The notes below the pieces were generated by a model. It ran no database searches. It worked only from the letters and a program-made list of their open reading frames with translations, and was not told the DNA's origin. This document shows positions 1 through 64,000 of a DNA stretch of 64,000 nucleotides, piece after piece; position 1 is the stretch's first letter, and the number at the start of each line of letters is the position of its first letter. The translations under genes were made by a program, and so were the position numbers. The DNA is from Owenweeksia sp. Lineage in GTDB: Bacteria; Bacteroidota; Bacteroidia; Flavobacteriales; Schleiferiaceae. The stretch covers positions 1 through 64,000 of the forward strand of contig NZNV01000034.1 of the NCBI GenBank assembly GCA_002695025.1. The letters run 5' to 3'.

Positions 1-379
1 AGGCCAGCTCACTAACGTGTGTCCGGATATTTTTATCATCACGGCCAACATATTCCGGCTTTTCAGTATAATTGAGATAGGCCAGGTACAAACCTGCCGT
101 AAGTATGGTATATATGGTGTATTTGAGCTTACGATAGTTAAAAACATGAAGCAGTTCAAATACCGCTACAATGCCCATAATATTGCCAACAATGGGTATG
201 TAAAAAAGGATAACCCACCATGCTGGTCGCTTAATGATCCTGGTTAAGAGGTAAGTATTGTAAATGGGTACAAATGCTGCCCATGCCGGGTGACCGGCCT
301 TTTGATAGAATTTCCAGGAAATAAGGCCTGCATACAGTTCTACGGCCAAAGTAAAGATCAGGGTTTCGAGTATGGTCAT
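1..379 (-). CDS. lepB: Signal peptidase I, N-terminal part (runs off the left edge)
   Basis: Translating the minus strand from the ATG at 379 gives an open frame of about 126 codons that leaves the window. It begins MTILETLIFTLAVELYAG and continues with several hydrophobic segments and the stretch AAFVPIYNTYLLTRI, which is the extra membrane domain (DUF5684 type) found at the front of Bacteroidota S26 signal peptidases. The catalytic Ser/Lys part would lie outside the window, so the enzyme call rests on this N-terminal domain and on the dapB-lepB gene order usual in the phylum. The start lies 2 bases after the dapB stop, so it is probably the last gene of the parA-parB operon. LepB removes signal peptides from exported proteins at the inner membrane. 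Confidence 0.75.
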   Translation of the reverse strand, partial: MTILETLIFTLAVELYAGLISWKFYQKAGHPAWAAFVPIYNTYLLTRIIKRPAWWVILFYIPIVGNIMGIVAVFELLHVFNYRKLKYTIYTILTAGLYLAYLNYTEKPEYVGRDDKNIRTHVSELA

Positions 380-381
380 GC

Positions 382-1089
382 TCAGATTTTAAGAACGTCC
401 TTCATAGTGTACACGCCTTTTTTGCCGGGTAAAAATTCAGCCGCTAAAACGGCTCCCAATGCAAAACCTTTCCGGCTATGTGCGGTATGTTCTATTTGGA
501 TGGTATCAATTTCGGAAAGATAACGTATAATGTGGGTTCCTGGTACATCCGGTTCCCGTTTTGCACTGATATGTATTTGTTCCTTACTGTGCTGCTCGTC
601 CATGGTCCAGCCTTCTTTTCGTTTCAGCTGATCCTCAATTTGCTCGGCAAGAGTGATGGCAGTGCCACTGGGAGCATCTTTTTTTTCGGTATGATGTATC
701 TCTTCTATATCCACTTCGTATTCCGGGTAGGCGTTCATGATCCGGGCCAGGTGGCGGTTTACTTCAAAAAAGAGATTCACCCCAAGGCTGAAGTTAGAAG
801 CGTATAAAAAAGTACCTTCTTCCCGTTCACACAGTTTTACGGCTTCATCATACCGGGCTAACCAGCCGGTTGTACCCGAAACCACCGGAACACTGCACTC
901 AAAACAAGCGGCAATATTACCGAAGGCTCCTTCCGGGCGGGTAAATTCAATGGCTACATCAGCTTTTTGTAAAGCCTGTTTATCAATGCCGTCCCTTCCA
1001 AAACGGGCCGTAACTTCGTGCCCACGTTCGGCCAGGATAGATTCTATGGAATGTCCCATTTTGCCGTAACCGATGAGTGCTACTTTCAT
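382..1089 (-). CDS. dapB: 4-hydroxy-tetrahydrodipicolinate reductase
   Basis: DapB reduces the cyclic product of DapA to tetrahydrodipicolinate with NAD(P)H, in the diaminopimelate/lysine pathway that feeds peptidoglycan. The 235-residue protein starts with a Rossmann nucleotide-binding motif (MKVALIGYGKMGHS). It carries VVSGTTGW and the substrate/catalysis segment EIHHTEKKDAPSGTA, which are the family signatures. The frame can be extended 23 codons upstream, but that would run into the preceding gene. The ATG at 1089 overlaps the upstream TGA as ATGA and matches the usual N-terminus. The length is slightly short compared with the roughly 270 residues of proteobacterial DapB, as is usual in Bacteroidota. 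Confidence 0.96.
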   Translation of the reverse strand: MKVALIGYGKMGHSIESILAERGHEVTARFGRDGIDKQALQKADVAIEFTRPEGAFGNIAACFECSVPVVSGTTGWLARYDEAVKLCEREEGTFLYASNFSLGVNLFFEVNRHLARIMNAYPEYEVDIEEIHHTEKKDAPSGTAITLAEQIEDQLKRKEGWTMDEQHSKEQIHISAKREPDVPGTHIIRYLSEIDTIQIEHTAHSRKGFALGAVLAAEFLPGKKGVYTMKDVLKI

Positions 1090-1733
1090 TTTATAGTGAG
1101 TTTTAAGCTTACCCCCATTGCATGGTATCCTGGTCCCCGGATAATGGTAGGTTCCCAACGGAAGGTCAGGTCATCATCAATGTCATAATAATATAAATGG
1201 GCATCTACGTGTGCATCCAGTATGTTCAGGGCGTATGCTACTCCGGCCAATACTATATTGAGATCCCGCCATTTGCGATAAATATTCTGCAGCTCTATCA
1301 GTTGTCTTTCATCATATACACCCAGAAAACGGTCGTTTTCCGGAGTAGCTGTTATCTGATAAAAGCCATCCAGGAAATAGTGGTAGCTTTTGTTGTTGTC
1401 AATGATAAAGTAGATGGTAGTTCCCAAGGCACCGTAAACAATGGGTAGTTTCCAGTATTTACGATTGTAGATCTGGCCGAGGCCGGGAAAGGCCGTGGAT
1501 AGCCAGGTGGCGGTGGCTACGGAATGGGTCTGCGCGGTATCTTTGGGTTCAATTTCTTCGGCAGTGGCGTTCACAGTGGTATCATTCACTAAGCCATACA
1601 ATACCGAATCTTTAGAGGCTTCGGCAGTGGTATCCGGTTCCTGGGCAAATACTGTAGTGCTGCTTACCCAGCAGAAAAGGAATATCCAAAAGGCCTTTGA
1701 ACAGCGTTGGTATTTCCAGCCGAAAGGATTCAA
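1086..1733 (-). CDS. DUF5683 family membrane/envelope protein
   Basis: This 215-residue protein begins with a signal peptide (hydrophobic FWIFLFCWVSSTTVFA, cleavage near AQ), followed by a low-complexity acidic/threonine stretch. The C-terminal DUF5683 domain contains STAFPGLGQIYNRKYWKLP and a predicted membrane segment. The function is unknown, but the family sits between parB and dapB in many Flavobacteriia. There is no ATG near the front. The only start that keeps the signal peptide is TTG at 1733, which overlaps the parB stop as TTGA, so translation is probably coupled. The downstream end overlaps dapB by ATGA. Confidence 0.85.
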   Translation of the reverse strand: MNPFGWKYQRCSKAFWIFLFCWVSSTTVFAQEPDTTAEASKDSVLYGLVNDTTVNATAEEIEPKDTAQTHSVATATWLSTAFPGLGQIYNRKYWKLPIVYGALGTTIYFIIDNNKSYHYFLDGFYQITATPENDRFLGVYDERQLIELQNIYRKWRDLNIVLAGVAYALNILDAHVDAHLYYYDIDDDLTFRWEPTIIRGPGYHAMGVSLKLTIK

Positions 1734-2632
1734 GGCGTCAGCAGATCAAGAATTCGTTCAAAATCGTGATCATTTTTAAAGGGAATAACGATTTTTCCTT
1801 TACCGCGATTAGAGCGGCTGAGGCTCACCTGTGAATCAAAATGCTGGGAAAGCACATCGCGAATTTCGTGGTATTTTTCAGGAAGGGCGGGGGAGTCTTT
1901 GGACGAACCTTCCTTTTTAGCCTTACTGTCTTTTTCCTTCAGCCTGCGTACGGCCTCTTCTACCTGCCTTACCGATAGTTCGCGGGCAATGGTTTGTTCG
2001 TATATATCCAGCTGTTCATCCGGGTTTTCCACGTTTACAATAGCGCGGGCATGACCCATGCTGATCATTTTATCACGAAGTCCAGCCTGGATAATAGGTT
2101 GTAGTTTAAGGAGCCTGAGATAGTTGGTAACGGTAGATCTCTTTTTACCTACTCTTTCGCTCATGGCTTCCTGGGTTAGGTCACATTCTTCGATCAGGCG
2201 TTGGTAGCTCAATGCTATTTCAATGGCATCCAATTCCTCGCGCTGGATGTTTTCCACCAGGGCCATTTCAAGCATGCTTTGGTCGTCAGCCAGGCGGATG
2301 TAGGCGGGTATGGTTTTAAGGCCGGCCAGCTTACTGGCCCTGAACCTCCGCTCGCCACTGATGATCTGGAAAGAGTTTTTACCCATTTTCCGCACCGTAA
2401 TAGGTTGAATAACACCTAATTCGCGGATAGAAGTACTAAGCTCTTCTATAGCTTCCTGGTCAAAGTTGGTACGCGGTTGAAAGGGGTTTTCTGCAACGCG
2501 GTCAATTTCGATCTCGGCAATGGCACCAACCAGCTTTTCAGCATTCTGGTCACTGGCCGAACTTACATTTTCGGTTTCTTTTAACAAAGCTGAAAGTCCT
2601 CTTCCCAGGGCTTGTCTTTTGGGTGCTGCCAT
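1730..2632 (-). CDS. parB: ParB/Spo0J chromosome partitioning protein
   Basis: ParB binds centromere-like parS sites and, as a CTP-dependent clamp, loads condensin and stimulates ParA. The 300-residue protein has the typical N-terminal tail (KRQALGRGLSALL), the ParB/sulfiredoxin domain with GERRFRASKLAG, the segment ENIQREELDAIEIA, a helix-turn-helix (LTQEAMSERVGKKRSTVTNY) and a C-terminal dimerisation region. Length and domain order are standard. It follows parA after a 109-base gap that shows no clear promoter, and its stop overlaps the TTG start of the DUF5683 gene. I saw no obvious parS site nearby, though a systematic search was not possible. Confidence 0.97.
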   Translation of the reverse strand: MAAPKRQALGRGLSALLKETENVSSASDQNAEKLVGAIAEIEIDRVAENPFQPRTNFDQEAIEELSTSIRELGVIQPITVRKMGKNSFQIISGERRFRASKLAGLKTIPAYIRLADDQSMLEMALVENIQREELDAIEIALSYQRLIEECDLTQEAMSERVGKKRSTVTNYLRLLKLQPIIQAGLRDKMISMGHARAIVNVENPDEQLDIYEQTIARELSVRQVEEAVRRLKEKDSKAKKEGSSKDSPALPEKYHEIRDVLSQHFDSQVSLSRSNRGKGKIVIPFKNDHDFERILDLLTP

Positions 2633-2741
2633 TCCGTTACGGTCTTTTATTTTGAAAATGCCGGACTCTCCCGAACAAATACGGAGCCAAAAATAATGAG
2701 ATTAATTGAGCTTTATAAAATGAATGAGGGCTGGAAAATTA

Positions 2742-3524
2742 TCAGGCCGTTTCCTTAACAGCTTCATTTTTCTCCAGGAACTCCTGCGCCAGGTTCAGGT
2801 AATTGGCTGCTCCGTTGCTGGCGGCATCATACATAATAATGGATTCCCCATAGCTGGGTGCTTCACTCAGGCGCACATTACGCTGAATAATGGTGCTGAA
2901 CACCATTTTCTGAAAGTGGGTTTTAACCTCTTCAACTACCTGGTTGGAAAGGCGCAGACGTGAGTCAAACATAGTGAGCAGAAGCCCTTCAATATCCAGG
3001 TCCGGATTGTGCAGGTTCTGAACACTTTTAATGGTATTGAGCAGTTTGCCCAAGCCTTCCAGGGCAAAATATTCACATTGAATAGGAACAATTACCGAGT
3101 CTGCAGCAGTGAGGGCATTCAGTGTAATAAGTCCCAGCGAAGGGGCACAGTCAATAATGATGTAATCATAATCATCCTTTACATCCTGCAGTGCGCGTTT
3201 CAGCATCTGCTCGCGCTGATCCTTATCCACCAGTTCAATTTCAACCGCTACAAGGTCTATCTGGGCGGGGAGCAGGTCCAGGTTTGGAGATTTGGTTTTC
3301 AGTATCACTTCTCCTGCCTTGTTCTCGTGTTCCAGTACCTGGTAGGTTCCCAGGGATATATTATCAGGATCAAAACCCAGGGCCGAGGTTGAATTGGCCT
3401 GGGGGTCAGCATCTACCAGCAAAACCTTTTTTTCAAGCACACCCAGGCAGGCGGCCAGGTTTACAGAGGTTGTAGTTTTTCCCACGCCACCTTTCTGGTT
3501 AGCTATAGCTACCGTTTTTCCCAT
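2742..3524 (-). CDS. parA: ParA/Soj chromosome partitioning ATPase
   Basis: ParA is a Walker-type ATPase that binds DNA nonspecifically and, with ParB, segregates the chromosome origin. The 260-residue protein opens with MGKTVAIANQKGGVGKTTTS, the deviant Walker A with its signature lysine. It has DADPQANST (Walker A'), IIIDCAPSLGLITLNAL (Walker B region) and the conserved RNVRLSEAPSYGE segment near residue 210. The length is typical for Soj-like proteins. It is the first gene of a minus-strand operon with parB, DUF5683, dapB and lepB, which suggests an origin-proximal location, although no origin is visible. Confidence 0.97.
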   Translation of the reverse strand: MGKTVAIANQKGGVGKTTTSVNLAACLGVLEKKVLLVDADPQANSTSALGFDPDNISLGTYQVLEHENKAGEVILKTKSPNLDLLPAQIDLVAVEIELVDKDQREQMLKRALQDVKDDYDYIIIDCAPSLGLITLNALTAADSVIVPIQCEYFALEGLGKLLNTIKSVQNLHNPDLDIEGLLLTMFDSRLRLSNQVVEEVKTHFQKMVFSTIIQRNVRLSEAPSYGESIIMYDAASNGAANYLNLAQEFLEKNEAVKETA

Positions 3525-3705
3525 AGTTCTTCAATTCTGTTTATTAGCAAGAAGACAAAAAATATTCAAATGGCTTTAATTATTTAGAAATCAGAGGCAT
3601 TTTAGCAATCAGGTTCCAGGAACTAAAGCAGCCCTAAAATACAATATTCAATTGTTTGGGAAGGCCTGATTTAACGAAGCTTCCCGATGTTTTTTTAACA
3701 AGCTG

Positions 3706-4236
3706 ATGATAACCGTAATATGTACCACCCACCGTCCTCAAAATCAAACCTTGAGGATAGTTGAGAAATACCACGAAATACTGGAGGAGCTTGGAGAGGC
3801 TTCCGAGGTTTTTCAAATGGCCGAATTGCCGGAAGACTTTATGTACAACGACAGTTTTGGCAACCGCACTGAAACCTTTGAGGATGTGATCCATAGAAAA
3901 ATTGTTCCGGCCAGGGGGTTAGTTATTGTTGCTCCTGAATACAATGGGAGTTATCCGGGTATCTTCAAAGCCTTCCTGGATGCGGTGAAACCCACTGTAT
4001 GGAAAGGTAAGGGGATTGCATTGGTTGGTGTGGCTACTGGCCGTGCCGGTAATTTGCGGGGGTTGGATCACCTTACGGATGTCATGCATCACCTGCGGGC
4101 GGAGGTGTTTTCAATGAAAGTGCCTATTTCACGTTTAAACGAACTGATCATAGAGGGTGAAGATGGGTTTGAGCACACGGAAACCGTAACGGTTTTGCAA
4201 AAACAGGCTAAAGAATTCCTGAACTTCCTTAAATAA
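3706..4236 (+). CDS. NAD(P)H-dependent FMN reductase family oxidoreductase
   Basis: This is a small flavodoxin-fold reductase of 176 residues. The family uses NAD(P)H to reduce FMN or quinone-like and azo substrates; the substrate here cannot be read from the sequence. Visible family features are the N-terminal strand and phosphate loop (MITVICTTHRPQNQTLRI) and the flavin-contacting segment VIVAPEYNGSYPGIFKAFLD. The phosphate loop lacks the usual GSxR pattern of the NQO/ChrR class and has TTHRPQNQT, which is closer to a Bacteroidota subgroup. The start ATG at 3706 is the first in frame. It stands alone between the divergent parA gene and the convergent DUF3276 gene. Confidence 0.85.
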   Translation: MITVICTTHRPQNQTLRIVEKYHEILEELGEASEVFQMAELPEDFMYNDSFGNRTETFEDVIHRKIVPARGLVIVAPEYNGSYPGIFKAFLDAVKPTVWKGKGIALVGVATGRAGNLRGLDHLTDVMHHLRAEVFSMKVPISRLNELIIEGEDGFEHTETVTVLQKQAKEFLNFLK

Positions 4237-4240
4237 AAAA

Positions 4241-4257
4241 AGCCGCTGAACGCGGCT
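4241..4257 (-). terminator. Rho-independent terminator of the DUF3276 gene
   Basis: The arms AGCCGC and GCGGCT are separated by a 5-base loop. On the minus strand the hairpin is followed by a T-rich run (complement of AAATAAAAAA just to its left), so it terminates transcription arriving from 4289. On the plus strand no T-run follows. Confidence 0.75.
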
Positions 4258-4288
4258 AAAGAGTTTCCAGAGGAGGAATCAAACCTTC

Positions 4289-4684
4289 CTAAATATCTTC
4301 AAAGTTTACATCCGTAAAGGAGTTTCCGGTTTCTATAGCCATAGGTTCGGGTTTTTTATCCTCCTGGTGGTTATTACCTTCTTCCGCATGGAAATCAGGT
4401 TGGTGTGTTTCAGAGATCACCTCTTCTCCTTTTTCATCAATAATGTAATCGGTAACCTCGTTCAGCAGATCACAAAAGCGTTCAAAATCTTCCTTGTACA
4501 GGTAGATCTTATGCTTTTTGTAAAAGGCGGTGCCGTTTTCATTGGTATGCTTCTTACTTTCGGTAATGGTCAGGTAATAATCATCTGCCTTTGTGGCTCT
4601 TACGTCAAAAAAGTAAGTTCTCCGTCCGGCTCTCAGCACTTTAGAATGAATTTCCTCTTTGCTATGGTTGTCGTGTGCACTCAT
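4289..4684 (-). CDS. DUF3276 (PUR-alpha-like) nucleic-acid-binding protein
   Basis: This is a 131-residue protein. The core, residues about 10-85, matches the PUR-domain proteins of Bacteroidota and Borrelia (RAGRRTYFFDVRATKADDYYLTIT, then KIYLYKEDFERFCDLLNEV). The related Borrelia protein binds single-stranded DNA/RNA as a dimer of PUR repeats. The last 45 residues are acidic, charged and probably disordered. Neither partner nor target can be deduced. It is a single-gene unit with its own terminator, convergent with the flavin reductase gene. Confidence 0.88.
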   Translation of the reverse strand: MSAHDNHSKEEIHSKVLRAGRRTYFFDVRATKADDYYLTITESKKHTNENGTAFYKKHKIYLYKEDFERFCDLLNEVTDYIIDEKGEEVISETHQPDFHAEEGNNHQEDKKPEPMAIETGNSFTDVNFEDI

Positions 4685-4772
4685 TGTTCTTTTCTAATTT
4701 ACAATAGCTTACTATAGCGACAAATCTATAAAAATTCTTAAAAGAGCAGCTATAATTCATTCTTTTTGAAGA

Positions 4773-6551
4773 TCAGACTGCTTTTCGCGAATCTTCCATG
4801 AGTTGTTGCTCGTACATCTTACGGTAGTAGCCATCGTTTTTCATGAGTTCTTCATGAGTACCTTTTTCAATAATGCTGCCGTTTTCAAGTACCAGGATCT
4901 CATCCGCATGTTTTACCGATGAAACCCGGTGGCTGATGATAAGCGTGGTGCGCTGGTCAATGAGGCGTTTAAGGTTGGCCAGGATGTTTTCTTCCGTTTC
5001 TGTATCCACGGCCGAAAGACAATCGTCAAAAATGAGGAAACGTGGTTCCTTGATGATAGCCCTGGCAATGCTTACCCTTTGTTTCTGCCCCCCAGAGAGG
5101 GTAATCCCTCGTTCGCCCACCCGGGTTTGGTAAGCTTGTGGAAAATCAATGATGTTAGCGTGTACCTCGGCATTTTTGGCGGCTTGTTCCACTTTTTCCT
5201 GTGAAGGATCATCCACACCAAAGGAAATATTGCGGGCAATATCGTCTGAAAACAGGAAGGCCTCCTGTGGTACGTAACCGATGGACTTCCTCAGGTCATA
5301 AAGGTTAAGATGCCTGATGTCCTGATCGTCAATCAAAATCTTACCCTCAGTAACATCGTACAGACGACCTATAAGCGAGGCCACGGTTGATTTCCCGGAA
5401 CCGGTTTTGCCGATAATAGCCAATGATTTACCTGCTTCAATGCTGAAAGATACCTCGTTAAGAGCTTTAATACCGGTATCCGGATAGGTGAAGCTCACAT
5501 CCTTAAACTGGACCTTTCCCTGCAATACGAAGGGCTGATCGGAAGGATTCTGTATTTCAGGTGTAATGTGTAAGAACTCATTAATACGCTCCTGTGAAGC
5601 CGCAGCTCTTTGTATAAGAGACGTTACCCAGCCTATGGAGGCCACCGGCCAGGTGAGCATATTTACATAAATAATAAACTCCGCAATATTACCGGTGGTT
5701 ATATGTCCGTTGATAGCTTCCTGCCCACCAATGTATACGGTAAGAATAGTGGAAAGCCCGATGAGCAGCACCATTAAAGGAAAGAAAAGGGCATTAATGC
5801 GGTACAGCTCCTCATTTCTGGCCAGATATACGTTGGCTTCTTTAGTAAAATCCTCTAGTGAGCGTTTTTCACGTACGTAGGCTTTCAGCACCCTAATGCC
5901 TGAAAATGCTTCCTGTACATAGGTACTGATGCTGCTCAATTGCCGTTGCACCTGCTCACTCTTTACGTTGATCTTGCGGCTGATGTAATAAATAGCCACG
6001 GAAAGTATAGGCAGGGGAATGAGCACGAAAAGGGTGAGGCGCACATTAATGGTAAGCATAATGGCAATGATAATGATCAGCGAAATGGCTACGTTGATAG
6101 TATACATAACGGCTGGGCCCAGGTACATTCGCACGCGGCTTACATCCTCACTGATCCGGTTCATAAGGTCACCGGTATTATTACGCTTGTAGAAAGCCAG
6201 GGAAAGTTTTTGATACTGGTCAAAGATCTCATTCTTCATATCATACTCAATGTAGCGACTTACTACAATGATGGTTTGCCGCATAAAGAACATAAAAAGG
6301 CCTTTGAGCAAAGAAGCCCCGATGATAATTGCCCCGTAAAGGAGCAACTTGTTGCGCAGTGCTGAATTGTTGATTTCCGCAGTGCCATCCTGGTAGTTTT
6401 GAATAGCCTGACTGACTATGTCAAACGACTCACGGACATAGATAGCGGGGAAGACCCCGAAGATTACGGAAATGGTTACAAAAACCACCCCTATAATGAG
6501 GCGAAAGCGGTATTTGTAGAAATATTTATTGAGTACCCAGAGTGATTTCAT
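4773..6551 (-). CDS. ABC transporter, fused permease and ATPase (exporter type)
   Basis: This 592-residue type-IV exporter half-transporter has six predicted membrane segments in residues 1-320 and an ATPase domain from about 340. The ATPase shows Walker A GKTGSGKST (about residue 385), signature LSGGQKQR, Walker B FLIFDDCLSAVDT (about residue 508) and the H-loop IISHR. The residue after the Walker B Asp is Asp rather than the usual catalytic Glu. This is typical of one subunit of heterodimeric MdlA/YheI-like pumps and means this site may be weakly active. No partner gene is adjacent. The substrate is unknown; lipid or drug export is a family-level guess. It is divergent from the leucine dehydrogenase gene. 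Confidence 0.92.
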   Translation of the reverse strand: MKSLWVLNKYFYKYRFRLIIGVVFVTISVIFGVFPAIYVRESFDIVSQAIQNYQDGTAEINNSALRNKLLLYGAIIIGASLLKGLFMFFMRQTIIVVSRYIEYDMKNEIFDQYQKLSLAFYKRNNTGDLMNRISEDVSRVRMYLGPAVMYTINVAISLIIIIAIMLTINVRLTLFVLIPLPILSVAIYYISRKINVKSEQVQRQLSSISTYVQEAFSGIRVLKAYVREKRSLEDFTKEANVYLARNEELYRINALFFPLMVLLIGLSTILTVYIGGQEAINGHITTGNIAEFIIYVNMLTWPVASIGWVTSLIQRAAASQERINEFLHITPEIQNPSDQPFVLQGKVQFKDVSFTYPDTGIKALNEVSFSIEAGKSLAIIGKTGSGKSTVASLIGRLYDVTEGKILIDDQDIRHLNLYDLRKSIGYVPQEAFLFSDDIARNISFGVDDPSQEKVEQAAKNAEVHANIIDFPQAYQTRVGERGITLSGGQKQRVSIARAIIKEPRFLIFDDCLSAVDTETEENILANLKRLIDQRTTLIISHRVSSVKHADEILVLENGSIIEKGTHEELMKNDGYYRKMYEQQLMEDSRKAV

Positions 6552-6554
6552 TAG

Positions 6555-6586
6555 CTTGTAAGCTCAGGAAATTTAAACTAATTTTG
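6555..6586 (+). promoter_or_regulatory. Putative promoter of the leucine dehydrogenase gene
   Basis: TAATTTTG at 6579-6586 fits the Bacteroidota -7 element TAnnTTTG. CTTG at 6555-6558 lies 20 bases upstream, where the -33 TTTG is expected. It would give a leader of about 90 bases. Confidence 0.45.
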
Positions 6587-6682
6587 CCACGCTTTACAAA
6601 TGCACGATAAGCCTTACACAAAAAGGTTTCAAAGGTAAAGCAATATCTCTTTCAACTGACTTTTGGACTATCAATAAAAACG

Positions 6683-7786
6683 ATGAGCGATCTTAAAATA
6701 TTGAACGAAAAAAGCTTGTCCGGTCCCGTATTTGGATCAGAAGCTTACAAGAACCATGAACAACTGGTGTTCTGCCAGGATGAGGAAACAGGATTAAAAG
6801 CAATTATCGGCATTCACAGCACAGTTTTGGGCCCTGCACTGGGGGGAACCCGGATGTGGAATTATGAAAATGAAGCGGACGCTATCCGTGACGTACTCCG
6901 CCTTTCCCGCGGAATGACGTTTAAGGCCTCCATATCAGGGCTTAACCTGGGTGGCGGTAAAGCAGTAATTATTGGAGACAGCCGTAAAGACAAGACGGAT
7001 GCCCTGATGCATAAATTCGGACGTTTTGTGAACTCCCTGGGAGGGCGTTATATCACGGCCGAAGACGTGGGTATCAACACCCACGATATGGAAATGGTGA
7101 AGATGGAAACGGACCATGTTACCGGTATTCCGGAAAGCATGGGTGGTAGCGGTGACCCTTCTCCGGTAACTGCCTATGGTGTTTTCATGGGAATGAAAGC
7201 AGCCGCTCACCACCGCTGGGGCAGTGATAATCTGGAAGGTAAAAAGGTAATGGTACAGGGAATAGGTCACGTTGGTGAAACCCTGGTAAAACACCTTACC
7301 GAGGCCGGTGCCCGGGTGACCATCAATGATATTCATGAAGACCGGCTGATTGCAGTAAGTGAAAAGTACAACACCAGTATTTTCAAAGGTCACAACATCT
7401 TTGAGGATGATATGGATATCTACGCTCCTTGTGCACTGGGAGCCACAGTAAACAGTGTGACCATCCCTATGATGAAATGTGAGATCATTGCCGGAGCTGC
7501 CAATAACCAGTTGGCGGATGAAAGGGTGCATGGCCAGATGGTGAAGGAAGCGGGTATTTTATATGCTCCGGATTTCCTGATCAATGCCGGTGGCTTAATT
7601 AATGTATATTCGGAGATTGTACATTATGATCGTGCGGAATCCCTGAGAAGGACCGAAAACATTTACGATACAACCCTTGATATCTTTACCATGTCAGATA
7701 AAGAGGGCATTACTACTCATGAAGCGGCCCTGAAAATAGCCATGAAGCGGGTAGAGGACAGGAAGCTGGAATTAACGAACGCTTAA
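6683..7786 (+). CDS. Leucine/branched-chain amino acid dehydrogenase (Glu/Leu/Phe/Val family)
   Basis: The enzyme oxidatively deaminates leucine, valine or isoleucine to 2-oxo acids using NAD+, feeding branched-chain fatty acid synthesis or catabolism. The 367-residue length is standard. Residues 40-80 carry GPALGGTRMWNY, followed by SGLNLGGGKAVI with the substrate-binding lysine. The Rossmann motif GIGHVGETLVKHL begins near residue 190, and AGAANNQLAD and PDFLINAGGLINV are typical of leucine dehydrogenases. The gene ends 14 bases before nusB, so the two may be co-transcribed; this neighbourhood recurs in Flavobacteriia. Confidence 0.93.
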   Translation: MSDLKILNEKSLSGPVFGSEAYKNHEQLVFCQDEETGLKAIIGIHSTVLGPALGGTRMWNYENEADAIRDVLRLSRGMTFKASISGLNLGGGKAVIIGDSRKDKTDALMHKFGRFVNSLGGRYITAEDVGINTHDMEMVKMETDHVTGIPESMGGSGDPSPVTAYGVFMGMKAAAHHRWGSDNLEGKKVMVQGIGHVGETLVKHLTEAGARVTINDIHEDRLIAVSEKYNTSIFKGHNIFEDDMDIYAPCALGATVNSVTIPMMKCEIIAGAANNQLADERVHGQMVKEAGILYAPDFLINAGGLINVYSEIVHYDRAESLRRTENIYDTTLDIFTMSDKEGITTHEAALKIAMKRVEDRKLELTNA

Positions 7787-7800
7787 ACAAAACCGGGCTT

Positions 7801-8745
7801 ATGCTAAGCCGAAGACATATCCGTATTAAAGTGCTCCAGGCACTCTACGAATACTTCCAGGATGAAGAAAACCGTGGAATTGCTGGTGGAGAGCGAAAAC
7901 TGGTGCAGAGTATAGATGATATATTCAAACTGTATCTCTATGAGTTGAAGACCCTTGTGGATATACTTCGCACGGCTGAAGACCAGGTAGAACACAAGCG
8001 TAATAAAAGGCTTCCTTCTCCCGAGGATATCAATCCCAACTTACGTTTTGTGAATAACCGCTTTTTGCAGTGGCTGAATAACAACCACATCTTTATGCGG
8101 GAAGTGGATAAGAACAAGATCAGCTGGGGAGATGACCGTGAGGTGATCCGCAAGATATTCCGGGAATTCCAGGCTTCAAAAGAGTACGGGGATTACATGT
8201 CTGCAACGGAGGATTCAGTGCAGGCAGATAAAAAGATCATCAAGGTGCTGTATGGTAAATTCCTGGTGCATAATGATACCGTTCATCAGTTATATGAAGA
8301 CCGGAATATGCATTGGGCTGATGACCTGGATGCTGCACAGATGATGGTGGCTAAAACCCTTAAAGGTTTTGACGAGGAGAAAGACGAAGTTTCAGAATTA
8401 CCTCACCTTTTAAAGGATGATTCGGACATTGAGTTTGCCCGGATCTTATACCGTACCACCATTAAAAATAGTGAAGCCTACGGGGAAATGATCCACGCAA
8501 AGGCCAATAATTGGGAAATGGACCGTATTGCAGTAGTGGATGTTATCCTGATGAAAATGGCCCTGGCCGAACTGGTAAGCTTCAACGAAATACCGGTTAA
8601 GGTAACTCTTAATGAATATATTGAACTAAGCAAAGAATACAGCACCCCCAAGAGCGGAAATTTTATCAATGGTATACTGGATAAGCTCAAAGACGAATTG
8701 ACTGAAGCCGGTGACATAAGAAAAATTGGCAGGGGATTGCTTTAG
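7801..8745 (+). CDS. nusB: Transcription antitermination factor NusB (long Bacteroidota form)
   Basis: NusB, with NusE/S10, binds boxA RNA and supports antitermination on rRNA operons. At 314 residues this is about twice the E. coli length. The start MLSRRHIRIKVLQALYEY and the C-terminal block (residues about 205-305, with EMDRIAVVDVILMKMALAEL and TPKSGNFINGILDKL) are NusB-like. A long helical insertion lies between them, as is usual in Bacteroidota. It lies 14 bases after the leucine dehydrogenase gene. A promoter-like element for the next gene overlaps its last codons. Confidence 0.94.
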   Translation: MLSRRHIRIKVLQALYEYFQDEENRGIAGGERKLVQSIDDIFKLYLYELKTLVDILRTAEDQVEHKRNKRLPSPEDINPNLRFVNNRFLQWLNNNHIFMREVDKNKISWGDDREVIRKIFREFQASKEYGDYMSATEDSVQADKKIIKVLYGKFLVHNDTVHQLYEDRNMHWADDLDAAQMMVAKTLKGFDEEKDEVSELPHLLKDDSDIEFARILYRTTIKNSEAYGEMIHAKANNWEMDRIAVVDVILMKMALAELVSFNEIPVKVTLNEYIELSKEYSTPKSGNFINGILDKLKDELTEAGDIRKIGRGLL

Positions 8746-8756
8746 CATTATTTTTG
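8725..8756 (+). promoter_or_regulatory. Putative promoter of DUF1573-yajC
   Basis: TATTTTTG at 8749-8756 matches the -7 consensus exactly. ATTG at 8725-8728 sits 20 bases upstream in the -33 position. The leader would be about 40 bases. The element partly overlaps the end of nusB. Confidence 0.55.
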
Positions 8757-8800
8757 CTGAGAAACAGAACCGTTTATAAATCTGAAAATCAACTTTTGAA

Positions 8801-9295
8801 ATGAAAAAATCAGTTTTTGCAGTATTGGGTTTGTCCATGATCCTTGGTTTGGGAGCTTGCAATAATGCTTCCGATAAGATCAAATCTGATGACGACAAAA
8901 AAGTCAGCGTGGACAACGTGACCACCGAGGGAACACCGGTGTTTAAATTTGAGGAAGAATCATACGACTTTGGTCAGATCAACGAGGGTGATCAGGTAGA
9001 GCATGACTTTGAATTCACCAATACCGGTGATGCTCCGCTGATCATTACCAGCGCCACCGGAAGTTGTGGATGTACCGTTCCCAATCCTCCTAAAGAACCT
9101 ATTGCACCGGGTGAAAGCAGTAAGATCCTGGTACAATTTAACAGTTCCGGAAAAGCTGGTAATCAGCAAAAAACCGTAACCATTAATGCTAATACGGTTC
9201 CTGCTACTACCATGCTTCGTATCTCTGCCCAGGTTACCCCTAAGGATCAGAGTGGTGAAGCAGCTACTGAAGGCACTGAAGGAGCCGAAGGATAA
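8801..9295 (+). CDS. DUF1573 lipoprotein
   Basis: This is a 164-residue protein with a lipoprotein signal peptide: hydrophobic stretch VLGLSMILGL and lipobox LGAC, with the lipidated Cys at residue 20. Residues about 45-145 form the DUF1573 immunoglobulin-like domain, with the hallmarks YDFGQINEGDQVEHDFEFTN, the SGSCGCT-like segment ATGSCGCTVPN, and a later GKAGNQQKTVTI. Function is unknown; the fold resembles domains used as scaffolds at the membrane or surface. It is followed after 19 bases by yajC, a conserved order (nusB-DUF1573-yajC) in Flavobacteriales. Confidence 0.92.
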   Translation: MKKSVFAVLGLSMILGLGACNNASDKIKSDDDKKVSVDNVTTEGTPVFKFEEESYDFGQINEGDQVEHDFEFTNTGDAPLIITSATGSCGCTVPNPPKEPIAPGESSKILVQFNSSGKAGNQQKTVTINANTVPATTMLRISAQVTPKDQSGEAATEGTEGAEG

Positions 9296-9314
9296 TTCGA
9301 TTAAACCAATATAG

Positions 9315-9647
9315 ATGCTCGCAATATTTTTACAGGCAGGCGGAGGCCTTGGAGGCTTTTTACCATTGTTACTGGTATTGGTGGTTATGTATTTCTTTTT
9401 CTTTCGTCCGCAGATAAAGCGCCAGAAAGAAGAGAAGAAGTTCAGCACCGAAGGTCTTTCCAAGGGAATGCGCGTAGTAACCAACAGTGGCGTTCACGGT
9501 AAGATCCTGGAGATCCAGGACACCACGGTGATACTGGAAAGCGAAAACAGCCGGTTAAAGCTGGAACGTAGCGCCATAAGCCGGGAGCTAAGTGCCATCT
9601 ACCTTCCTAAAGAAGAAAAAAAGACTAAGGAAACTAAGACTAAATGA
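9315..9647 (+). CDS. yajC: Preprotein translocase subunit YajC
   Basis: YajC is a small inner-membrane partner of SecDF in the Sec export machinery. The 110-residue protein has a single membrane helix (residues about 13-31, LLLVLVVMYFFFFRP) followed directly by the family motif RPQIKRQKEEKKF and the cytoplasmic domain with LSKGMRVVTNSGVHGKILEI. Length and layout are typical. A clear terminator follows the stop codon, so this probably ends the DUF1573-yajC transcript. Confidence 0.96.
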   Translation: MLAIFLQAGGGLGGFLPLLLVLVVMYFFFFRPQIKRQKEEKKFSTEGLSKGMRVVTNSGVHGKILEIQDTTVILESENSRLKLERSAISRELSAIYLPKEEKKTKETKTK

Positions 9648-9650
9648 TCA

Positions 9651-9671
9651 AAACGGGCCTTGCGCCCGTTT
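9651..9671 (+). terminator. Rho-independent terminator after yajC
   Basis: The arms AAACGGGC (shifted pairing AACGGGC/GCCCGTT) flank a 5-base loop, and a run of T follows to 9674. It lies between yajC and ybbR, with the ybbR ATG only 7 bases beyond the T-run. Confidence 0.85.
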
Positions 9672-9680
9672 TTTAATTAT

Positions 9681-10682
9681 ATGAGTACTACCAAAAAGGC
9701 AGATAAGAAAAAAAAGAGTGGGTTTATACGTTTTCTTACTGATCGGAGTACCCCGATGAAGATCTTCTTTGTTCTGTTGTCTGTTTTTCTTTGGTTCCTC
9801 ATTAAACTGTCCAAGGAAGGATACGATGCCGTGGTAGAATTCCCGGTAGAGTATGAAAAGTTGCCTCCCAATACATCCTTTCGGGAAATGCCTCCGGATC
9901 GCATCAGGGTTAATCTCCGTGCTTCCGGTTTTGACATTTTAAAGTACCAGCTACAGAGTTTCCGGTCTATAAAAGTGGATGTAAGCCAGCTGGAGCGCGG
10001 GGCATCATCATCCAACAAGTCTTATTGGCTAACCAATAGTAACCTGGGTTTTGTGGAGGGGCAATTGAATGATAATGTGGAAGTGCGTTACATCAGCCCG
10101 GATACGGTATTCTTCAACTTTAGTAAGGTGTTGAGTAAAAAGGTGCCGGTGGAGCTGGAAGTCAATAAAAATTACTCCAAGCTCATCAGTATTTACAAGG
10201 AGCCCGAACTGGTACCTGATTCCATAACTATTACCGGCCCTCAGGAACAGTTGTCCAGGATCAATTCCATATTTACCGAGCTCCTGAATCTTACGGCAGA
10301 AGAAGAATCGCTCCTGGTAAATGTTCCACTGGTGTTACCCAATAATCCGGATCTGAAATTTTCACATACGGAAACAGAGGTTCGCATACGCTTTACCCAA
10401 ATGACCCAGGGAAATTTTGAAGTCCCCATTGAAGTTTTACAACTTCCCGAAGCGTATAACATCAAGATATTCCCGGAAACGGTGAGTCTTACCTACCACG
10501 TGGCCGTTAAGGATTACAATAAAGTATCACCACCGGATTTCAGGGTATATGCCAATTATGCAGATGTGGCAGATAAACCTGAATCCCGTTACCTGAACCT
10601 GGCCATAGAGGCTTATCCGGCTTTTGTTAATTACGTGAATTTTGAGCCAAAAAGAGTGGAATTCATTCTTACCGAAAAATGA
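9681..10682 (+). CDS. YbbR-like domain protein
   Basis: This is a 333-residue protein with one N-terminal membrane helix (MKIFFVLLSVFLWFLIKL) after a short basic cytoplasmic tail, then an extracytoplasmic region of repeated YbbR-like beta domains. Recognisable pieces are VEFPVEYEKLPPN and RVNLRASGFDIL. In Firmicutes the YbbR protein (CdaR) regulates the diadenylate cyclase CdaA; no cyclase gene is adjacent here, so the role is open. The frame is open slightly further upstream, but that would start inside the terminator stem. ATG at 9681 fits the family. The stop overlaps coaE as ATGA. Confidence 0.88.
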   Translation: MSTTKKADKKKKSGFIRFLTDRSTPMKIFFVLLSVFLWFLIKLSKEGYDAVVEFPVEYEKLPPNTSFREMPPDRIRVNLRASGFDILKYQLQSFRSIKVDVSQLERGASSSNKSYWLTNSNLGFVEGQLNDNVEVRYISPDTVFFNFSKVLSKKVPVELEVNKNYSKLISIYKEPELVPDSITITGPQEQLSRINSIFTELLNLTAEEESLLVNVPLVLPNNPDLKFSHTETEVRIRFTQMTQGNFEVPIEVLQLPEAYNIKIFPETVSLTYHVAVKDYNKVSPPDFRVYANYADVADKPESRYLNLAIEAYPAFVNYVNFEPKRVEFILTEK

Positions 10683-11275
10683 TAGTAGGGCTCACCGGAG
10701 GCATAGGGAGTGGTAAAAGCACGGTGGCATCCCTATTTGCACATTTGGGCGTACCGATATTTGAAGCCGATGCCGTTTCCAAGCAAATCCTGGATACAGA
10801 TAAAGAACTGCAAGGGCAACTTACAGAGCTTTTAGGGCCCGGCCTGGTAAAAGATGGCCGGGTAAACAAAGCCTTTATGGCTTCCGTCATTTTCAATGAC
10901 GAGGAACTTCTTCAACAGGTCAACGGCCTTATTCACCCTGCTGTGGGCCATGCCTTTGCAAAATGGTATGCGTCACACAAAAGTACGCCCTACGTTATTC
11001 GGGAAGCTGCTATTCTCTTTGAAAGTGGTACCTATAAGGATTGTGATCACATTATAGTGGTGAGTGCGCCCCTGGAGATGAGAGTGGAGAGGGTAATGAA
11101 ACGCAACCATATTAGCCGGGAACAAGTAATGGAAAGGGTAAATAAACAATGGCCCGAAGAACAAAAGCTGAAGCTGGCTGATAGTATTATCTACAACGAT
11201 CATTCACAATCAGTCATTAAACAGGTTTTGAAAATCCATGAAAATATTATCCGCCAGTCAGATAAAGGAAGCTGA
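10679..11275 (+). CDS. coaE: Dephospho-CoA kinase
   Basis: CoaE phosphorylates the ribose 3'-OH of dephospho-CoA, the last step of coenzyme A synthesis. The 198-residue protein has the P-loop GLTGGIGSGKST at residues 4-15, the EADAVSKQ segment (substrate Asp), the lid-like REAAILFES and VMKRNHISREQVMERV. Its ATG overlaps the ybbR stop (ATGA), and its last 38 bases overlap the start of nnr, so the three genes look translationally coupled. Confidence 0.96.
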   Translation: MIVGLTGGIGSGKSTVASLFAHLGVPIFEADAVSKQILDTDKELQGQLTELLGPGLVKDGRVNKAFMASVIFNDEELLQQVNGLIHPAVGHAFAKWYASHKSTPYVIREAAILFESGTYKDCDHIIVVSAPLEMRVERVMKRNHISREQVMERVNKQWPEEQKLKLADSIIYNDHSQSVIKQVLKIHENIIRQSDKGS

Positions 11276-12755
11276 TCAGTATACGATCAAGCAGGAGCCC
11301 ATACCCTCTATAAATTTAATGGAAAGGGCTGCCCGCCAGCTTACCGATGCATTGCTGAACTACTACCCGGGCGAGGCTTTTCATATTTTTTGTGGTATGG
11401 GCAATAATGGGGGTGATGGTTTGGCTGTTGCCCGTTTATTGCACCGGGAAAACCGAGAGGTTTCCGTATATATCGTAAAACATAGCGAAGAGGGAAGCGC
11501 GGATTTCAACACCAATTATTCCCGACTCGCAGAGTTGGCTGTACCGGTCCATACCATATCATCGTCTGCCGATTTCCCGCATATAAAAGGTGGGGTTGCC
11601 GTTGATGCCTTACTCGGCTCTGGCCTTAACCGGCCACTTAAAGGCTTTTTAAAAGAGATGGTACAATGGTTAAATGGTCAAACTATGGAAAGGGTGGCCA
11701 TAGATATACCCACGGGTCTTTTTACGGATGATAATGAATATAATGACCTGGAGCTGGTGATTGATGCAGACCGTACCCTGAGCCTTCAATTACCCAAGAA
11801 AAGTTTTTTTCATCGCCAAACCGCTCCAAGGGTTGGTAGGCTAAACATTTTGGATATTGGGTTACATTCTGATTTTCTGAATGATGCCCAAAGCACGGAT
11901 TACTATTTTGATCAGACGGAAGCCAGGCGTTTATACCGGCCACGTAAGCAGTATTCTTATAAAGGAACTTACGGTCATGCTTTGCTCATAGCAGGTTCCC
12001 GCGGTAAGAGCGGTGCCGCCATCCTGGCTTCCAGAGCGGCTATGCGGGCCGGTGCGGGCCTGGTTACCTTGCATACATCTGCTAGTGGTGTGCTGCCGGC
12101 TCAAAGTACTGTACCGGAAGTAATGGTTTCCGTTGATACCCATGAGAGCCTGGTGACCACTCTTCCGGATATTTCGGGTATTCATGCCGTAGGAATGGGA
12201 CCGGGTCTTGGTAAGGGCGAGGAAACCGTCAAAGTCCTTAAAAACCTGATCCAAACCACGCAGGTACCACTGGTACTGGATGCCGATGCGCTGAACATTT
12301 TGGCTGAAAACAGGACGTGGATGGCTTTTTTGCCGGAAGGCACGGTACTCACTCCTCACATCGGGGAATTCAGACGCTTGCTTGGTGTGGACAAATTGGG
12401 TGATGATTACCTGGAGCAACTGCGGGCCCTGGCTAAGAAGAACAGGATAACCATTGTGCTGAAAGATAGTAATACGGCTGTTGCTTCCCCGTCTGGGGAC
12501 CTTCATTTTATCAATTCCGGAAGTCCTGCCCTGGCCACGGCAGGTAGTGGGGATGTACTCACCGGGATTATTCTTGGCTTTTTAGCGCAGGGATACCCGT
12601 CTTTACAGGCGGCTTTAATGGGAACATGGCTACATGGCCGGGCTGGAAGCCTGGCAGGAGAATACCTGAGCACGGAAAGTGTTATGGCTTCGGATGTAAC
12701 GGATTACCTGTCTTCTGGTTTCAAGGAGTTGGCGCGGACGAAGCACGTTTCTTAA
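11238..12755 (+). CDS. nnr: Bifunctional NAD(P)H-hydrate epimerase / ADP-dependent NAD(P)HX dehydratase
   Basis: This enzyme repairs hydrated NAD(P)H. The N-terminal YjeF_N domain (residues 1-215, with CGMGNNGGDGLAVARLL) interconverts the R and S hydrates. The C-terminal ribokinase-like domain (about 225-500) dehydrates the S form using ADP. Motifs of the second domain include GSRGKSGAAILASRA, GMGPGLG, LVLDADALN, LTPHIGEF and the AGSGDVLTG catalytic loop. Fusion of the two domains is normal in bacteria. The start MKILSASQIKEADQYT is typical and lies inside the end of coaE. The 3' end overlaps the convergent gene by 35 bases. Confidence 0.96.
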   Translation: MKILSASQIKEADQYTIKQEPIPSINLMERAARQLTDALLNYYPGEAFHIFCGMGNNGGDGLAVARLLHRENREVSVYIVKHSEEGSADFNTNYSRLAELAVPVHTISSSADFPHIKGGVAVDALLGSGLNRPLKGFLKEMVQWLNGQTMERVAIDIPTGLFTDDNEYNDLELVIDADRTLSLQLPKKSFFHRQTAPRVGRLNILDIGLHSDFLNDAQSTDYYFDQTEARRLYRPRKQYSYKGTYGHALLIAGSRGKSGAAILASRAAMRAGAGLVTLHTSASGVLPAQSTVPEVMVSVDTHESLVTTLPDISGIHAVGMGPGLGKGEETVKVLKNLIQTTQVPLVLDADALNILAENRTWMAFLPEGTVLTPHIGEFRRLLGVDKLGDDYLEQLRALAKKNRITIVLKDSNTAVASPSGDLHFINSGSPALATAGSGDVLTGIILGFLAQGYPSLQAALMGTWLHGRAGSLAGEYLSTESVMASDVTDYLSSGFKELARTKHVS

Positions 12756-14139
12756 ACAGCACAAAATTCCAGTCACTGGGTCCATCCCAGCTTTTGATCT
12801 CTTCCAGTTTGTTTTCACTTCGTATCTGTTCCAGGGTAATGGAATACTGCGTTCTTACATAATACCCATCGTACAGCCAAAGTGTACTCGCGGAATCCAC
12901 TTCTTCGGCTTTATTGTAGATATACCAGGCCTGGCGTTGCTCCGGGTTCTTGAAGTTTACATCCAGAGCCACCGCCATATAAGGCTTGTCCATAACAAAA
13001 GTGGTTACATCCGGGTAGTGTTCTTTGATGTAAGGACCTACTTCCTCTTTAAGGAATTTATTTTCTGGATTGAGGAAGAGGTTGGTTTGCCAGTAGTATT
13101 TCGAAGAGGGGTTGGTTAGTACGTATGTTATTTGAAGTACCAGTATAAGAAGGGGTAGTGCCGGTGACCAACTTTTTCTGATCATGGCCGAGAGATCTCG
13201 TAATAACAGCAATCCGTCCAGCATGATGATCCATAAAAATGGGAAAGCCGTCATTAGCGTACGTTCCAGTCCTGCGCTTCCGTAAATTCCCAGTGCCCAC
13301 ACCAGGCTATGTGCGCAAAGCAGGGCGGTAAATGGCCCGTGTACCAGCCAGGGTTCGGTCTTCCAGTTGATATCCTTTAGCCAGAACCATCTTCGGAAGA
13401 ACTGTATAAAACCCAGGCCAGCCAATGCCACACCAGGAACACCCAGCATTACACCCAGGCGCGCCAAATAGTGGTACCATACTCCTTTGCCATATACAGA
13501 GCCTTGTGAGTCATAAGGCGAATCAAATACCCACAGGAAATTATCATGAAAGAATCCTCCCAAAATAGAGTAAGCCAGGTAACCTATAAAAAGCAAGGGT
13601 AGTTTTTTCCAGTGGCCGTTAAGCATGCCGAAGAGAAAGAAAAATACCAGGAATACCTGTGCTTCGGACCGGCAGAAGGGGAGGAAGCCCGCCAATAAAA
13701 AACCGGTGTTGACCTTTCCCCGCAGGCACAACCATACGGACACTATGGACACCAATGCCGCAAATGGTTCGGTGAGCCCGGAAAAGAGATAGGTGAAAAA
13801 GGCCGGAGCTATAAAGGCAATCAGTGGAATGGAAAAAAACCAGTCTTTTTTAAGTTCCCGGGCGGTCAGGCAGGTAAATAAAGAAGCCAGTACCCCGCAA
13901 AGCGTGTTGAAAAGCTTGATCCCCACAAATCCGGCTTGAGACCAGGGTGATGAAAACAGGGTGAAAAAAGGTTTGCCCCACTGATCGAAAAAGTAAAAGG
14001 GTTGCGTCCAGGCGAGCTCGGAAATAAAATAATGCGTTAAGGAATCGCCACCACCGCCTACACCATTGGTAGTAAGGGCTAAGCCCCACAGGATAAAAAG
14101 GATGAGGGCATGGATTAGAATAAGGTTTCGGGTATTCAT
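12721..14139 (-). CDS. Polytopic membrane protein, GT-C glycosyltransferase-like
   Basis: This 472-residue protein has roughly ten hydrophobic segments and a C-terminal soluble tail of about 120 residues. The first loop contains the acidic stretch GGGGDSLTHYFISELAW and a PFFTLFSSP segment. This resembles lipid-linked-sugar (GT-C) glycosyltransferases, whose first periplasmic loop carries an acidic residue, but no defining motif is certain. Donor and acceptor are unknown. Its start overlaps the tsaC/yciO-like stop as ATGA, so it is the second gene of that unit, and its last 35 bases overlap nnr tail to tail. Confidence 0.7.
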   Translation of the reverse strand: MNTRNLILIHALILFILWGLALTTNGVGGGGDSLTHYFISELAWTQPFYFFDQWGKPFFTLFSSPWSQAGFVGIKLFNTLCGVLASLFTCLTARELKKDWFFSIPLIAFIAPAFFTYLFSGLTEPFAALVSIVSVWLCLRGKVNTGFLLAGFLPFCRSEAQVFLVFFFLFGMLNGHWKKLPLLFIGYLAYSILGGFFHDNFLWVFDSPYDSQGSVYGKGVWYHYLARLGVMLGVPGVALAGLGFIQFFRRWFWLKDINWKTEPWLVHGPFTALLCAHSLVWALGIYGSAGLERTLMTAFPFLWIIMLDGLLLLRDLSAMIRKSWSPALPLLILVLQITYVLTNPSSKYYWQTNLFLNPENKFLKEEVGPYIKEHYPDVTTFVMDKPYMAVALDVNFKNPEQRQAWYIYNKAEEVDSASTLWLYDGYYVRTQYSITLEQIRSENKLEEIKSWDGPSDWNFVLFKKRASSAPTP

Positions 14140-14762
14140 TCTATTATGGCCGGGTTTCCCTTGCCTACACGTATTATTTCGCGGTTTCCGTTGGTAAGGT
14201 CTATTACGGTAGAGGCGGAATTGTCACCGTATCCACCATCAATCACCAGGTCTACCACGTTGCCATATTTCTCAAGTATGAGTTCCGGGTCCGTGGTATA
14301 TTCTAGAATAGAGTCCTCATCATGTACGGAAGTGGCAATAATGGGGTTACCCAGTTCCTGCACTATGGTGCGGGGGATGGTATTATCCGGAATGCGGATA
14401 CCAATGGTCTTCTTTTTGTTCTTGAAGATCCTGGGTACTGTATTGCTGGCCTCAAGTATAAAAGTATAGGGGCCGGGCAGGGCTTTTTTTAGGATCTTAT
14501 AAGTGGGTGTGTCCACCTGGCGGGTGTAATCGGCAAGATGGCTCAGATCGTAAAAAATTATGGAGAAGTTGGCTTTTTCCAGTTTAATCTCCTTGATACG
14601 TGCTACCTGTTCCAGAGCCTTATTTCTGGTAATGTCACATCCAAAGGAATATACGGTATCCGTTGGGTAGATAATAACACCACCGTTACGAAGAACATCC
14701 ACCACCTTCTTGATGGCTTTGGGATTGGGATTTTCAGGGTAGATACGAAGAAGCTCAGCCAT
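14136..14762 (-). CDS. yciO: L-threonylcarbamoyladenylate synthase family (TsaC/YciO type)
   Basis: The family binds ATP, threonine and bicarbonate to form threonylcarbamoyl-AMP for the t6A37 modification of tRNA. The 208-residue protein starts IYPENPNPKAIKKVVDVLR and carries GGVIIYPTDTVYSFGCDI, PGPYTFIL, KKTIGIRIPDN and STVIDLTNG. Length and N-terminus resemble YciO more than TsaC, and the usual YGLG is YSFG here. Whether it is the t6A enzyme or a YciO paralogue cannot be decided without seeing whether the genome has a second copy. Confidence 0.86.
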   Translation of the reverse strand: MAELLRIYPENPNPKAIKKVVDVLRNGGVIIYPTDTVYSFGCDITRNKALEQVARIKEIKLEKANFSIIFYDLSHLADYTRQVDTPTYKILKKALPGPYTFILEASNTVPRIFKNKKKTIGIRIPDNTIPRTIVQELGNPIIATSVHDEDSILEYTTDPELILEKYGNVVDLVIDGGYGDNSASTVIDLTNGNREIIRVGKGNPAIIE

Positions 14763-14793
14763 ACCGATTGAATTAAAAGCTTAAAAATAAAAA

Positions 14794-14816
14794 AAGCCCC
14801 CGTTTTTAGGGGGCTT
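14794..14816 (-). terminator. Rho-independent terminator after transaldolase
   Basis: Arms AAGCCCCC and GGGGGCTT with a 7-base loop give an 8-bp GC-rich stem. On the minus strand a T-rich run follows. It sits between the transaldolase gene and the tsaC/yciO-like gene and should separate the two units. Confidence 0.85.
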
Positions 14817-14832
14817 ATTCATTCTTTCTTTA

Positions 14833-15489
14833 TTAACCGTTACCCTTGCGGTGATCGGCCAGGAATTTCTCCAATCCAATATCGGTAAGTGGATGGTTCA
14901 GAAGCCCCAGTATGGAACTCAGGGGGCCCGTCATAACATCAGCACCGATTTCGGCACATTCTATCACGTGCATGGTATGACGCACGGAAGCTGCCAGTAT
15001 CTGTGTTTCGTAGCCGTAATTATCATAGATCAGACGGATCTTCTCAATAAGCTCCAGTCCGTTTGTTGAAATATCATCCAGCCTGCCAATGAAGGGTGAA
15101 ACGTAGGTTGCACCGGCTTTGGCGGCCAGGAGGGCCTGACCGGGTGAAAATACCAGCGTACAGTTGGTCTTGATACCGTTGTCAGAAAAATATTTTAATG
15201 CTTTTATACCGTCTTTGATCATGGGAATCTTCACTACAATTTGTGGATGAAGATCAGCCAGGGCTTCACCTTCGCGCACCATGCCTTCAAAATCGGTGGA
15301 GATTACCTCTGCACTCACATCACCTTCTACCAGTTCACAGATCTTTACATAGTGATCCCTGATATTCTGTTCTCCGGTAATACCCTCTTTGGCCATTAAG
15401 GAAGGGTTGGTGGTTACACCATCTAAAACTCCAAGGTCCTGCGCCTCCTTGATCTGGTCCAGGTTAGCGGTATCAATAAAAAACTTCAT
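14833..15489 (-). CDS. tal: Transaldolase (TalC/MipB small subfamily)
   Basis: This 218-residue enzyme transfers dihydroxyacetone units between sugar phosphates in the non-oxidative pentose phosphate pathway. The start [30 protein letters not shown], the Schiff-base lysine in VVKIPM, and [19 protein letters not shown] are family signatures. In the segment VSAEVIST a Glu stands where fructose-6-phosphate aldolase of E. coli has Gln59, which points to transaldolase rather than aldolase activity. It would connect sedoheptulose 7-phosphate, the substrate of the nearby heptose pathway, with central metabolism. A -7 promoter motif lies 30 bases upstream and a terminator follows. Confidence 0.93.
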
Positions 15490-15518
15490 AATTATAGTTT
15501 GCTAAGTTGCTTTTGCGG

Positions 15519-15526
15519 CAAATTTA
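15519..15526 (-). promoter_or_regulatory. Putative -7 promoter element of transaldolase
   Basis: The minus strand reads TAAATTTG, an exact fit to TAnnTTTG, 30 bases before the start codon. No convincing -33 TTTG was seen at the expected distance. Confidence 0.4.
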
Positions 15527-15565
15527 GGAAGCCAATTCGTAATAACGGGGAATGGAAAGGATAAA

Positions 15566-17980
15566 TTAGACTTTATCCAGGTCAAAATAGAAATCACTTC
15601 CTTCACCTGGTTTGGAGTCAATATTCAGATAGGATCCATTGAGCTTCAAAAGCTCCTGGCAAAGGTTCAGTCCAAAGCCGGTACCCTTTTCATTGGCCGT
15701 ACCCGGAGTAGAAACCCTGCCGGGTATTTCAAATAACCTGCTTTGGTCATACTCTGAAATTCCCTGGCCATTGTCTTTCACGTGTACCCGTATCTTTTTT
15801 TCTCCGAGCTTCTCACAACTTATATCAATAACCCCCTGGTTGGAAAAAGTGTATTTAATGGCGTTTGCCAAAAGATTTCGTAGTACGGTACGTATCATTT
15901 CCTTATCCGCCATCACCTTGGTTTTGGCAGGAATACGGTTGTTAAGTGTGATACCCTTTTCTTCAGCTTTTGCAGACAGGCCTTCTATCACTTTACCTGA
16001 AAGCTGTTTTATATTCAACTCACTTATACTGGCTTTCATACCGTGTGTTTGGGTTTTAACCCATTCCAGCAGACCGGTGAGCAGTGATTTGGTCTGGCTG
16101 AAATTATTGTTGAGCAATTCCATGAATTCCAGCAACTCTTCACCGGAATAATCATTGGCATTTTCAAGTACCAGGTCAGTAAGCGATTTAGCAGAGAATA
16201 TACTGTCCTTGAGATCATGGGCTAGTATGGATAACATTTTTTCCTTGGCGGTATTAGCCTGGTCCAGTTCTTCTTTTTGTTTTTCCAGTTCCAGGCTTTT
16301 CTTCCGGCTTTCTGTAAAGTCAGCACCAACCATTATCAATCCCTGGAATTCACTTTTCTCGTTAAAAATGGGAGAAAAGGATTTAAACAGGTAATGGGTT
16401 TTTCCTTCGAGCTCAGCCTGAGATACTTCCTGCCAGGTTTCGCCTTTATGACTTTTAGTAATGATCCTGCTCCAAAATTCATAGTATTTCCTTTCCTTCA
16501 ATAACCCTATAAAGTCATCACCAATAGAAAGTTCCACGCCCAATATATGCTTGTAAAATACCTGACCAGCCTTATTTATTAGGCTTATACGGCCCCTGGA
16601 GTCCAAAGAGAGGATCACGTTGTCAGTAGTATTCATAATGGCCATGATCTGCTGGTTGGATTCCTGCAATTGGATTTCCGTACGTTTTAACCTGCGTGAT
16701 TGGGTAACAACCGCCACCATAAGTGCCAGCAAAAAGGCCATGACCACTATGGCTAATACAAGCATTACGTTACGCTCCTTGATTTCCGCCTGGGATTCTT
16801 TGTTGATCTCTTCCAGTTGCTGGTTTTCGCTTTCCTGAATACCCAGCTCATTTTGAGAACGGAGTATTTCAAACAAAGCCTCATTCCGGGATTTCTCCAC
16901 GGAATCCTGAAGGTAAACGATTTCCTGGCTTACGGCCAGAGCCTTTCCTATATCATTCTTATAGCGGTATACATCCAACAACTCCTGGTAAAGTTCACGT
17001 GACTGGGTGTGCTGGTTATGGAGCCGGGCCTGACTAATTCCCGTTTTCAATAATTCTTCAGCACCGTTATAATTGCCCATGAGCTTTTTAAGCTCTCCTT
17101 TTAGCAAGTATTCCTCCAGTTCAAAGTAGCCGTAAAGAGCCTTACTTTTCATTAAGTGATCTTCTTCCAGAATTTTCAATGCCTGGGCGTAATGGCCTTT
17201 TTTCTTTTCCAGCTTGGCCAGCTCTATGAGCGTTTTTCTGAAAAAGTCATACCTGTCTGAATCTTTAAAGTAATTCTTACAGTATTGCAAGAGGCTATCC
17301 GCTTTATGATCCATGTCCAGCGAATTGTAGGCTTCAGCGAGGTAGAGGTTGGAATGGGCTATGAGAATGGGCTTTCCCAATTGTATGCGTTCTGCCTGAC
17401 CCTTTTCAAAGTAGGACAATGCCGTATGAGGCCGGTCGAGTTTAAGGGCACACAGGCCTATATTGTTAAAGCTAACCGCCTTTCCGTCCATAAGGCCATC
17501 CTTTTCAAAATGCATCAGTGCATCGTAATATAGCTCGCTGGCCTTTAGGTAATTATGGAGTTTATAGAAGAGATTTCCAATATTAAGCTCTAGCCATCCG
17601 GATAGTTTGGGGCTGCGGCCGTATTGATTGGAGAGCCTTAATGCTTCTGAATAGAACCTGAGGCTGGCCGGGTAATCATTGTGTGTAGCCAGCTTATCAC
17701 CATAGTTTACTAAGATCCGTGCTTCCAATTGAGGATCGCCATATTTCCTCGAAAAGTTCAAGGCTCTTCGCAGATAATGCTCAGCCTGGTTCCAGTCCTG
17801 TAATACGTAATAAGAAGCCAGTTCTACCTGCAGGTAAATATGGCGTTCTATATTAGCCAAGCTATCGTTTTGTTCCAGCTGGGCCTTAAGTGTATCCTTT
17901 TTCCAGTAGTACAGCTCTGCACTTTGGGCTTTTGAAAAGAAGAATATCAGTGAGAAAGAGATGCTGAAAAGCAGCTTCAT
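15566..17980 (-). CDS. Periplasmic-TPR, PAS-containing sensor histidine kinase
   Basis: This 804-residue protein has a signal peptide (MKLLFSISFSLIFFFSKAQS) and a periplasmic region of tetratricopeptide repeats (about 30-380). A membrane helix (about 402-426) is followed by a coiled coil and a PAS domain (about 440-550, TTDNVILSLDSRGRISLIN). The kinase core shows H-box SILAHDLKDS (His near residue 587), N-box LLANAIKYTF and G-boxes DNGQGIS and GTGFGLNL. There is no receiver domain and no response regulator gene next to it. The frame stays open upstream across the SRP RNA gene, which cannot be coding; ATG at 17980 follows a TATATTTG promoter motif. The signal sensed is unknown. Confidence 0.93.
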   Translation of the reverse strand: MKLLFSISFSLIFFFSKAQSAELYYWKKDTLKAQLEQNDSLANIERHIYLQVELASYYVLQDWNQAEHYLRRALNFSRKYGDPQLEARILVNYGDKLATHNDYPASLRFYSEALRLSNQYGRSPKLSGWLELNIGNLFYKLHNYLKASELYYDALMHFEKDGLMDGKAVSFNNIGLCALKLDRPHTALSYFEKGQAERIQLGKPILIAHSNLYLAEAYNSLDMDHKADSLLQYCKNYFKDSDRYDFFRKTLIELAKLEKKKGHYAQALKILEEDHLMKSKALYGYFELEEYLLKGELKKLMGNYNGAEELLKTGISQARLHNQHTQSRELYQELLDVYRYKNDIGKALAVSQEIVYLQDSVEKSRNEALFEILRSQNELGIQESENQQLEEINKESQAEIKERNVMLVLAIVVMAFLLALMVAVVTQSRRLKRTEIQLQESNQQIMAIMNTTDNVILSLDSRGRISLINKAGQVFYKHILGVELSIGDDFIGLLKERKYYEFWSRIITKSHKGETWQEVSQAELEGKTHYLFKSFSPIFNEKSEFQGLIMVGADFTESRKKSLELEKQKEELDQANTAKEKMLSILAHDLKDSIFSAKSLTDLVLENANDYSGEELLEFMELLNNNFSQTKSLLTGLLEWVKTQTHGMKASISELNIKQLSGKVIEGLSAKAEEKGITLNNRIPAKTKVMADKEMIRTVLRNLLANAIKYTFSNQGVIDISCEKLGEKKIRVHVKDNGQGISEYDQSRLFEIPGRVSTPGTANEKGTGFGLNLCQELLKLNGSYLNIDSKPGEGSDFYFDLDKV

Positions 17981-18007
17981 AAGTAATAAAAGGCTTGGAA
18001 AACGGAA

Positions 18008-18015
18008 CAAATATA
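18008..18015 (-). promoter_or_regulatory. Putative -7 promoter element of the sensor kinase gene
   Basis: The minus strand reads TATATTTG, an exact consensus match, 27 bases before the kinase ATG at 17980 and downstream of the SRP RNA T-run. Confidence 0.45.
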
Positions 18016-18063
18016 CGTTATCGGCAACAAGGGGTTGTACTTCAGCCTTTTTAAGAAAAAAAG

Positions 18064-18164
18064 AAAGGCAAGCTATCCATATCACACCGCTACGACCGAT
18101 TACCCTTGCTGCGTTCCCGCCCTGGGGGAGTTCATCAGGAGCTGGTTGTATGGGACTTGCCTTA
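18064..18164 (-). ncRNA. ffs: Signal recognition particle RNA (bacterial small type, 4.5S)
   Basis: The minus strand contains the conserved apical domain of SRP RNA: CTCCCCCAGGGCGGGAACG, then CAGCAAGGGTAA. These are the internal-loop and tetraloop (GGAA-type) elements bound by Ffh. The ends pair in a terminal stem: AAGGCAAG at the 5' end with CTTGCCTT at the 3' end, plus TCCCATA with TATGGA. Total length is about 100 bases. A T-rich run follows the 3' end and a TAACTTTG promoter motif precedes the 5' end. The RNA pairs with Ffh to target membrane proteins to the Sec translocon. End positions are estimated from the stem. Confidence 0.93.
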
Positions 18165-18169
18165 GCTGG

Positions 18170-18199
18170 CAAAGTTAACGCAAACTATCCAATCACAAA
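18170..18199 (-). promoter_or_regulatory. Putative promoter of the SRP RNA gene
   Basis: On the minus strand TTTG (18196-18199) is followed after 18 bases by TAACTTTG (18170-18177), which matches both Bacteroidota promoter boxes. Transcription would begin about 6 bases downstream, at the predicted RNA 5' end. Confidence 0.6.
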
Positions 18200-18234
18200 A
18201 CATTTCTGCATCTTTTCCAAGACGGCATTTTGGC

Positions 18235-18242
18235 TATATTTG
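18235..18242 (+). promoter_or_regulatory. Putative -7 promoter element of the DUF4199-glycosyltransferase unit
   Basis: TATATTTG is an exact consensus match, 27 bases before the DUF4199 start. It is divergent from the SRP RNA promoter, with fewer than 60 bases between the two -7 boxes. A -33 box is not clear. Confidence 0.45.
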
Positions 18243-18268
18243 TCCGCAATCAAAACTTCAGCCGTATT

Positions 18269-18814
18269 ATGGATACTACAGTAAAATCTACCGCTTTACG
18301 ATTTGGATATATAATTGGAGGCATCGGAGTGGCTTATACCTTGATAGCCTATCTGATAGATCTTACTCTTCTTACTACCTGGTGGACCGGTATATTGTTC
18401 CTGATACTCTTAATCGTTTTATTATGCGTGGCTGTGGGCCAGGTAAAATCAAAAATGGGTGGTTATATTAGTTTTAAAGATGCGTTCTCCACTTTTTTTG
18501 TGGCAGGCTTGGTAGCATCGCTTATATCAACTACCGTTACGGTTTTATTATTTAATGTGGTAGACCCGGAAGCTGCCGAAAGGCTGAACGAGTTAACTAT
18601 AGAGTCTACGGTGAGGACCATGGAGAAATTTGGAGCCCCCGAAGAGGTCATAGATAAGCAGGTAGAGGAGTTGCAAGGTAAGAACCAGTTTTCCCTGACT
18701 AGTCAGTTATGGACATTCTTGGGAGGTTTACTTTTTTATGCTATCCTTGGAGCTGTTGTTGCTGCAATTATGAAAAAGAACAAACCGGCTGGATTTCCGG
18801 AAGAAGTTGCGTAG
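18269..18814 (+). CDS. DUF4199 membrane protein
   Basis: This 181-residue protein has four predicted membrane segments: YIIGGIGVAYTLIAYL, WTGILFLILLIVLLCVAVG, the AFSTFFVAGLVASLI region, and a last one near the C-terminus (FLGGLLFYAILGAVVAA). SKMGGYISFKDAF is the hallmark of DUF4199, a Bacteroidota family of unknown function often placed before a glycosyltransferase gene, as here (3 bases apart). I chose ATG at 18269 over an open extension to 18230 because it follows the -7 promoter motif and matches family length. Confidence 0.9.
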   Translation: MDTTVKSTALRFGYIIGGIGVAYTLIAYLIDLTLLTTWWTGILFLILLIVLLCVAVGQVKSKMGGYISFKDAFSTFFVAGLVASLISTTVTVLLFNVVDPEAAERLNELTIESTVRTMEKFGAPEEVIDKQVEELQGKNQFSLTSQLWTFLGGLLFYAILGAVVAAIMKKNKPAGFPEEVA

Positions 18815-18817
18815 TGA

Positions 18818-19777
18818 ATGGATATATCGGTAGTAATACCCCTTTATAACGAAGACGAATCGTTAAAGGAATTGTACGATTGGATCGTCCGGGTAATGGA
18901 GGCCAATCGTTTTTCTTTTGAAGTAGTGTTTGTAGACGATGGCTCTACCGATGGAAGCTGGAATGTAATTACCAACCTGGCCAAAGATGACGATCGGGTA
19001 AAAGCCATCCATTTCAGGCGTAATCATGGCAAGTCGGCCGGGCTTAACGTTGGCTTTGAAGCAGCTGAAGGTGATGTGGTAATTACCATGGATGCCGATC
19101 TCCAGGATAGCCCGGATGAGATACCGGAATTGTATTCCATGATCATGAAGGATGGTTTTGACCTGGTGAGTGGCTGGAAGAAAAAGCGCCATGATCCCTT
19201 GTCAAAGACAATTCCCACCAAATTTTATAATTGGGCCACCCGTAAGATCAGCAAGATCAAACTCCACGATTTTAACTGTGGCCTGAAAGCCTATAAGAAC
19301 GAGGTTGTTAAAAATGTGGATGTTCACGGTGAGATGCACCGGTATATACCCTTTCTGGCCAAAAATGCCGGCTTTGTAAAAATAGGGGAGAAGGTGGTGC
19401 ATCACCAGGCCCGCAAATACGGCCACACCAAGTTTGGCCTCAATCGCTTTATCAATGGTCCCCTGGATCTACTTACCCTGGCGTTTATCTCCAAATTTTC
19501 CAAGCGGCCCATGCACTTCTTCGGCTTGTACGGTACCTTTATGTTTATCATTGGCTTTTTAGCAGCGGCCTATCTGGGTGTAGATAAATTGTATTCGATG
19601 AGCATAGGGGAGAAGGCCCGCCTGGTAACAGATAACCCCTGGTTCTATATAGCTCTTACTACCATGATTCTGGGTACGCAGCTCTTTCTGGCGGGTTTCC
19701 TGGCCGAAATTGTAGTGCGCAGTAGTACCAGGAAAACTATTTACACCGTGGATCAGAGGTTAAATTTCAATCATTGA
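18818..19777 (+). CDS. Family 2 glycosyltransferase, DPM1/GtrB-like
   Basis: This 319-residue protein starts MDISVVIPLYNEDESLKEL. It has the GT2 motifs FVDDGSTDGSW and MDADLQDSPDEIPELY, and after about residue 225 two membrane helices (FFGLYGTFMFIIGFLAAA and MILGTQLFLAGFLAEI). This layout is that of polyprenyl-phosphate glucosyl/mannosyl transferases, which load a sugar on a lipid carrier for use by GT-C enzymes such as those encoded nearby. The sugar cannot be told. It is co-transcribed with DUF4199 upstream and the second glycosyltransferase downstream. Confidence 0.92.
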   Translation: MDISVVIPLYNEDESLKELYDWIVRVMEANRFSFEVVFVDDGSTDGSWNVITNLAKDDDRVKAIHFRRNHGKSAGLNVGFEAAEGDVVITMDADLQDSPDEIPELYSMIMKDGFDLVSGWKKKRHDPLSKTIPTKFYNWATRKISKIKLHDFNCGLKAYKNEVVKNVDVHGEMHRYIPFLAKNAGFVKIGEKVVHHQARKYGHTKFGLNRFINGPLDLLTLAFISKFSKRPMHFFGLYGTFMFIIGFLAAAYLGVDKLYSMSIGEKARLVTDNPWFYIALTTMILGTQLFLAGFLAEIVVRSSTRKTIYTVDQRLNFNH

Positions 19778-19781
19778 TGGC

Positions 19782-20777
19782 GTGAAGTTCAGCCTGATCT
19801 CTCCCACTTTTGGTCGCCCGGAAGAAGTCACGGAATTTTTGGAAAGCCTGCTTTTGCAGGATTACCCGGATTTTGAAGTGATCCTGGGAGATGGTACACC
19901 CGGTGATACATTGCGTCCTGTGCTGGAGCGTTTCCATAAGAATGAAAGGTATCCGCTTACCATTATCTATGAAGAATATCTCCCGGTAAGTGATGCCCGT
20001 AATCGTGCGGCTGAAGTGGCGCATGGAGAGTATATCATATTCCTGGACTCGGATTGCCTTATTCCTTCGGACTACCTCCAAAAAATTGAAGCCCACCTTC
20101 AGCGCAAGCCGCTGGATGCTTTTGGAGGGCCGGATGCCGCCCATAAGGATTTTACAGCCTTGCAAAAAGCTATATCCTTCAGTATGACTTCCCTGCTTAC
20201 AACAGGAGGTATCCGGGGTAAAAAAAGGAGTGTAAGCACCTACCATCCCCGGGGCTTTAATATGGGAATGCGCAAGGAAGTGTTTGAAGCCGTAAACGGT
20301 TATTCAGAGTTTCGTTGTGGTGAGGATATTGAGCTGAGCATCCGTATTATAAAGGCTGGGTACAAAGTAGCCCTTATACCTCAGGCTTATGTTTACCATA
20401 AACGTAGAACCACCCTTAAACAGTTTTTTAAACAGGTATTCCGTTTTGGTGCAGCCCGCATCAACATCTGGAAAAGGCATAAAGAAGAATTAAAGCTTAC
20501 CCATTTCTTTCCTCTTGCATTTATGCTATTTGTGGTGCTAAGCCTGCTATCAGCTTTGCTTTTCCCCAAGAGCATCATTACCAGCATTCTGTTGGTACTG
20601 CTTGCCGTCTATATTATAGGCTTACTGTTGATGGCCATTGCAGAGAGCAAGAGCCTGAAGGTAGCTTTGCTAGCGGTTATCACCTCCTTTACCATGCTCT
20701 TCGGTTACGGATGGGGATTTTTCAGGAATTTCTGGGCTTACTCCGTGCAGGGAAAAGAAAACGGAATGTCTCTGTAA
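19782..20777 (+). CDS. Family 2 glycosyltransferase with C-terminal membrane helices
   Basis: This 331-residue protein has a GT2 catalytic domain: KFSLISPTFGRPEEVTEFL, then DARNRAAEVAHGEYIIFLDSD, the GFNMGMRKEVFEAV segment and CGEDIELSIRI. Two or three membrane helices follow (from about residue 240), fitting a membrane enzyme of polysaccharide or glycolipid assembly. The start is GTG at 19782, 4 bases after the previous stop. An ATG at 19776 is in another frame and hits a stop at once. The substrate is unknown. Confidence 0.9.
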   Translation: MKFSLISPTFGRPEEVTEFLESLLLQDYPDFEVILGDGTPGDTLRPVLERFHKNERYPLTIIYEEYLPVSDARNRAAEVAHGEYIIFLDSDCLIPSDYLQKIEAHLQRKPLDAFGGPDAAHKDFTALQKAISFSMTSLLTTGGIRGKKRSVSTYHPRGFNMGMRKEVFEAVNGYSEFRCGEDIELSIRIIKAGYKVALIPQAYVYHKRRTTLKQFFKQVFRFGAARINIWKRHKEELKLTHFFPLAFMLFVVLSLLSALLFPKSIITSILLVLLAVYIIGLLLMAIAESKSLKVALLAVITSFTMLFGYGWGFFRNFWAYSVQGKENGMSL

Positions 20778-20783
20778 AACAAC

Positions 20784-22217
20784 TTACTCCTCAGCTTTAT
20801 AGAACTTAATGCGGTTATCATAGGCCCCGATAAGCTTTGAATCATTGGGTGCTTTGTTTTCCAGTTCACGATTGGAGAAAAATTCCACGATATAATAGTC
20901 ATTTTCAGCATCCATGAGATCTACAAATGAGGGATCCTGCAGCCATTCCAATTCCCATATAGTTTTGTAATACAATATGCTGGGCTTGAGAGGCCAGCTG
21001 GCACCTATAGAGATATGTTCTTTTTCGGGATTGTGGTCCCTAACGTATTCTACCATGCCTTTGGTGGTATAATCGTAATTCCACTCACTGGCTTCCCTGA
21101 AATTGAAATGGCTCGCAGAGTTCATTAGCACTCCAAGAGCAATTCCCCCGAAAATGACCTGCGAAGAATAACGAATAATAGTATGGAAACTTTGTAATTC
21201 ATGAAAAAGGCAGGTAAGGAATACAAAGAACAAAGGAAAATAGATGATAGCAGTCCGGTTGGTGATATAGGGAGTACCCATTACATGATGTTGCACTACC
21301 TGGGTGAGAACAACCAATGAAAGCAGGATAATGGAAATCCCTAACGGACTCAGGACCTTTTTTCTAACTACCAGAGAAACACCGTAAGTAAGTAATCCTC
21401 CCAGCAAAAGGTAACCGATGAAATCTGCCAGCGGACTGGCCCAATCATAATTGTGATGGTAAAGATAAGACCAGGTAAGGCTTTCCAGGGTGTCTACCCA
21501 AAAGCTGCCGTGTCCGCCAAACAGCTCTGCCTGTATATTTACCAGGGGGGCGTAGATAATATAGGTAAGTACAGCCGAAATGATCAGCATGGGAATATTC
21601 CGTTTGAGGAACGATACTATTCCCGGTTTTTGGGTCAGGAATAAAATGTTGAAGAGGCCGATCAAGGCCAGGTAGTAATAGAGGAATGTGAAATTGGCGT
21701 ATACGGCTAATGCTGCCGTACCATAAGCAAAGTAATTGGAGCTTAGCTTTTGGTGTTTGTGATACTGAAAAAAGTGGTAAATGCTGATAAAAGTGAGAGA
21801 AACGCCCATGCCATACCCGCGACCCAGGCTGAAAAAATCAAGCAGGTAAACATTAATATTCAAGAAGATAAAGCCTACTATCCATGTCCATTTATTATGG
21901 AGCTGCTTTAACCATTGCATGCTGAAAATGAGGAACAGAGCATGAAAAATCAGATTGGGCAGGCGTAGAGTAAATTCACTGGCTCCAAATAGAAAAGTAG
22001 AAAGCTTTATCAGCAGGGTATTAAGAATGTGGTTGTTCGGTATGAGCGGTGGATCATAATAAACAATACCATGAAAAGATTTGGGTACATAGTGAATAAA
22101 GGTAAAAGCCTCGTCATGGGAGATTCCTACTTTCAGGGCCCGGGTTATAGTGTAACGCATAAGCTCCAGGCAGCCTATCCAGAGAACGATTTCGAGGTTT
22201 CTATTCTTAAGTTGCAA
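20784..22217 (-). CDS. GT-C (ArnT/PMT-like) membrane glycosyltransferase
   Basis: This 477-residue polytopic protein has about eleven hydrophobic segments. The first loop has SHDEAFTFIHYV, the acidic motif that ArnT/PMT-type enzymes use for catalysis and metal binding. It is followed by PNNHILNTLLIKL and GASEFTLRLPNLIF, which are typical of family 39/83 proteins. It probably moves a sugar from a polyprenyl phosphate to a lipid or protein on the periplasmic face. It lies convergent with the GT2 operon and 18 bases downstream of gmhA on the same strand, which suggests heptose-linked glycan work, but this is inference. Confidence 0.85.
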   Translation of the reverse strand: MQLKNRNLEIVLWIGCLELMRYTITRALKVGISHDEAFTFIHYVPKSFHGIVYYDPPLIPNNHILNTLLIKLSTFLFGASEFTLRLPNLIFHALFLIFSMQWLKQLHNKWTWIVGFIFLNINVYLLDFFSLGRGYGMGVSLTFISIYHFFQYHKHQKLSSNYFAYGTAALAVYANFTFLYYYLALIGLFNILFLTQKPGIVSFLKRNIPMLIISAVLTYIIYAPLVNIQAELFGGHGSFWVDTLESLTWSYLYHHNYDWASPLADFIGYLLLGGLLTYGVSLVVRKKVLSPLGISIILLSLVVLTQVVQHHVMGTPYITNRTAIIYFPLFFVFLTCLFHELQSFHTIIRYSSQVIFGGIALGVLMNSASHFNFREASEWNYDYTTKGMVEYVRDHNPEKEHISIGASWPLKPSILYYKTIWELEWLQDPSFVDLMDAENDYYIVEFFSNRELENKAPNDSKLIGAYDNRIKFYKAEE

Positions 22218-22235
22218 GGTTGGGAGAAAGATTAA

Positions 22236-22844
22236 TTAAGATACTCGTGAATCATAAACCGTTCCCATACTGGGGTTATCACCCATCAGGCGCGATTGCA
22301 TTTCCTTTTTGATAATGTTAAAGATCACCATATGTACATCCTCGGTAACTTCCATATCCTGAACATCAGCATGTACCCAGTTGGTCGCAATCTTGCTTAT
22401 TTTACCGCCCTTAAAGCCAGTTAAGGCCAGGGTGTTTACGCCCTGTTCCTTAGCATACTGCAAGGCCCGGACTACATTTTCAGAATTTCCGCTTCCGCTG
22501 ATGCCTACTGCGAGGTCGCCCGGTTTGATGTAGTTTTTCAACTGCTCTATAAAAATGTCTTCGTAGCCAATATCATTCGCAATGGCCATCATAGCCGCAA
22601 TATTATCATTGAGGCATATCATTCGGAAACGCTTGTCCAGCCCATAGCTGGCACCTTTTAGAAAGTCACCGGTAACATGCGATGCAGTGGCCCCGCTGCC
22701 CCCGTTGCCAAAAACATAAATATTTCCTCCTTGCTGATAAGTGTTGTAAAATGCTTCAGCTGCGTTTTGTATTTGCTCGTGGTTCAGGCTGTTTAAGGTT
22801 TCAACCACCAATCCAATATATTCTTTAGCTTTATTCATGTCCAT
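22236..22844 (-). CDS. gmhA: Phosphoheptose isomerase
   Basis: GmhA converts sedoheptulose 7-phosphate into D-glycero-D-manno-heptose 7-phosphate, the first step of ADP- or GDP-heptose synthesis. The 202-residue SIS-domain protein has VFGNGGSGATASHVTGDFL (substrate and zinc site), the phosphate-binding ISGSGNSENVV and EVTEDVHMVIFNII, with the metal-site Glu and His. Start choice is between 22844 and the next ATG two codons later; both overlap the end of hddA. It belongs to the minus-strand heptose set with hddA and the fused enzyme gene. Confidence 0.95.
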   Translation of the reverse strand: MDMNKAKEYIGLVVETLNSLNHEQIQNAAEAFYNTYQQGGNIYVFGNGGSGATASHVTGDFLKGASYGLDKRFRMICLNDNIAAMMAIANDIGYEDIFIEQLKNYIKPGDLAVGISGSGNSENVVRALQYAKEQGVNTLALTGFKGGKISKIATNWVHADVQDMEVTEDVHMVIFNIIKKEMQSRLMGDNPSMGTVYDSRVS

Positions 22845-23814
22845 AATAGATCAATTGAGATCCTTGTTTTTCAAATTTAAAGTCGAAGCGTTTTACTTTC
22901 TTAAGCGCTTCATCCAATTTTTTTTGTTTGGATCCGGGGCAGTAGAAAAGCATAAAGCCTCCGCCACCGGCACCCAGTAATTTACCACCCATAGCCCCAT
23001 TTTCCATGGCTGTATTGTATAGCTCGTTTATAAGTGGGTTGCTTATGCCCGAAGCGAGCCGTTGTTTCATCATCCAGTTCTCATGTAAGAGCTTACCGAA
23101 ATCATCCAGGCGTTCCTGCATCAGTACATCCCGTAACTCGTACACAAGATCCACCATTTTGCGAAGGGTGTTGAATTTCTCCTCCTGGCTGGTGTTTTTG
23201 CGTTGTTCTGACAAAATGGAAGAAGCGCTGCGTTGGTTGCCGATATAATACAGGCATAGATTGTCCTGCAGCTCCTGGTAAACCTGATCTTTTATATACA
23301 AAGGCTGTACATTAACGCTACCATCCTTATTGAACTCAATAACGTTGAGCCCACCGTAGGCAGCAGCATACTGATCCTGTTTGCCAATGGGCTCCTTTAG
23401 TAGGTCTATCTCAATTTCACAGGCCCCGCTGGCCAGTTTTTCTTTAGAGGCATACTGGTGTTTGAAGGCGTGCAGGTTATGCAAAACCCCTACGGTAAAT
23501 GATGATGATGAACCCATGCCGGTGCCGCTGGGAATATCCGCAATAGAGCTGATTTCTATGCCGCCTTCAATGGAGAATTTACGCAAGCATTCTTTTAGTA
23601 TCGGGTGTTTCAATTCGTTGAGATGATCTACTGTTTCCGTTTGGGAGTATTTGGTACGGATCTTATCCTCCTCAAAAAAGCGATGGGAGGAAACGTACAT
23701 ATACTTATTTATAGAAGTGCTCAAAACAGCCCCCTGGCTCTGTGAATAAAAGGCTTCAAGGTCAGAACCTCCGCCAACAAAGCTTATTCTAAAGGGGGTT
23801 TTGGTAATGATCAT
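22831..23814 (-). CDS. hddA: D-glycero-alpha-D-manno-heptose 7-phosphate kinase (GHMP family)
   Basis: HddA phosphorylates heptose 7-phosphate at C1 in the alpha configuration, committing it to GDP-heptose. The 327-residue GHMP kinase starts MIITKTPFRISFVGGGSDLE. It contains the ATP loop IPSGTGMGSSSSFTVGVL, EPIGKQDQYAAAYGGLN and the C-terminal GHMP motif KLLGAGGGGFML. The GKQDQYAAA segment and the N-terminus fit HddA rather than galactokinase or mevalonate kinase. It overlaps gmhA by 14 bases and lies 45 bases after the fusion gene. Confidence 0.93.
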   Translation of the reverse strand: MIITKTPFRISFVGGGSDLEAFYSQSQGAVLSTSINKYMYVSSHRFFEEDKIRTKYSQTETVDHLNELKHPILKECLRKFSIEGGIEISSIADIPSGTGMGSSSSFTVGVLHNLHAFKHQYASKEKLASGACEIEIDLLKEPIGKQDQYAAAYGGLNVIEFNKDGSVNVQPLYIKDQVYQELQDNLCLYYIGNQRSASSILSEQRKNTSQEEKFNTLRKMVDLVYELRDVLMQERLDDFGKLLHENWMMKQRLASGISNPLINELYNTAMENGAMGGKLLGAGGGGFMLFYCPGSKQKKLDEALKKVKRFDFKFEKQGSQLIYYGHE

Positions 23815-23859
23815 TTTTTCGGTTGTTGAGGATTTAACGCAAATAACGGAACATTCTTG

Positions 23860-25728
23860 TTAAATAACCATATCCGCCTGGTCCGCGTCCTTTGCGATTT
23901 GGTCATGTTCACGGGGCTTTCTTACGTTCCACAGGTCTTCAATTTCCTTTTCGGAATATTCCTTCCATTGATAAAACGTTTTAAACCGTTGTTTTAAGTC
24001 AGCTTCTCCAACTTTTTTGAAGATTCGCAGGTTACTGTGTTTTTCCAACACAGCAAGGCTTAAGGCAATTACACCTTCAATAATGACCACCCCTGTTTTG
24101 GGTAATGCGTGATTACTACTTTTTACCGGCCAGGAGGGATGCTGGTGATATCCCGGAGAAGTAATCTCTTTACCCTTAAAGAAATCAGCCAGGTCTTTTT
24201 CAAGAACCACAGACTGGAAATTATGGAGAACATCGCCTTCGCGCTCCCTTTTCTCCCTGGGCAATATCCAGTTATCCAGGTTTATCCGTTCTACCGTTTT
24301 ACCATCTTGTTCCAACCCTTTTTTCAAGTAGGTAGCCAGGGTGGACTTACCGCTTCGACTTACACCACCAATGCTAATGATGTAAGGTTGGGAATCCGAA
24401 CCCGCAATTTTCTCTTTAATACTTTTCAATACTTGACCGTATGGCTCATCCAGGATGAAATCCACGGCTTCGTTCAGGTTTTCAAAAAGGTAATCGGGCA
24501 GTGCCTTACTTCCTTTTAAGCCATGTCCGGTGCGTACTCCAACGGTGGTGCATCCGGCATTGCGTCCTGCCATTACGTCCCGCTCAGAATCACCGATCAT
24601 AAAGGATGATTCCAGGTCAATGTTAAATTTTTCAGCTGCTTTTTTATGCATCCCGGCTTTCGGCTTTCGGCATTCGCAATCTATTTTGTAGTCCGGGTTT
24701 TCTCCCGGGTAACCCTTATCGGGGTGATGCGGACAGTAGTATATGGCGTCCAGTTTGGCGCCTTCACTGCCTAAAAGGGTTTCCATTTTTTTATGGATCT
24801 CACCCAGGCCTTCAATCGTGGTCAGGTTTCGGGCCACTACACTTTGATTGGTAGTAACTACTGAAATGTAATCGGACGCATTGATCTTTTTAACAGCCTT
24901 CGCGGTAAAAGGGTATAGGTTAAAATCTTCCGGACGGTGGATCAGGTCCGTGTCATAATTTAACACACCATCTCTGTCCAGGAAAATGGCTTTTTGTTTT
25001 TGCTCCAGGCTCCTGCGGGCTACCTTACCACTTTTAAGGTCGTACTCCACCTGGCCAAGACGGTCCGGGGTACCCATATCTTTAAGATATTCCGGAGTGT
25101 TGTAACCAAACATCCGCAGCTTACCCACCATCTTCGGGAAGATATCCTTCCCGAAATCGGCTTTAACCCCTTTTTCGAGGTGTTTAAAGATCACGGGTGA
25201 GAAAATATAAGCTGCAGCATTCACCATGTTATGGTATCGGAAACCTTCCGGGTGAGGCTTGGGGTAAATACCCTTGATGCGGTCGTTATCGGCCAGTTCA
25301 ACCAGGTCGCTATCATAAGGGTGATCATTAGGGTGCACTACCAGGGTGGCTTCACTTGTATTGGTGTGGTGAAAATCGATGAGCCGCCTGAGGTCCATTT
25401 CCATCATCACATCACCATAGAGTACCAGAAAATCAGAATCCAGGCGATCTTCCAATTCTTTTACGCCTCCCACGGTGCCCAGGGGCTGCTGTTCCTCATA
25501 ATACGATATAGAGATACCGAATTTACGACCATCTTTAAAATAATTGTAAATGGACTCACTGAGGTGATTAACCAGCAAGATGACCTCCTCGATATGGTAT
25601 CTGCGGCAAAGTTCTACCTGGTATTCCAGCAAAGGTTTGCCGGCCACCGGTATCATGGGTTTGGGTATATCCTGGGTGAGCTTGCCAAGGCGGGTGCCTT
25701 TTCCTCCGGCAAGTATTACAGCCTTCAT
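23860..25728 (-). CDS. Three-domain fusion: heptose-1-phosphate nucleotidyltransferase (HddC-like), heptose bisphosphate phosphatase (GmhB-like) and P-loop kinase
   Basis: This 622-residue protein has three domains. Residues 1-235 are a sugar-1-phosphate nucleotidyltransferase (MKAVILAGGKGTRLG, KPMIPVAGKPLLEYQ). Residues 245-425 are a HAD-IIIA phosphatase with nucleophile DRDGVLN (Asp251/Asp253), Thr-Thr-Asn motif, zinc ligands around Cys332, His334, Cys351 and Cys353, and GDSERDVMAG. Residues 447-622 are a uridine-kinase-like P-loop domain with GGVSRSGKST (454-463). With gmhA and hddA, the first two supply all steps from sedoheptulose 7-phosphate to GDP-D-glycero-alpha-D-manno-heptose. The third is not required by the known pathway. 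No internal stop or frameshift is seen, and the start ATG at 25728 is canonical. Confidence 0.88.
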   Translation of the reverse strand: MKAVILAGGKGTRLGKLTQDIPKPMIPVAGKPLLEYQVELCRRYHIEEVILLVNHLSESIYNYFKDGRKFGISISYYEEQQPLGTVGGVKELEDRLDSDFLVLYGDVMMEMDLRRLIDFHHTNTSEATLVVHPNDHPYDSDLVELADNDRIKGIYPKPHPEGFRYHNMVNAAAYIFSPVIFKHLEKGVKADFGKDIFPKMVGKLRMFGYNTPEYLKDMGTPDRLGQVEYDLKSGKVARRSLEQKQKAIFLDRDGVLNYDTDLIHRPEDFNLYPFTAKAVKKINASDYISVVTTNQSVVARNLTTIEGLGEIHKKMETLLGSEGAKLDAIYYCPHHPDKGYPGENPDYKIDCECRKPKAGMHKKAAEKFNIDLESSFMIGDSERDVMAGRNAGCTTVGVRTGHGLKGSKALPDYLFENLNEAVDFILDEPYGQVLKSIKEKIAGSDSQPYIISIGGVSRSGKSTLATYLKKGLEQDGKTVERINLDNWILPREKREREGDVLHNFQSVVLEKDLADFFKGKEITSPGYHQHPSWPVKSSNHALPKTGVVIIEGVIALSLAVLEKHSNLRIFKKVGEADLKQRFKTFYQWKEYSEKEIEDLWNVRKPREHDQIAKDADQADMVI

Positions 25729-25823
25729 TCTCGAAATTTGGTGCTAAAATTGCAAAATAACTCAATGAGACCATAGTTATTCTTTAAGAACTTGAATTTA
25801 TAATACTCGTACTTTTGCACTCT

Positions 25824-26573
25824 ATGAAGTCTTTCCTGATCTCAGTATTTTCCCTAAGCGTTATCAGCTCATTTGCCCAGATCAATCAACAGGATGCCAA
25901 TGGCAAGCGGCATGGTAAGTGGGAAAAACAGTATGACAACGGCAAATTGCGTTACCAGGGGCAGTTTGATCACGGTCAGGAAGTGGGTGTCTTTAAATTC
26001 TATTTTGATACTGGCGATATCCAGGCTGTCAATAAGTTCCGTAACAAAAGCGGAGTGTGTTACTCTTTGCAGTTTGGCGAGGATAGCGTACTGGCGGCAG
26101 AAGGAAAATACCACAACACTAAACGCGACAGTATCTGGACCTTCTACGATATAGAAGGAAATGTAGTAGCCCGGGAAGCGTATAACAAGGATGTGAAAGA
26201 AGGGCTTTCCGTCACGTATTTCCCTTCAGGGAAAGTTGCAGAATCCTTGCAATATAAGAACGGGAAGAAAGAGGGAGAGTGGAAACAATTCTATGAAAGT
26301 GGAAAACCAAGGGCCAAAGGTCAGTATGTAAATGGAAGCCTGCAGGGCGAAGTGATGTATTATCACCCTTCCGGGAAATTGAGAATAAAAGGAAGTTATA
26401 TAAAAGGACTGATGCACGGAAAATGGCACTTCTTCAGCGAGCTTATGGAGCTTGAAAAAACTCAGGTTTGGAAGTATGGTACGATGATGAGCCAGGACCC
26501 TCCACCTGTGGAAGAAGAGGATGAAACCGGCATTAAACCTATAGATGGAGTTCCAGAAAAATGGCGAGAGTAG
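25824..26573 (+). CDS. Secreted MORN-repeat protein (YwqK-like)
   Basis: This 249-residue protein has a signal peptide ([19 protein letters not shown]) and about seven MORN-variant repeats of the form GKxxGxWxxYYxxGxL, for example [18 protein letters not shown] and [18 protein letters not shown]. Such proteins are abundant in Bacteroidota and are often labelled YwqK-family antitoxins, but with a signal peptide and no toxin nearby that label is unsafe. I chose ATG at 25824; a TTG nine bases earlier adds nothing. The end overlaps mnmA by 13 bases. Confidence 0.85.
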
Positions 26574-27742
26574 TAGTAGGATTAAGTGGTGGGGTAGATA
26601 GCAGTGTGGCTGCTCACCTTATGGTGGAGGCAGGTCACGAAGTTATAGGTCTTTTTATGCGTAACTGGCATGACGAAACCGTAACACTGCACGATGAATG
26701 CCCTTGGATAGAAGACAGCAATGACGCCCTGATAGTAGCTGAAAAGTTGGGAATACCTTTCCAGGTTATTGACTTGAGTGAAGAGTACAAAGAGCGCATT
26801 GTGGATTATATGTTTGCTGAATATCAGGCCGGACGTACCCCCAACCCGGATGTGCTCTGTAACCGTGAAATAAAATTTGACGTATTTCTGAAAACAGCTC
26901 TTAAGCTGGGCGCAGATTATGTGGCTACAGGGCATTATTGCCGTAAGGATACTGTGGAGAAGGATGGAAAGACCGTACATCGCTTACTGGCCGGAGCAGA
27001 TCCCAATAAAGATCAAAGTTATTTTCTGTGCCAGTTGAACCAGCAGCAGTTGGGAAGAGCATTATTCCCGATTGGACACATGCAAAAATCCGAAGTACGC
27101 CAAATAGCGCGTGAACAAGGATTGGTAACGGCTGAGAAAAAGGATTCGCAAGGCCTGTGCTTTATCGGAAAGGTACGCCTTCCTGATTTTCTCCAGCAAC
27201 AGCTTAAGCCCAAAAAGGGACGGATCATTGAAATAGCGCGCGATTTTCCGTTGCACCGTGAAGACACTAATACCCACAACTTTGAACATGAAGGCGCTGT
27301 CGCACCTTATAAATTTAGACCGGAGGACGGAAAAGTAGTAGGCGAACATAGCGGAGCACACTATTTTACTGTAGGTCAACGCAAAGGCCTGGCGGTAGGA
27401 GGTACTCCTGAACCACTGTTTGTTTTGGCTACTGATGTAGAGCATAACATTATTTATACCGGCCAGGGTGAAAGTCATCCCGGACTTAGTAAACAGGGAT
27501 TGTTTATTCGTAAGGATGATACCCACTGGCTCCGGGAGGATATGAAAATGGAGGTAGGAAGCAGAGCAGACTATCTCGTTCGCATCCGCTATCGTCAAAA
27601 ACTGGAACCAGCTACCTTGTACTGTGAGCCTAACGGTTTGTATATTATATTTGAAAAAGTACAAAAAGCCATTACCCCCGGTCAGTTTGCTGCCTGGTAC
27701 AATAATGAGGAACTGGTGGGCTCCGGGGTGATTGATCATTAA
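26561..27742 (+). CDS. mnmA: tRNA 2-thiouridine(34) synthase MnmA
   Basis: MnmA adenylates uridine 34 of tRNA-Lys, Glu and Gln and inserts sulfur received from the Tus relay or IscS. The 393-residue protein has the PP-loop [14 protein letters not shown] (residues 7-20). The catalytic cysteines are Cys100 ([12 protein letters not shown]) and Cys200 (DSQGLCFIG). [16 protein letters not shown] and the C-terminal beta domain ([10 protein letters not shown]) follow. Length is typical. The start lies inside the end of the MORN gene. Confidence 0.97.
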
Positions 27743-27746
27743 GACA

Positions 27747-29327
27747 ATGAGATATACCATTTACTATATAGCCTTGTGCGTTATGGGTATTGCCGCCACC
27801 GGAAGTACTCAGCCACTAAGGGTTTACCTTGCTGATAAAGAAGTTCCAAAAACGATACTTCCGGATGATGTAGCTCTCAGCCATAAAGCCCTGGAACGCA
27901 GAACCCGACAGGGAATACCATTGGATAGCAGAGATTTACCGGTTAGTTCAGCGGTTATTCAAACTATCCATGAAATGGGAGGCGAGGTTGTAGCGCACAG
28001 CCGTTGGTTTAATTACCTGGTAGTGGACGGCCTGGAAATGGAGGCTCTGGAAAAACTTCCATTTGTAAAAAGGTTGGAGGTTCCCAAGGCCTATAAAACC
28101 ATACTGGCTATGAGCGATGCCTGTGAGCAAGTACAAACCCTCAATTACGGTTTGGCTACCGAACAGATAGAGATGTTACGGGGGCATAAATTACATGAAC
28201 TGGGCTATATGGGCCAGGGTATGACCATTGCGGTACTTGATGGGGGATTTATAGGTACTGATAACGGAGTTGCATTTGATAGTTTATGGCTCAATAACCG
28301 TATTCTGGGAACCTATAATTTCATTGATAAGGATACCAATATTTATAACGATGGAAATCATGGAACTAAAGTACTGTCCATCTTAGGAGGTTACCTGAAT
28401 AACCAGTTGGTGGGAAGTGCTCCCAGGGCTAATTACTGGCTTCTGAAAAGTGAACAGGAAAGTAACGAAACCCCCGTTGAAATGGACTATTGGCTTATGG
28501 CCGCAGAGTATGCGGATAGTGTAGGGGCTGACATCATAAGTTCTTCACTTGGTTACAATGAGTTCAATAGTGGCCAGGATTATACGTATTCCGATATGGA
28601 TGGCAATACCACAGTAGTTACCAAAGCTGCGGATATGGCTGCACAAAAGGGATTATTGGTAATTGTGAGTGCTGGCAACGAAGGTTCCAGTCAGTGGAAA
28701 CATATCACCGCACCGGCTGATGGTGATAGTGTAATGGCAGTTGGTGGTGTAACAGACCAGCGGCAGCGCATATCATTCAGCAGTATCGGGCCAACCGCTG
28801 ATGGCAGGATCAAGCCGGACGTTATGGCGCAGGGAAGTTCAACGGCTTATGCTACCAATGACATGGCCTTTACAGGAAACGGCACTTCCTTTTCATGCCC
28901 TTTGATCTCCGGAATGGCTGCATGCTTGTGGCAATTGAACCCTTCCAAATCCAACATGGAAATTTTCAGGCAGATAGTTGAGTCTGCTGACCGTGCCTCG
29001 TTTCCTGATAATAATTATGGATACGGTATTCCCAATTTTGAACACGCCTTTTACCAGATTGGCTTGCAACAGTCACTTTCTCAATTACGAGTGGATATTT
29101 TCCCCAACCCGGTTGAAAACACCATATATATAAGTACTAACCTTGGGGATCGGGAAGAAGAGGTTTCCATCCGCATAACCGATCTCACCGGAAACCTCCT
29201 GAGTGAGATGAAGGTTAGTTTGGAAAATGATGGTATGGCGGAATTGGATTTCCCGTATTCTTCCGGTATATATATAATGCAGCTTACCATCGGGGAAACT
29301 TCAATAGTCAAAAAAATTCTCAAATAA
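27747..29327 (+). CDS. Secreted subtilisin-like serine protease with T9SS type A sorting domain
   Basis: This 526-residue S8 peptidase has a signal peptide at the N-terminus and a propeptide-like region to about residue 130. The catalytic triad is Asp165 (AVLDGGF), His205 (DGNHGTKVLSILGG) and Ser381 (GNGTSFSCPLISGMAA), with the oxyanion Asn in VSAGNEGSS. The last 80 residues are a type A sorting domain (VDIFPNPVENTIYIS ... GIYIMQLTIGETSIVKKILK), so it is exported through the outer membrane by the type IX system. TTG at 27732 would overlap mnmA; ATG at 27747 leads directly into the signal peptide and is preferred. Confidence 0.94.
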   Translation: MRYTIYYIALCVMGIAATGSTQPLRVYLADKEVPKTILPDDVALSHKALERRTRQGIPLDSRDLPVSSAVIQTIHEMGGEVVAHSRWFNYLVVDGLEMEALEKLPFVKRLEVPKAYKTILAMSDACEQVQTLNYGLATEQIEMLRGHKLHELGYMGQGMTIAVLDGGFIGTDNGVAFDSLWLNNRILGTYNFIDKDTNIYNDGNHGTKVLSILGGYLNNQLVGSAPRANYWLLKSEQESNETPVEMDYWLMAAEYADSVGADIISSSLGYNEFNSGQDYTYSDMDGNTTVVTKAADMAAQKGLLVIVSAGNEGSSQWKHITAPADGDSVMAVGGVTDQRQRISFSSIGPTADGRIKPDVMAQGSSTAYATNDMAFTGNGTSFSCPLISGMAACLWQLNPSKSNMEIFRQIVESADRASFPDNNYGYGIPNFEHAFYQIGLQQSLSQLRVDIFPNPVENTIYISTNLGDREEEVSIRITDLTGNLLSEMKVSLENDGMAELDFPYSSGIYIMQLTIGETSIVKKILK

Positions 29328-29329
29328 TT

Positions 29330-30280
29330 ATGCAAAACCGCATTTGCGGCCTTTTTGGTATACAACACCCCATTATTCAGGCAGGTATGATCTGGTGCAG
29401 TGGCTGGGAACTAGCTTCTGCGGTGAGTAATGCCGGAGGATTAGGTCTTATAGGCTCCGGCAGTATGTATCCGGATGTGTTACGTACCCACATTCAGAAG
29501 TGCAAAGCCGCTACGGATAAGCCATTTGGAGTTAATGTTCCTATGTTGTATCCGCAGATAGAGGAGATTATACAGATCATTGTGGAAGAACAGGTGCCTA
29601 TCGTTTTTACTTCTGCAGGTAATCCTAAAACATGGACCTCTCACTTGAAGGACCATGGAATAAAAGTGGTTCACGTGGTAAGCAGCGTGAAATTCGCACT
29701 TAAGGCGCAAGAGGTTGGGGTGGACGCTGTAGTAGCAGAAGGTTTTGAGGCGGGAGGTCATAACGGCCGTGATGAAACTACTACTTTTTGCCTGATCCCG
29801 ATGGTAAAGGAAGCCCTGTCCATTCCGCTTATAGCAGCAGGAGGCATAGCCACAGGACGTCAGATGTTGGCCGCAGAGGTATTGGGTGCCGAGGGTTTCC
29901 AGGTGGGGTCACGTTTTGTGGCCAGTGAAGAGAGTTCAGCTCATTTAAAATTTAAACAGGAAGTTACCAAGGCCGGAGAAGGAGCTACTATTCTTACCCT
30001 TAAGGAGCTTGCCCCGGTGCGTTTACTTAAGAACAAATTCTACCATGATGTAGCATCGGCCTATGCCGATAAGGCTTCTGCTGAAGATCTGAAGAAGTTA
30101 CTGGGCCGGGCCAGGGCTAAAAAGGGAATGTTTGAAGGAGATCTTGATGAAGGAGAATTGGAAATAGGACAGGTGAGCGGGCTGATCCACGACATTTTAC
30201 CTGCCGAAGTTATTTTCAATAATATTTTAAGTGAATATAGGGCGGTAAAAGAAAGCCTTAAAACGAGCCGGGAACAATAA
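29330..30280 (+). CDS. Nitronate monooxygenase / FabK-like FMN oxidoreductase
   Basis: This 316-residue TIM-barrel flavoprotein starts with ICGLFGIQHPIIQAGM and continues with NAGGLGLIGSGSM, then DAVVAEGFEAGGHNGRDE, the FMN phosphate site IAAGGIATGRQMLAAEVLGA and FQVGSRFVASEE. The family includes 2-nitropropane dioxygenases, which detoxify nitronates, and the enoyl-ACP reductase FabK; sequence alone does not separate them here. It begins 2 bases after the protease stop, so it is in the same transcript with no obvious functional link. Confidence 0.88.
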   Translation: MQNRICGLFGIQHPIIQAGMIWCSGWELASAVSNAGGLGLIGSGSMYPDVLRTHIQKCKAATDKPFGVNVPMLYPQIEEIIQIIVEEQVPIVFTSAGNPKTWTSHLKDHGIKVVHVVSSVKFALKAQEVGVDAVVAEGFEAGGHNGRDETTTFCLIPMVKEALSIPLIAAGGIATGRQMLAAEVLGAEGFQVGSRFVASEESSAHLKFKQEVTKAGEGATILTLKELAPVRLLKNKFYHDVASAYADKASAEDLKKLLGRARAKKGMFEGDLDEGELEIGQVSGLIHDILPAEVIFNNILSEYRAVKESLKTSREQ

Positions 30281-30443
30281 AATGTTAATTTTACCTTTTG
30301 AAGGTTGTTTTACATTGAGTTAAAGAAACGGGTTCTGAAAATCCTGTTGAGGTACTCGTTTAACTCATGCAAACTGTTGTGTAACTAAATGAATGTTGAT
30401 GACAGCGGCATATAAACATACTTTTAGTAAAAATTTTACAAGG

Positions 30444-33400
30444 ATGAAATTTATCTACAAAGCATTATTAGTGGTTGCCTTGTTTTTAGGCCAAACGCAA
30501 TTATTTGCCTCCCACCTTTCCGGGGGTGAGATAACCTGGCGGTGTCAGGGAAATGGTAAGTATATATTTATTTTGAAAGTATATCGAGACTGTGGTCAGG
30601 GTACTTCAACATCCATAGGTCCTGGTACCATTAATTATCCCGGGGGATCATTCACCCTGCCCCTTAAATCAGTAACAGATATTTCTCCAAGTTGCTGGAA
30701 TGGAGCTATAGCTTGTAACGCTGTTCCGGATGGTAAGGGAGCTATGGAAGAGCATTATTTTATTGATTCCAATATTACTCTTGCCGGAGTACCGCCAACA
30801 GGTGGCTGGACTTTTACCTGGGCAAATTGTTGTCGTCCGGGTAGTGTTGTAAATCTTAATAACCCTTCCGGGATCGGGTACGGTGTAAGAGCAATAATGT
30901 ATCCGTATAAACCTGCTAATATGGCAGGTACGGCTAATTTTCGTCCTGTAAACAATTGTTTTGATAATAGTCCGGAATTTATTGAATCTGCGGCTATTAC
31001 ACAATGTGTAGGTAGTGTATTTGAATATAACCACCTTGCTTCTGATAAGGACTTGGATTCCTTGTTTTACAAATGGGCCGAACCTTGGGATGATAATCCA
31101 TTAGGTCCTATTCCCCCCGGAGCCTGGATGGGAGGTTATTCTATGACACAGCCTTTTCCCAATCCTGGTACTAATCCTGCCAATGGCCCGGTTATATTGG
31201 ATGGTACAACCGGTCAAATAAAGATGTCACCTATCAATGCTTTGGAAGGTACCTATGCCAGTTGTTTTGCCATTGAGTCCTGGCGTTGTGGTGGTGGCCC
31301 TGCTCCAGGAACTTTTCAGTATTGGAGGATAGCCGAGATTTTCAGGGATGTGGCTTTGGTTTTCAGAACCTCAGGATGTACTGTAGGAAATAATGCTCCT
31401 GGAGCAATTATTGATACCGCCCTTTACCCGCGTATTAAGCGTACCGGAAATGTTTACCGTACCAAAATGTATCCTGGTGATACTCTTAATTTTGTGATAT
31501 CTGCCAATGATGGTGACTTCCTACCTACCGGAGTACCCCAATCGGTAAAATTCAGCGCCCAGGGTCTGCAAATGGGTAATCCTCCTACTTCCAACACAGG
31601 ATGTCTGGGTTCCTACCCTTGTGCCACGGCAACTCCTGTAGCACCCCAAACCGGTTTTACAGCTATCCAGAATAACTATATTGAATTCAACTGGTCACCG
31701 GATTGTTCCAACCTGAATTTCAACAACCAGGGTTGTGGAGGTGTGAACAAATTCACCTTTTCATTGAGAATGGAGGATAACGCCTGTCCGGCTCCGGAGA
31801 TATCGCTTTCTACGTTGATTGTAGAAGTTTCTCCGGGAGACCCTTCTCCTCCTTTGCTCAAATGTGTATCCTTTGAGGAAGTAGGTGCAGAAGGGGGGAA
31901 TCCACCCTCAAAAGATATTCGCCTGGATTGGGATCAGTCTCAACCTGCTCAGGATAGTGCCTTGAAGTTCAATTACTACTACATTTATGCAGCGGCCAGT
32001 AAGAATGGTCCTTATTTTAAATACGATAGTATTGCTGATATCGACTCTCTTACCACTATTGTAGCTTACAATACCGGTCTTCGTCACTTCTATCTGAATA
32101 AGAGTACAGGAGCTTGTAATTTTATATCGCGCAGTAGTGATACACTAAGCCTTATGACCCTCAAAATGACGCCTAAGCCTGCCTTTAGCAGTAATCAGGC
32201 TGACCTTAGCTGGAATCCTCTTATTCCAAACTCTTCATTGCTTCCTTTTGATACAAGAGGTGTGTACGAAATATGGATGGAGAATCCCGCTAATAGCGGA
32301 GCGTGGAGAATGGTGGGAGAGACTACTTCTTCCGGTACCACCAGTTATCTGGATGACAGACCGTTGTGTGGAGATTCATTGCGCTATCAAATAAGGGTTA
32401 CTGATACCATTGCCGGATGTCAATCCAAATCCACTATAGAACAGGGCTATTTCAGTGACCAATTGAACCTGGATGTACTGAACCTGGATAGTGTGAGTGT
32501 AAATGCTGATGGAAATGCTATTCTTAGCTGGGAGTCCACACAATATGGTGACGTTCAGGACTACCTGGTATTGTTTAACGATCCTGTAAGTGGCTGGAGA
32601 GTAGTTTCCACCTTACCAGTGGGAACTCCTATGCCTTACGAATGGACCGATAGCCGTGCCGATGAACGGGCGGAACAGTTCAAGATAGTTTCCGTTGATA
32701 GTTGCGGAAATCAAAGTGACGAACTACTGGTTTCTTCTCATAAAACCATACTCCTTAAAGGAAACATAAACCGTTGCGAAGGATTTGTGAAATTGGGATG
32801 GAAACCTTACGGAGGTAAGTTGAATAATGCGGTACCTGCAGAGTATAGGGTGATAGCACAAATAACCGAATTTGGTGTTCCTGGTCCGGCCACTGTATTG
32901 TTTTCCGGTACCGGAGAGGATACAAGTTTTACTCAGAATTCCCTGAAAAAAGGTGCTGAATATTGCTTCTATGTACAGGCAGTGGACGCCTCGGGTAATG
33001 TTACTTCTTCGTCCAACCGCATTTGCCTGGATGCCAGCGTGCCACAACCTTCCAGAGTACTGTATGTTGCTCAGGTTACAAATAATGAAAACCGTAAGTC
33101 CATTGATATAAGAGCATTTGTTGATGGAGAAGCTGATGTAGCTGGTTTTGATATTGAGAAGTCTTCAGAGAAATACGGTATTTACGAAAAGATTGGAGAT
33201 GTTGAAATGCCAAGTTCACCTCCCTATGTGATCTATTTCAGCGACTATGCCGTTGATCCTACCACTACCTATTTCTACAGGATATCAGCAAGACCCAGTT
33301 GTGGTACTGCCAAGAGAGATACAGTAAGTAACATTGGACGTAATATTGTGTTAACGGCCAAACCCAACGCTAACCGCAGTAACTCGCTGGTATGGAGTCC

Positions 33401-33938
33401 TTACGAAGAGTGGGGTGGAGTAGTTGGTCAATATGATATCTACCGCAGTATCAATAAACAAAATAAGTTTAGCTATATAGGTACGGTAGATGGAAATGAT
33501 ACCACCTACGTGGATATTATCAAAGACTTTGAGAAGGAAACCGGAAGGTTCTGTTATTTCGTAATAGCTACTGAGACTGGAAACCCATTGAGTATTCTTA
33601 ACGATAATGGCTTGCCTTATACCAGTCTTTCCAATACCGTATGTGTTAATCAAAAAGCCCGCGTATTTGTACCTACAGCTTTCCGTCCCGGTAGTGATGT
33701 AGAGGTCAATAAAACTTTCGGACCCAGTATGAGGTTTGAGGATGTGGCCGAATACGATTTCTATATTCTTAACCGTTGGGGTAAAGTGGTCTTCCAGACC
33801 AATGAGCCCGGAGAAGAATGGGATGGTAAAGTGGATGGACAGGAAGCGCCTACCGGTGTTTACGTCTACTACCTTAAGTATTCCACCCAGGAAGATGTAC
33901 CCGAGGAAGAACGTGGTACGTTTACTTTGATAAATTAG
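30444..33938 (+). CDS. Large secreted surface protein with T9SS type B (gliding-associated) C-terminal domain
   Basis: This 1164-residue protein has a signal peptide (MKFIYKALLVVALFLGQTQLFA) followed by the SHLSGGEITWRC start seen in many Bacteroidota surface proteins. It then has a cysteine-containing N-terminal region to about 480, several fibronectin-III-like segments (about 490-1050), and a C-terminal type B sorting domain (FVPTAFRPGSDVEVNKTFGP, FYILNRWGKVVFQTNEPGEEWDG, GVYVYYLKY). Such proteins are exported by the type IX system and are often adhesins; the ligand is unknown. I chose ATG at 30444 because it opens the signal peptide; an upstream in-frame start at 30393 adds a non-signal tail. 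A strong terminator follows. Confidence 0.92.
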   Translation: MKFIYKALLVVALFLGQTQLFASHLSGGEITWRCQGNGKYIFILKVYRDCGQGTSTSIGPGTINYPGGSFTLPLKSVTDISPSCWNGAIACNAVPDGKGAMEEHYFIDSNITLAGVPPTGGWTFTWANCCRPGSVVNLNNPSGIGYGVRAIMYPYKPANMAGTANFRPVNNCFDNSPEFIESAAITQCVGSVFEYNHLASDKDLDSLFYKWAEPWDDNPLGPIPPGAWMGGYSMTQPFPNPGTNPANGPVILDGTTGQIKMSPINALEGTYASCFAIESWRCGGGPAPGTFQYWRIAEIFRDVALVFRTSGCTVGNNAPGAIIDTALYPRIKRTGNVYRTKMYPGDTLNFVISANDGDFLPTGVPQSVKFSAQGLQMGNPPTSNTGCLGSYPCATATPVAPQTGFTAIQNNYIEFNWSPDCSNLNFNNQGCGGVNKFTFSLRMEDNACPAPEISLSTLIVEVSPGDPSPPLLKCVSFEEVGAEGGNPPSKDIRLDWDQSQPAQDSALKFNYYYIYAAASKNGPYFKYDSIADIDSLTTIVAYNTGLRHFYLNKSTGACNFISRSSDTLSLMTLKMTPKPAFSSNQADLSWNPLIPNSSLLPFDTRGVYEIWMENPANSGAWRMVGETTSSGTTSYLDDRPLCGDSLRYQIRVTDTIAGCQSKSTIEQGYFSDQLNLDVLNLDSVSVNADGNAILSWESTQYGDVQDYLVLFNDPVSGWRVVSTLPVGTPMPYEWTDSRADERAEQFKIVSVDSCGNQSDELLVSSHKTILLKGNINRCEGFVKLGWKPYGGKLNNAVPAEYRVIAQITEFGVPGPATVLFSGTGEDTSFTQNSLKKGAEYCFYVQAVDASGNVTSSSNRICLDASVPQPSRVLYVAQVTNNENRKSIDIRAFVDGEADVAGFDIEKSSEKYGIYEKIGDVEMPSSPPYVIYFSDYAVDPTTTYFYRISARPSCGTAKRDTVSNIGRNIVLTAKPNANRSNSLVWSPYEEWGGVVGQYDIYRSINKQNKFSYIGTVDGNDTTYVDIIKDFEKETGRFCYFVIATETGNPLSILNDNGLPYTSLSNTVCVNQKARVFVPTAFRPGSDVEVNKTFGPSMRFEDVAEYDFYILNRWGKVVFQTNEPGEEWDGKVDGQEAPTGVYVYYLKYSTQEDVPEEERGTFTLIN

Positions 33939-33960
33939 AAATATTCATATACAACAAAAT

Positions 33961-33985
33961 AAAGCCCCGGTAAAGCCGGGGCTTT
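33961..33985 (+). terminator. Rho-independent terminator after the T9SS surface protein gene
   Basis: The arms AAAGCCCCGG (33961-33970) and CCGGGGCTTT (33976-33985) pair over 10 bp with a 5-base loop and are followed by further T residues. It separates the surface protein gene from guaB. Confidence 0.9.
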
Positions 33986-34027
33986 TCTTTAGTACCGTAT
34001 AATGCTGCTATACTCGGATAATCTTAG

Positions 34028-34035
34028 TATTTTTG
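34028..34035 (+). promoter_or_regulatory. Putative -7 promoter element of guaB
   Basis: TATTTTTG is an exact consensus match, 33 bases before the start codon and after the preceding terminator. No convincing -33 box. Confidence 0.45.
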
Positions 34036-34067
34036 CGTGCAATTTTTAAACAAAATTGCTTTCTCCT

Positions 34068-35543
34068 ATGCCATTGAGTTCTGAAAAAGTATTGGGTGAA
34101 GCGCTCACTTACGATGATGTGCTTCTCGTGCCCGCCTATTCTGAAGTTTTACCACGTGAGGTAGATCTTTCCACGAAATTTACCCGAAATATCAGTTTAA
34201 AAGCGCCTATTGTATCGGCCGCGATGGACACTGTAACCGAGTCAGGTATGGCCATAGCCATAGCCCAGGACGGAGGCATTGGTGTTCTTCATAAGAACAT
34301 GACCATTGAACAGCAGGCCATTGAAGTACGTAATGTTAAGCGTGCTGAAAGTGGAATGATACTGGACCCGGTTACCTTGCAGGAAAATGCCCTGGTTTCG
34401 GATGCCAAGAAAATGATGTCAGAATTCAAGATCGGAGGAATTCCCATCGTAGACGGAGAAAAGAAGCTGATTGGGATTATAACCAACCGTGATCTGCGTT
34501 TTGAGAAAAATGACGATCGCCCTCTGAGTGAGATCATGACCCGTGAAGGCTTGATAACTACTCATCAGAATACTTCGCTTCAGGAAGCCGAAGTGATCCT
34601 TCAGAATCATAAAATTGAAAAATTGCCGGTAGTTACGGCTGAAAATAAGCTTATAGGACTTATTACCTATCGTGATATTACCAAGCTGAAGATAAAGCCA
34701 AATGCCTGTAAAGATTCATACGGACGCCTCAGGGTTGCTGCTGCAGTGGGCGTTACCGGGGATATCCTGGAAAGGGTAACTGCCCTTGTAGAATCCAATG
34801 TAGATGCAGTAATTATTGATACGGCCCACGGGCATACCAGGGGCGTGGTAGATGCATTGCAAAGAGTAAAGGCCAAATTTACCGACCTGGATGTGGTAGT
34901 AGGTAATATAGCTACCGCTGAGGCCGGAAAGTACCTGGTGGATGCCGGTGCTGATGCAGTTAAAGTAGGTATAGGACCCGGTTCTATTTGTACCACTCGT
35001 GTGGTGGCAGGGGTAGGAGTACCTCAATTGTCTGCCGTACTGGAAGTAGCTAAAGGAATTGCTGGTTCCGGAGTGCCGCTTATTGCCGATGGTGGTATAC
35101 GTTTTACCGGTGATATTGTGAAGGCCGTTGCAGCCGGAGCGGATTGTGTTATGTTGGGGTCCTTACTGGCAGGTACGAAAGAAGCTCCCGGGGAAACGAT
35201 AATATACGAAGGCCGTAAGTATAAAACATACCGAGGAATGGGATCCATTGAAGCAATGCAAAGTGGTTCCAAGGACCGGTATTTCCAGGATGTAGAGGAT
35301 GACATTAAAAAACTGGTTCCGGAAGGAATTGTAGGAAGAGTAGCGTATAAGGGAGAAGTGAGTGAAGTAATGTACCAGTTTATAGGTGGTTTGCGTGCTG
35401 GTATGGGTTATTGCGGGGCCGCTGATATAAAGGCTCTTCAGAAAAATGCTAAGTTTACCCGAATTACTGCGGCAGGTGTACATGAAAGTCATCCCCATGA
35501 CGTTCACATAACGCGTGAGGCTCCGAATTACAGCCGCCAGTAA
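34068..35543 (+). CDS. guaB: Inosine-5'-monophosphate dehydrogenase
   Basis: GuaB oxidises IMP to XMP with NAD+, the committed step of guanine nucleotide synthesis. The 491-residue protein has [20 protein letters not shown] at its start and two CBS domains (about 95-210). The phosphate/catalytic segment [20 protein letters not shown] contains the active-site Cys. It also has [20 protein letters not shown], the flap KTYRGMGS and [14 protein letters not shown] at 34068 fits family N-termini; a TTG four codons earlier is less likely. It stands between a terminator and the parvulin gene set. Confidence 0.97.
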
Positions 35544-35584
35544 TCCTTAACTCGTAATAAAACTGAAAATTGAAACTATTGGAA

Positions 35585-37570
35585 ATGCGTAATTTTTACT
35601 TAATCCCGGTATTATTATTCACTTTACATCTAAGTGCCCAAAAGCAGGTAACCACAGGTTCCGACATCAATGAGCAGGTATTGTTCAACATAGGTAACGA
35701 CTCCGTAACCGCTGAAGAGTATATTGCCGTATACAATAAGAACCGCAACCTTGGTGAAGATATTGATCCCAAAACGCCACGTGAGTATCTGGATCTGTAC
35801 GTTAACTTCAAATTGAAGGTGCACGATGCCAAGGAAAAGGGAATGGATACAGCCGATAGCTTTCTGCGGGAATATAATTCGTATCGTGCACAACTCACCA
35901 AGCCCTACCTGTCTGACAGAGACGTAACCGAGGAACTCATCCAGGAAGCCTATAACCGGATGCAGAAAGATGTACGAGCCTCTCATATTATGATAGCCGT
36001 ACCTGCTGATGCCGATGACGAAAAAGTTGAAGAGGCGAAAAAAGAAATAAGCGATATCCGCAAGAAGATCATCAACGGAGCTGATTTCAGCGAAATGGCT
36101 GAAAAACATTCTGCAGATACATACTCCGCAAAAAGAGGTGGAGACCTGGGGTATTTTACCGCCTTTAACATGGTATACCCTTTTGAATCGGCCGTATACG
36201 ATCTTAAAATAGGTGAAATTTCGGAGCCTGTTCGCACCAAATTCGGTTTTCACCTGATCAAAAAGACCGATGAACGCCCCGCCAGGGCTACCATTAGAGT
36301 AGCGCACATCATGGTGGTTGAAAATGAGAAAACCGCCCAGACAGAAAGGCAAAATGCTGAGAAAAAGATCAATGAGATCTATTCACAGCTGGAAGCCGGT
36401 GGTGATTTTGCAGAAATGGCCAGGGTCTATAGTGAAGATAAGAGTACCGCTGTCCGGGGTGGAGAATTACCGGAATTCGGTATCAACAAGATGTTCCCGG
36501 AATTTGAGGAAGTGGCTTTTGCACTTGAAAACCCCGGAGATTATTCCAAGCCTTTTAAAACACCCATTGGGTGGCATATTGTAAAATTGATCGAGAAAAA
36601 GCCTATTCCATCTTTCACGGAGATCAAAGGTCAGATCAAGAACAGTGTGGAAAGAGATTCACGTTCCCAGCAAAGCCACGAGAGTGTCATTAAGAGACTT
36701 AAGCTGGAATACGATTATAAAGAATATCCCAAAGTCCGTAAAATGGCCTATGACCAAGTAGGTGACTCTTACCTGCAGGGTAAATTCTCGGCTGATAAAG
36801 CCCGCAACAAGGATAAAGTATTGCTTGAGTTTGCGGATCAGCAATTTACAGTGGGTGATTTCCTGTTTTACCTGGAAGACAATGCTCCCCGTAATGCCCA
36901 AAACTCCAGCCTTAATGCAGAGTTGAGGAAAGCTTATGAAAAGTACAGTGAAGCTCAGCTGATTGATTACGAAAAGGCCCACCTGGAAGAGAAATATCCT
37001 GAATTCCGCATGCTGTCCCGTGAGTATTACGAAGGCATTTTGCTATTTGATCTTACTGAAAAGAAAGTATGGAAGAAGTCTGTTACCGATACCACCGGTT
37101 TAAAACAGTTCTATGAAACCCATAAAACGGATTATATGTGGGATACCCGTTATAATGTGGCTATTGTAAAAGCAGCTGATAAGAAAATAGCGAAGAAGGC
37201 AGGAAAGATGTTTAAAAAAGGAGCTACTGTTGAAGAAGTTGAGCAGAAGTTGAATGAAGATTCGGAACTCAATGTGCAAATAGAAGACGGCCTGTTTGAA
37301 GCCGAGGATAAAAAGGAACTGATGAACCGGGAATTGAAAACGGGCATGAGTGATATTACTGTAGAGGATGGTCGTCACAATTTCATTTATATACGCTCTG
37401 TGGAGCAGGCACGCCCTAAAACACTGGAAGAAGCACGTGGCCTGGTGATCAGTGATTATCAAAATTACCTGGAGAAAGAGTGGATTGCCGAATTGAAGCA
37501 ACGCTATACAGTGGAGATGGATCCCAAGGTGTTGGAAAAAGTAATGCAGGTTCTTGAGCAGCAAGGATAG
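35585..37570 (+). CDS. Periplasmic peptidyl-prolyl isomerase with two parvulin domains
   Basis: This protein of about 661 residues has a signal peptide (FYLIPVLLFTLHLSAQ). Two PpiC-type rotamase domains lie at about 125-225 (RASHIMIAVP, SADTYSAKRGGDLGYF) and 230-330 (RVAHIMVVEN, YSEDKSTAVRGGELPEFG). A long helical C-terminal half follows. It is probably an envelope folding chaperone for outer-membrane proteins. ATG at 35585 gives a clean signal peptide; a TTG 15 bases earlier is also possible. It overlaps the next gene by 17 bases and is the first of three related chaperone genes. Confidence 0.88.
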   Translation: MRNFYLIPVLLFTLHLSAQKQVTTGSDINEQVLFNIGNDSVTAEEYIAVYNKNRNLGEDIDPKTPREYLDLYVNFKLKVHDAKEKGMDTADSFLREYNSYRAQLTKPYLSDRDVTEELIQEAYNRMQKDVRASHIMIAVPADADDEKVEEAKKEISDIRKKIINGADFSEMAEKHSADTYSAKRGGDLGYFTAFNMVYPFESAVYDLKIGEISEPVRTKFGFHLIKKTDERPARATIRVAHIMVVENEKTAQTERQNAEKKINEIYSQLEAGGDFAEMARVYSEDKSTAVRGGELPEFGINKMFPEFEEVAFALENPGDYSKPFKTPIGWHIVKLIEKKPIPSFTEIKGQIKNSVERDSRSQQSHESVIKRLKLEYDYKEYPKVRKMAYDQVGDSYLQGKFSADKARNKDKVLLEFADQQFTVGDFLFYLEDNAPRNAQNSSLNAELRKAYEKYSEAQLIDYEKAHLEEKYPEFRMLSREYYEGILLFDLTEKKVWKKSVTDTTGLKQFYETHKTDYMWDTRYNVAIVKAADKKIAKKAGKMFKKGATVEEVEQKLNEDSELNVQIEDGLFEAEDKKELMNRELKTGMSDITVEDGRHNFIYIRSVEQARPKTLEEARGLVISDYQNYLEKEWIAELKQRYTVEMDPKVLEKVMQVLEQQG

Positions 37571-38429
37571 ATATAAACGAATTGCCCTCTTTGGGTGGGT
37601 TTTTCTGGCGTATTTTATAACAGGCTGTAACTGGCTGGTAAATTCCAACGAAGAAAAAAAGGAGCCGGTAGCTCGTGTATACGATCGTTATTTATACCGA
37701 GAGGATATTGAGGATATTGTGCCTCCGGGACTTTCAGGAAGCGACAGCCTGGCCTTTATACAGAATTACATCAGCGTATGGGCCAAGGATCAGCTTATGT
37801 TGTATAAGGCAGAATACAACCTCACCGAAAATCAAAAGGACTTTGACCAGCAGATCACTAATTACCGGAATGATCTGCTGAAGTTTGCTTACCAGCAGGA
37901 ATATGTACGCCAGAACCTGGACACGGCTATCTCCGACTCAGAGATAGAAGATTACTACGAGCAACACGGTGATAATTTTGAGTTGCGGGAAAACATTTTA
38001 AAGGCCCGTTATCTCATCGTCAATACCGATGCGCCCAAACTGGACAATGCCAGGAACTGGTTCCGTTCCGATAAACCGGAGGATTTTCAGAAAGCCAAAG
38101 AGTATGCCCTTAAATATGCCAGCGAATTTGCGTTGGAGGACACTTCGTGGGTAAGCTTTGATAAACTGGCCTCACGGTTCCCGATCGAAACCTATAACCA
38201 AAGTGAGTTTTTGGCGAATAATAAATACGTGGAAATAACCAAAGGTGGCAAATTATATTTGCTGAAGATCGTTAGTTATAGGATCAAGGAAGGAAACTCG
38301 CCATTGGCCTATGTGAAGGAGGTGATTCGGAATATACTGATCAACCAGCGCAAGCTTGAGCTACTGGCCAGCCTGGAGAAAAATCTTTTGGAGGATGCCC
38401 TCGAAAAAGAAGAATTTGAAACTTATTAG
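37554..38429 (+). CDS. Lipoprotein related to PpiC/SurA chaperones (lacks an obvious parvulin domain)
   Basis: This 291-residue protein has a lipoprotein signal (ALFGWVFLAYFITGC, lipid-anchored Cys near residue 25) and a helical body with SurA-like peptide-binding character: VARVYDRYLYREDIEDIVPPG, IQNYISVWAKDQLMLYKAEY, SDSEIEDYYEQHGDNF. No complete rotamase domain is visible, so it may hold clients without isomerase activity. The start is TTG at 37554, inside the previous gene; no ATG lies before the signal sequence. It ends 1 base before surA, supporting joint function. Confidence 0.75.
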   Translation: MSSKDRYKRIALFGWVFLAYFITGCNWLVNSNEEKKEPVARVYDRYLYREDIEDIVPPGLSGSDSLAFIQNYISVWAKDQLMLYKAEYNLTENQKDFDQQITNYRNDLLKFAYQQEYVRQNLDTAISDSEIEDYYEQHGDNFELRENILKARYLIVNTDAPKLDNARNWFRSDKPEDFQKAKEYALKYASEFALEDTSWVSFDKLASRFPIETYNQSEFLANNKYVEITKGGKLYLLKIVSYRIKEGNSPLAYVKEVIRNILINQRKLELLASLEKNLLEDALEKEEFETY

Positions 38430-38430
38430 A

Positions 38431-39775
38431 ATGAAGATACGTATTGCAGCACTACTGATGATATTGAGTCCTGCAGCCTGGGCCCAGGCTGAGTTGGTAG
38501 ATGGAGTAGTGGCCGTTGTAGGTAAGAATATTGTACTGAAATCCAATATTGACAGCCAGTTCAAAAACCTGAAAGCACAAGGCCTCAGTGAAAATGAATC
38601 TGAGAAGTGCCGCATATTTGAAGAAATACTCTTTGAAAAACTATTGCTTCATCAGGCCGAAATTGACAGTATAGAGGTTTCGGATGAAGAAGTAGACCTG
38701 GCTATTGACCGCAGGATCGATGTATTTGTGCAGCAAATAGGAAGCCGCCAGAAACTGGAACAGTACTACAAGAAGTCCATTGTGGAGATAAAAGAGGAAA
38801 TGCAGCCCTTTATCCATGACCAGATGGTAGCCCAGAAAATGCTGAGAGAAGTTACCAAGGATATTGAAATTACGCCTTCGGAGGTGCGTGAATTCTACAA
38901 TAGTATCCCGGAGGATAGCCTTCCGTTGATCAATTCGCAGATCGAATATGCCCAGATTATCAAGTACCCTGAAATAAGTGCAGAGGCACGCCAGGATGCT
39001 ATAGACCGCCTGAATGAGTTGCGCGAGCGTATCGAAGATGGCTCCTCCTTCAGTACTATGGCGGTATTGTACTCTGAAGATCCGGGTTCAGCCAAGAACG
39101 GTGGAGAATACCTGGGTATTAAAAGAGGACAGTTTGTAAAGGAATTTGAAGCGGTGGCTTTTAACCTGAAAGTTGGTGAGGTGTCCGAACCCTTTAAGAC
39201 GGAAGAATACGGTTATCACATCGTACAATTACAAAAGCGTAGGGGAGAGGAGCTGGATCTTCGTCATATCCTTATAAAGCCCAAGGTGTCACAGGAAAAC
39301 CTGGAAAAGGCACAATCCGTGCTGGATAGTGTGCGAAACCTCATACTCAACAAGGAAATGAGTTTTGAAGAGGCGGCTGAGAAATTCTCTGATGACGAAA
39401 ACTCCAAACTCAATGGTGGTTTGGTGATGAACCCCCAGAGCGCAGATACTCGTTGGGAAACCGGCCAGTTGGATAAGAGTATCTTTTATGCCGTGGAAAA
39501 ACTGGAGATTGGTCGTATTTCTGAACCACAGTTTTTCCGCAGACCCGATAATAAAGAGGGATTCCGTTTGATCAAACTGATCAATAAAACGGAGCCTCAC
39601 CGGGCCGACCTGAAAACGGATTACCAGATCATACAGAATGTAGCCCGTCAGGAAAAAGAGAGTAAAGCAATCCAGAAGTGGATAGACGAGAAACTGAAGA
39701 CCACCTATGTAAGGGTGAATAACGAATATTTCAATTGCAATTTTGAGCGCAATTGGATCAAAAGATCATCACAAT

Positions 39776-39786
<11 letters not shown>
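38431..39786 (+). CDS. surA: Periplasmic chaperone / peptidyl-prolyl isomerase SurA
   Basis: SurA escorts outer-membrane proteins to the BAM complex. The 451-residue protein has a signal peptide (MKIRIAALLMILSPAAWAQ) and the SurA N-terminal start LVDGVVAVVGKNIVLKSNID. Two parvulin domains follow: about 165-270, with EDPGSAKNGGEYLGIKRGQF, and 270-375, with DDENSKLNGGLVMNPQSAD. The second is less regular. The frame is open further upstream, but ATG at 38431, right after the previous stop, gives the signal peptide. Its end overlaps moxR by 11 bases. Confidence 0.93.
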
Positions 39787-42429
<2,643 letters not shown>

Positions 42430-42437
42430 ATCTTATC

Positions 42438-44252
42438 ATGAAAGACGGAAAAATTGACATTAATACCATAATTGGGTTTTTGCTCATTGGTGGTATCCTG
42501 CTTTATTTCGGATATTTCAGTCAACCCGATACTCCTCCGCAGGATCAAACGATCGATCAGGCAGATTCTGTACAAGTAGTGGAAGAAACGCGTGAATTAG
42601 AGGAGGTAGACACCATAGTTCCGCTGGCCGATAGTCTCAAAACGCCCTCTATGTTCGGACCATTTGGTATGGCAGCCGATCCTGATGCGGAAGTAAAGAC
42701 CTATACCATTGAGAACGAAATTCTTGAAGTAGTTATTTCCAGCCGTGGAGGACAGGTGGTTGAAGCCCGTTTAAAGAATTACCAAACCTGGGACTCCCTG
42801 CCGCTTTACCTTATCAACCAGAATTCACGTTTTAACCTCACTCTTAATACCCCTGATAAGGATTACAATACGGCTGATCTTAACTTCAAGGGGAAACAAA
42901 GTGGTTCAGATCAAGTGGTAATGAGCCTTGCCGCGGAAGGCGGTGGCAGCCTGGAGTACCATTATAAGCTGGACCCGGATAATTATATGTTGCAGTGGGA
43001 TATCGTATCGGAGTCCATGGATGACTACATGGATGATACCGCTCTGCTGGCCTGGGAGATGAAAACCTTACGTCATGAAAAGAACGTAGAGAATGAACGT
43101 ACCGCAACGGCCCTGGAGTATCACTTTGCCAATGAAGATGATATGGATGATCTCTCGGTTTCTGGTGAGGACGAGGAGAAAGAAAGCAACATTCGGTGGG
43201 TAGCCTGTAAACAACAGTTTTTCTCTACCATACTCTGGAGTAAACGTGGGCAGTTTGATCAGGCTGAACTCAAATCACATGCGCTGGAGCAGGAAGATGT
43301 TACCAAGGTACTCTATGCGGGTCTAAGCCTCAATAAAGTAGGTGATGATGTGAACATGCCTCTGGGCTTATACCTGGGCCCCAATAAATATGATGTTCTG
43401 AAAGCGTATGATCAGGATTTTGATAAGCTTATCCCGCTGGGCTGGGGCATCCTGGGGTGGATCAACAGAGGTATTGTAATCAATATTTTCAACTGGCTGG
43501 AAGGTTACGGTCTTAACTATGGCCTTATCATACTGATCATAGCTTTGTTGATCAAATTGATATTGTTCCCCTTAACCTACAGCTCTTACCGTTCTATGGC
43601 TAAAATGCGAGTGCTGAAGCCAGAGATTGATGAGTTGAACGAGGAGTACAAGGATAAAGATCCTATGAAAAAGCAGCAGGCCACCATGCAGCTCTATCAG
43701 AAGGCGGGTGTAAATCCCCTGGGTGGATGTATCCCTGTATTGCTTCAGTTCCCAATTCTTATCGCCTTATTCCGCTTTTTCCCCGCGTCTATTGAATTGC
43801 GGCAGCAGTCCTTTTTATGGGCAGATGACCTTTCTACCTATGACTCTATATGGAATTTGCCGTTCAATATTCCTTTTTATGGAGATCACGTGAGTTTGTT
43901 TACCCTGTTGATGACCGTTTCCACGCTGATCTACACTTATATGAACCAGCAGCTTACCGGTCAAAACCAACAATATCCGCAGCTAAAGTATATGGTATAC
44001 CTAATGCCTATTGTATTTCTTGGGGTGTTCAATAACTATGCGGCTGGTTTGAGCTATTATTATTTTGTGGCCAACATGATCACTTTTGGTCAGCAGTTTG
44101 CCATACGAGCCTACATTGACGAGGATAAGATCCACGCTAAAATGCAGGAAAAGAAAAAACAACCTACTAAGGAAAACCGTTTTATGCGTAGAATGCGTGA
44201 ACTGCAGGAACAGCAGGAGCAAAATACCCGTCAGGGGCGCAGAAAAAAGTAG
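42438..44252 (+). CDS. yidC: Membrane protein insertase YidC
   Basis: YidC inserts and folds inner-membrane proteins, alone or with SecYEG. The 604-residue protein has an N-terminal helix (IIGFLLIGGILLYFGYF) and a periplasmic P1 domain (about 75-340). The conserved five-helix core starts near NWLEGYGLNYGLIILIIALL, with LFPLTYSSYRSMAKM and NPLGGCIPVLLQFPILIALF, and ends in a basic tail (QEQNTRQGRRKK). It is followed 4 bases on by a small lipoprotein gene. Confidence 0.97.
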   Translation: MKDGKIDINTIIGFLLIGGILLYFGYFSQPDTPPQDQTIDQADSVQVVEETRELEEVDTIVPLADSLKTPSMFGPFGMAADPDAEVKTYTIENEILEVVISSRGGQVVEARLKNYQTWDSLPLYLINQNSRFNLTLNTPDKDYNTADLNFKGKQSGSDQVVMSLAAEGGGSLEYHYKLDPDNYMLQWDIVSESMDDYMDDTALLAWEMKTLRHEKNVENERTATALEYHFANEDDMDDLSVSGEDEEKESNIRWVACKQQFFSTILWSKRGQFDQAELKSHALEQEDVTKVLYAGLSLNKVGDDVNMPLGLYLGPNKYDVLKAYDQDFDKLIPLGWGILGWINRGIVINIFNWLEGYGLNYGLIILIIALLIKLILFPLTYSSYRSMAKMRVLKPEIDELNEEYKDKDPMKKQQATMQLYQKAGVNPLGGCIPVLLQFPILIALFRFFPASIELRQQSFLWADDLSTYDSIWNLPFNIPFYGDHVSLFTLLMTVSTLIYTYMNQQLTGQNQQYPQLKYMVYLMPIVFLGVFNNYAAGLSYYYFVANMITFGQQFAIRAYIDEDKIHAKMQEKKKQPTKENRFMRRMRELQEQQEQNTRQGRRKK

Positions 44253-44256
44253 ACTG

Positions 44257-44730
44257 ATGAAAAAGGTGATTTTAGGAATAGGTGTTTTGGCTATTATGGC
44301 CGGATGCGCTACTAACAATGCTAAAGCACTGAAGAAAAAAAGCACGGAGTTTACCTTTGAGGTATCCACTACACCATGTTTCGGAACCTGTCCGGTATAT
44401 GACCTTACTATAAAGGAGAGCGGCCTGGCTGTATACAACGGTAAAAAGTTCCCGGAAACCAAGGGTGAATTGTTCAAGAACCTTCCGGATCAGGAAATGG
44501 ATAGTCTGAGAGATATCCTGGCCGGCAGCAATTTCTTTAAAATGGACAGTGTGTACAACGATCCCAGCGTAACGGATCTGCCCTCAACCACCATGACCCT
44601 TACTTTGGGCAGTGGGACCAGTAAAACGGTTATGGGACGTATTGGAACTCCAGAAAATTTTGATGCGATTAAGGCTTTTGTTGAAAGATTACGGCAAAGG
44701 AATTTCCCGCAACCCACCGATAAGAAATAA
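44257..44730 (+). CDS. DUF6438 lipoprotein
   Basis: This 157-residue protein has lipoprotein signal MKKVILGIGVLAIMAGCATN, with lipidated Cys near residue 17. The rest is a DUF6438-like domain, recognisable by STTPCFGTCPVYDLTIKESG near the front, where two cysteines could form a disulfide or metal site. Function is unknown. The frame remains open into yidC, but ATG at 44257 gives a proper lipobox. It is the last gene of the pyrG-yidC unit and is followed by a two-way terminator. Confidence 0.82.
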   Translation: MKKVILGIGVLAIMAGCATNNAKALKKKSTEFTFEVSTTPCFGTCPVYDLTIKESGLAVYNGKKFPETKGELFKNLPDQEMDSLRDILAGSNFFKMDSVYNDPSVTDLPSTTMTLTLGSGTSKTVMGRIGTPENFDAIKAFVERLRQRNFPQPTDKK

Positions 44731-44757
44731 AAAAAGCCACCTAAAAGGTGGCTTTTT
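44731..44757. terminator. Bidirectional Rho-independent terminator between convergent genes
   Basis: The arms AAAAAGCCACC and GGTGGCTTTTT pair over 11 bp around a 5-base loop, with A-rich bases to the left and a T-run to the right. It can serve the DUF6438 gene (plus) and the lipoprotein gene at 44778 (minus). Confidence 0.85.
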
Positions 44758-44777
44758 TATGGTTTTAAGGTCTTTTC

Positions 44778-45731
44778 CTAATCCTCCACTTCAATACCAT
44801 CTTTATCGCTGTAACTGTTTACGTACAGTTCAACTCCGGTGAAAGGATCTTTATACCAAACAACGGTAATAAAGTGAGGCTCAAATTTAAAGGGTATCTC
44901 CTCGCTTTTCAGGCGGGGCTTGCGGAAAAAGTGGCGGATAGGCGTATAACGGGTTCCGTATTTATCACCGGTAAAGAACTCACCACCCAGGGGGTTTATA
45001 TCTGCCAGGTTGGTCCCAAAAGGGTTCTTTTTGTTGAAATTCTTATAGACCACATTATTGTGGATGTAGGTGTCATTGACTCTGGCAACAATTTCTGAAG
45101 AGTCCAGTGAAGGTATGTCCCTGGTCCAGAAGCTACGTTTATCATCCTGGTTGATGACATCTGTAACGATAGGGAATCGCAGGTCTATCTCGCCATTTAC
45201 AATACCGGGAACTTCCAGTACCATATAAGTTTCAATGGTGAAGCGGTTGGATGAAGTATCTTTATAGAACTCAATCTTGGCATCCACAATCCAGGATGTA
45301 TCATTTTCAGTAACCTTATGAACTACGGAAATAACCGGCTTTTTAAGCTCTGCCAATTCAATTGCTTCCTGCATAACTTCAAAGTCCGTGTATACCTGGC
45401 CGTTCAGAAGAAAAGAAGGAGGATTGCCAAAATGCTTTAGAATTGAGTCTGCTGTAAAGGAATAAAAAGGATGGCCTACTCCTGCTACCATATTAAGATG
45501 GGTAAACAGATCACCATACTTATTCTCAAACTCTTTTGCCAGTATCTGACTTGTAATGGAAGATTGGGAACCCGGTGCGTAAGGCACCAGCATAAATGAA
45601 TTCGTTTTAGCCTCCAGTGTAAGGTTATCCGTAGGGTAAGGAGCTCCATTTCCACCACCATTTCCGTCATCCTTTTTACAGGACAAGGCCATCACGGTAA
45701 TAAGAAGTATAAAGGGAAATACTTTTTTCAT
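44778..45731 (-). CDS. Hypothetical lipoprotein
   Basis: This 317-residue protein has a lipoprotein signal (MKKVFPFILLITVMALSCKK, lipidated Cys near residue 18) and a glycine/asparagine linker (GNGGGNGAPYPTD). The body contains FMLVPYAPGSQSSITSQILA and FLLNGQVYTDFEVMQEAIELA. This order vaguely recalls the thioredoxin-like front half of Omp28-related proteins but without a CxxC pair; I do not assign it. The second half looks like a beta domain. I chose ATG at 45731, after a TATTTTTG promoter motif, rather than an open extension to 45800. Confidence 0.7.
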   Translation of the reverse strand: MKKVFPFILLITVMALSCKKDDGNGGGNGAPYPTDNLTLEAKTNSFMLVPYAPGSQSSITSQILAKEFENKYGDLFTHLNMVAGVGHPFYSFTADSILKHFGNPPSFLLNGQVYTDFEVMQEAIELAELKKPVISVVHKVTENDTSWIVDAKIEFYKDTSSNRFTIETYMVLEVPGIVNGEIDLRFPIVTDVINQDDKRSFWTRDIPSLDSSEIVARVNDTYIHNNVVYKNFNKKNPFGTNLADINPLGGEFFTGDKYGTRYTPIRHFFRKPRLKSEEIPFKFEPHFITVVWYKDPFTGVELYVNSYSDKDGIEVED

Positions 45732-45751
45732 AGGGTTTGTAATAATTTGGG

Positions 45752-45759
45752 CAAAAATA
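45752..45759 (-). promoter_or_regulatory. Putative -7 promoter element of the lipoprotein gene
   Basis: The minus strand reads TATTTTTG, 20 bases before the ATG at 45731. Its local context (TTAGTATTTTTGC) is the same as that upstream of guaB. Confidence 0.45.
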
Positions 45760-45893
45760 CTAAAAAACAACGCGTACCTAAGGTTCGTATTATTTCGCAT
45801 TTTGCCGGTGCAGTAAAGTCTTTACCGTAAAAACCTGAAATATACGATCTGCTGGTTTATTATCTTATCGTTAAAAACAGCCAAAGGGTTGGG

Positions 45894-46931
45894 TTATTCT
45901 TCCTTATCCTGCCCGGTTTGCACAAGGTCAATAAATACGGGTAAGTGGTCACTAAAACCTCCGTGGTACCGCATACCTATAAAGGTGCGGAAAGGTTTTT
46001 GGCCTGGATATTTATCGTCTGACTCTAAAAAGTGGTCTGCGCGGCATACTTGCGCCCGGTTACCGTAAACATCCACACCCTCATTATCCAGCAAAGCAGA
46101 ATTTACAATGATCTGGTCCAGGTAAGCCCATACCCCCTGGTAGCGGTGGCTACCCTCATTGGGGTCAAGTGCGGCCATCAGATTATACAGGGTGGCAGTT
46201 TGCGGTTTTTCCTCCGGTTTACGGGCGGCTAGTGTTTCCAGGAGACTGGTGTTGGTCCATTCATCGTTAAAGTCACCGGCTATAATGATATTGGCCTTGG
46301 CATTATAAGCCAGCAGGGAATCGGTTTTGTGTTTAACAATGGTTGCAGCCCTGATACGTTTGGGTTCACTTTGTTGCTGTCCTCCGTAGCGGCTGGGCCA
46401 GTGGCAGTAAAAAAGATGAATGGTATCGCTCTGGTAGATTATACCTTTCGCATACAGAATATCCCGGGTGGCAAAACCAGGGTCATCAGATAATGTAACG
46501 GGAACAGGTTTTGCCGATAAAAGGGTAAAACGCTCTTCCCGGTAGATCATGCCTACATCAATACCCCTGCGGTCCGGTGATTCAAAATGAACCACCCGGT
46601 AATGAAAAGGGGCCAGGGTAGGAGATTCAACCAGGTCCTGCAGCACCTGCCGGTTCTCAATTTCAGCCACGCCTACAATATCCGGAGCTTCCCATTCCCC
46701 AATGGAAAGTATGGCCTTGGCCATGCGGTTGGATTTTTCACGGTAACGGTAATAACTCCAGTAACGCTGGCCCTGAGGGGTAAACTCCTCATCGGCCTTC
46801 AGGCTATCATCTTCGGGATAAAAAAGGTTTTCAAGGTTATAGAATGCCACCCTAACTCTTTCTGCCTCCGCTTGCGAAAAGGCATGCGTTAGTGACAAAA
46901 GCAACAAACCCAAAATAGTGCACTGCTTCAT
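45894..46931 (-). CDS. Secreted endonuclease/exonuclease/phosphatase family protein
   Basis: This 345-residue protein has a signal peptide (MKQCTILGLLLLSLTHAFSQ) and an EEP-fold catalytic domain: RVAFYNLENLFYP (metal-site Asn/Glu), PDIVGVAEIENRQVLQDLV, GIDVGMIYREERF, IIAGDFNDEW and the C-terminal GGFSDHLPVFIDL with the conserved Asp-His pair. The fold covers nucleases and phosphoesterases; export to the periplasm or beyond suggests nucleic acid or phospholipid scavenging, which is inference. Its ATG overlaps the cheB stop as ATGA, so the two are co-translated. Confidence 0.88.
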   Translation of the reverse strand: MKQCTILGLLLLSLTHAFSQAEAERVRVAFYNLENLFYPEDDSLKADEEFTPQGQRYWSYYRYREKSNRMAKAILSIGEWEAPDIVGVAEIENRQVLQDLVESPTLAPFHYRVVHFESPDRRGIDVGMIYREERFTLLSAKPVPVTLSDDPGFATRDILYAKGIIYQSDTIHLFYCHWPSRYGGQQQSEPKRIRAATIVKHKTDSLLAYNAKANIIIAGDFNDEWTNTSLLETLAARKPEEKPQTATLYNLMAALDPNEGSHRYQGVWAYLDQIIVNSALLDNEGVDVYGNRAQVCRADHFLESDDKYPGQKPFRTFIGMRYHGGFSDHLPVFIDLVQTGQDKEE

Positions 46932-47506
46932 AGCGTGTTCAGGAATGTACTGATATCTTTAAGGGTCATCACTTTTGCCTGGGGTACGGCTTTAAGTGCC
47001 TCTTCAGGCATAGTACCTACTTGCGCTGTTTCAGGATCCTGAACGATGGTTAAGCCACCATTCTCCGCTATGCTCTGTAACCCTTTGGATCCATCAGCAT
47101 TGGCACCGGTAAGTACAATACCAATCACATCCGGGCCGTATATTTCACTGGCACTTACAAAGGATACATCAATGGAAGGCCGGCTGAAGTTAACCAGTTC
47201 ATCTACACTAAGCGAAATGGAACGATCGGATTCTATAAGCAGGTGGTAATTGGCGGGAACGAGGTAAACGTGTCCTGGTCGTATAAATTCTTTTTCCTCA
47301 GCCTCCTTTACCAACAGGTCTGTAGATGCCTGCAATACACCTTCCAGGTGACTCTTGACATTTTTAAGGCGGTGGATCACGATAATAATAGGCAGCCGAA
47401 AGCCAGGGTACACACCATGGAAGATAGTTTTAAGTGCGTGTATCCCACCGGCACTGGTACCTATAATGACCAGCGTCTCAGAGCTTTTGGTAAATTTTAC
47501 TTTCAA
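46928..47506 (-). CDS. cheB: CheB methylesterase catalytic domain protein without receiver
   Basis: CheB removes methyl groups from chemoreceptor glutamates. This 192-residue protein is only the catalytic domain, with Ser18 (GTSAGG), His45 (VIHRLKN) and Asp138 (LTGANADGS) in the right places. The N-terminal receiver domain that normally controls activity is missing. It overlaps cheR by 29 bases and no receptor, CheA or CheW gene is nearby. In Bacteroidota such CheB/CheR pairs often work with sensor kinases rather than flagellar chemotaxis, so the target is uncertain. Confidence 0.92.
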   Translation of the reverse strand: MKVKFTKSSETLVIIGTSAGGIHALKTIFHGVYPGFRLPIIIVIHRLKNVKSHLEGVLQASTDLLVKEAEEKEFIRPGHVYLVPANYHLLIESDRSISLSVDELVNFSRPSIDVSFVSASEIYGPDVIGIVLTGANADGSKGLQSIAENGGLTIVQDPETAQVGTMPEEALKAVPQAKVMTLKDISTFLNTL

Positions 47507-48326
47507 GATCTACGTCCTTTAACCGGCTTTTATTTTCATAAAAAATAATCGATTCCTTAGATCCGAGCCCGAGATAACCACCGGGTTTAAGGTGCATTTC
47601 AAGGTTATCGATGACTTTGTTTTGCAGGGTGCTCTTGAAATAGATCAGCACATTGCGACAGAGTATAAGGTCAAAATCAGGTTTTCCTTCCAGTGGGTCA
47701 AGCAGGTTATGGGTCTTGAATTCCACCTGCTCATGTAAAAAAGAATGGAAAATGGCATTTTCACCGTGGGTGGTGAAATACTTTTCCAGGTCAAACCGGC
47801 CGCCTGCATAAACGTAGGGTTTAAGGTAGGTGCTGATGTGACGTATTTTATAAGTGCGGCTTTTGGCCGTTTCCAGTATTTTCGAATTGAGATCAGTACC
47901 TATGATCCGGCATCGGGATAGCAGGTTTATTTCGTGTAATAATATGGTGAGGGAAAGGATCTCTTCACCGCTGCTGCATCCGGCTGACCATATCCGGATG
48001 GTATCCTGGTTTTGGAGGTTTTCAAAAACCTTTTTCTCCAGGGTGGTGTAAAAATGGGGATCACGAAACATTTCGGTTACGTTCACCGTGAATTTTTCTA
48101 TGAATACTTTGCGACCGTCCGGTTTACGGCTAAGAAAATTTTCCAGCTCACTTACGTCCTTAAGTCCGAATTCACTCAGCATCTTGGTAAGTCTCCTCCG
48201 CACCGAAGCTTCGGAATATTCGGTGAGATCCAGGTCATAAGCATCACGCAGAAATGATAATATCTGATCCTTTTGAGTAACACTTATGTAGTGCTTTTCA
48301 AGTTGAGAGTGTTGTAAAGTATTCAT
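47478..48326 (-). CDS. cheR: CheR-type protein-glutamate methyltransferase
   Basis: CheR methylates glutamates on receptor-like proteins using S-adenosylmethionine. The 282-residue protein has the all-helical N-domain, then NVTEMFRDPHFY, the SAM motif IWSAGCSSGEE, GTDLNSKILETAK and FDLILCRNVLIYF. The length is standard. No C-terminal pentapeptide-tether TPR is present. It is the first gene of a unit cheR-cheB-EEP, with an inverted repeat (48328-48346) directly upstream of its ATG. Confidence 0.93.
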   Translation of the reverse strand: MNTLQHSQLEKHYISVTQKDQILSFLRDAYDLDLTEYSEASVRRRLTKMLSEFGLKDVSELENFLSRKPDGRKVFIEKFTVNVTEMFRDPHFYTTLEKKVFENLQNQDTIRIWSAGCSSGEEILSLTILLHEINLLSRCRIIGTDLNSKILETAKSRTYKIRHISTYLKPYVYAGGRFDLEKYFTTHGENAIFHSFLHEQVEFKTHNLLDPLEGKPDFDLILCRNVLIYFKSTLQNKVIDNLEMHLKPGGYLGLGSKESIIFYENKSRLKDVDLESKIYQKL

Positions 48327-48327
48327 A

Positions 48328-48346
48328 AACTTAGGATGCCTAAGTT
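48328..48346. promoter_or_regulatory. Inverted repeat directly upstream of cheR
   Basis: AACTTAGG and CCTAAGTT form a perfect 8-bp dyad with a 3-base centre (ATG), ending 2 bases before the cheR start on the minus strand. It has the form of an operator or a leader hairpin; no regulator is identified. Confidence 0.4.
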
Positions 48347-48362
48347 AGCTAAGAAATTTAAA

Positions 48363-48378
48363 TCCTGTTAAAACAGGA
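48363..48378. promoter_or_regulatory. Inverted repeat directly upstream of the PAP2 gene
   Basis: TCCTGTT and AACAGGA form a perfect 7-bp dyad around AA, 7 bases before the PAP2 start codon. No T-run follows, so it is not a standard terminator. Confidence 0.4.
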
Positions 48379-48385
48379 CTCCTTC

Positions 48386-49186
48386 ATGAAAAAAATACTT
48401 GTAATATGCTTGATAACCATAGGTTTAAGCGAAGGTTGGGCACAGTCGTTATGCCATAGCTCCCCCGTATTTTACCTGGAAGACGGTTGGGAAGCTTTCA
48501 TACATACGGTAAAGGCACCTACCCGCTGGAAAACCCGTGAGTACATTATATTGGGTGTGGCAGCAGGGGGGATAGGTATTGCCGTTAGCCAGGATGAGGC
48601 TTTCCAGGATTGGATCATCCGTAATCCGGGTCCTGTAAAGGATGGCCTGGCCGATGTAGGGGAAGCTATGGGAAACGTCTATTATGTATCCGGGGCTATG
48701 GCGTTGAGTTATGGGGGTGCCTGCCTCTTCCGCCAGGAGCGCTTCAGTGAGGCGGTTTGGGTAACCACCAAGTCGGTTATTATCAGTGCATTGATCACCC
48801 ATACCCTTAAGAACATCATCAACCGGCAACGGCCATCGGAAGGGCAGTTTCCTGATGCGGACCAATGGTTTGAAGGACGGCCTTTTGAAAAGGAGAATAA
48901 ATCTTTTCCTAGCGGGCATACTACCACCGCTTTTGCTATAGCCAGCGGTCTATCACATTACTACCATGACCAGTGGTGGGTAGGAGCTGTGGCTTATCCG
49001 TTGGCTGGTTTAACGGCCTGGTCGCGGATGTATCATACTAAGCACTGGCTATCGGATGTACTGGCCGGGGCAGTAATTGGCACCTTTACCGGGAAGGTGG
49101 TTAATACCCAGGAAAACCTCAGGGTATCTGTTTTACCTTCTTCCTTTAACGGTTCTCTTCTTCTGGGGCTGCATTATTCTTTTTAG
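48386..49186 (+). CDS. PAP2 family phosphatase
   Basis: This 266-residue protein has a signal peptide or first helix (MKKILVICLITIGLSEGWAQ) and the three PAP2 phosphatase motifs: KNIINRQRP, FPSGHTTTAFA and SRMYHTKHWLSDVLAG, the last with the catalytic His. Such enzymes dephosphorylate membrane-lipid phosphates such as undecaprenyl diphosphate, phosphatidate or lipid A phosphates on the periplasmic side; the substrate is not determinable here. It is divergent from cheR across a 59-base gap with two palindromes, and its last 41 bases overlap the convergent propeller gene. Confidence 0.93.
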   Translation: MKKILVICLITIGLSEGWAQSLCHSSPVFYLEDGWEAFIHTVKAPTRWKTREYIILGVAAGGIGIAVSQDEAFQDWIIRNPGPVKDGLADVGEAMGNVYYVSGAMALSYGGACLFRQERFSEAVWVTTKSVIISALITHTLKNIINRQRPSEGQFPDADQWFEGRPFEKENKSFPSGHTTTAFAIASGLSHYYHDQWWVGAVAYPLAGLTAWSRMYHTKHWLSDVLAGAVIGTFTGKVVNTQENLRVSVLPSSFNGSLLLGLHYSF

Positions 49187-50360
49187 GAGTAAGAGGCTTG
49201 CTGAGTTTAAACCCATGCGGCCGGCCATTCACTAAGATATTCAGCACATAGCCCCCGGCTGTCCATTCAAAGGTATCGAGCTGAAAATGGTGGTGTCCGG
49301 CTTCAATTTTGCCAAGCTTACCAAAATGCAGGCGCTGGCCGTTGGTGGAGAAGGCCTCCCAAAGTACGGTACTGCTTTCAGTAGTATAAATACCGATGGA
49401 AATACTATCCTGGAAATAGCGTGGGCCTGCCGTTATACTGTCTGTGTGGCTGGAAGTATCCTGTAATAAGGCTTCGGTATTCATCAATATTTCGGGGAGC
49501 TCTATAAAATACAGCTTGCCGTCTTTCGAATTATTCTTCTCATCGCTGAGCAACACTTTATTGTCTTCGTAAAAGCTGATGGACTCTTTTTGAGTAAAAC
49601 TATTGAAGTAAAGCACATTATGCTTGCCACTGAAAAAGCGGGTACCTTCAAAATAGTAGAACATCCATACTTTATCATAACCCAGCAGGAGCAAGGTGCG
49701 AGGATCTTCCCTGAAATCAGCAGCCGCTATCCAATAGGATTCCTTCATGCCACTGCCGGTCTTGAAACTATCTACTTTTTCCGCTATAAATTCACCCGGG
49801 TTGTCCGGTAAACGGTAGCAATAGGTGTAACCATCAAAAGGAGACGTACGGTTCTTAGAGAAAAGGTAAAGGGAATCACCAATGTGAACCATGGCTTCCA
49901 TATCAAAGTTCCGGTCTTCCTGGTCGGGAGGAAAGCCGTTTTGATCTTCATAGGAATAATGGATCTCCTGTAATTCAAAGCTATCGTTGCCGGATAATAC
50001 CATTTCTGCGTCTACTTTATAGATCACCAGGTCCTTTCTGCGGTTCCGGTTGTTGCCAAAATCACCAATGTACAGGTATCCCTCATCATCCTGGGTAAGG
50101 TCTTCCCAGTCCACGTTCACTGCACCGGGCAGGCAATACTGCTGGGTGAGCTTTCCCTTAAGATCCGTGGCCAGTATTTCCGGGCGGTTGCCGCTGTCAT
50201 TGATGAATACCACCTTTTGATCCTGCTGCCGGTACACCATGCCGCTGCATTCTTCCAGTTCCTCAGGAAGGGACGCCATTACGTGTAGTTCTACCGACTG
50301 ACCATAACCGATCAGGTAAGAGAGGAAAAAATAAAGTTGGTATACGATGTTCTTCAGCAT
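49146..50360 (-). CDS. Secreted beta-propeller-like protein with possible T9SS sorting domain
   Basis: This 404-residue protein has a signal peptide ending near IGYGQS. A propeller-like region (residues about 25-300) has repeated blades such as VVFINDSGNRPEILATDL, DWEDLTQDDEGYLYIGDFG and NFDMEAMVHIGDSLYLF, resembling SdiA-regulated or esterase-like propellers. Residues about 315-390 (VLWEAFSTNGQRLHFGKL, GGYVLNILVNGRPHGFKL) resemble a type A sorting domain but end in an unusual proline/lysine tail (TPKKNNAAPEEENR) instead of at the final strand. No enzyme activity is inferred. It lies 2 bases before the queA stop region on the same strand. Confidence 0.7.
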   Translation of the reverse strand: MLKNIVYQLYFFLSYLIGYGQSVELHVMASLPEELEECSGMVYRQQDQKVVFINDSGNRPEILATDLKGKLTQQYCLPGAVNVDWEDLTQDDEGYLYIGDFGNNRNRRKDLVIYKVDAEMVLSGNDSFELQEIHYSYEDQNGFPPDQEDRNFDMEAMVHIGDSLYLFSKNRTSPFDGYTYCYRLPDNPGEFIAEKVDSFKTGSGMKESYWIAAADFREDPRTLLLLGYDKVWMFYYFEGTRFFSGKHNVLYFNSFTQKESISFYEDNKVLLSDEKNNSKDGKLYFIELPEILMNTEALLQDTSSHTDSITAGPRYFQDSISIGIYTTESSTVLWEAFSTNGQRLHFGKLGKIEAGHHHFQLDTFEWTAGGYVLNILVNGRPHGFKLSKPLTPKKNNAAPEEENR

Positions 50361-50362
50361 AT

Positions 50363-51583
50363 TCAGCTCAGTATAAGACAGGCATCACCATAGCTCAGAA
50401 AGCGGAAATCATGCTCCAGTGCATAGCGGTACATTTCCTTCCATCTGTCTCCCAGGAGGGATGCCACCAGGAGCAGTAAAGTGCTCTTTGGCTGGTGGAA
50501 GTTAGTCAATAATCCGCCACAAAGCTGATGCCGATAACCCGGAGCTATAATGATGGCTGTTTTTAATTGTAATGTTTCCTGTTGTTTATGGATCAGGTAG
50601 TATTCTAATGCCTGCAGGCTTTCTTCCACACTGATGCCCTCCAGGTCTGTGCGGTAGGGGGTCCATTGATCCAGCAAAGGAATGGTTTCATCCCCGGGCC
50701 TTTCACCAACATGCAGCAATGCACCGAACCAGTACAGGCTTTCCAGTGCCCGCATGGCGGTTGTACCCACCGGTATAATTCGCTTATCCAGTCTTTGCCG
50801 GATGTCCTGTACAAATGACCGTTTAATGAATATTTCTTCTGCGTGCATTTCGTGCGAACCAATATCCTCACTTTCCACCGGTTTAAAGGTTCCGGCCCCC
50901 ACGTGCAGGGTAAGGTTGCTGTGATGGATACCTTTTGCCTCCAGCTTTTGCACCAGTTGTGGGGTAAAATGCAGGCTGGCGGTAGGGGCAGCTACGGAAC
51001 CATCATGGCGGGCAAATACCGTTTGGTAGCGATCACGGTCCGATGCTTCGGCTACGCGTTTCAGGTAGGGTGGCAGGGGAGTGCGTCCTGCTGTTTCCAG
51101 CACTTCGGCAAAAGTTAATTCACTATCCCAGCTGAAAGCAATACGGAAGGTTCCGTTGCAGTTTTCCATTTTTTCTGCCTGTAAAGTTCCGCCACTACCC
51201 AGGTTGATACGCAAAAAACCGGATTTCCATTTACGGGCACCACCCACCAGGCAGAGGTACTCTATGGACTTTTTGGTGGCCATAGCCTGCTGTATGTCCG
51301 TTCCCGGCAAAGGTTCCAGGCAAAACACTTCGATACTGGTGGTTTCATTTTTGGCAAATAGCAGGCGGGCCTGTACCACCTTAGTCTCATTGAAAATAAG
51401 ATGTGTATCGGCCGGCAGTACGGACTCTATTGCACGGAAGCTAAGGTGTGTGAAATTCTCACCCCGCTTGGCAATGAGTAATTTGGAGGCATCCCGCTGT
51501 GCTAAGGGAAAACGGGCAATACGTTCATCCGGTAGCTCATAGGTATAGTCCTCAATTCGTATTTTCTTTACATCTTCGTTCAA
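50363..51583 (-). CDS. queA: S-adenosylmethionine:tRNA ribosyltransferase-isomerase
   Basis: QueA transfers and isomerises the ribosyl part of SAM onto preQ1-modified tRNA to make epoxyqueuosine. The 406-residue protein has the family segments YELPDERIARFPL, TASLHFTPQLVQKLE, HVGAGTFKPVESEDI, HEMHAEEIFI and LTNFHQPKSTLLLLVAS. It is longer than E. coli QueA. The frame is open far upstream but no ATG fits. I place the start at TTG 51583 (LNEDVKKIRIEDY), which leaves a TATTTTTG promoter motif 20 bases upstream. This is only 12 bases from the TTG start of the divergent glycosyltransferase. Confidence 0.92.
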   Translation of the reverse strand: MNEDVKKIRIEDYTYELPDERIARFPLAQRDASKLLIAKRGENFTHLSFRAIESVLPADTHLIFNETKVVQARLLFAKNETTSIEVFCLEPLPGTDIQQAMATKKSIEYLCLVGGARKWKSGFLRINLGSGGTLQAEKMENCNGTFRIAFSWDSELTFAEVLETAGRTPLPPYLKRVAEASDRDRYQTVFARHDGSVAAPTASLHFTPQLVQKLEAKGIHHSNLTLHVGAGTFKPVESEDIGSHEMHAEEIFIKRSFVQDIRQRLDKRIIPVGTTAMRALESLYWFGALLHVGERPGDETIPLLDQWTPYRTDLEGISVEESLQALEYYLIHKQQETLQLKTAIIIAPGYRHQLCGGLLTNFHQPKSTLLLLVASLLGDRWKEMYRYALEHDFRFLSYGDACLILS

Positions 51584-51595
51584 AATTCCAAGTGC

Positions 51596-52717
51596 TTGGC
51601 CAGCAAAAATAAAAAGAAGGTAGTTGTAAGCGTAACTAATGATCTGGTAACTGACCAGAGGGTAAAGCGCAGCATTGAGGTGCTGCAGGAACTGGGCTTT
51701 GAGGTATGCTTTGTAGGACGTCAGCTCAGGGAAAGCCTGCCTGTAGAGCAACCTTATAAAACGGTACGTTTTAAATTGTGGTTCCGAAAGGGTTTCCTGT
51801 TTTATGCCAACTATAATCTGAGGCTCTTTACCTTTCTGATTTTCAGGAAATTTGATCTTTACCTGAGCAATGACCTGGATACTTTACTGCCTAATTTTTT
51901 GGTATCCCGGATGAGGGCTAAGCCGCTGGTATATGATTCGCACGAATATTTTACCGGGGTTCCAGAGATCCAGGGTCGCCCGGTGGTTAAGGGAATATGG
52001 AGTTTCCTGGAGCGTTGGCTTTTGCCCAAAGCCAATGATTTTATAACCGTGAACCAGAGTATTGCCAGCCTGTATTATGATGATTATGGTGTAGTAGCAG
52101 AGGTGGTACGCAATATATCCGACTCTCAATTGCCAGAGGTGCATAAAACCAGAGCTGCCCTGGGAATTCCGCAGGATGTCTATGTGTTGATCAACCAGGG
52201 CTCTGGCATCAATACCGACCGGGGCATGGAAGAGGCCTTTGAAGCACTTAAGAAAATGGACCATACCATTTTAATGCTGGTGGGAAAAGGAGATGTGCTG
52301 CCACTTTTGAAGGAAAAGGCCCGTTTGGAGGGTTTGCAAGAAAAGGTCTTATTCATTCCTCCACAACCTTACCTGGAAATGCTGCAATACACCTTAAATG
52401 CCGATTGTGGACTGAGCCTTGATAAAGATACCAACCTCAATTACCGCTACAGTTTACCCAATAAACTCTTTGATTACGTAAAATGTCACATCCCGGTGCT
52501 GGTATCTGATGTAGTGGAGGTGAGTTCCGTGGTACGTAATTATGATATCGGTGAGGTGATTCCCGACCACAGCGCAGCCAGTATTTGTGAAGGTATTGAA
52601 ACCATCCGCAAGAAGGGTAAGGCTTTTTACAGCCCCGGACTGGAGAAGGCGGCACGGGAAAACAACTGGGACGAAGAAAGGCAGAAACTGGTGGAGATAT
52701 TCAGGAAATACCAGTGA
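51596..52717 (+). CDS. Family 4 (GT-B) glycosyltransferase
   Basis: This 373-residue protein begins with a basic stretch and VVVSVTNDLVTDQRVKRSIE, the usual start of this Bacteroidota GT4 group. VYDSHEYFTGVPEI, ITVNQSIASLYYDDYG and the GT-B C-terminal domain (VLINQGSGINTDRGMEEAFEA, FIPPQPYLEMLQYT, SLPNKLFDYVKCHIPVLVSD) follow. Donor and acceptor are unknown; capsule or lipopolysaccharide assembly is plausible. The start is TTG at 51596, with no ATG before the first strand. It abuts the convergent kptA stop with no gap. Confidence 0.88.
   Translation: MASKNKKKVVVSVTNDLVTDQRVKRSIEVLQELGFEVCFVGRQLRESLPVEQPYKTVRFKLWFRKGFLFYANYNLRLFTFLIFRKFDLYLSNDLDTLLPNFLVSRMRAKPLVYDSHEYFTGVPEIQGRPVVKGIWSFLERWLLPKANDFITVNQSIASLYYDDYGVVAEVVRNISDSQLPEVHKTRAALGIPQDVYVLINQGSGINTDRGMEEAFEALKKMDHTILMLVGKGDVLPLLKEKARLEGLQEKVLFIPPQPYLEMLQYTLNADCGLSLDKDTNLNYRYSLPNKLFDYVKCHIPVLVSDVVEVSSVVRNYDIGEVIPDHSAASICEGIETIRKKGKAFYSPGLEKAARENNWDEERQKLVEIFRKYQ
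51604..51611 (-). promoter_or_regulatory. Putative -7 promoter element of queA inside the divergent glycosyltransferase gene
   Basis: The minus strand reads TATTTTTG, an exact match, 20 bases before the queA TTG start. It lies within codons 3-6 of the divergent gene. Confidence 0.45.
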
Positions 52718-53263
52718 TCATGAGAATTCTATGAAGGAGGACGGAACTTGCTCGGTTAACCAAACCCCATTAGCTGAGCAGTAAAACAATTGGCCTTGCT
52801 CATGCATTAACGCGGTATTAATCTTCAATACTACGGGTTTCCCATAACGCTGTCCTACTTTAATTGCCGTATCGATATCAGCAGATAAGTGTACATGATG
52901 CCTTTGGCCTTTTACCAGGCCCGATCTTCGTATGGAATCCAGGTTTTTTGTAGCCGTACCGTGGTACAGCACGGGCGGTGGTGTCTCGGCTTGGAGTTCC
53001 AGGTTTATTTCAAGTGAATGTCCCTGACTGGCGCGTATCCTTGTAAGATCATTGGAAAAAGTGAATCTCTTTTTACTATTGTTGGAAACCACAAATTCCA
53101 ATTCGTTCAGGGTCAACTCAAAAGCATATAGGTTGATCTTTTGCAAGAGGTCCTGAACATTCGCCCAGCCATTTGCATCTATCTCCAAGTGTATGGTTTC
53201 CGGTTGATGCCTCAGCACCAGGCTAAGGAATTTACTGGTACGGGTTTCTTTCTCCTTATCCAT
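52718..53263 (-). CDS. kptA: RNA 2'-phosphotransferase (Tpt1/KptA)
   Basis: KptA moves an internal RNA 2'-phosphate to NAD+, giving ADP-ribose 1",2"-cyclic phosphate. The protein of about 181 residues has TSKFLSLVLRHQPE (the Arg-His pair), ANGWANVQDLL, the RASQGHS segment, PPPVLYHGTATKNLDSI, QRHHVHLSAD and GKPVVLKIN, in family order. In yeast the enzyme finishes tRNA splicing; the bacterial substrate is unknown. Start choice is between ATG 53263 and 53269, both inside the end of the upstream glycosyltransferase. A more upstream extension would add unrelated residues. Confidence 0.93.
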   Translation of the reverse strand: MDKEKETRTSKFLSLVLRHQPETIHLEIDANGWANVQDLLQKINLYAFELTLNELEFVVSNNSKKRFTFSNDLTRIRASQGHSLEINLELQAETPPPVLYHGTATKNLDSIRRSGLVKGQRHHVHLSADIDTAIKVGQRYGKPVVLKINTALMHEQGQLFYCSANGVWLTEQVPSSFIEFS

Positions 53264-54155
53264 TGGCATTACGGCTAAGCTCTTTGGCCAGGTAGCCCAG
53301 TTTAAAAAGGTCAAAAGTGTACAATGGTGGATGAGGCCCGTTCAGCTTTTTAAGCCAGCTTTTCTTGCGGGTATGGTACAAAGCACGCATAATACCTACG
53401 GTGGCCGTACGCTCCAGTTTAGTCAGGGCCTGCAAAATTTTCACTTCTTCCGCAAAAGCGGGAAAATGTGTACGGAGCCACAGGAGATTTTTCAGGGAGT
53501 TCTTGGTTTTTTGAATAAACACATCGCTCTTTTCCAGTCCTTTATGAAGGATGGTGTTCTCCATTACTTGAAAGGGGGTTCGGGATATCTTCAGTTCGTA
53601 AGCAAAAAAGGTATCCTCGTGACCATAACCCTTGAGATCTTCTTTAAAGCGAACTTTTTCAAATACGGACCGATGTACAAAAAAGTTACTGCTGCGAAAA
53701 GCAGCATAAGCTTGTTGCTGCCTTTCGGGCAAGGGAGAAGTTTCCCGCTCCCGTCCGTACAGCCAGTGAAGTTGATATTCCGGGGCGGGCGGTTTATCAG
53801 AATATACATGCCCCCCGCAGAGTACACCCTCCAAGCGCTCTCCCCAGTAAGTATTCAAAAAGCCGGGATTTTCAATGGCCATATCACAATCCAGGAACAG
53901 GAGGTAGGTACCGGCAGACTCATCGGCCAGGCGGTTGCGTATAGCGGCCCGGCCTATATTTTCAGGGAGTTCCAGGTAATGTACTTCCGGCTCGTTCTTC
54001 AATACACGGTTGGATTCCAGGTAGGTGGCTTCCGAGCCATCATCGTATATCCTGAGCTCAAAGTGGAGGTTCAGGCTACGGGCTTGTTCCAGTAAGCTAT
54101 GCGCAAGCTCCGTTACCCTTTCATTGTACACAGGTATGCAGAGCGATAGGTCCAT
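53256..54155 (-). CDS. Family 2 glycosyltransferase
   Basis: This 299-residue GT-A enzyme starts MDLSLCIPVYNERVTELAHSL. It has RIYDDGSEATYLESN, NIGRAAIRNRLADESAGTYLLFLDCDM (the DxD region) and GYGHEDTFFAYELKI, and no membrane helix. This is a cytoplasmic transferase of surface-glycan assembly; the sugar is unknown. It lies 9 bases downstream of ftsE on the same strand, and kptA follows with an overlap, so the three form one transcript. Confidence 0.88.
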   Translation of the reverse strand: MDLSLCIPVYNERVTELAHSLLEQARSLNLHFELRIYDDGSEATYLESNRVLKNEPEVHYLELPENIGRAAIRNRLADESAGTYLLFLDCDMAIENPGFLNTYWGERLEGVLCGGHVYSDKPPAPEYQLHWLYGRERETSPLPERQQQAYAAFRSSNFFVHRSVFEKVRFKEDLKGYGHEDTFFAYELKISRTPFQVMENTILHKGLEKSDVFIQKTKNSLKNLLWLRTHFPAFAEEVKILQALTKLERTATVGIMRALYHTRKKSWLKKLNGPHPPLYTFDLFKLGYLAKELSRNANG

Positions 54156-54164
54156 AAAGGTAAT

Positions 54165-54851
54165 TTAGAGGCTCTTCTGCACGGTGGAAAACACCCTGCC
54201 ATCATCACACTTCAGGGTTTCGTGCGGAAACTTGAGAATGATAGAGTAATCATGCGTAGCCATCAGGATAGCCCTTTGGTTACGGGATATCTCCTCCAGT
54301 AGGATCATGATCTCCTCTGAAGTTCCGGGGTCCAGGTTACCGGTAGGTTCGTCCGCCAGTATCAGTTCCGGGTCGTTGAGCAAGGCACGCGCAATGGCTA
54401 CCCTTTGCTGTTCACCCCCGGAGAGCTGGAACGGCATTTTAAAACCTTTGGTGGCCATACCTACCTTTTCCAGTACCTCATTGATTTTGCTTTCCATTTT
54501 CTTCTTATCCTTCCAGCCGGTGGCTTTCAGTACAAAAAGAAGGTTATCAGATACGCTGCGGTCCGTAAGCAATTGAAAGTCCTGGAATACGATTCCCATT
54601 TTCCTGCGCAAAAAGGGAATTTCCTTTTCCTTGAGGTCGTGCAGTTTGAAACCGCATACCTCTCCCTGGCCGTGTTTCAGGGGCAGATCGCCATACAGGG
54701 TTTTCAGAAGACTGGTCTTTCCACTTCCGGTGGCTCCGATCAGGTAACGGAAGTCACCGGAATTGATGGTAAGGTTCACATCCGAAAGGATGAGGTGGTC
54801 ATTCTGAAAAATATTCGCTTCCTGTATTTGGATGATAGGTGCGGTACTCAT
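54165..54851 (-). CDS. ftsE: Cell division ATP-binding protein FtsE
   Basis: FtsE with FtsX forms an ABC-type complex that controls peptidoglycan hydrolases at the division site. The 228-residue ATPase has Walker [12 protein letters not shown]-loop [15 protein letters not shown], signature [16 protein letters not shown], Walker [14 protein letters not shown] and H-loop MATHDYSI. The FQDFQLL and [11 protein letters not shown] segments are FtsE-like. No ftsX gene is adjacent; in many Bacteroidota ftsX lies elsewhere. A TAGATTTG promoter motif sits 26 bases upstream. Confidence 0.92.
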
Positions 54852-54876
54852 GGCGTGCCGTAAGGGAATTTTGGTT

Positions 54877-54884
54877 CAAATCTA
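54877..54884 (-). promoter_or_regulatory. Putative -7 promoter element of ftsE
   Basis: The minus strand reads TAGATTTG, an exact TAnnTTTG match, 26 bases before the ftsE start. Confidence 0.4.
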
Positions 54885-55029
54885 CGGGAATTAAAGGATA
54901 ATGCCTTGTTTTTATTTTTCCACCCTTTCAATAATAATCAACACCAATCGTTTGAAAAAACAATCGGGAAAACGAAATCATCGCTCAGGGAAACCCCTAC
55001 TTTTAAACATCCATTTGAAACTGAAGAGT

Positions 55030-58000
55030 ATGCCTGGCAAACGCTTGCGGCTGACCTTGTTATTAGGCATGGTCGGCTTGGTTTTTTCAATACATGCCCA
55101 ACCGGAACAAGTGCTTTCCGGACAGGAAGATCCGTATGAGGAAGGACTGGAATTATACCATAAAGGTCAATACGTACACGCCCAGAAACAATTAGACCTT
55201 GTAGCTGCGGATGTATACAACCGCAACCGCGAAACGCGCGCCTCTGCTGAGTATTACGCGGCTTTGGCGGCTATGAAGCTCTACAATGGTGATGCACGCG
55301 ACCGCGTGGAAAAATTTGCGGATACCTACGAGCTGAGTCCTCTGCGCAACCAGCTTTTCCTGGCCTATGCGAATTACCGTTTCAGTACCAAACAATACCG
55401 CGAAGCCGCTGCCTATTACGAAAAGGTGGATAAGTTCCGCCTGAACGAGGAGGACCTCAACGAATACCTCTTCAAAAAAGGTTATTCGCACCTGAGCATG
55501 GAGGAAAATAAGCAGGCACAGAAGATCTTTTTTGACCTGAAGGACAAAAACTCCACCTATGCCAATTCCGCCAAATATTACTATGCCCACCTGCTGTATG
55601 CGGATAGCAATTATACCGAGGCCCTGACCAATTTCCTGCCTTTGCAGGAAGATGCCTCCTTCGGACCGTTGGTGCCGTACTACCTGGCGCATATCTATTA
55701 TCGCCTGGGCGATTATGACAAATTGCTGGAAGTAGGTAAGGACCTGGTGAATAAGGCGACACCTACCCGGGCCCCGGAAATTGCCAAGCTGATGGCCGAT
55801 GCTTTTTACAATAAAGGCCAGTACGAGGATGCCATTGAATACCTGGAACTGTACAAGGAAAAGGGCGGGGCTATGCGTACGCAGGACCACTTTCAACTGG
55901 GGTACAGTTATTACCGAACCGGTAAGTACCGCCTGGCCATTGAGTCGTTCAACAAAATATCACGCGGTAATGAGGCTATGCAACAAAGTGCGTATTACCA
56001 CCTGGGCGATTGTTACCTGAAAGTAGGTGAAAAGCAACAGGCTATAACGGCTTTTAAGGCTGCTTCCGAAATTGATGCTTCGCCCACCGTGCAGGAAGAT
56101 GCTTTTTTCAATTACGGTAAGCTGGTATATGAACTGTCTGACCCTTATCGTGATGCCATTTCCGTGCTGAATGATTTCCTGGATTATTTCCCGGAATCAC
56201 CACGGGTGAACGAGGTAAACCGCTACCTGGCCAACCTCTATGTAACCACCAAAGATTACGACAAAGCCTTGCTGGCTATTAAAAGGACCGGGCTAAGTAC
56301 CCCTGAAATGAAGGAGGTATACCAGAAAGTAGCTTTTTACCGGGCCACAGAGATCTTTAACTCCCTGAAATACCGGGCCGCTATTGATAAATATGAAGAG
56401 TCTTTGCAATATCCCATCAACAAGCCGGTGGTGGCATTGAGCAAATACTGGATTGCCGAAGCCCATTATCGCCTGGAAGAGTACGATGAGGCCCTGGAAG
56501 GTTTTGAAGCCTTCCGCAACAGTCCCGGGGCTTTTAACATGACGGAATACAACCGTTCCCTGTACCAGACTGCTTATACATACTACAAGAAATTCGATTT
56601 CCAGAATGCCGCTACGCACTTCCGCAATTTTGCCCGTGAAGCGGATAAGAAAGACCCCAGGCTGCCGGATGCTTACCTGCGCCTGGCGGATAGTTATTTA
56701 TTGACCGGGGGATACCTGGTGGCTGCCGACTTCTACGGTTCTGCCCTGAAAACCGGTACCCGTGAAGCCGATTACGCCACTTTCCAGAAAGCGGAATGCC
56801 TGGGGCTGGCCGGTAAAAAGGATCAAAAAGTAGCCGAGTTGCAAAGCCTGCTGAAAAAATATCCCAATAGCATTTACGCAGAAGAGGCGCAGTACGAAAT
56901 TGCCGTTACCCAATTGCAAATGGAGAATTACGATCAGGCCATTACCGGTTTTAACCGCTTTATTGCCGATCATCCGCAATCTGATAAAGTGCCTTCTTCC
57001 AAACTGCAGATCGGGCTGGTGTACAGCAATACCGATCGTAATGCAGAAGCGCTGGCCGCATTCCAGGGGGTGGTAAAGGATTATCCCGGCACCGATGAAT
57101 CTATTGAAGCGGTGGGCCTGGCCCGCCTGATCTACGCCCGCCAAAACCGCATCAGTGATTACCTGGACTGGGTGGACGGACTGAACTTTGTGAACTTTGA
57201 ACGCTCCACTTTGGATAGTACGGCCTTCAACGCTGCTTTTGATATCTATTCAGCCGGGGATTGCAACGAAAGTGTAAAGGCCCTGAGCAATTACCTGAGC
57301 CGCTTTGAGAAGGGCATCTTCGCCCTGCGAGCCAACTACTACCTGGCCCAATGCGCCAATCAGCTTAACCAGGTTTCCCAGGCCAAACAAGCGTATGAGG
57401 CTATCCTGGAATTCCCGCGCAACGAGTATACCCCCATGGCACTGGAGAATGTGGCCGGCATGGCTTACCAGGCTAAGGAATACGCTAAAGCACGCAATTA
57501 CTACAAACAACTGGCGGATATTGCCCAGGACAAGGCTAAACGTACCCAGGCCCATGCCGGCATTATGCGAAGCAGCTTTGCACTGGGCGATTACAGCGAA
57601 GCGGCCGTTCATGCGGACCTGGTGTTGGGCATGGAAGTGCAGGATGCCACCCTGGTGCTGGAAGCACGGCAAATGGCTGCCGCTTCCTACTTTGAGAAAG
57701 GTGATCTGGACCAGGCACTGACGCGTTACGAGGAGATCGGCAATACGGCAGAAGGAGAGGCCAAGGCTAAAGCGCTCTACTACAAAGCGGATATCCTGTA
57801 TCAGAAGGGCGATTACGAAACCTCCACCACTGTGGTATACAAGCTTATTGAAGATCTTCCATCTTTTAAGGAATACAAAATGAAAGCCCTGATCATTCTG
57901 GCCAAAAACTTCTGGAAGCTGGAAGACATCTTCCAGGCCAACTATACCCTGGACTTTGTGATCAGCAGTGATTACAGCCCGTCCATTACAGAACAGGCAC

Positions 58001-58173
58001 GTAACCTGAAGGAAGAGATCAAGCTTACGGAACAACAGGCACAGGAACAAAAAACGGAACTCAACCGTAGCAACAGCGAGCCCATCATTCTCAATGAAGG
58101 GGAAGGGCTGATGATTATTGACGAATCTGAAGAGGCCAGTGAGCCTATGGATACAACTTTAAGAAATGAGTAA
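55030..58173 (+). CDS. Large secreted tetratricopeptide-repeat protein
   Basis: This protein of about 1047 residues has a signal peptide (MPGKRLRLTLLLGMVGLVFSIHAQ). The rest is nearly all tandem TPR/Sel1-like helical repeats, for example YHKGQYVHAQKQLDLV, YYRTGKYRLAIESFNKIS and YQKGDYETSTTVVYKLIE. It ends in a short acidic tail. It looks like a periplasmic scaffold similar in build to BamD/YbgF-type repeats. Its stop overlaps the start of an outer-membrane barrel gene, a pairing conserved in Flavobacteriia, so the two probably act together at the outer membrane. ATG 55030 is chosen because the upstream open stretch is lysine-rich and not signal-like. Confidence 0.88.
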   Translation: MPGKRLRLTLLLGMVGLVFSIHAQPEQVLSGQEDPYEEGLELYHKGQYVHAQKQLDLVAADVYNRNRETRASAEYYAALAAMKLYNGDARDRVEKFADTYELSPLRNQLFLAYANYRFSTKQYREAAAYYEKVDKFRLNEEDLNEYLFKKGYSHLSMEENKQAQKIFFDLKDKNSTYANSAKYYYAHLLYADSNYTEALTNFLPLQEDASFGPLVPYYLAHIYYRLGDYDKLLEVGKDLVNKATPTRAPEIAKLMADAFYNKGQYEDAIEYLELYKEKGGAMRTQDHFQLGYSYYRTGKYRLAIESFNKISRGNEAMQQSAYYHLGDCYLKVGEKQQAITAFKAASEIDASPTVQEDAFFNYGKLVYELSDPYRDAISVLNDFLDYFPESPRVNEVNRYLANLYVTTKDYDKALLAIKRTGLSTPEMKEVYQKVAFYRATEIFNSLKYRAAIDKYEESLQYPINKPVVALSKYWIAEAHYRLEEYDEALEGFEAFRNSPGAFNMTEYNRSLYQTAYTYYKKFDFQNAATHFRNFAREADKKDPRLPDAYLRLADSYLLTGGYLVAADFYGSALKTGTREADYATFQKAECLGLAGKKDQKVAELQSLLKKYPNSIYAEEAQYEIAVTQLQMENYDQAITGFNRFIADHPQSDKVPSSKLQIGLVYSNTDRNAEALAAFQGVVKDYPGTDESIEAVGLARLIYARQNRISDYLDWVDGLNFVNFERSTLDSTAFNAAFDIYSAGDCNESVKALSNYLSRFEKGIFALRANYYLAQCANQLNQVSQAKQAYEAILEFPRNEYTPMALENVAGMAYQAKEYAKARNYYKQLADIAQDKAKRTQAHAGIMRSSFALGDYSEAAVHADLVLGMEVQDATLVLEARQMAAASYFEKGDLDQALTRYEEIGNTAEGEAKAKALYYKADILYQKGDYETSTTVVYKLIEDLPSFKEYKMKALIILAKNFWKLEDIFQANYTLDFVISSDYSPSITEQARNLKEEIKLTEQQAQEQKTELNRSNSEPIILNEGEGLMIIDESEEASEPMDTTLRNE

Positions 58174-59872
58174 GATGAAGTATTGTACCGCATTTCTACT
58201 GACCTTTGGATGGGCTTTTACAGCCCTGGCACAGCCCGGCAACCTGGGGCAACTGGAGCTGAAGGTTACCGATAAGTACAAGGCCCGGGTAGGGGAAGCC
58301 TCCAAGGTTACGGACTTCCCGGATTTTAAGGATACCACTACCAGCAAGATACCGGTGAAGTATTCCATCGTGAGTCAGCCCATTGAGGTGAAGTTCAACC
58401 CTGATCCTATTCAGCCGGCCCGTATCGCCAAAATACCAGTGGATGAACTGTATAACGGTATGGTGCGCGTAGGCTACGGCTTATACAATACTCCTTTGGC
58501 GGAGGCATACTACAACAGCGGACGTTCCTCCAAGTACAGCTACGGTTTTTCGGGTCAGCACTTTTCCACCCAAAAGGGAGTAAAGGATATAGTGTATGAG
58601 AACAATGGCATGAGCCGTAACGGCCTGAAGGCGTACTTCAACCGCTTTTTTGATGATCTTACCTGGGAGAATAATGCTTACGCCCGTTTTGATAAGGTGA
58701 GCTATTATGGGCTGGACGTAGAGGATACCACCCGCTTTGCGGGAGAAGAGGAAACTCCCGAGCCTCCCTCCAACTGGTACCGCCAGTTCGGGATCCAAAG
58801 TAAGCTGATGAGCCCCAACGATAAGGCCATGGGCTGGACACGGAAACTGGGCATCGATTATTATTTTCTTTCCGATGATTATTTCACCCAGGAAAACAAC
58901 TTCAAGCTGCTTTCTTCTTTTGCTATTCCCGCCCAGGAGGAAACGATTGACCTGGATGTAAACCTCAACTATTTCAATACGGTCTACGATTCACTGGCGG
59001 ATTTTGACCAGAGCTACTTTACCCTGCAGATGCGTCCGCATATCGAAACTTATGTAAAAGACTTCCTCTTTAAATTCGGGTTGAATCTGTATTACAACTC
59101 ACTAAGCACTTCGTTGAGTGATGAGTCGGATGGCAATCTCTATTTTTTCCCGGAGATCAAGGTGAGTTACCCTATTGTGGAGGATGTGCTGACCACCTAT
59201 GCCGGTATTGAAGGTCACCTGCAGCACAATACCGTACGCTCCCTGGTGGATGAGAACCCCTTTATCGATCCGGGACAGTTTCTCACCCCCACACGTACTA
59301 CGGATATCTATATTGGTATGAACGGTATTATCAGTTCCACCACTTCCTTTAACCTGCGGGGTGGTTTTAAGGATGCCAACGGCCTGGTACTGTTTTATCG
59401 AAATCCCTTTTATGCTTTTGATTCCATCGATCCCGGAATCTCCGTACTGTATGATGATGCCGACATTTTTTACGCCAGCGGTGAATTGGCCGTTAACCTG
59501 AAAAACAATCTACAGCTGAACCTGGGTGGAACCTTGCAGTCCTTCCAGGTGAAAAACGCTAAAAAGGCCTGGCACCGTCCGGCTTTTACCGCTAAGCTGG
59601 GAGCCGGTTATACCATTAAGGAAAAGATCCGTCTTAAGGCCGATATCCGTTACGTTGGCCCACGAGTGGCCTTTAACCAGGCGGATAACCCTCTTATTGA
59701 CAGCGACCTGCCGGGTTATGTAAACGCTAACCTGGGTGTGGAATACTTGTACAACAGCCGTTTATCGGCCTTTATCAATGTATACAACCTGTTAAATACA
59801 CCTTACGATTATTACCTGGGTTACCAGGCGCAGAATATTAACGTCCTCTTTGGGATTGGATACCGCTTTTAA
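58166..59872 (+). CDS. Outer-membrane beta-barrel protein, TonB-receptor-like barrel without visible plug
   Basis: This 568-residue protein has a signal peptide (CTAFLLTFGWAFTALAQ), a periplasmic segment of about 80 residues and then alternating beta strands that resemble the barrel of TonB-dependent receptors. The C-terminal half contains NLGVEYLYNSRLSAFINVYNLL, and the protein ends in aromatic GIGYRF, a typical outer-membrane insertion signal. No plug domain or TonB box is recognisable and the length is short for a receptor, so transport by TonB is doubtful. It overlaps the TPR gene and is followed 1 base later by the osmC-family gene. A start at 58166 or 58175 is possible. Confidence 0.82.
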   Translation: MSKMKYCTAFLLTFGWAFTALAQPGNLGQLELKVTDKYKARVGEASKVTDFPDFKDTTTSKIPVKYSIVSQPIEVKFNPDPIQPARIAKIPVDELYNGMVRVGYGLYNTPLAEAYYNSGRSSKYSYGFSGQHFSTQKGVKDIVYENNGMSRNGLKAYFNRFFDDLTWENNAYARFDKVSYYGLDVEDTTRFAGEEETPEPPSNWYRQFGIQSKLMSPNDKAMGWTRKLGIDYYFLSDDYFTQENNFKLLSSFAIPAQEETIDLDVNLNYFNTVYDSLADFDQSYFTLQMRPHIETYVKDFLFKFGLNLYYNSLSTSLSDESDGNLYFFPEIKVSYPIVEDVLTTYAGIEGHLQHNTVRSLVDENPFIDPGQFLTPTRTTDIYIGMNGIISSTTSFNLRGGFKDANGLVLFYRNPFYAFDSIDPGISVLYDDADIFYASGELAVNLKNNLQLNLGGTLQSFQVKNAKKAWHRPAFTAKLGAGYTIKEKIRLKADIRYVGPRVAFNQADNPLIDSDLPGYVNANLGVEYLYNSRLSAFINVYNLLNTPYDYYLGYQAQNINVLFGIGYRF

Positions 59873-59873
59873 T

Positions 59874-60287
59874 ATGGCAGAAACCGCAAAGATCATATAC
59901 CAGGGGGCATTGCGCACCCAGGCCACTCATTTGGGTTCGGGTAATCAGCTGATCACCGATGCCCCGTTGGACAACAACGGAAAGGGAGAAGCCTTTTCGC
60001 CCACCGACCTGGTCGCCACGGCCCTGGGCAGCTGCATGCTTACTATGATGGGCATTAAGGCCCGTTCTATGGATTTTGATCTGGAAGATGCTTCCGTATC
60101 TGTTACAAAGATCATGGCTTCTGCGCCCAGGCGCATTGCCGAAATAAAGGTGCACCTGCGCCTGAAGCAAAACTGTGACGATCATACCCGCAAGGTCCTG
60201 GAAGAAACCGCCCTGCACTGCCCGGTGTCCAAAAGCCTGAGCCGTGAGCTGAAACAGAGCGTTTCCTTTGAATGGGTTCAGGAATAG
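59874..60287 (+). CDS. OsmC/Ohr family peroxiredoxin-like protein
   Basis: This 137-residue OsmC-fold protein has the two redox cysteines, Cys54 (ALGSCMLTMM) and Cys116 (HCPVSKSL), and the PTDLVATALG segment. Family members reduce organic hydroperoxides using a dithiol; whether this belongs to OsmC, Ohr or the third YhfA-like group is not clear, but the HCPVSKSL pattern favours the OsmC/YhfA side. I chose ATG 59874, one base after the barrel stop, over an in-frame start inside that gene. Confidence 0.9.
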   Translation: MAETAKIIYQGALRTQATHLGSGNQLITDAPLDNNGKGEAFSPTDLVATALGSCMLTMMGIKARSMDFDLEDASVSVTKIMASAPRRIAEIKVHLRLKQNCDDHTRKVLEETALHCPVSKSLSRELKQSVSFEWVQE

Positions 60288-60317
60288 GGGTTATCTTAGG
60301 CCCAAATTTTTCAAAGC

Positions 60318-61160
60318 ATGTTCTCAAACACGGATATAGCTGAGTATTACGATACCACTCAAAATCACTATGAAAAGTGGTGGGGGCTTAAAAAGCATCA
60401 TTCCCTACACTACGGTATATGGGATAAAACCACCCGTAATTTTGGCGAGGCACTGGAAAACACCAATCGCCAGTTAATGCAGGCGGCAGCCATTCAAAGT
60501 ACCGATAAGGTATTGGATGCCGGCTGTGGTGTGGGTGGAGCGGCTCTGTTTGTACACCGCAACAGTGGGGCTAACGCAACTGGAATATCATTGAGTGATA
60601 ATCAAGTGCAGCAGGCCAACTCTACGGCTGAGAAGCTGGGAGTAAACGATGCTGTGCAGTTTAAGGTTATGGACTTTACCGCCACCTCTTTTCCCGATGA
60701 GTCCTTTGATGTGATATGGGCTTGTGAAAGCGTGTGTCACGCTACCGAGAAAGCAGATTTTATCAACGAAAGTTACCGCCTTCTCCGTAAAGGTGGAAGA
60801 ATGGTCCTTTTCGATTTTTTCCTTACCCCCAAAGGTGTGGAAGATAAAAGAGGCTGGATCGATAAATGGAAACGTACCTGGGCCGTACCTGATTTTGTAA
60901 CCGATGAGTACTTTACGGAGAAAACCCGGGAAGCGGGTTTTAGTGAAGTGGAAAACCGGGACTATACGCCCAATATTCGGAAAAGTGCCAGGCGCATGCT
61001 ATACGGTTCTATGCTGGGTGTAAGCTTCGCAGAGGGCTATGCCTTATTACACCCTGATGTTTCACGCTTTGCCCGTGATCATTATAAGTGTGGGTATTAC
61101 CAGTACCGGGCACTGCGGCAGAACCTTTGGAAATACCGGCTTATTAAAGCGGTTAAATAG
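60318..61160 (+). CDS. SAM-dependent methyltransferase (class I)
   Basis: This 280-residue methyltransferase has the SAM-binding motif VLDAGCGVGGAALFV near residue 65, FDVIWACESVCHATEK near 135 and LLRKGGRMVLFDFFL. The motif pattern resembles the tocopherol/sterol and sarcosine-dimethylglycine methyltransferase group, which acts on small molecules or lipids; the substrate is not determinable. It follows osmC by 30 bases and precedes the small secreted protein gene by 8 bases. Confidence 0.88.
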   Translation: MFSNTDIAEYYDTTQNHYEKWWGLKKHHSLHYGIWDKTTRNFGEALENTNRQLMQAAAIQSTDKVLDAGCGVGGAALFVHRNSGANATGISLSDNQVQQANSTAEKLGVNDAVQFKVMDFTATSFPDESFDVIWACESVCHATEKADFINESYRLLRKGGRMVLFDFFLTPKGVEDKRGWIDKWKRTWAVPDFVTDEYFTEKTREAGFSEVENRDYTPNIRKSARRMLYGSMLGVSFAEGYALLHPDVSRFARDHYKCGYYQYRALRQNLWKYRLIKAVK

Positions 61161-61168
61161 TATTGAAA

Positions 61169-61699
61169 ATGAAATTATACCGATCCCTGACTGCCCTGCT
61201 GGCTTTGTTTTTTACCCTTTCCCTGAGTGCCCAGGAAGCTGATATTCCGGCTATCCCGCACGAAGAAAGCCTGATGAAGGCGGCCGGTAAATACGCGGCT
61301 GCTACCCAAAAGCAGGACTGGAATAAGGTAATCGATATGACCTACCTGCCACTGGTGAAGCTCAACGGAGGCCGGCAAACCCTTTTGCGCCAGGCCCAGC
61401 TTTCCGATCAAAATTTACAACAACAGGATTTTGAACTGAAGGCGGCCGAGCTTTCCGCACCCTTAAGCGAGACCCCGGTAGGTGATAATATATTGGCAGT
61501 AGTGCCCATACGACTCACTTTTAACGGTCCTTTGGGTAAGCTGTATTCCGAATCCAGCTTGTTGGGTGTTTCTGAAGATGCCGGTAAAAGTTGGAGCTTC
61601 ATCTCCATGGCGCAGGTGGACATGAACCAGGTGATTGAGCTGTTCCCCAAGCTGCCCAAAACTTTTGTAGTGCCGCAGAAGCGGGTGTACCAGGAGTAG
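61169..61699 (+). CDS. Small secreted protein, unknown function
   Basis: This 176-residue protein has a signal peptide (LTALLALFFTLSLSAQ) and a compact domain with AAGKYAAATQKQDWNKVIDM and GKSWSFISMAQVDMNQVIEL. The shape, an alternating helix/strand protein after a signal peptide, resembles DUF4440/NTF2-like stress proteins, but I do not assign a family. ATG at 61169 is preferred to TTG at 61163. Its last 105 bases are copied nearly exactly at 63276-63380. Palindrome R1 begins 11 bases after the stop. Confidence 0.8.
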   Translation: MKLYRSLTALLALFFTLSLSAQEADIPAIPHEESLMKAAGKYAAATQKQDWNKVIDMTYLPLVKLNGGRQTLLRQAQLSDQNLQQQDFELKAAELSAPLSETPVGDNILAVVPIRLTFNGPLGKLYSESSLLGVSEDAGKSWSFISMAQVDMNQVIELFPKLPKTFVVPQKRVYQE

Positions 61700-61735
61700 A
61701 AAGGATAGTAAAGCGTAGCGGGACGCTACGCTTAG
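61593..61735 (+). repeat. Left copy of a 143-bp direct repeat (end of secreted-protein gene plus palindrome R1)
   Basis: This stretch matches 63274-63416 at 140 of 143 positions with no gaps, counted by eye. The differences are at 61620 (A/G), 61636 (T/C) and 61700 (A/G). It contains the last 34 codons and stop of the gene, the spacer GGATAGTA and palindrome R1. Confidence 0.9.
61711..61733 (+). repeat. Palindromic REP-like element R1
   Basis: Arms AAGCGTAGCG and CGCTACGCTT form a perfect 10-bp hairpin with loop GGA. It is preceded by GGATAGTA and followed by AGG. It sits between the convergent stops of the secreted-protein gene and the RES-like gene. No T-run flanks it. Confidence 0.9.
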
Positions 61736-61739
61736 GTTG

Positions 61740-62585
61740 CTACCAATTATACTTTAATATTTTTTTTCCAATATTCGGTGTATCATGAAACTCAAGTTTT
61801 GAATTTTTTGATTCACCTTGACCTTCCTCTATTTCCGCATACTTCAATGGTTTTAATGATATGTTCTTACCATCTGATAAATATCTGTATATCCACACAT
61901 TAGAGCAATATAAATTATCGTCAACATATTGAGGTTTAAAGCCATAGTTGATTAACTTAAGACTTGAGGCAACACTGGGATAAACTAAACCGGAAGTTTC
62001 CTGGTTCTTCAATAAAATATTGGTGAACGCGATGGTATACTTATATTCGAACTCTCTTCCTTTGTCTATAGGTCTATGAAAACAACTTGAAATAAATTTC
62101 TCGATTTCTCTGTCGAATTGATTTTCATAGGCATAGTTTCCAAGAAGATGCTTCCACATATCTGATTTCCTTAAAATCTCAATTCCAGCAAAATGACATT
62201 TTGGTGGAATTGAATTCGTGCGACATTTAAATTCCCCTATTAGTAAATATTCCCTATTAGTTGGGCGTAACTCTTTTATAGTTGCCTCCACAGTGTTTGA
62301 AGAATAAAAGAAGTTTTGACCTTTATCATTGCATCTGCCAAATTTTTGCTCTTCCAATTTTATAACAGACTGGTCCCTATACCATATTTGCTTAACACTC
62401 TTAATTTTTTCAATGTCTTCTTCTTTTATAATCCTAGACCTAAATAATCCCTCGAATGTATTTAGTTCGGTTGTTGGTCTGGTATGTGAAAGTATCTCTT
62501 TGGAAAAGAAACTTTCTAATTCACCTATTGAACAGGTCTCAATGTTATATCTAATCAATTTAGAAAACCGCATGCTATTGCTCAT
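61740..62585 (-). CDS. RES-domain-like protein (NAD+ phosphorylase family) in an AT-rich insert
   Basis: In this 281-residue protein, residues about 60-230 follow the RES pattern: QIWYRDQS, FGRCNDKGQNFFYSSNTVEATIKELRP and, late, SGLVYPSVASSLKLINYGFKP. The Arg, Asn-Gly and Glu positions fit the fold in which RES toxins cleave NAD+. RES toxins are usually encoded with an Xre/MbcA-type antitoxin, but none is adjacent. The gene is visibly AT-rich (20 of 60 G/C in the sampled row 61801-61860), unlike its neighbours, and lies between palindromes R1 and R2, so it is probably acquired. Family assignment is moderate; no toxicity is shown. Confidence 0.62.
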   Translation of the reverse strand: MSNSMRFSKLIRYNIETCSIGELESFFSKEILSHTRPTTELNTFEGLFRSRIIKEEDIEKIKSVKQIWYRDQSVIKLEEQKFGRCNDKGQNFFYSSNTVEATIKELRPTNREYLLIGEFKCRTNSIPPKCHFAGIEILRKSDMWKHLLGNYAYENQFDREIEKFISSCFHRPIDKGREFEYKYTIAFTNILLKNQETSGLVYPSVASSLKLINYGFKPQYVDDNLYCSNVWIYRYLSDGKNISLKPLKYAEIEEGQGESKNSKLEFHDTPNIGKKILKYNW

Positions 62586-62619
62586 AGTAATTGTTTAAAG
62601 CTAATTCACTTTTCCTACT

Positions 62620-62642
62620 AAGCGTAGCGTCTCGCTACGCTT
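62620..62642 (-). repeat. Palindromic REP-like element R2 (inverted orientation)
   Basis: Same arms as R1, with loop TCT on the plus strand (AGA on the minus strand). The flanking GGATA lies on the right on the minus strand, so this copy is inverted relative to R1, R3 and R4. It lies between the RES-like gene start and the RAYT gene end. Confidence 0.9.
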
Positions 62643-62661
62643 CCATATCCTTAACATCATT

Positions 62662-63207
62662 TTATAGTTTTTCAATAGGTAATAAACTCGGCAGATCCGC
62701 ATAATTACGGGCACTACTGTATATGTAATCCTGTGCTTGTTCTACCCATCCGGCCCGTACCGGGTTTTCATGAATGTACTTCAAGCGTGAATCTATCATT
62801 TCTGCGTTAATCAACTCAACGGCATGGTTGTGATGCGTCCAGAGTTGCTGGTTCGTAACGCGCTTATTAAACTTAGCATGGTATTGGAACACTATTTTCA
62901 TCCAATCTTTACGACTTTCCTGTGGATGGTGTTCGATTTCTTTTAGAATACGATGAGAGGTGAAGCTTTTGAAATCATGCACAGTATCCGATAAATTACC
63001 AACAGTACTCCTAAGGATCAGATGCAAGTGATTAGTCATTATAACATAGCCGTATACAACCAAACCTTTATTCTTAATACAATATTCCAGGCTTTTGATA
63101 AGGATATCCCGGTATACTCTTCTGCTGAAAATATCCATCCATCCTACTACCTGACAGGTCAAAAAGTAGGTGGCATTCTGATCTTTTATTTGATAGCTAT
63201 CGCTCAT
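62662..63207 (-). CDS. REP-associated tyrosine transposase (RAYT, Y1/IS200-like)
   Basis: This 181-residue HUH-family nuclease has the metal-binding motif MTNHLHLIL near residue 60, the front segment YFLTCQVVGWMDIFSRRVYRD, and the family end YIHENPVRAGWVEQAQDYIYSSARNY. RAYTs are domesticated relatives of IS200 transposases that bind and cut REP palindromes. Their genes are usually single-copy and flanked by inverted REPs, as here (R2 left, inverted; R3 right). This copy appears intact and could act on the R elements. Confidence 0.9.
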   Translation of the reverse strand: MSDSYQIKDQNATYFLTCQVVGWMDIFSRRVYRDILIKSLEYCIKNKGLVVYGYVIMTNHLHLILRSTVGNLSDTVHDFKSFTSHRILKEIEHHPQESRKDWMKIVFQYHAKFNKRVTNQQLWTHHNHAVELINAEMIDSRLKYIHENPVRAGWVEQAQDYIYSSARNYADLPSLLPIEKL

Positions 63208-63243
63208 ACTTTAGTTAAAGGTAGCGAATACGGGTTAATATTG

Positions 63244-63266
63244 AAGCGTAGCGGGACGCTACGCTT
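63244..63266 (+). repeat. Palindromic REP-like element R3
   Basis: Identical arms and GGA loop as R1. It lies 36 bases upstream of the RAYT start and 7 bases before the right copy of the 143-bp repeat. The downstream AGAGGAGG resembles that after R4 (AGAGGGG). Confidence 0.9.
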
Positions 63267-63275
63267 AGAGGAGGG

Positions 63276-63380
63276 AGCTTCATCTCCATGGCGCAGGTGG
63301 GCATGAACCAGGTGATCGAGCTGTTCCCCAAGCTGCCCAAAACTTTTGTAGTGCCGCAGAAGCGGGTGTACCAGGAGTAG
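63276..63380 (+). pseudogene. Truncated 3' fragment of the small secreted-protein gene
   Basis: These are the last 34 codons and stop of the gene at 61169, in frame with it but without signal peptide or start. There is one amino-acid change (Asp to Gly in AQVDMNQV) and one silent change. It is a remnant of duplication, not a working gene. Confidence 0.85.
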
Positions 63381-63391
63381 GAAGGATAGTA

Positions 63392-63414
63392 AAGCGTAGC
63401 GGGACGCTACGCTT
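63392..63414 (+). repeat. Palindromic REP-like element R4
   Basis: Identical to R1 with the same upstream GGATAGTA, as expected from the 143-bp duplication. It lies 12 bases before the stop of the convergent GNAT gene. Confidence 0.9.
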
Positions 63415-63426
63415 AGAGGGGACGGA

Positions 63427-63921
63427 TCATATCGATATCTTATGCCTTTTCAATTCATATATATAGCAAAGAGTTCCATCAAATTCCCGTTCTTCTATAA
63501 ACTCAAATCCCAGCCTACGGTAAAACCGGTGCGCCTTGGTATTGGTCTTTAAAGGGTCAATAAGTATCCCATTTACGGTCGCATCCTGAAAACATCTTGC
63601 AATGGCAAGTTCCATCATACTGGTTCCGTAGCCTTTGTTCAGGTTATGAGCTTCCCCAATCCATATATCAATAGCTCTCTTGTTAGGTTCAACCTTCCCC
63701 CAGTAGTGGGTTTCTTCCAAATAAGGGTCAATGATCTGTAAAAAGCCAATAGGCTCTCCGTATAATTCAGCAAGCAATTGTTCCCTCCAGGGAGGGTTCC
63801 TGCCGAGTTCCGTTTCCCAATCCCAATCATCATCCGGATCGCAATCAATAACGTGTTGCTGGGTATCCCAATGCTTTACCAGTTCAAGATCATGCAGGGT
63901 AGCGGGCCGCAGTTTTATCAC
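63427..63921 (-). CDS. GNAT acetyltransferase, AAC(6')-like
   Basis: This 164-residue acetyltransferase has the acetyl-CoA loop NLNKGYGTSMMELAIARC near residue 95 and TKAHRFYRRLGFEFIEE near 130. The front half (WETELGRNPPWREQLLAELYGEPIGFLQI, YWGKVEPNKRAIDIWIGE) resembles the aminoglycoside 6'-N-acetyltransferase-like subfamily, many of whose chromosomal members have no proven resistance role, so resistance is not claimed. The start appears to be GTG at 63921. It is framed by palindromes R4 and R5. Confidence 0.82.
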   Translation of the reverse strand: MIKLRPATLHDLELVKHWDTQQHVIDCDPDDDWDWETELGRNPPWREQLLAELYGEPIGFLQIIDPYLEETHYWGKVEPNKRAIDIWIGEAHNLNKGYGTSMMELAIARCFQDATVNGILIDPLKTNTKAHRFYRRLGFEFIEEREFDGTLCYIYELKRHKISI

Positions 63922-63989
63922 GGGGGTTGAATTCAGGGTTTAAGGATAACTATTGTTTATACGCTGGTTTAAAGATAGTAAGGATACTA

Positions 63990-64000
63990 AAGCGTAGCGG
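63990..64000 (+). repeat. Palindromic REP-like element R5, cut by the window edge
   Basis: The left arm AAGCGTAGCG and the first loop base G are present, preceded by AAGGATACT as before R1 and R4 (AAGGATAGT). The right arm lies beyond the window. Confidence 0.75.

Follow-up and report, generated by a model that had tools for sequence, protein, structure and literature searches.

The locus studied here, on contig NZNV01000034.1 of Owenweeksia sp. (genome G000), raises the question of whether a palindrome that recurs between single genes forms a REP/RAYT unit with the RAYT (REP-associated tyrosine transposase) gene beside it, and whether its copies have any part in the turnover of the genes that they border. 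In the window, by which we mean the whole 64-kb stretch analysed, four complete copies were found (R1 to R4, at 61711–61733, 62620–62642, 63244–63266 and 63392–63414), each with perfect 10-bp arms around a 3-nt loop, AAGCGTAGCG-NNN-CGCTACGCTT. A first-pass annotation had counted five, the fifth of which (R5, 63990–64000, forward strand) proved to be only a half REP that breaks off inside the loop, AAGCGTAGCGG being followed by GGGCGGTG, and is not cut by the window edge. A full REP, R6, lies beyond the window at contig positions 64041–64063, with an AG flank on either side and a hydrolase-like gene next to it. The palindrome was confined within the window to this segment, as had been claimed, and a scan allowing ≤3 mismatches detected no further site in the 64 kb (100 shuffles gave an expectation of 0.00). 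The G000 genome as a whole contains 14 exact sites and 26 sites at ≤3 mismatches.

A strict scan, demanding GTAG in both arms and 9/10 pairs, gave 34 REPs, among which GTAG is therefore conserved by construction; degenerate sites such as C35 6810, C21 260017, C16 2200 and C27 16064 fall outside it. A looser scan gave 46 sites, several of them clearly spurious, and its codirectional count (17/24) was superseded by the strict one reported below. The GGATA flank described in the first-pass annotation was genuine and general, with ATA at positions −6 to −4 relative to the stem in 30/34 strict REPs of the two genomes that carry the palindrome (G000 and G002), GATA in 19/34 and AG in 32/34. Orientation was set by AG, ATA being used solely to break ties, and R6 (L019 4042) was misoriented in the strict scan because it has AG flanks on both sides. 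The REP form across the two genomes is ATA-N3-stem-loop-stem-AG. It differs from that of canonical REPs, as the unpaired 5′ GT[AG]G foot is lacking; GTAG is instead paired, at stem positions 5–8 in R1 to R4, and an ATA motif stands 3 nt ahead of the stem. This anatomy, ATA-N3 and a 10-bp stem with paired GTAG, loop and AG, is new here.

The RAYT gene (62662–63207, reverse strand, 181 aa) encodes both the HUH motif, NHLH, and the single catalytic tyrosine motif, YIHENP. Its product passed the curated cut-off of model NF047646 (94.3 bits against 80) and scored 17.9 against a cut-off of 55 with the IS200 model, and its sole match in the PDB up to E 1 was TnpAREP of E. coli (4ER8, E 0.0089). The gene is bracketed by R2, on the reverse strand, and R3, on the forward strand, with their ATA sides inward. 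This inverted pair had been noted at first pass and was confirmed, with copies elsewhere in the genome (the 14 exact sites). The same layout, a RAYT between two inverted REPs, characterizes the REPtrons of Gammaproteobacteria (PMC2817692). Three RAYTs are present in G000, each with its own palindrome family, and the second, RAYT2 (C10), has the motifs WT and YIHQNP. The RAYT tree comprised the loci of this analysis and E. coli rayT, and the examination of RAYT flanks spanned 21 loci, leaving out L042 and L043.

Among 60 related genomes, the palindrome was found in two, G000 and the sister species G002, both of which carry this RAYT lineage (77 % identity between the two proteins). More distant RAYT homologues, some weak or broken, occur in 11 other genomes of the 60, none with the palindrome. 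The first-pass annotation had named two outcomes that would count against a REP/RAYT unit, a palindrome absent elsewhere and a palindrome present in many genomes without any RAYT. Neither was observed: the palindrome recurs in the genome, is missing from 58/60 genomes and is present only alongside this RAYT lineage, and we therefore regard the system as a REP/RAYT unit. The suggestion that it represents a distinct lineage is only partly new, since RAYTs of Bacteroidetes have been published as subclass 2.6, or Bertels group 5 (PMC6006769), and their occurrence there is therefore known. Subclass 2.6 shares with our locus its place in Bacteroidota, a protein of ~180 aa, a hairpin-flanked gene and further genomic copies, and its HuH consensus, NH[LIV]H, matches the NHLH of the window RAYT. 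In contrast, the window RAYT has WT and YIHENP where subclass 2.6 has WQ and YIH[QN]NP.

The compartment order given at first pass (RES-like gene, RAYT, gene fragment, GNAT) was correct. The variable region has its left edge at a 178-aa gene (61163–61699, forward strand), which has a 68 %-identical orthologue at the matching place in G002. The 3′ end of this gene, together with R1 and its AG, forms the source copy (61593–61735, forward strand) of a 143-bp direct repeat. R1, on the forward strand, has the loop GGA, GATA 7 nt ahead of the stem, and its AG side toward the stop codon of the RES-like gene, 6 nt off. That gene (61740–62585, reverse strand, 281 aa) has RES-like similarity and fell short of the Pfam cut-off for PF08808 (21.3 against 23.2 bits); the single PDB match of its product (E 0.91) was judged to be chance. 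Beyond R3 lies the second copy of the 143-bp repeat (63274–63416, forward strand, 98 % identity). The reported gene fragment is indeed a fragment, yet not of a further gene, as 63274–63380 is the final 107 nt of the 178-aa gene, duplicated together with its REP, here R4 (forward strand), and AG. The AG side of R4 is 12 nt from the stop codon of a GNAT acetyltransferase gene (63427–63921, reverse strand, 164 aa), for which a 60 % homologue was found in another genus (G020) and none in G002. An Rfam scan of 61000–64000 returned nothing up to E 1, and PADLOC gave no match for four proteins.

Inverted REP doublets, ATA sides inward and 24–35 nt apart, were found at C20 490/544 and L075 4594/4652 in G000 and at 854796/854843 and 2758520/2758576 in G002. 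All four are REPIN-like, with two inverted REPs at short spacing; their ATA-inward layout matches that of the RAYT unit, and they resemble the REPINs of Pseudomonas fluorescens (PMC3116915), which are likewise inverted REP doublets away from the RAYT. Two half REPs (R5 and C20 2322) and two REPs flanked by AG on either side (R6 and a hybrid at C20 1594) are forms expected of collapsed doublets.

Comparison with G002 carries the argument on gene turnover. The RAYT and three REPs, corresponding to R1, R2 and R3, are kept at the matching place, and similarity between the species ends at the REPs. The R1–R2 slot holds the RES-like gene in G000, a slice of which had no match in G002, and a choice-of-anchor-D protein (lipoprotein) gene in G002. 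Flanks of 60 nt were similar to G002 next to R1 toward the 178-aa gene (z 15.6) and next to R3 toward the RAYT (z 11.1); the R2 flank toward the RAYT was weakly similar (z 2.2, a score reached by 10/300 shuffles). No similarity was seen in the 60 nt on the cargo side of R1 (z −0.7), on the cargo side of R2 (−0.8) or beyond R3 (−1.4). This precise slot exchange concerns one locus and is anchored partly by the weakly similar R2 flank. An XRE-like gene on C34, considered as the kinase gene adjoining the RAYT in G002, was rejected on comparison. Downstream of the 178-aa gene, comparison with G001 recovered gene order alone and no exact empty site, because the bases were too diverged.

REPs border genes that are absent from the sister species, an observation that is new here. 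None of 17 REP-neighbour genes had a match of ≥50 % identity in G002, against 8/20 controls (p = 0.003), the 17 being genes whose stop faces the AG side of a REP; genes and controls were hand-picked, and most controls lay at least two genes out from a REP (c13_421 being the nearest gene on the ATA side). At all five REP loci with an identified flanking orthologue, the REP lay within a stretch lacking a G002 counterpart. In the reverse direction, 2/10 REP neighbours and 9/15 controls were matched (p = 0.058), or 2/10 and 6/12 (p = 0.16) without the MTase, folD and ffh controls, whose matches were already known; this test excluded the RAYT and a 171-aa gene, REP neighbours that have counterparts, and one of its ten genes (AraC98) has its start, not its stop, toward the REP. 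In P. fluorescens SBW25, 93.7 % of the genes in repeat-free regions are strain-unique (PMC2718517), whereas here the REPs themselves stand among the genes absent from the sister species.

These observations could be read as passive hitch-hiking, in which accessory genes arrive in a hotspot through ordinary processes while REPs simply pile up in the weakly constrained DNA behind them, with no role in turnover. We consider this a serious but less probable account. It is favoured by the mostly downstream position of REPs relative to coding regions elsewhere (PMC3733652), by a regulator–hydrolase pair in G018, a palindrome-free genome, by the weakness of the reverse test and by the absence from G002 of 12/20 control genes near REPs. 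Where REP-bordered genes have relatives in other genera, these likewise lie in palindrome-free genomes, and the REPs therefore do not co-travel with the genes between genera. Hitch-hiking does not readily explain, however, why similarity ends at R1, R3 and probably R2 although REPs are shared at those places, from which it follows that cargo was replaced at least once between these REPs. Nor does it sit well with the closeness of REPs to stop codons, as 11/26 AG-to-stop distances were <30 nt and two stop codons overlapped the REP edge (36 sites listed: 34 strict, L068 1594 and L075 4594). The AG side faced the stop codon at 17/23 codirectional sites (p = 0.035), a modest bias; these counts omit the two double-AG sites, and at two of the remaining 34 the AG side borders no gene.

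At the other extreme, the locus could be an integrase-free cassette system in which the mobile unit is a gene with a REP at its 3′ end, RAYT strand transfer from REP to REP on single-stranded DNA would insert units into fixed slots and remove them, and the array here would serve as a reserve of exchangeable one-gene compartments. The cassette-like use of REPs proposed at first pass is supported by neighbours mostly absent from G002 and by one slot with a different gene, but this support is incomplete, and we think so full a system unlikely. A further parallel is MITE-flanked gene mobilization (PMC10969869), where stretches between miniature elements can be moved or exchanged, which is a candidate property only at our locus; the MITE systems described there have terminal inverted repeats and a transposase acting in trans, whereas the repeats here are mostly single REPs and the enzyme is a Y1 HUH protein.

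That the palindromes are transcription terminators and nothing else is very improbable: they form stable hairpins (−14.3 kcal/mol), frequently near stop codons, but a terminator scan flagged 0/4 window REPs and two other sites, not above shuffles, and terminators would not be expected to show an exact sequence, conserved ATA and AG flanks, a doublet arrangement or a distribution limited to genomes carrying this RAYT. A chromosomal integron-like array, with an integrase moving one-gene cassettes between attC-like palindromes, is more improbable still, as the arrays seen do hold single genes, mostly on one strand and many with a palindrome shortly after the stop codon, but these palindromes are perfect 23-mers linked to a RAYT, and no attC core boxes (GTTRRRY/RYYYAAC) were seen by eye in the listed flanks of the strict REPs.

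The reading that we favour, by a modest degree, is that of a low-copy REPtron, or REP/RAYT unit, belonging to a Bacteroidota lineage and situated in a gene-turnover hotspot, with its REPs acting as putative accessory-gene junctions. Single-stranded REP hairpins would be nicked by the RAYT, which may copy REPs and doublets to new sites, frequently just past gene ends. The copies could then serve as junctions for the gain, loss and exchange of neighbouring genes, through either REP-to-REP recombination or strand transfer catalysed by the RAYT. For homologous recombination, 23 bp is a short repeat length. The fragment and R4 may have originated in a duplication starting within the 178-aa gene, after which the DNA between two direct REP copies was lost.

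In summary, REPs are familiar mainly as high-copy repeats, usually >100 per genome (PMC2817692), compared to ~25 here, and this RAYT lineage has few REPs, which adjoin genes that differ between sister species. With so few copies and one or more clean orthologous slots, this genus makes the exchange idea testable, and the ATA-N3-stem-AG anatomy provides a concrete assay substrate. If the REPs are exchange points, RAYTs would represent a new route of gene turnover.

The palindromes (REPs) of the window lie at the end of contig C39, of which the window covers the first 64,000 of 64,772 bases (host genome G000, 4.46 Mb, 41 contigs, placed in Bacteroidota by the named relatives of its RAYT). The first-pass annotation counted five of them, and four are indeed perfect copies (R1 at 61711, R2 at 62620, R3 at 63244 and R4 at 63392), but the fifth, R5, at the window end, is a half REP that stops within the loop, and a complete copy, R6, lies past the window end at contig position 64041. 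No further site was found in the window at ≤3 mismatches (0 expected by chance), in keeping with that annotation, which had seen none. The gene order on C39 is 178-aa gene (+), R1, RES-like (−), R2, RAYT (−), R3, fragment, R4, GNAT (−), half R5, R6 and a hydrolase-like gene (−). The proposed one-gene compartments of RES-like gene, RAYT, fragment and GNAT thus stand in that order, with the fragment duplicating the final 107 nt of the 178-aa gene; fragment plus R4 and the end of that gene plus R1 form a direct repeat of 143 bp (98 %). The GNAT protein (63427-63921) bears a weak likeness to AAC(6') acetyltransferases, well under all curated cut-offs listed. Outside the window, gene names (hydrolase, regulator, XRE, kinase, lipoprotein) were mostly assigned by eye from sequence, the choice-of-anchor-D lipoprotein of the sister species taking its domain name from a model search.

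The 181-aa RAYT was confirmed by the NCBIfam REP-associated tyrosine transposase model (94.3 bits, cut-off 80), by Pfam Y1_Tnp (29.5, cut-off 23) and by E. coli TnpAREP (4ER8), its sole PDB match up to E 1. Two other RAYTs occur in G000, on C10 (59 % identity to the window RAYT) and C38 (40 %), each with its own palindromes at both sides, of the AGGCGTAGTTTGCAACTACGCCT and CGCGCGAAAGATTCGCGCG types, respectively. A tree of 27 RAYTs paired the window protein with that of G002, the sister-species genome (support 100/98); the next branch, holding the C10 paralogue and a Bacteroidales MAG, was not strong (87/81). A short RAYT relic also lies with a decayed REP on C27 (16064-16367, locus L030), ~3 kb from a tsaB-like gene; in G002, a REP with a similar flank (ATAACC...AGGAGG) adjoins that genome's own tsaB-like gene.

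Beyond the window, the exact palindrome pattern has 14 sites in G000, and 26 at ≤3 mismatches. Across 60 genomes, G000 included, the palindrome at ≤1 mismatch was present only in G000 (17 sites) and G002 (3 sites), and a looser form likewise only in these two (15 and 6 sites). The loosest core pattern gave 24 hits in G000 and 10 in G002, against 0-2 per genome in 19 others, and reversed controls also gave 0-2. RAYT homologues span 13/60 genomes, with a close one only in G002 (77 %); those of the remaining 11 are 24-44 % identical, a few being weak or broken. The palindrome was therefore found only alongside this RAYT lineage, and is tied to it rather than to RAYTs in general. Three tandem units of ~190 bp each, consisting of a REP and another repeat (CTTCGATACACTCCG...), were seen at 1517-2050 of locus L022 (C21, ~260 kb).

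In a strict set from G000 and G002, ATA stands at −6 to −4 of the stem in 30/34 REPs and AG follows the stem in 32/34, orientation having been assigned by AG, with ATA used only for ties. GTAG is paired here, at stem positions 5-8, whereas in other REPs it forms an unpaired foot. Its conservation in the strict set was built in, since the scan demanded GTAG, but the type is independently supported because a palindrome search of 21 loci without this condition recovered GTAG-in-stem hairpins beside the RAYTs of L019, L066, L020, L035 and L036. Outer and inner stem pairs differ between REPs with compensation (AAGC, GGCC, AGTC, GGCT; CG to TG). Near more distant RAYTs (L067, L109, L110, L111, L112, L038, L040), hairpins with a CA foot on one side and CGCCAGC, CGCTAGC or CGACTGC on the other constitute a second REP architecture in Bacteroidota.

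Four inverted doublets, ATA sides inward and 24-35 nt apart, repeat the RAYT-unit layout in miniature, and a fifth pair is 132 nt apart. R6 and a hybrid REP at C20 1594 carry an AG flank at each end, as expected if a doublet interior was lost. The AG side meets a stop codon in 26 of the 32 oriented REPs with a gene on that side (<30 nt away in 11/26, with the stop codon overlapping the REP edge in two), and in 17/23 codirectional sites (p 0.035); of the six REPs that depart from this, five form the left half of a doublet or of the RAYT unit.

Comparison with the orthologous locus showed the RAYT and three REPs in place in G002, in the same orientation but with another gene in the R1-R2 slot: OsmC-like gene, methyltransferase, 171-aa gene, REP, choice-of-anchor-D lipoprotein, REP, RAYT, REP, polyphosphate-kinase-like gene. 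Scored against shuffles, 60-nt flanks of the REPs were alike next to the gene preceding R1 (z 15.6) and, for R3, next to the RAYT (z 11.1). For R2, the flank facing the RAYT was weakly alike (z 2.2, reached by 10/300 shuffles; z 1.7 over 100 nt), and no likeness was seen in the cargo-facing flanks of R1 (z −0.7) and R2 (z −0.8) or past R3 (z −1.4). The cargo thus differs, and the REPs around it most likely date back to the common ancestor. In G001, a genus member without the palindrome, an XRE-like gene directly follows the 178-aa gene; the XRE orthologue sits on C34 in G000 and, in G002, past the 171-aa gene at a distance of ~22 kb downstream, which marks the interval as a variable region. 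C34 and C39 very probably adjoin within a single hydrolase gene, because both pieces match neighbouring parts of one 320-aa gene of G018, another genus, with the same regulator before it.

REP-neighbour genes of G000 had a ≥50 % identity match in G002 in 0/17 cases versus 8/20 controls (one-sided Fisher 0.003), the neighbours having been hand-picked ahead of the search and the controls lying mostly two or more genes off. The reverse test, of G002 genes against G000, was weak (2/10 versus 9/15, p 0.058; 2/10 versus 6/12, p 0.16, minus three controls already known to match), because it included those controls and left out the RAYT and 171-aa genes, REP neighbours that do match. Pooled, both directions gave 2/27 versus 17/35 (p 0.0004) or 14/32 (p 0.0017). 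At all five loci with a flanking orthologue (C24, with one side visible only, C9, C21 at 260 kb, C13 at 541 kb, C34), the REP sits in a stretch without a G002 counterpart. Relatives of REP-bordered genes occur in other genera, for c34_500 (73-75 %), the hydrolase (71-83 %), its regulator (83 %, G018), the GNAT (60 %, G020) and c38_297 (64 %, G031), all in genomes without the palindrome.

The ends of C20, C35 and C16 (L068, L069, L073) have one repeat in common (GAGCTTGCGAGCTCACGAACACC...), so that another accessory array, containing several REPs, probably adjoins the folD region on C16; G002 also has REPs close to its folD. C35, which holds a REP array, carries a tandem family of four adjoining lipoprotein-like reading frames (L069 83-2815; 39-56 % mutual identity). 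HTH-type regulators, recognized by eye, at L070 16469-17158 and L069 8332-9063 are 58 % identical, and each adjoins a small enzyme gene, not the same one in both cases, that is followed by a REP; these pairs are paralogous regulator-enzyme modules.

Bacteroidetes RAYTs were already published in 2018 as the mostly Bacteroidetes subclass 2.6, with atypical hairpins without GT[AG]G (PMC6006769, consulted as excerpts), which makes the distinct lineage first suggested only partly new; the window motifs fit that description in part only, so the protein is closest to subclass 2.6 and a candidate member. In the available portion of PMC2718517, the genes found in repeat deserts of P. fluorescens SBW25 are 93.7 % strain-unique, the reverse of the situation here, where accessory genes lie beside REPs. 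The sections available of PMC3116915 define REPINs (inverted REP doublets) and propose an advantage for those taking in host-useful DNA, and an excerpt of PMC11194056 places a Chryseobacterium RayT gene near an efflux gene, with no REPs mentioned in that excerpt. Searches, chiefly of open-access coverage and partial texts, for REP-bounded gene exchange (RAYT with Bacteroidetes/Flavobacteri; extragenic palindromes with gene cassette) returned none.

In summary, we lean cautiously towards a low-copy REPtron in a gene-turnover hotspot, its REPs serving as junctions for accessory-gene turnover. The observations behind this model are the RAYT and three REPs co-located in two species, their co-occurrence, REP anatomy, neighbours missing from the sister species, different cargo in one slot, and half and hybrid REPs. 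The RAYT would act on single-stranded REP hairpins, as the E. coli RAYT does (PMC3733652, in the part available), and REP copies behind genes would then serve as junctions. The palindromic form of every REP allows any two to align as direct repeats, so that no particular orientation would be required for deletion or exchange between them. Fragment and R4 may have arisen by duplication from within the 178-aa gene to just beyond R3 and a subsequent loss of DNA between REPs in direct repeat. The RAYT would make the REPs and may also take part in the exchange itself.
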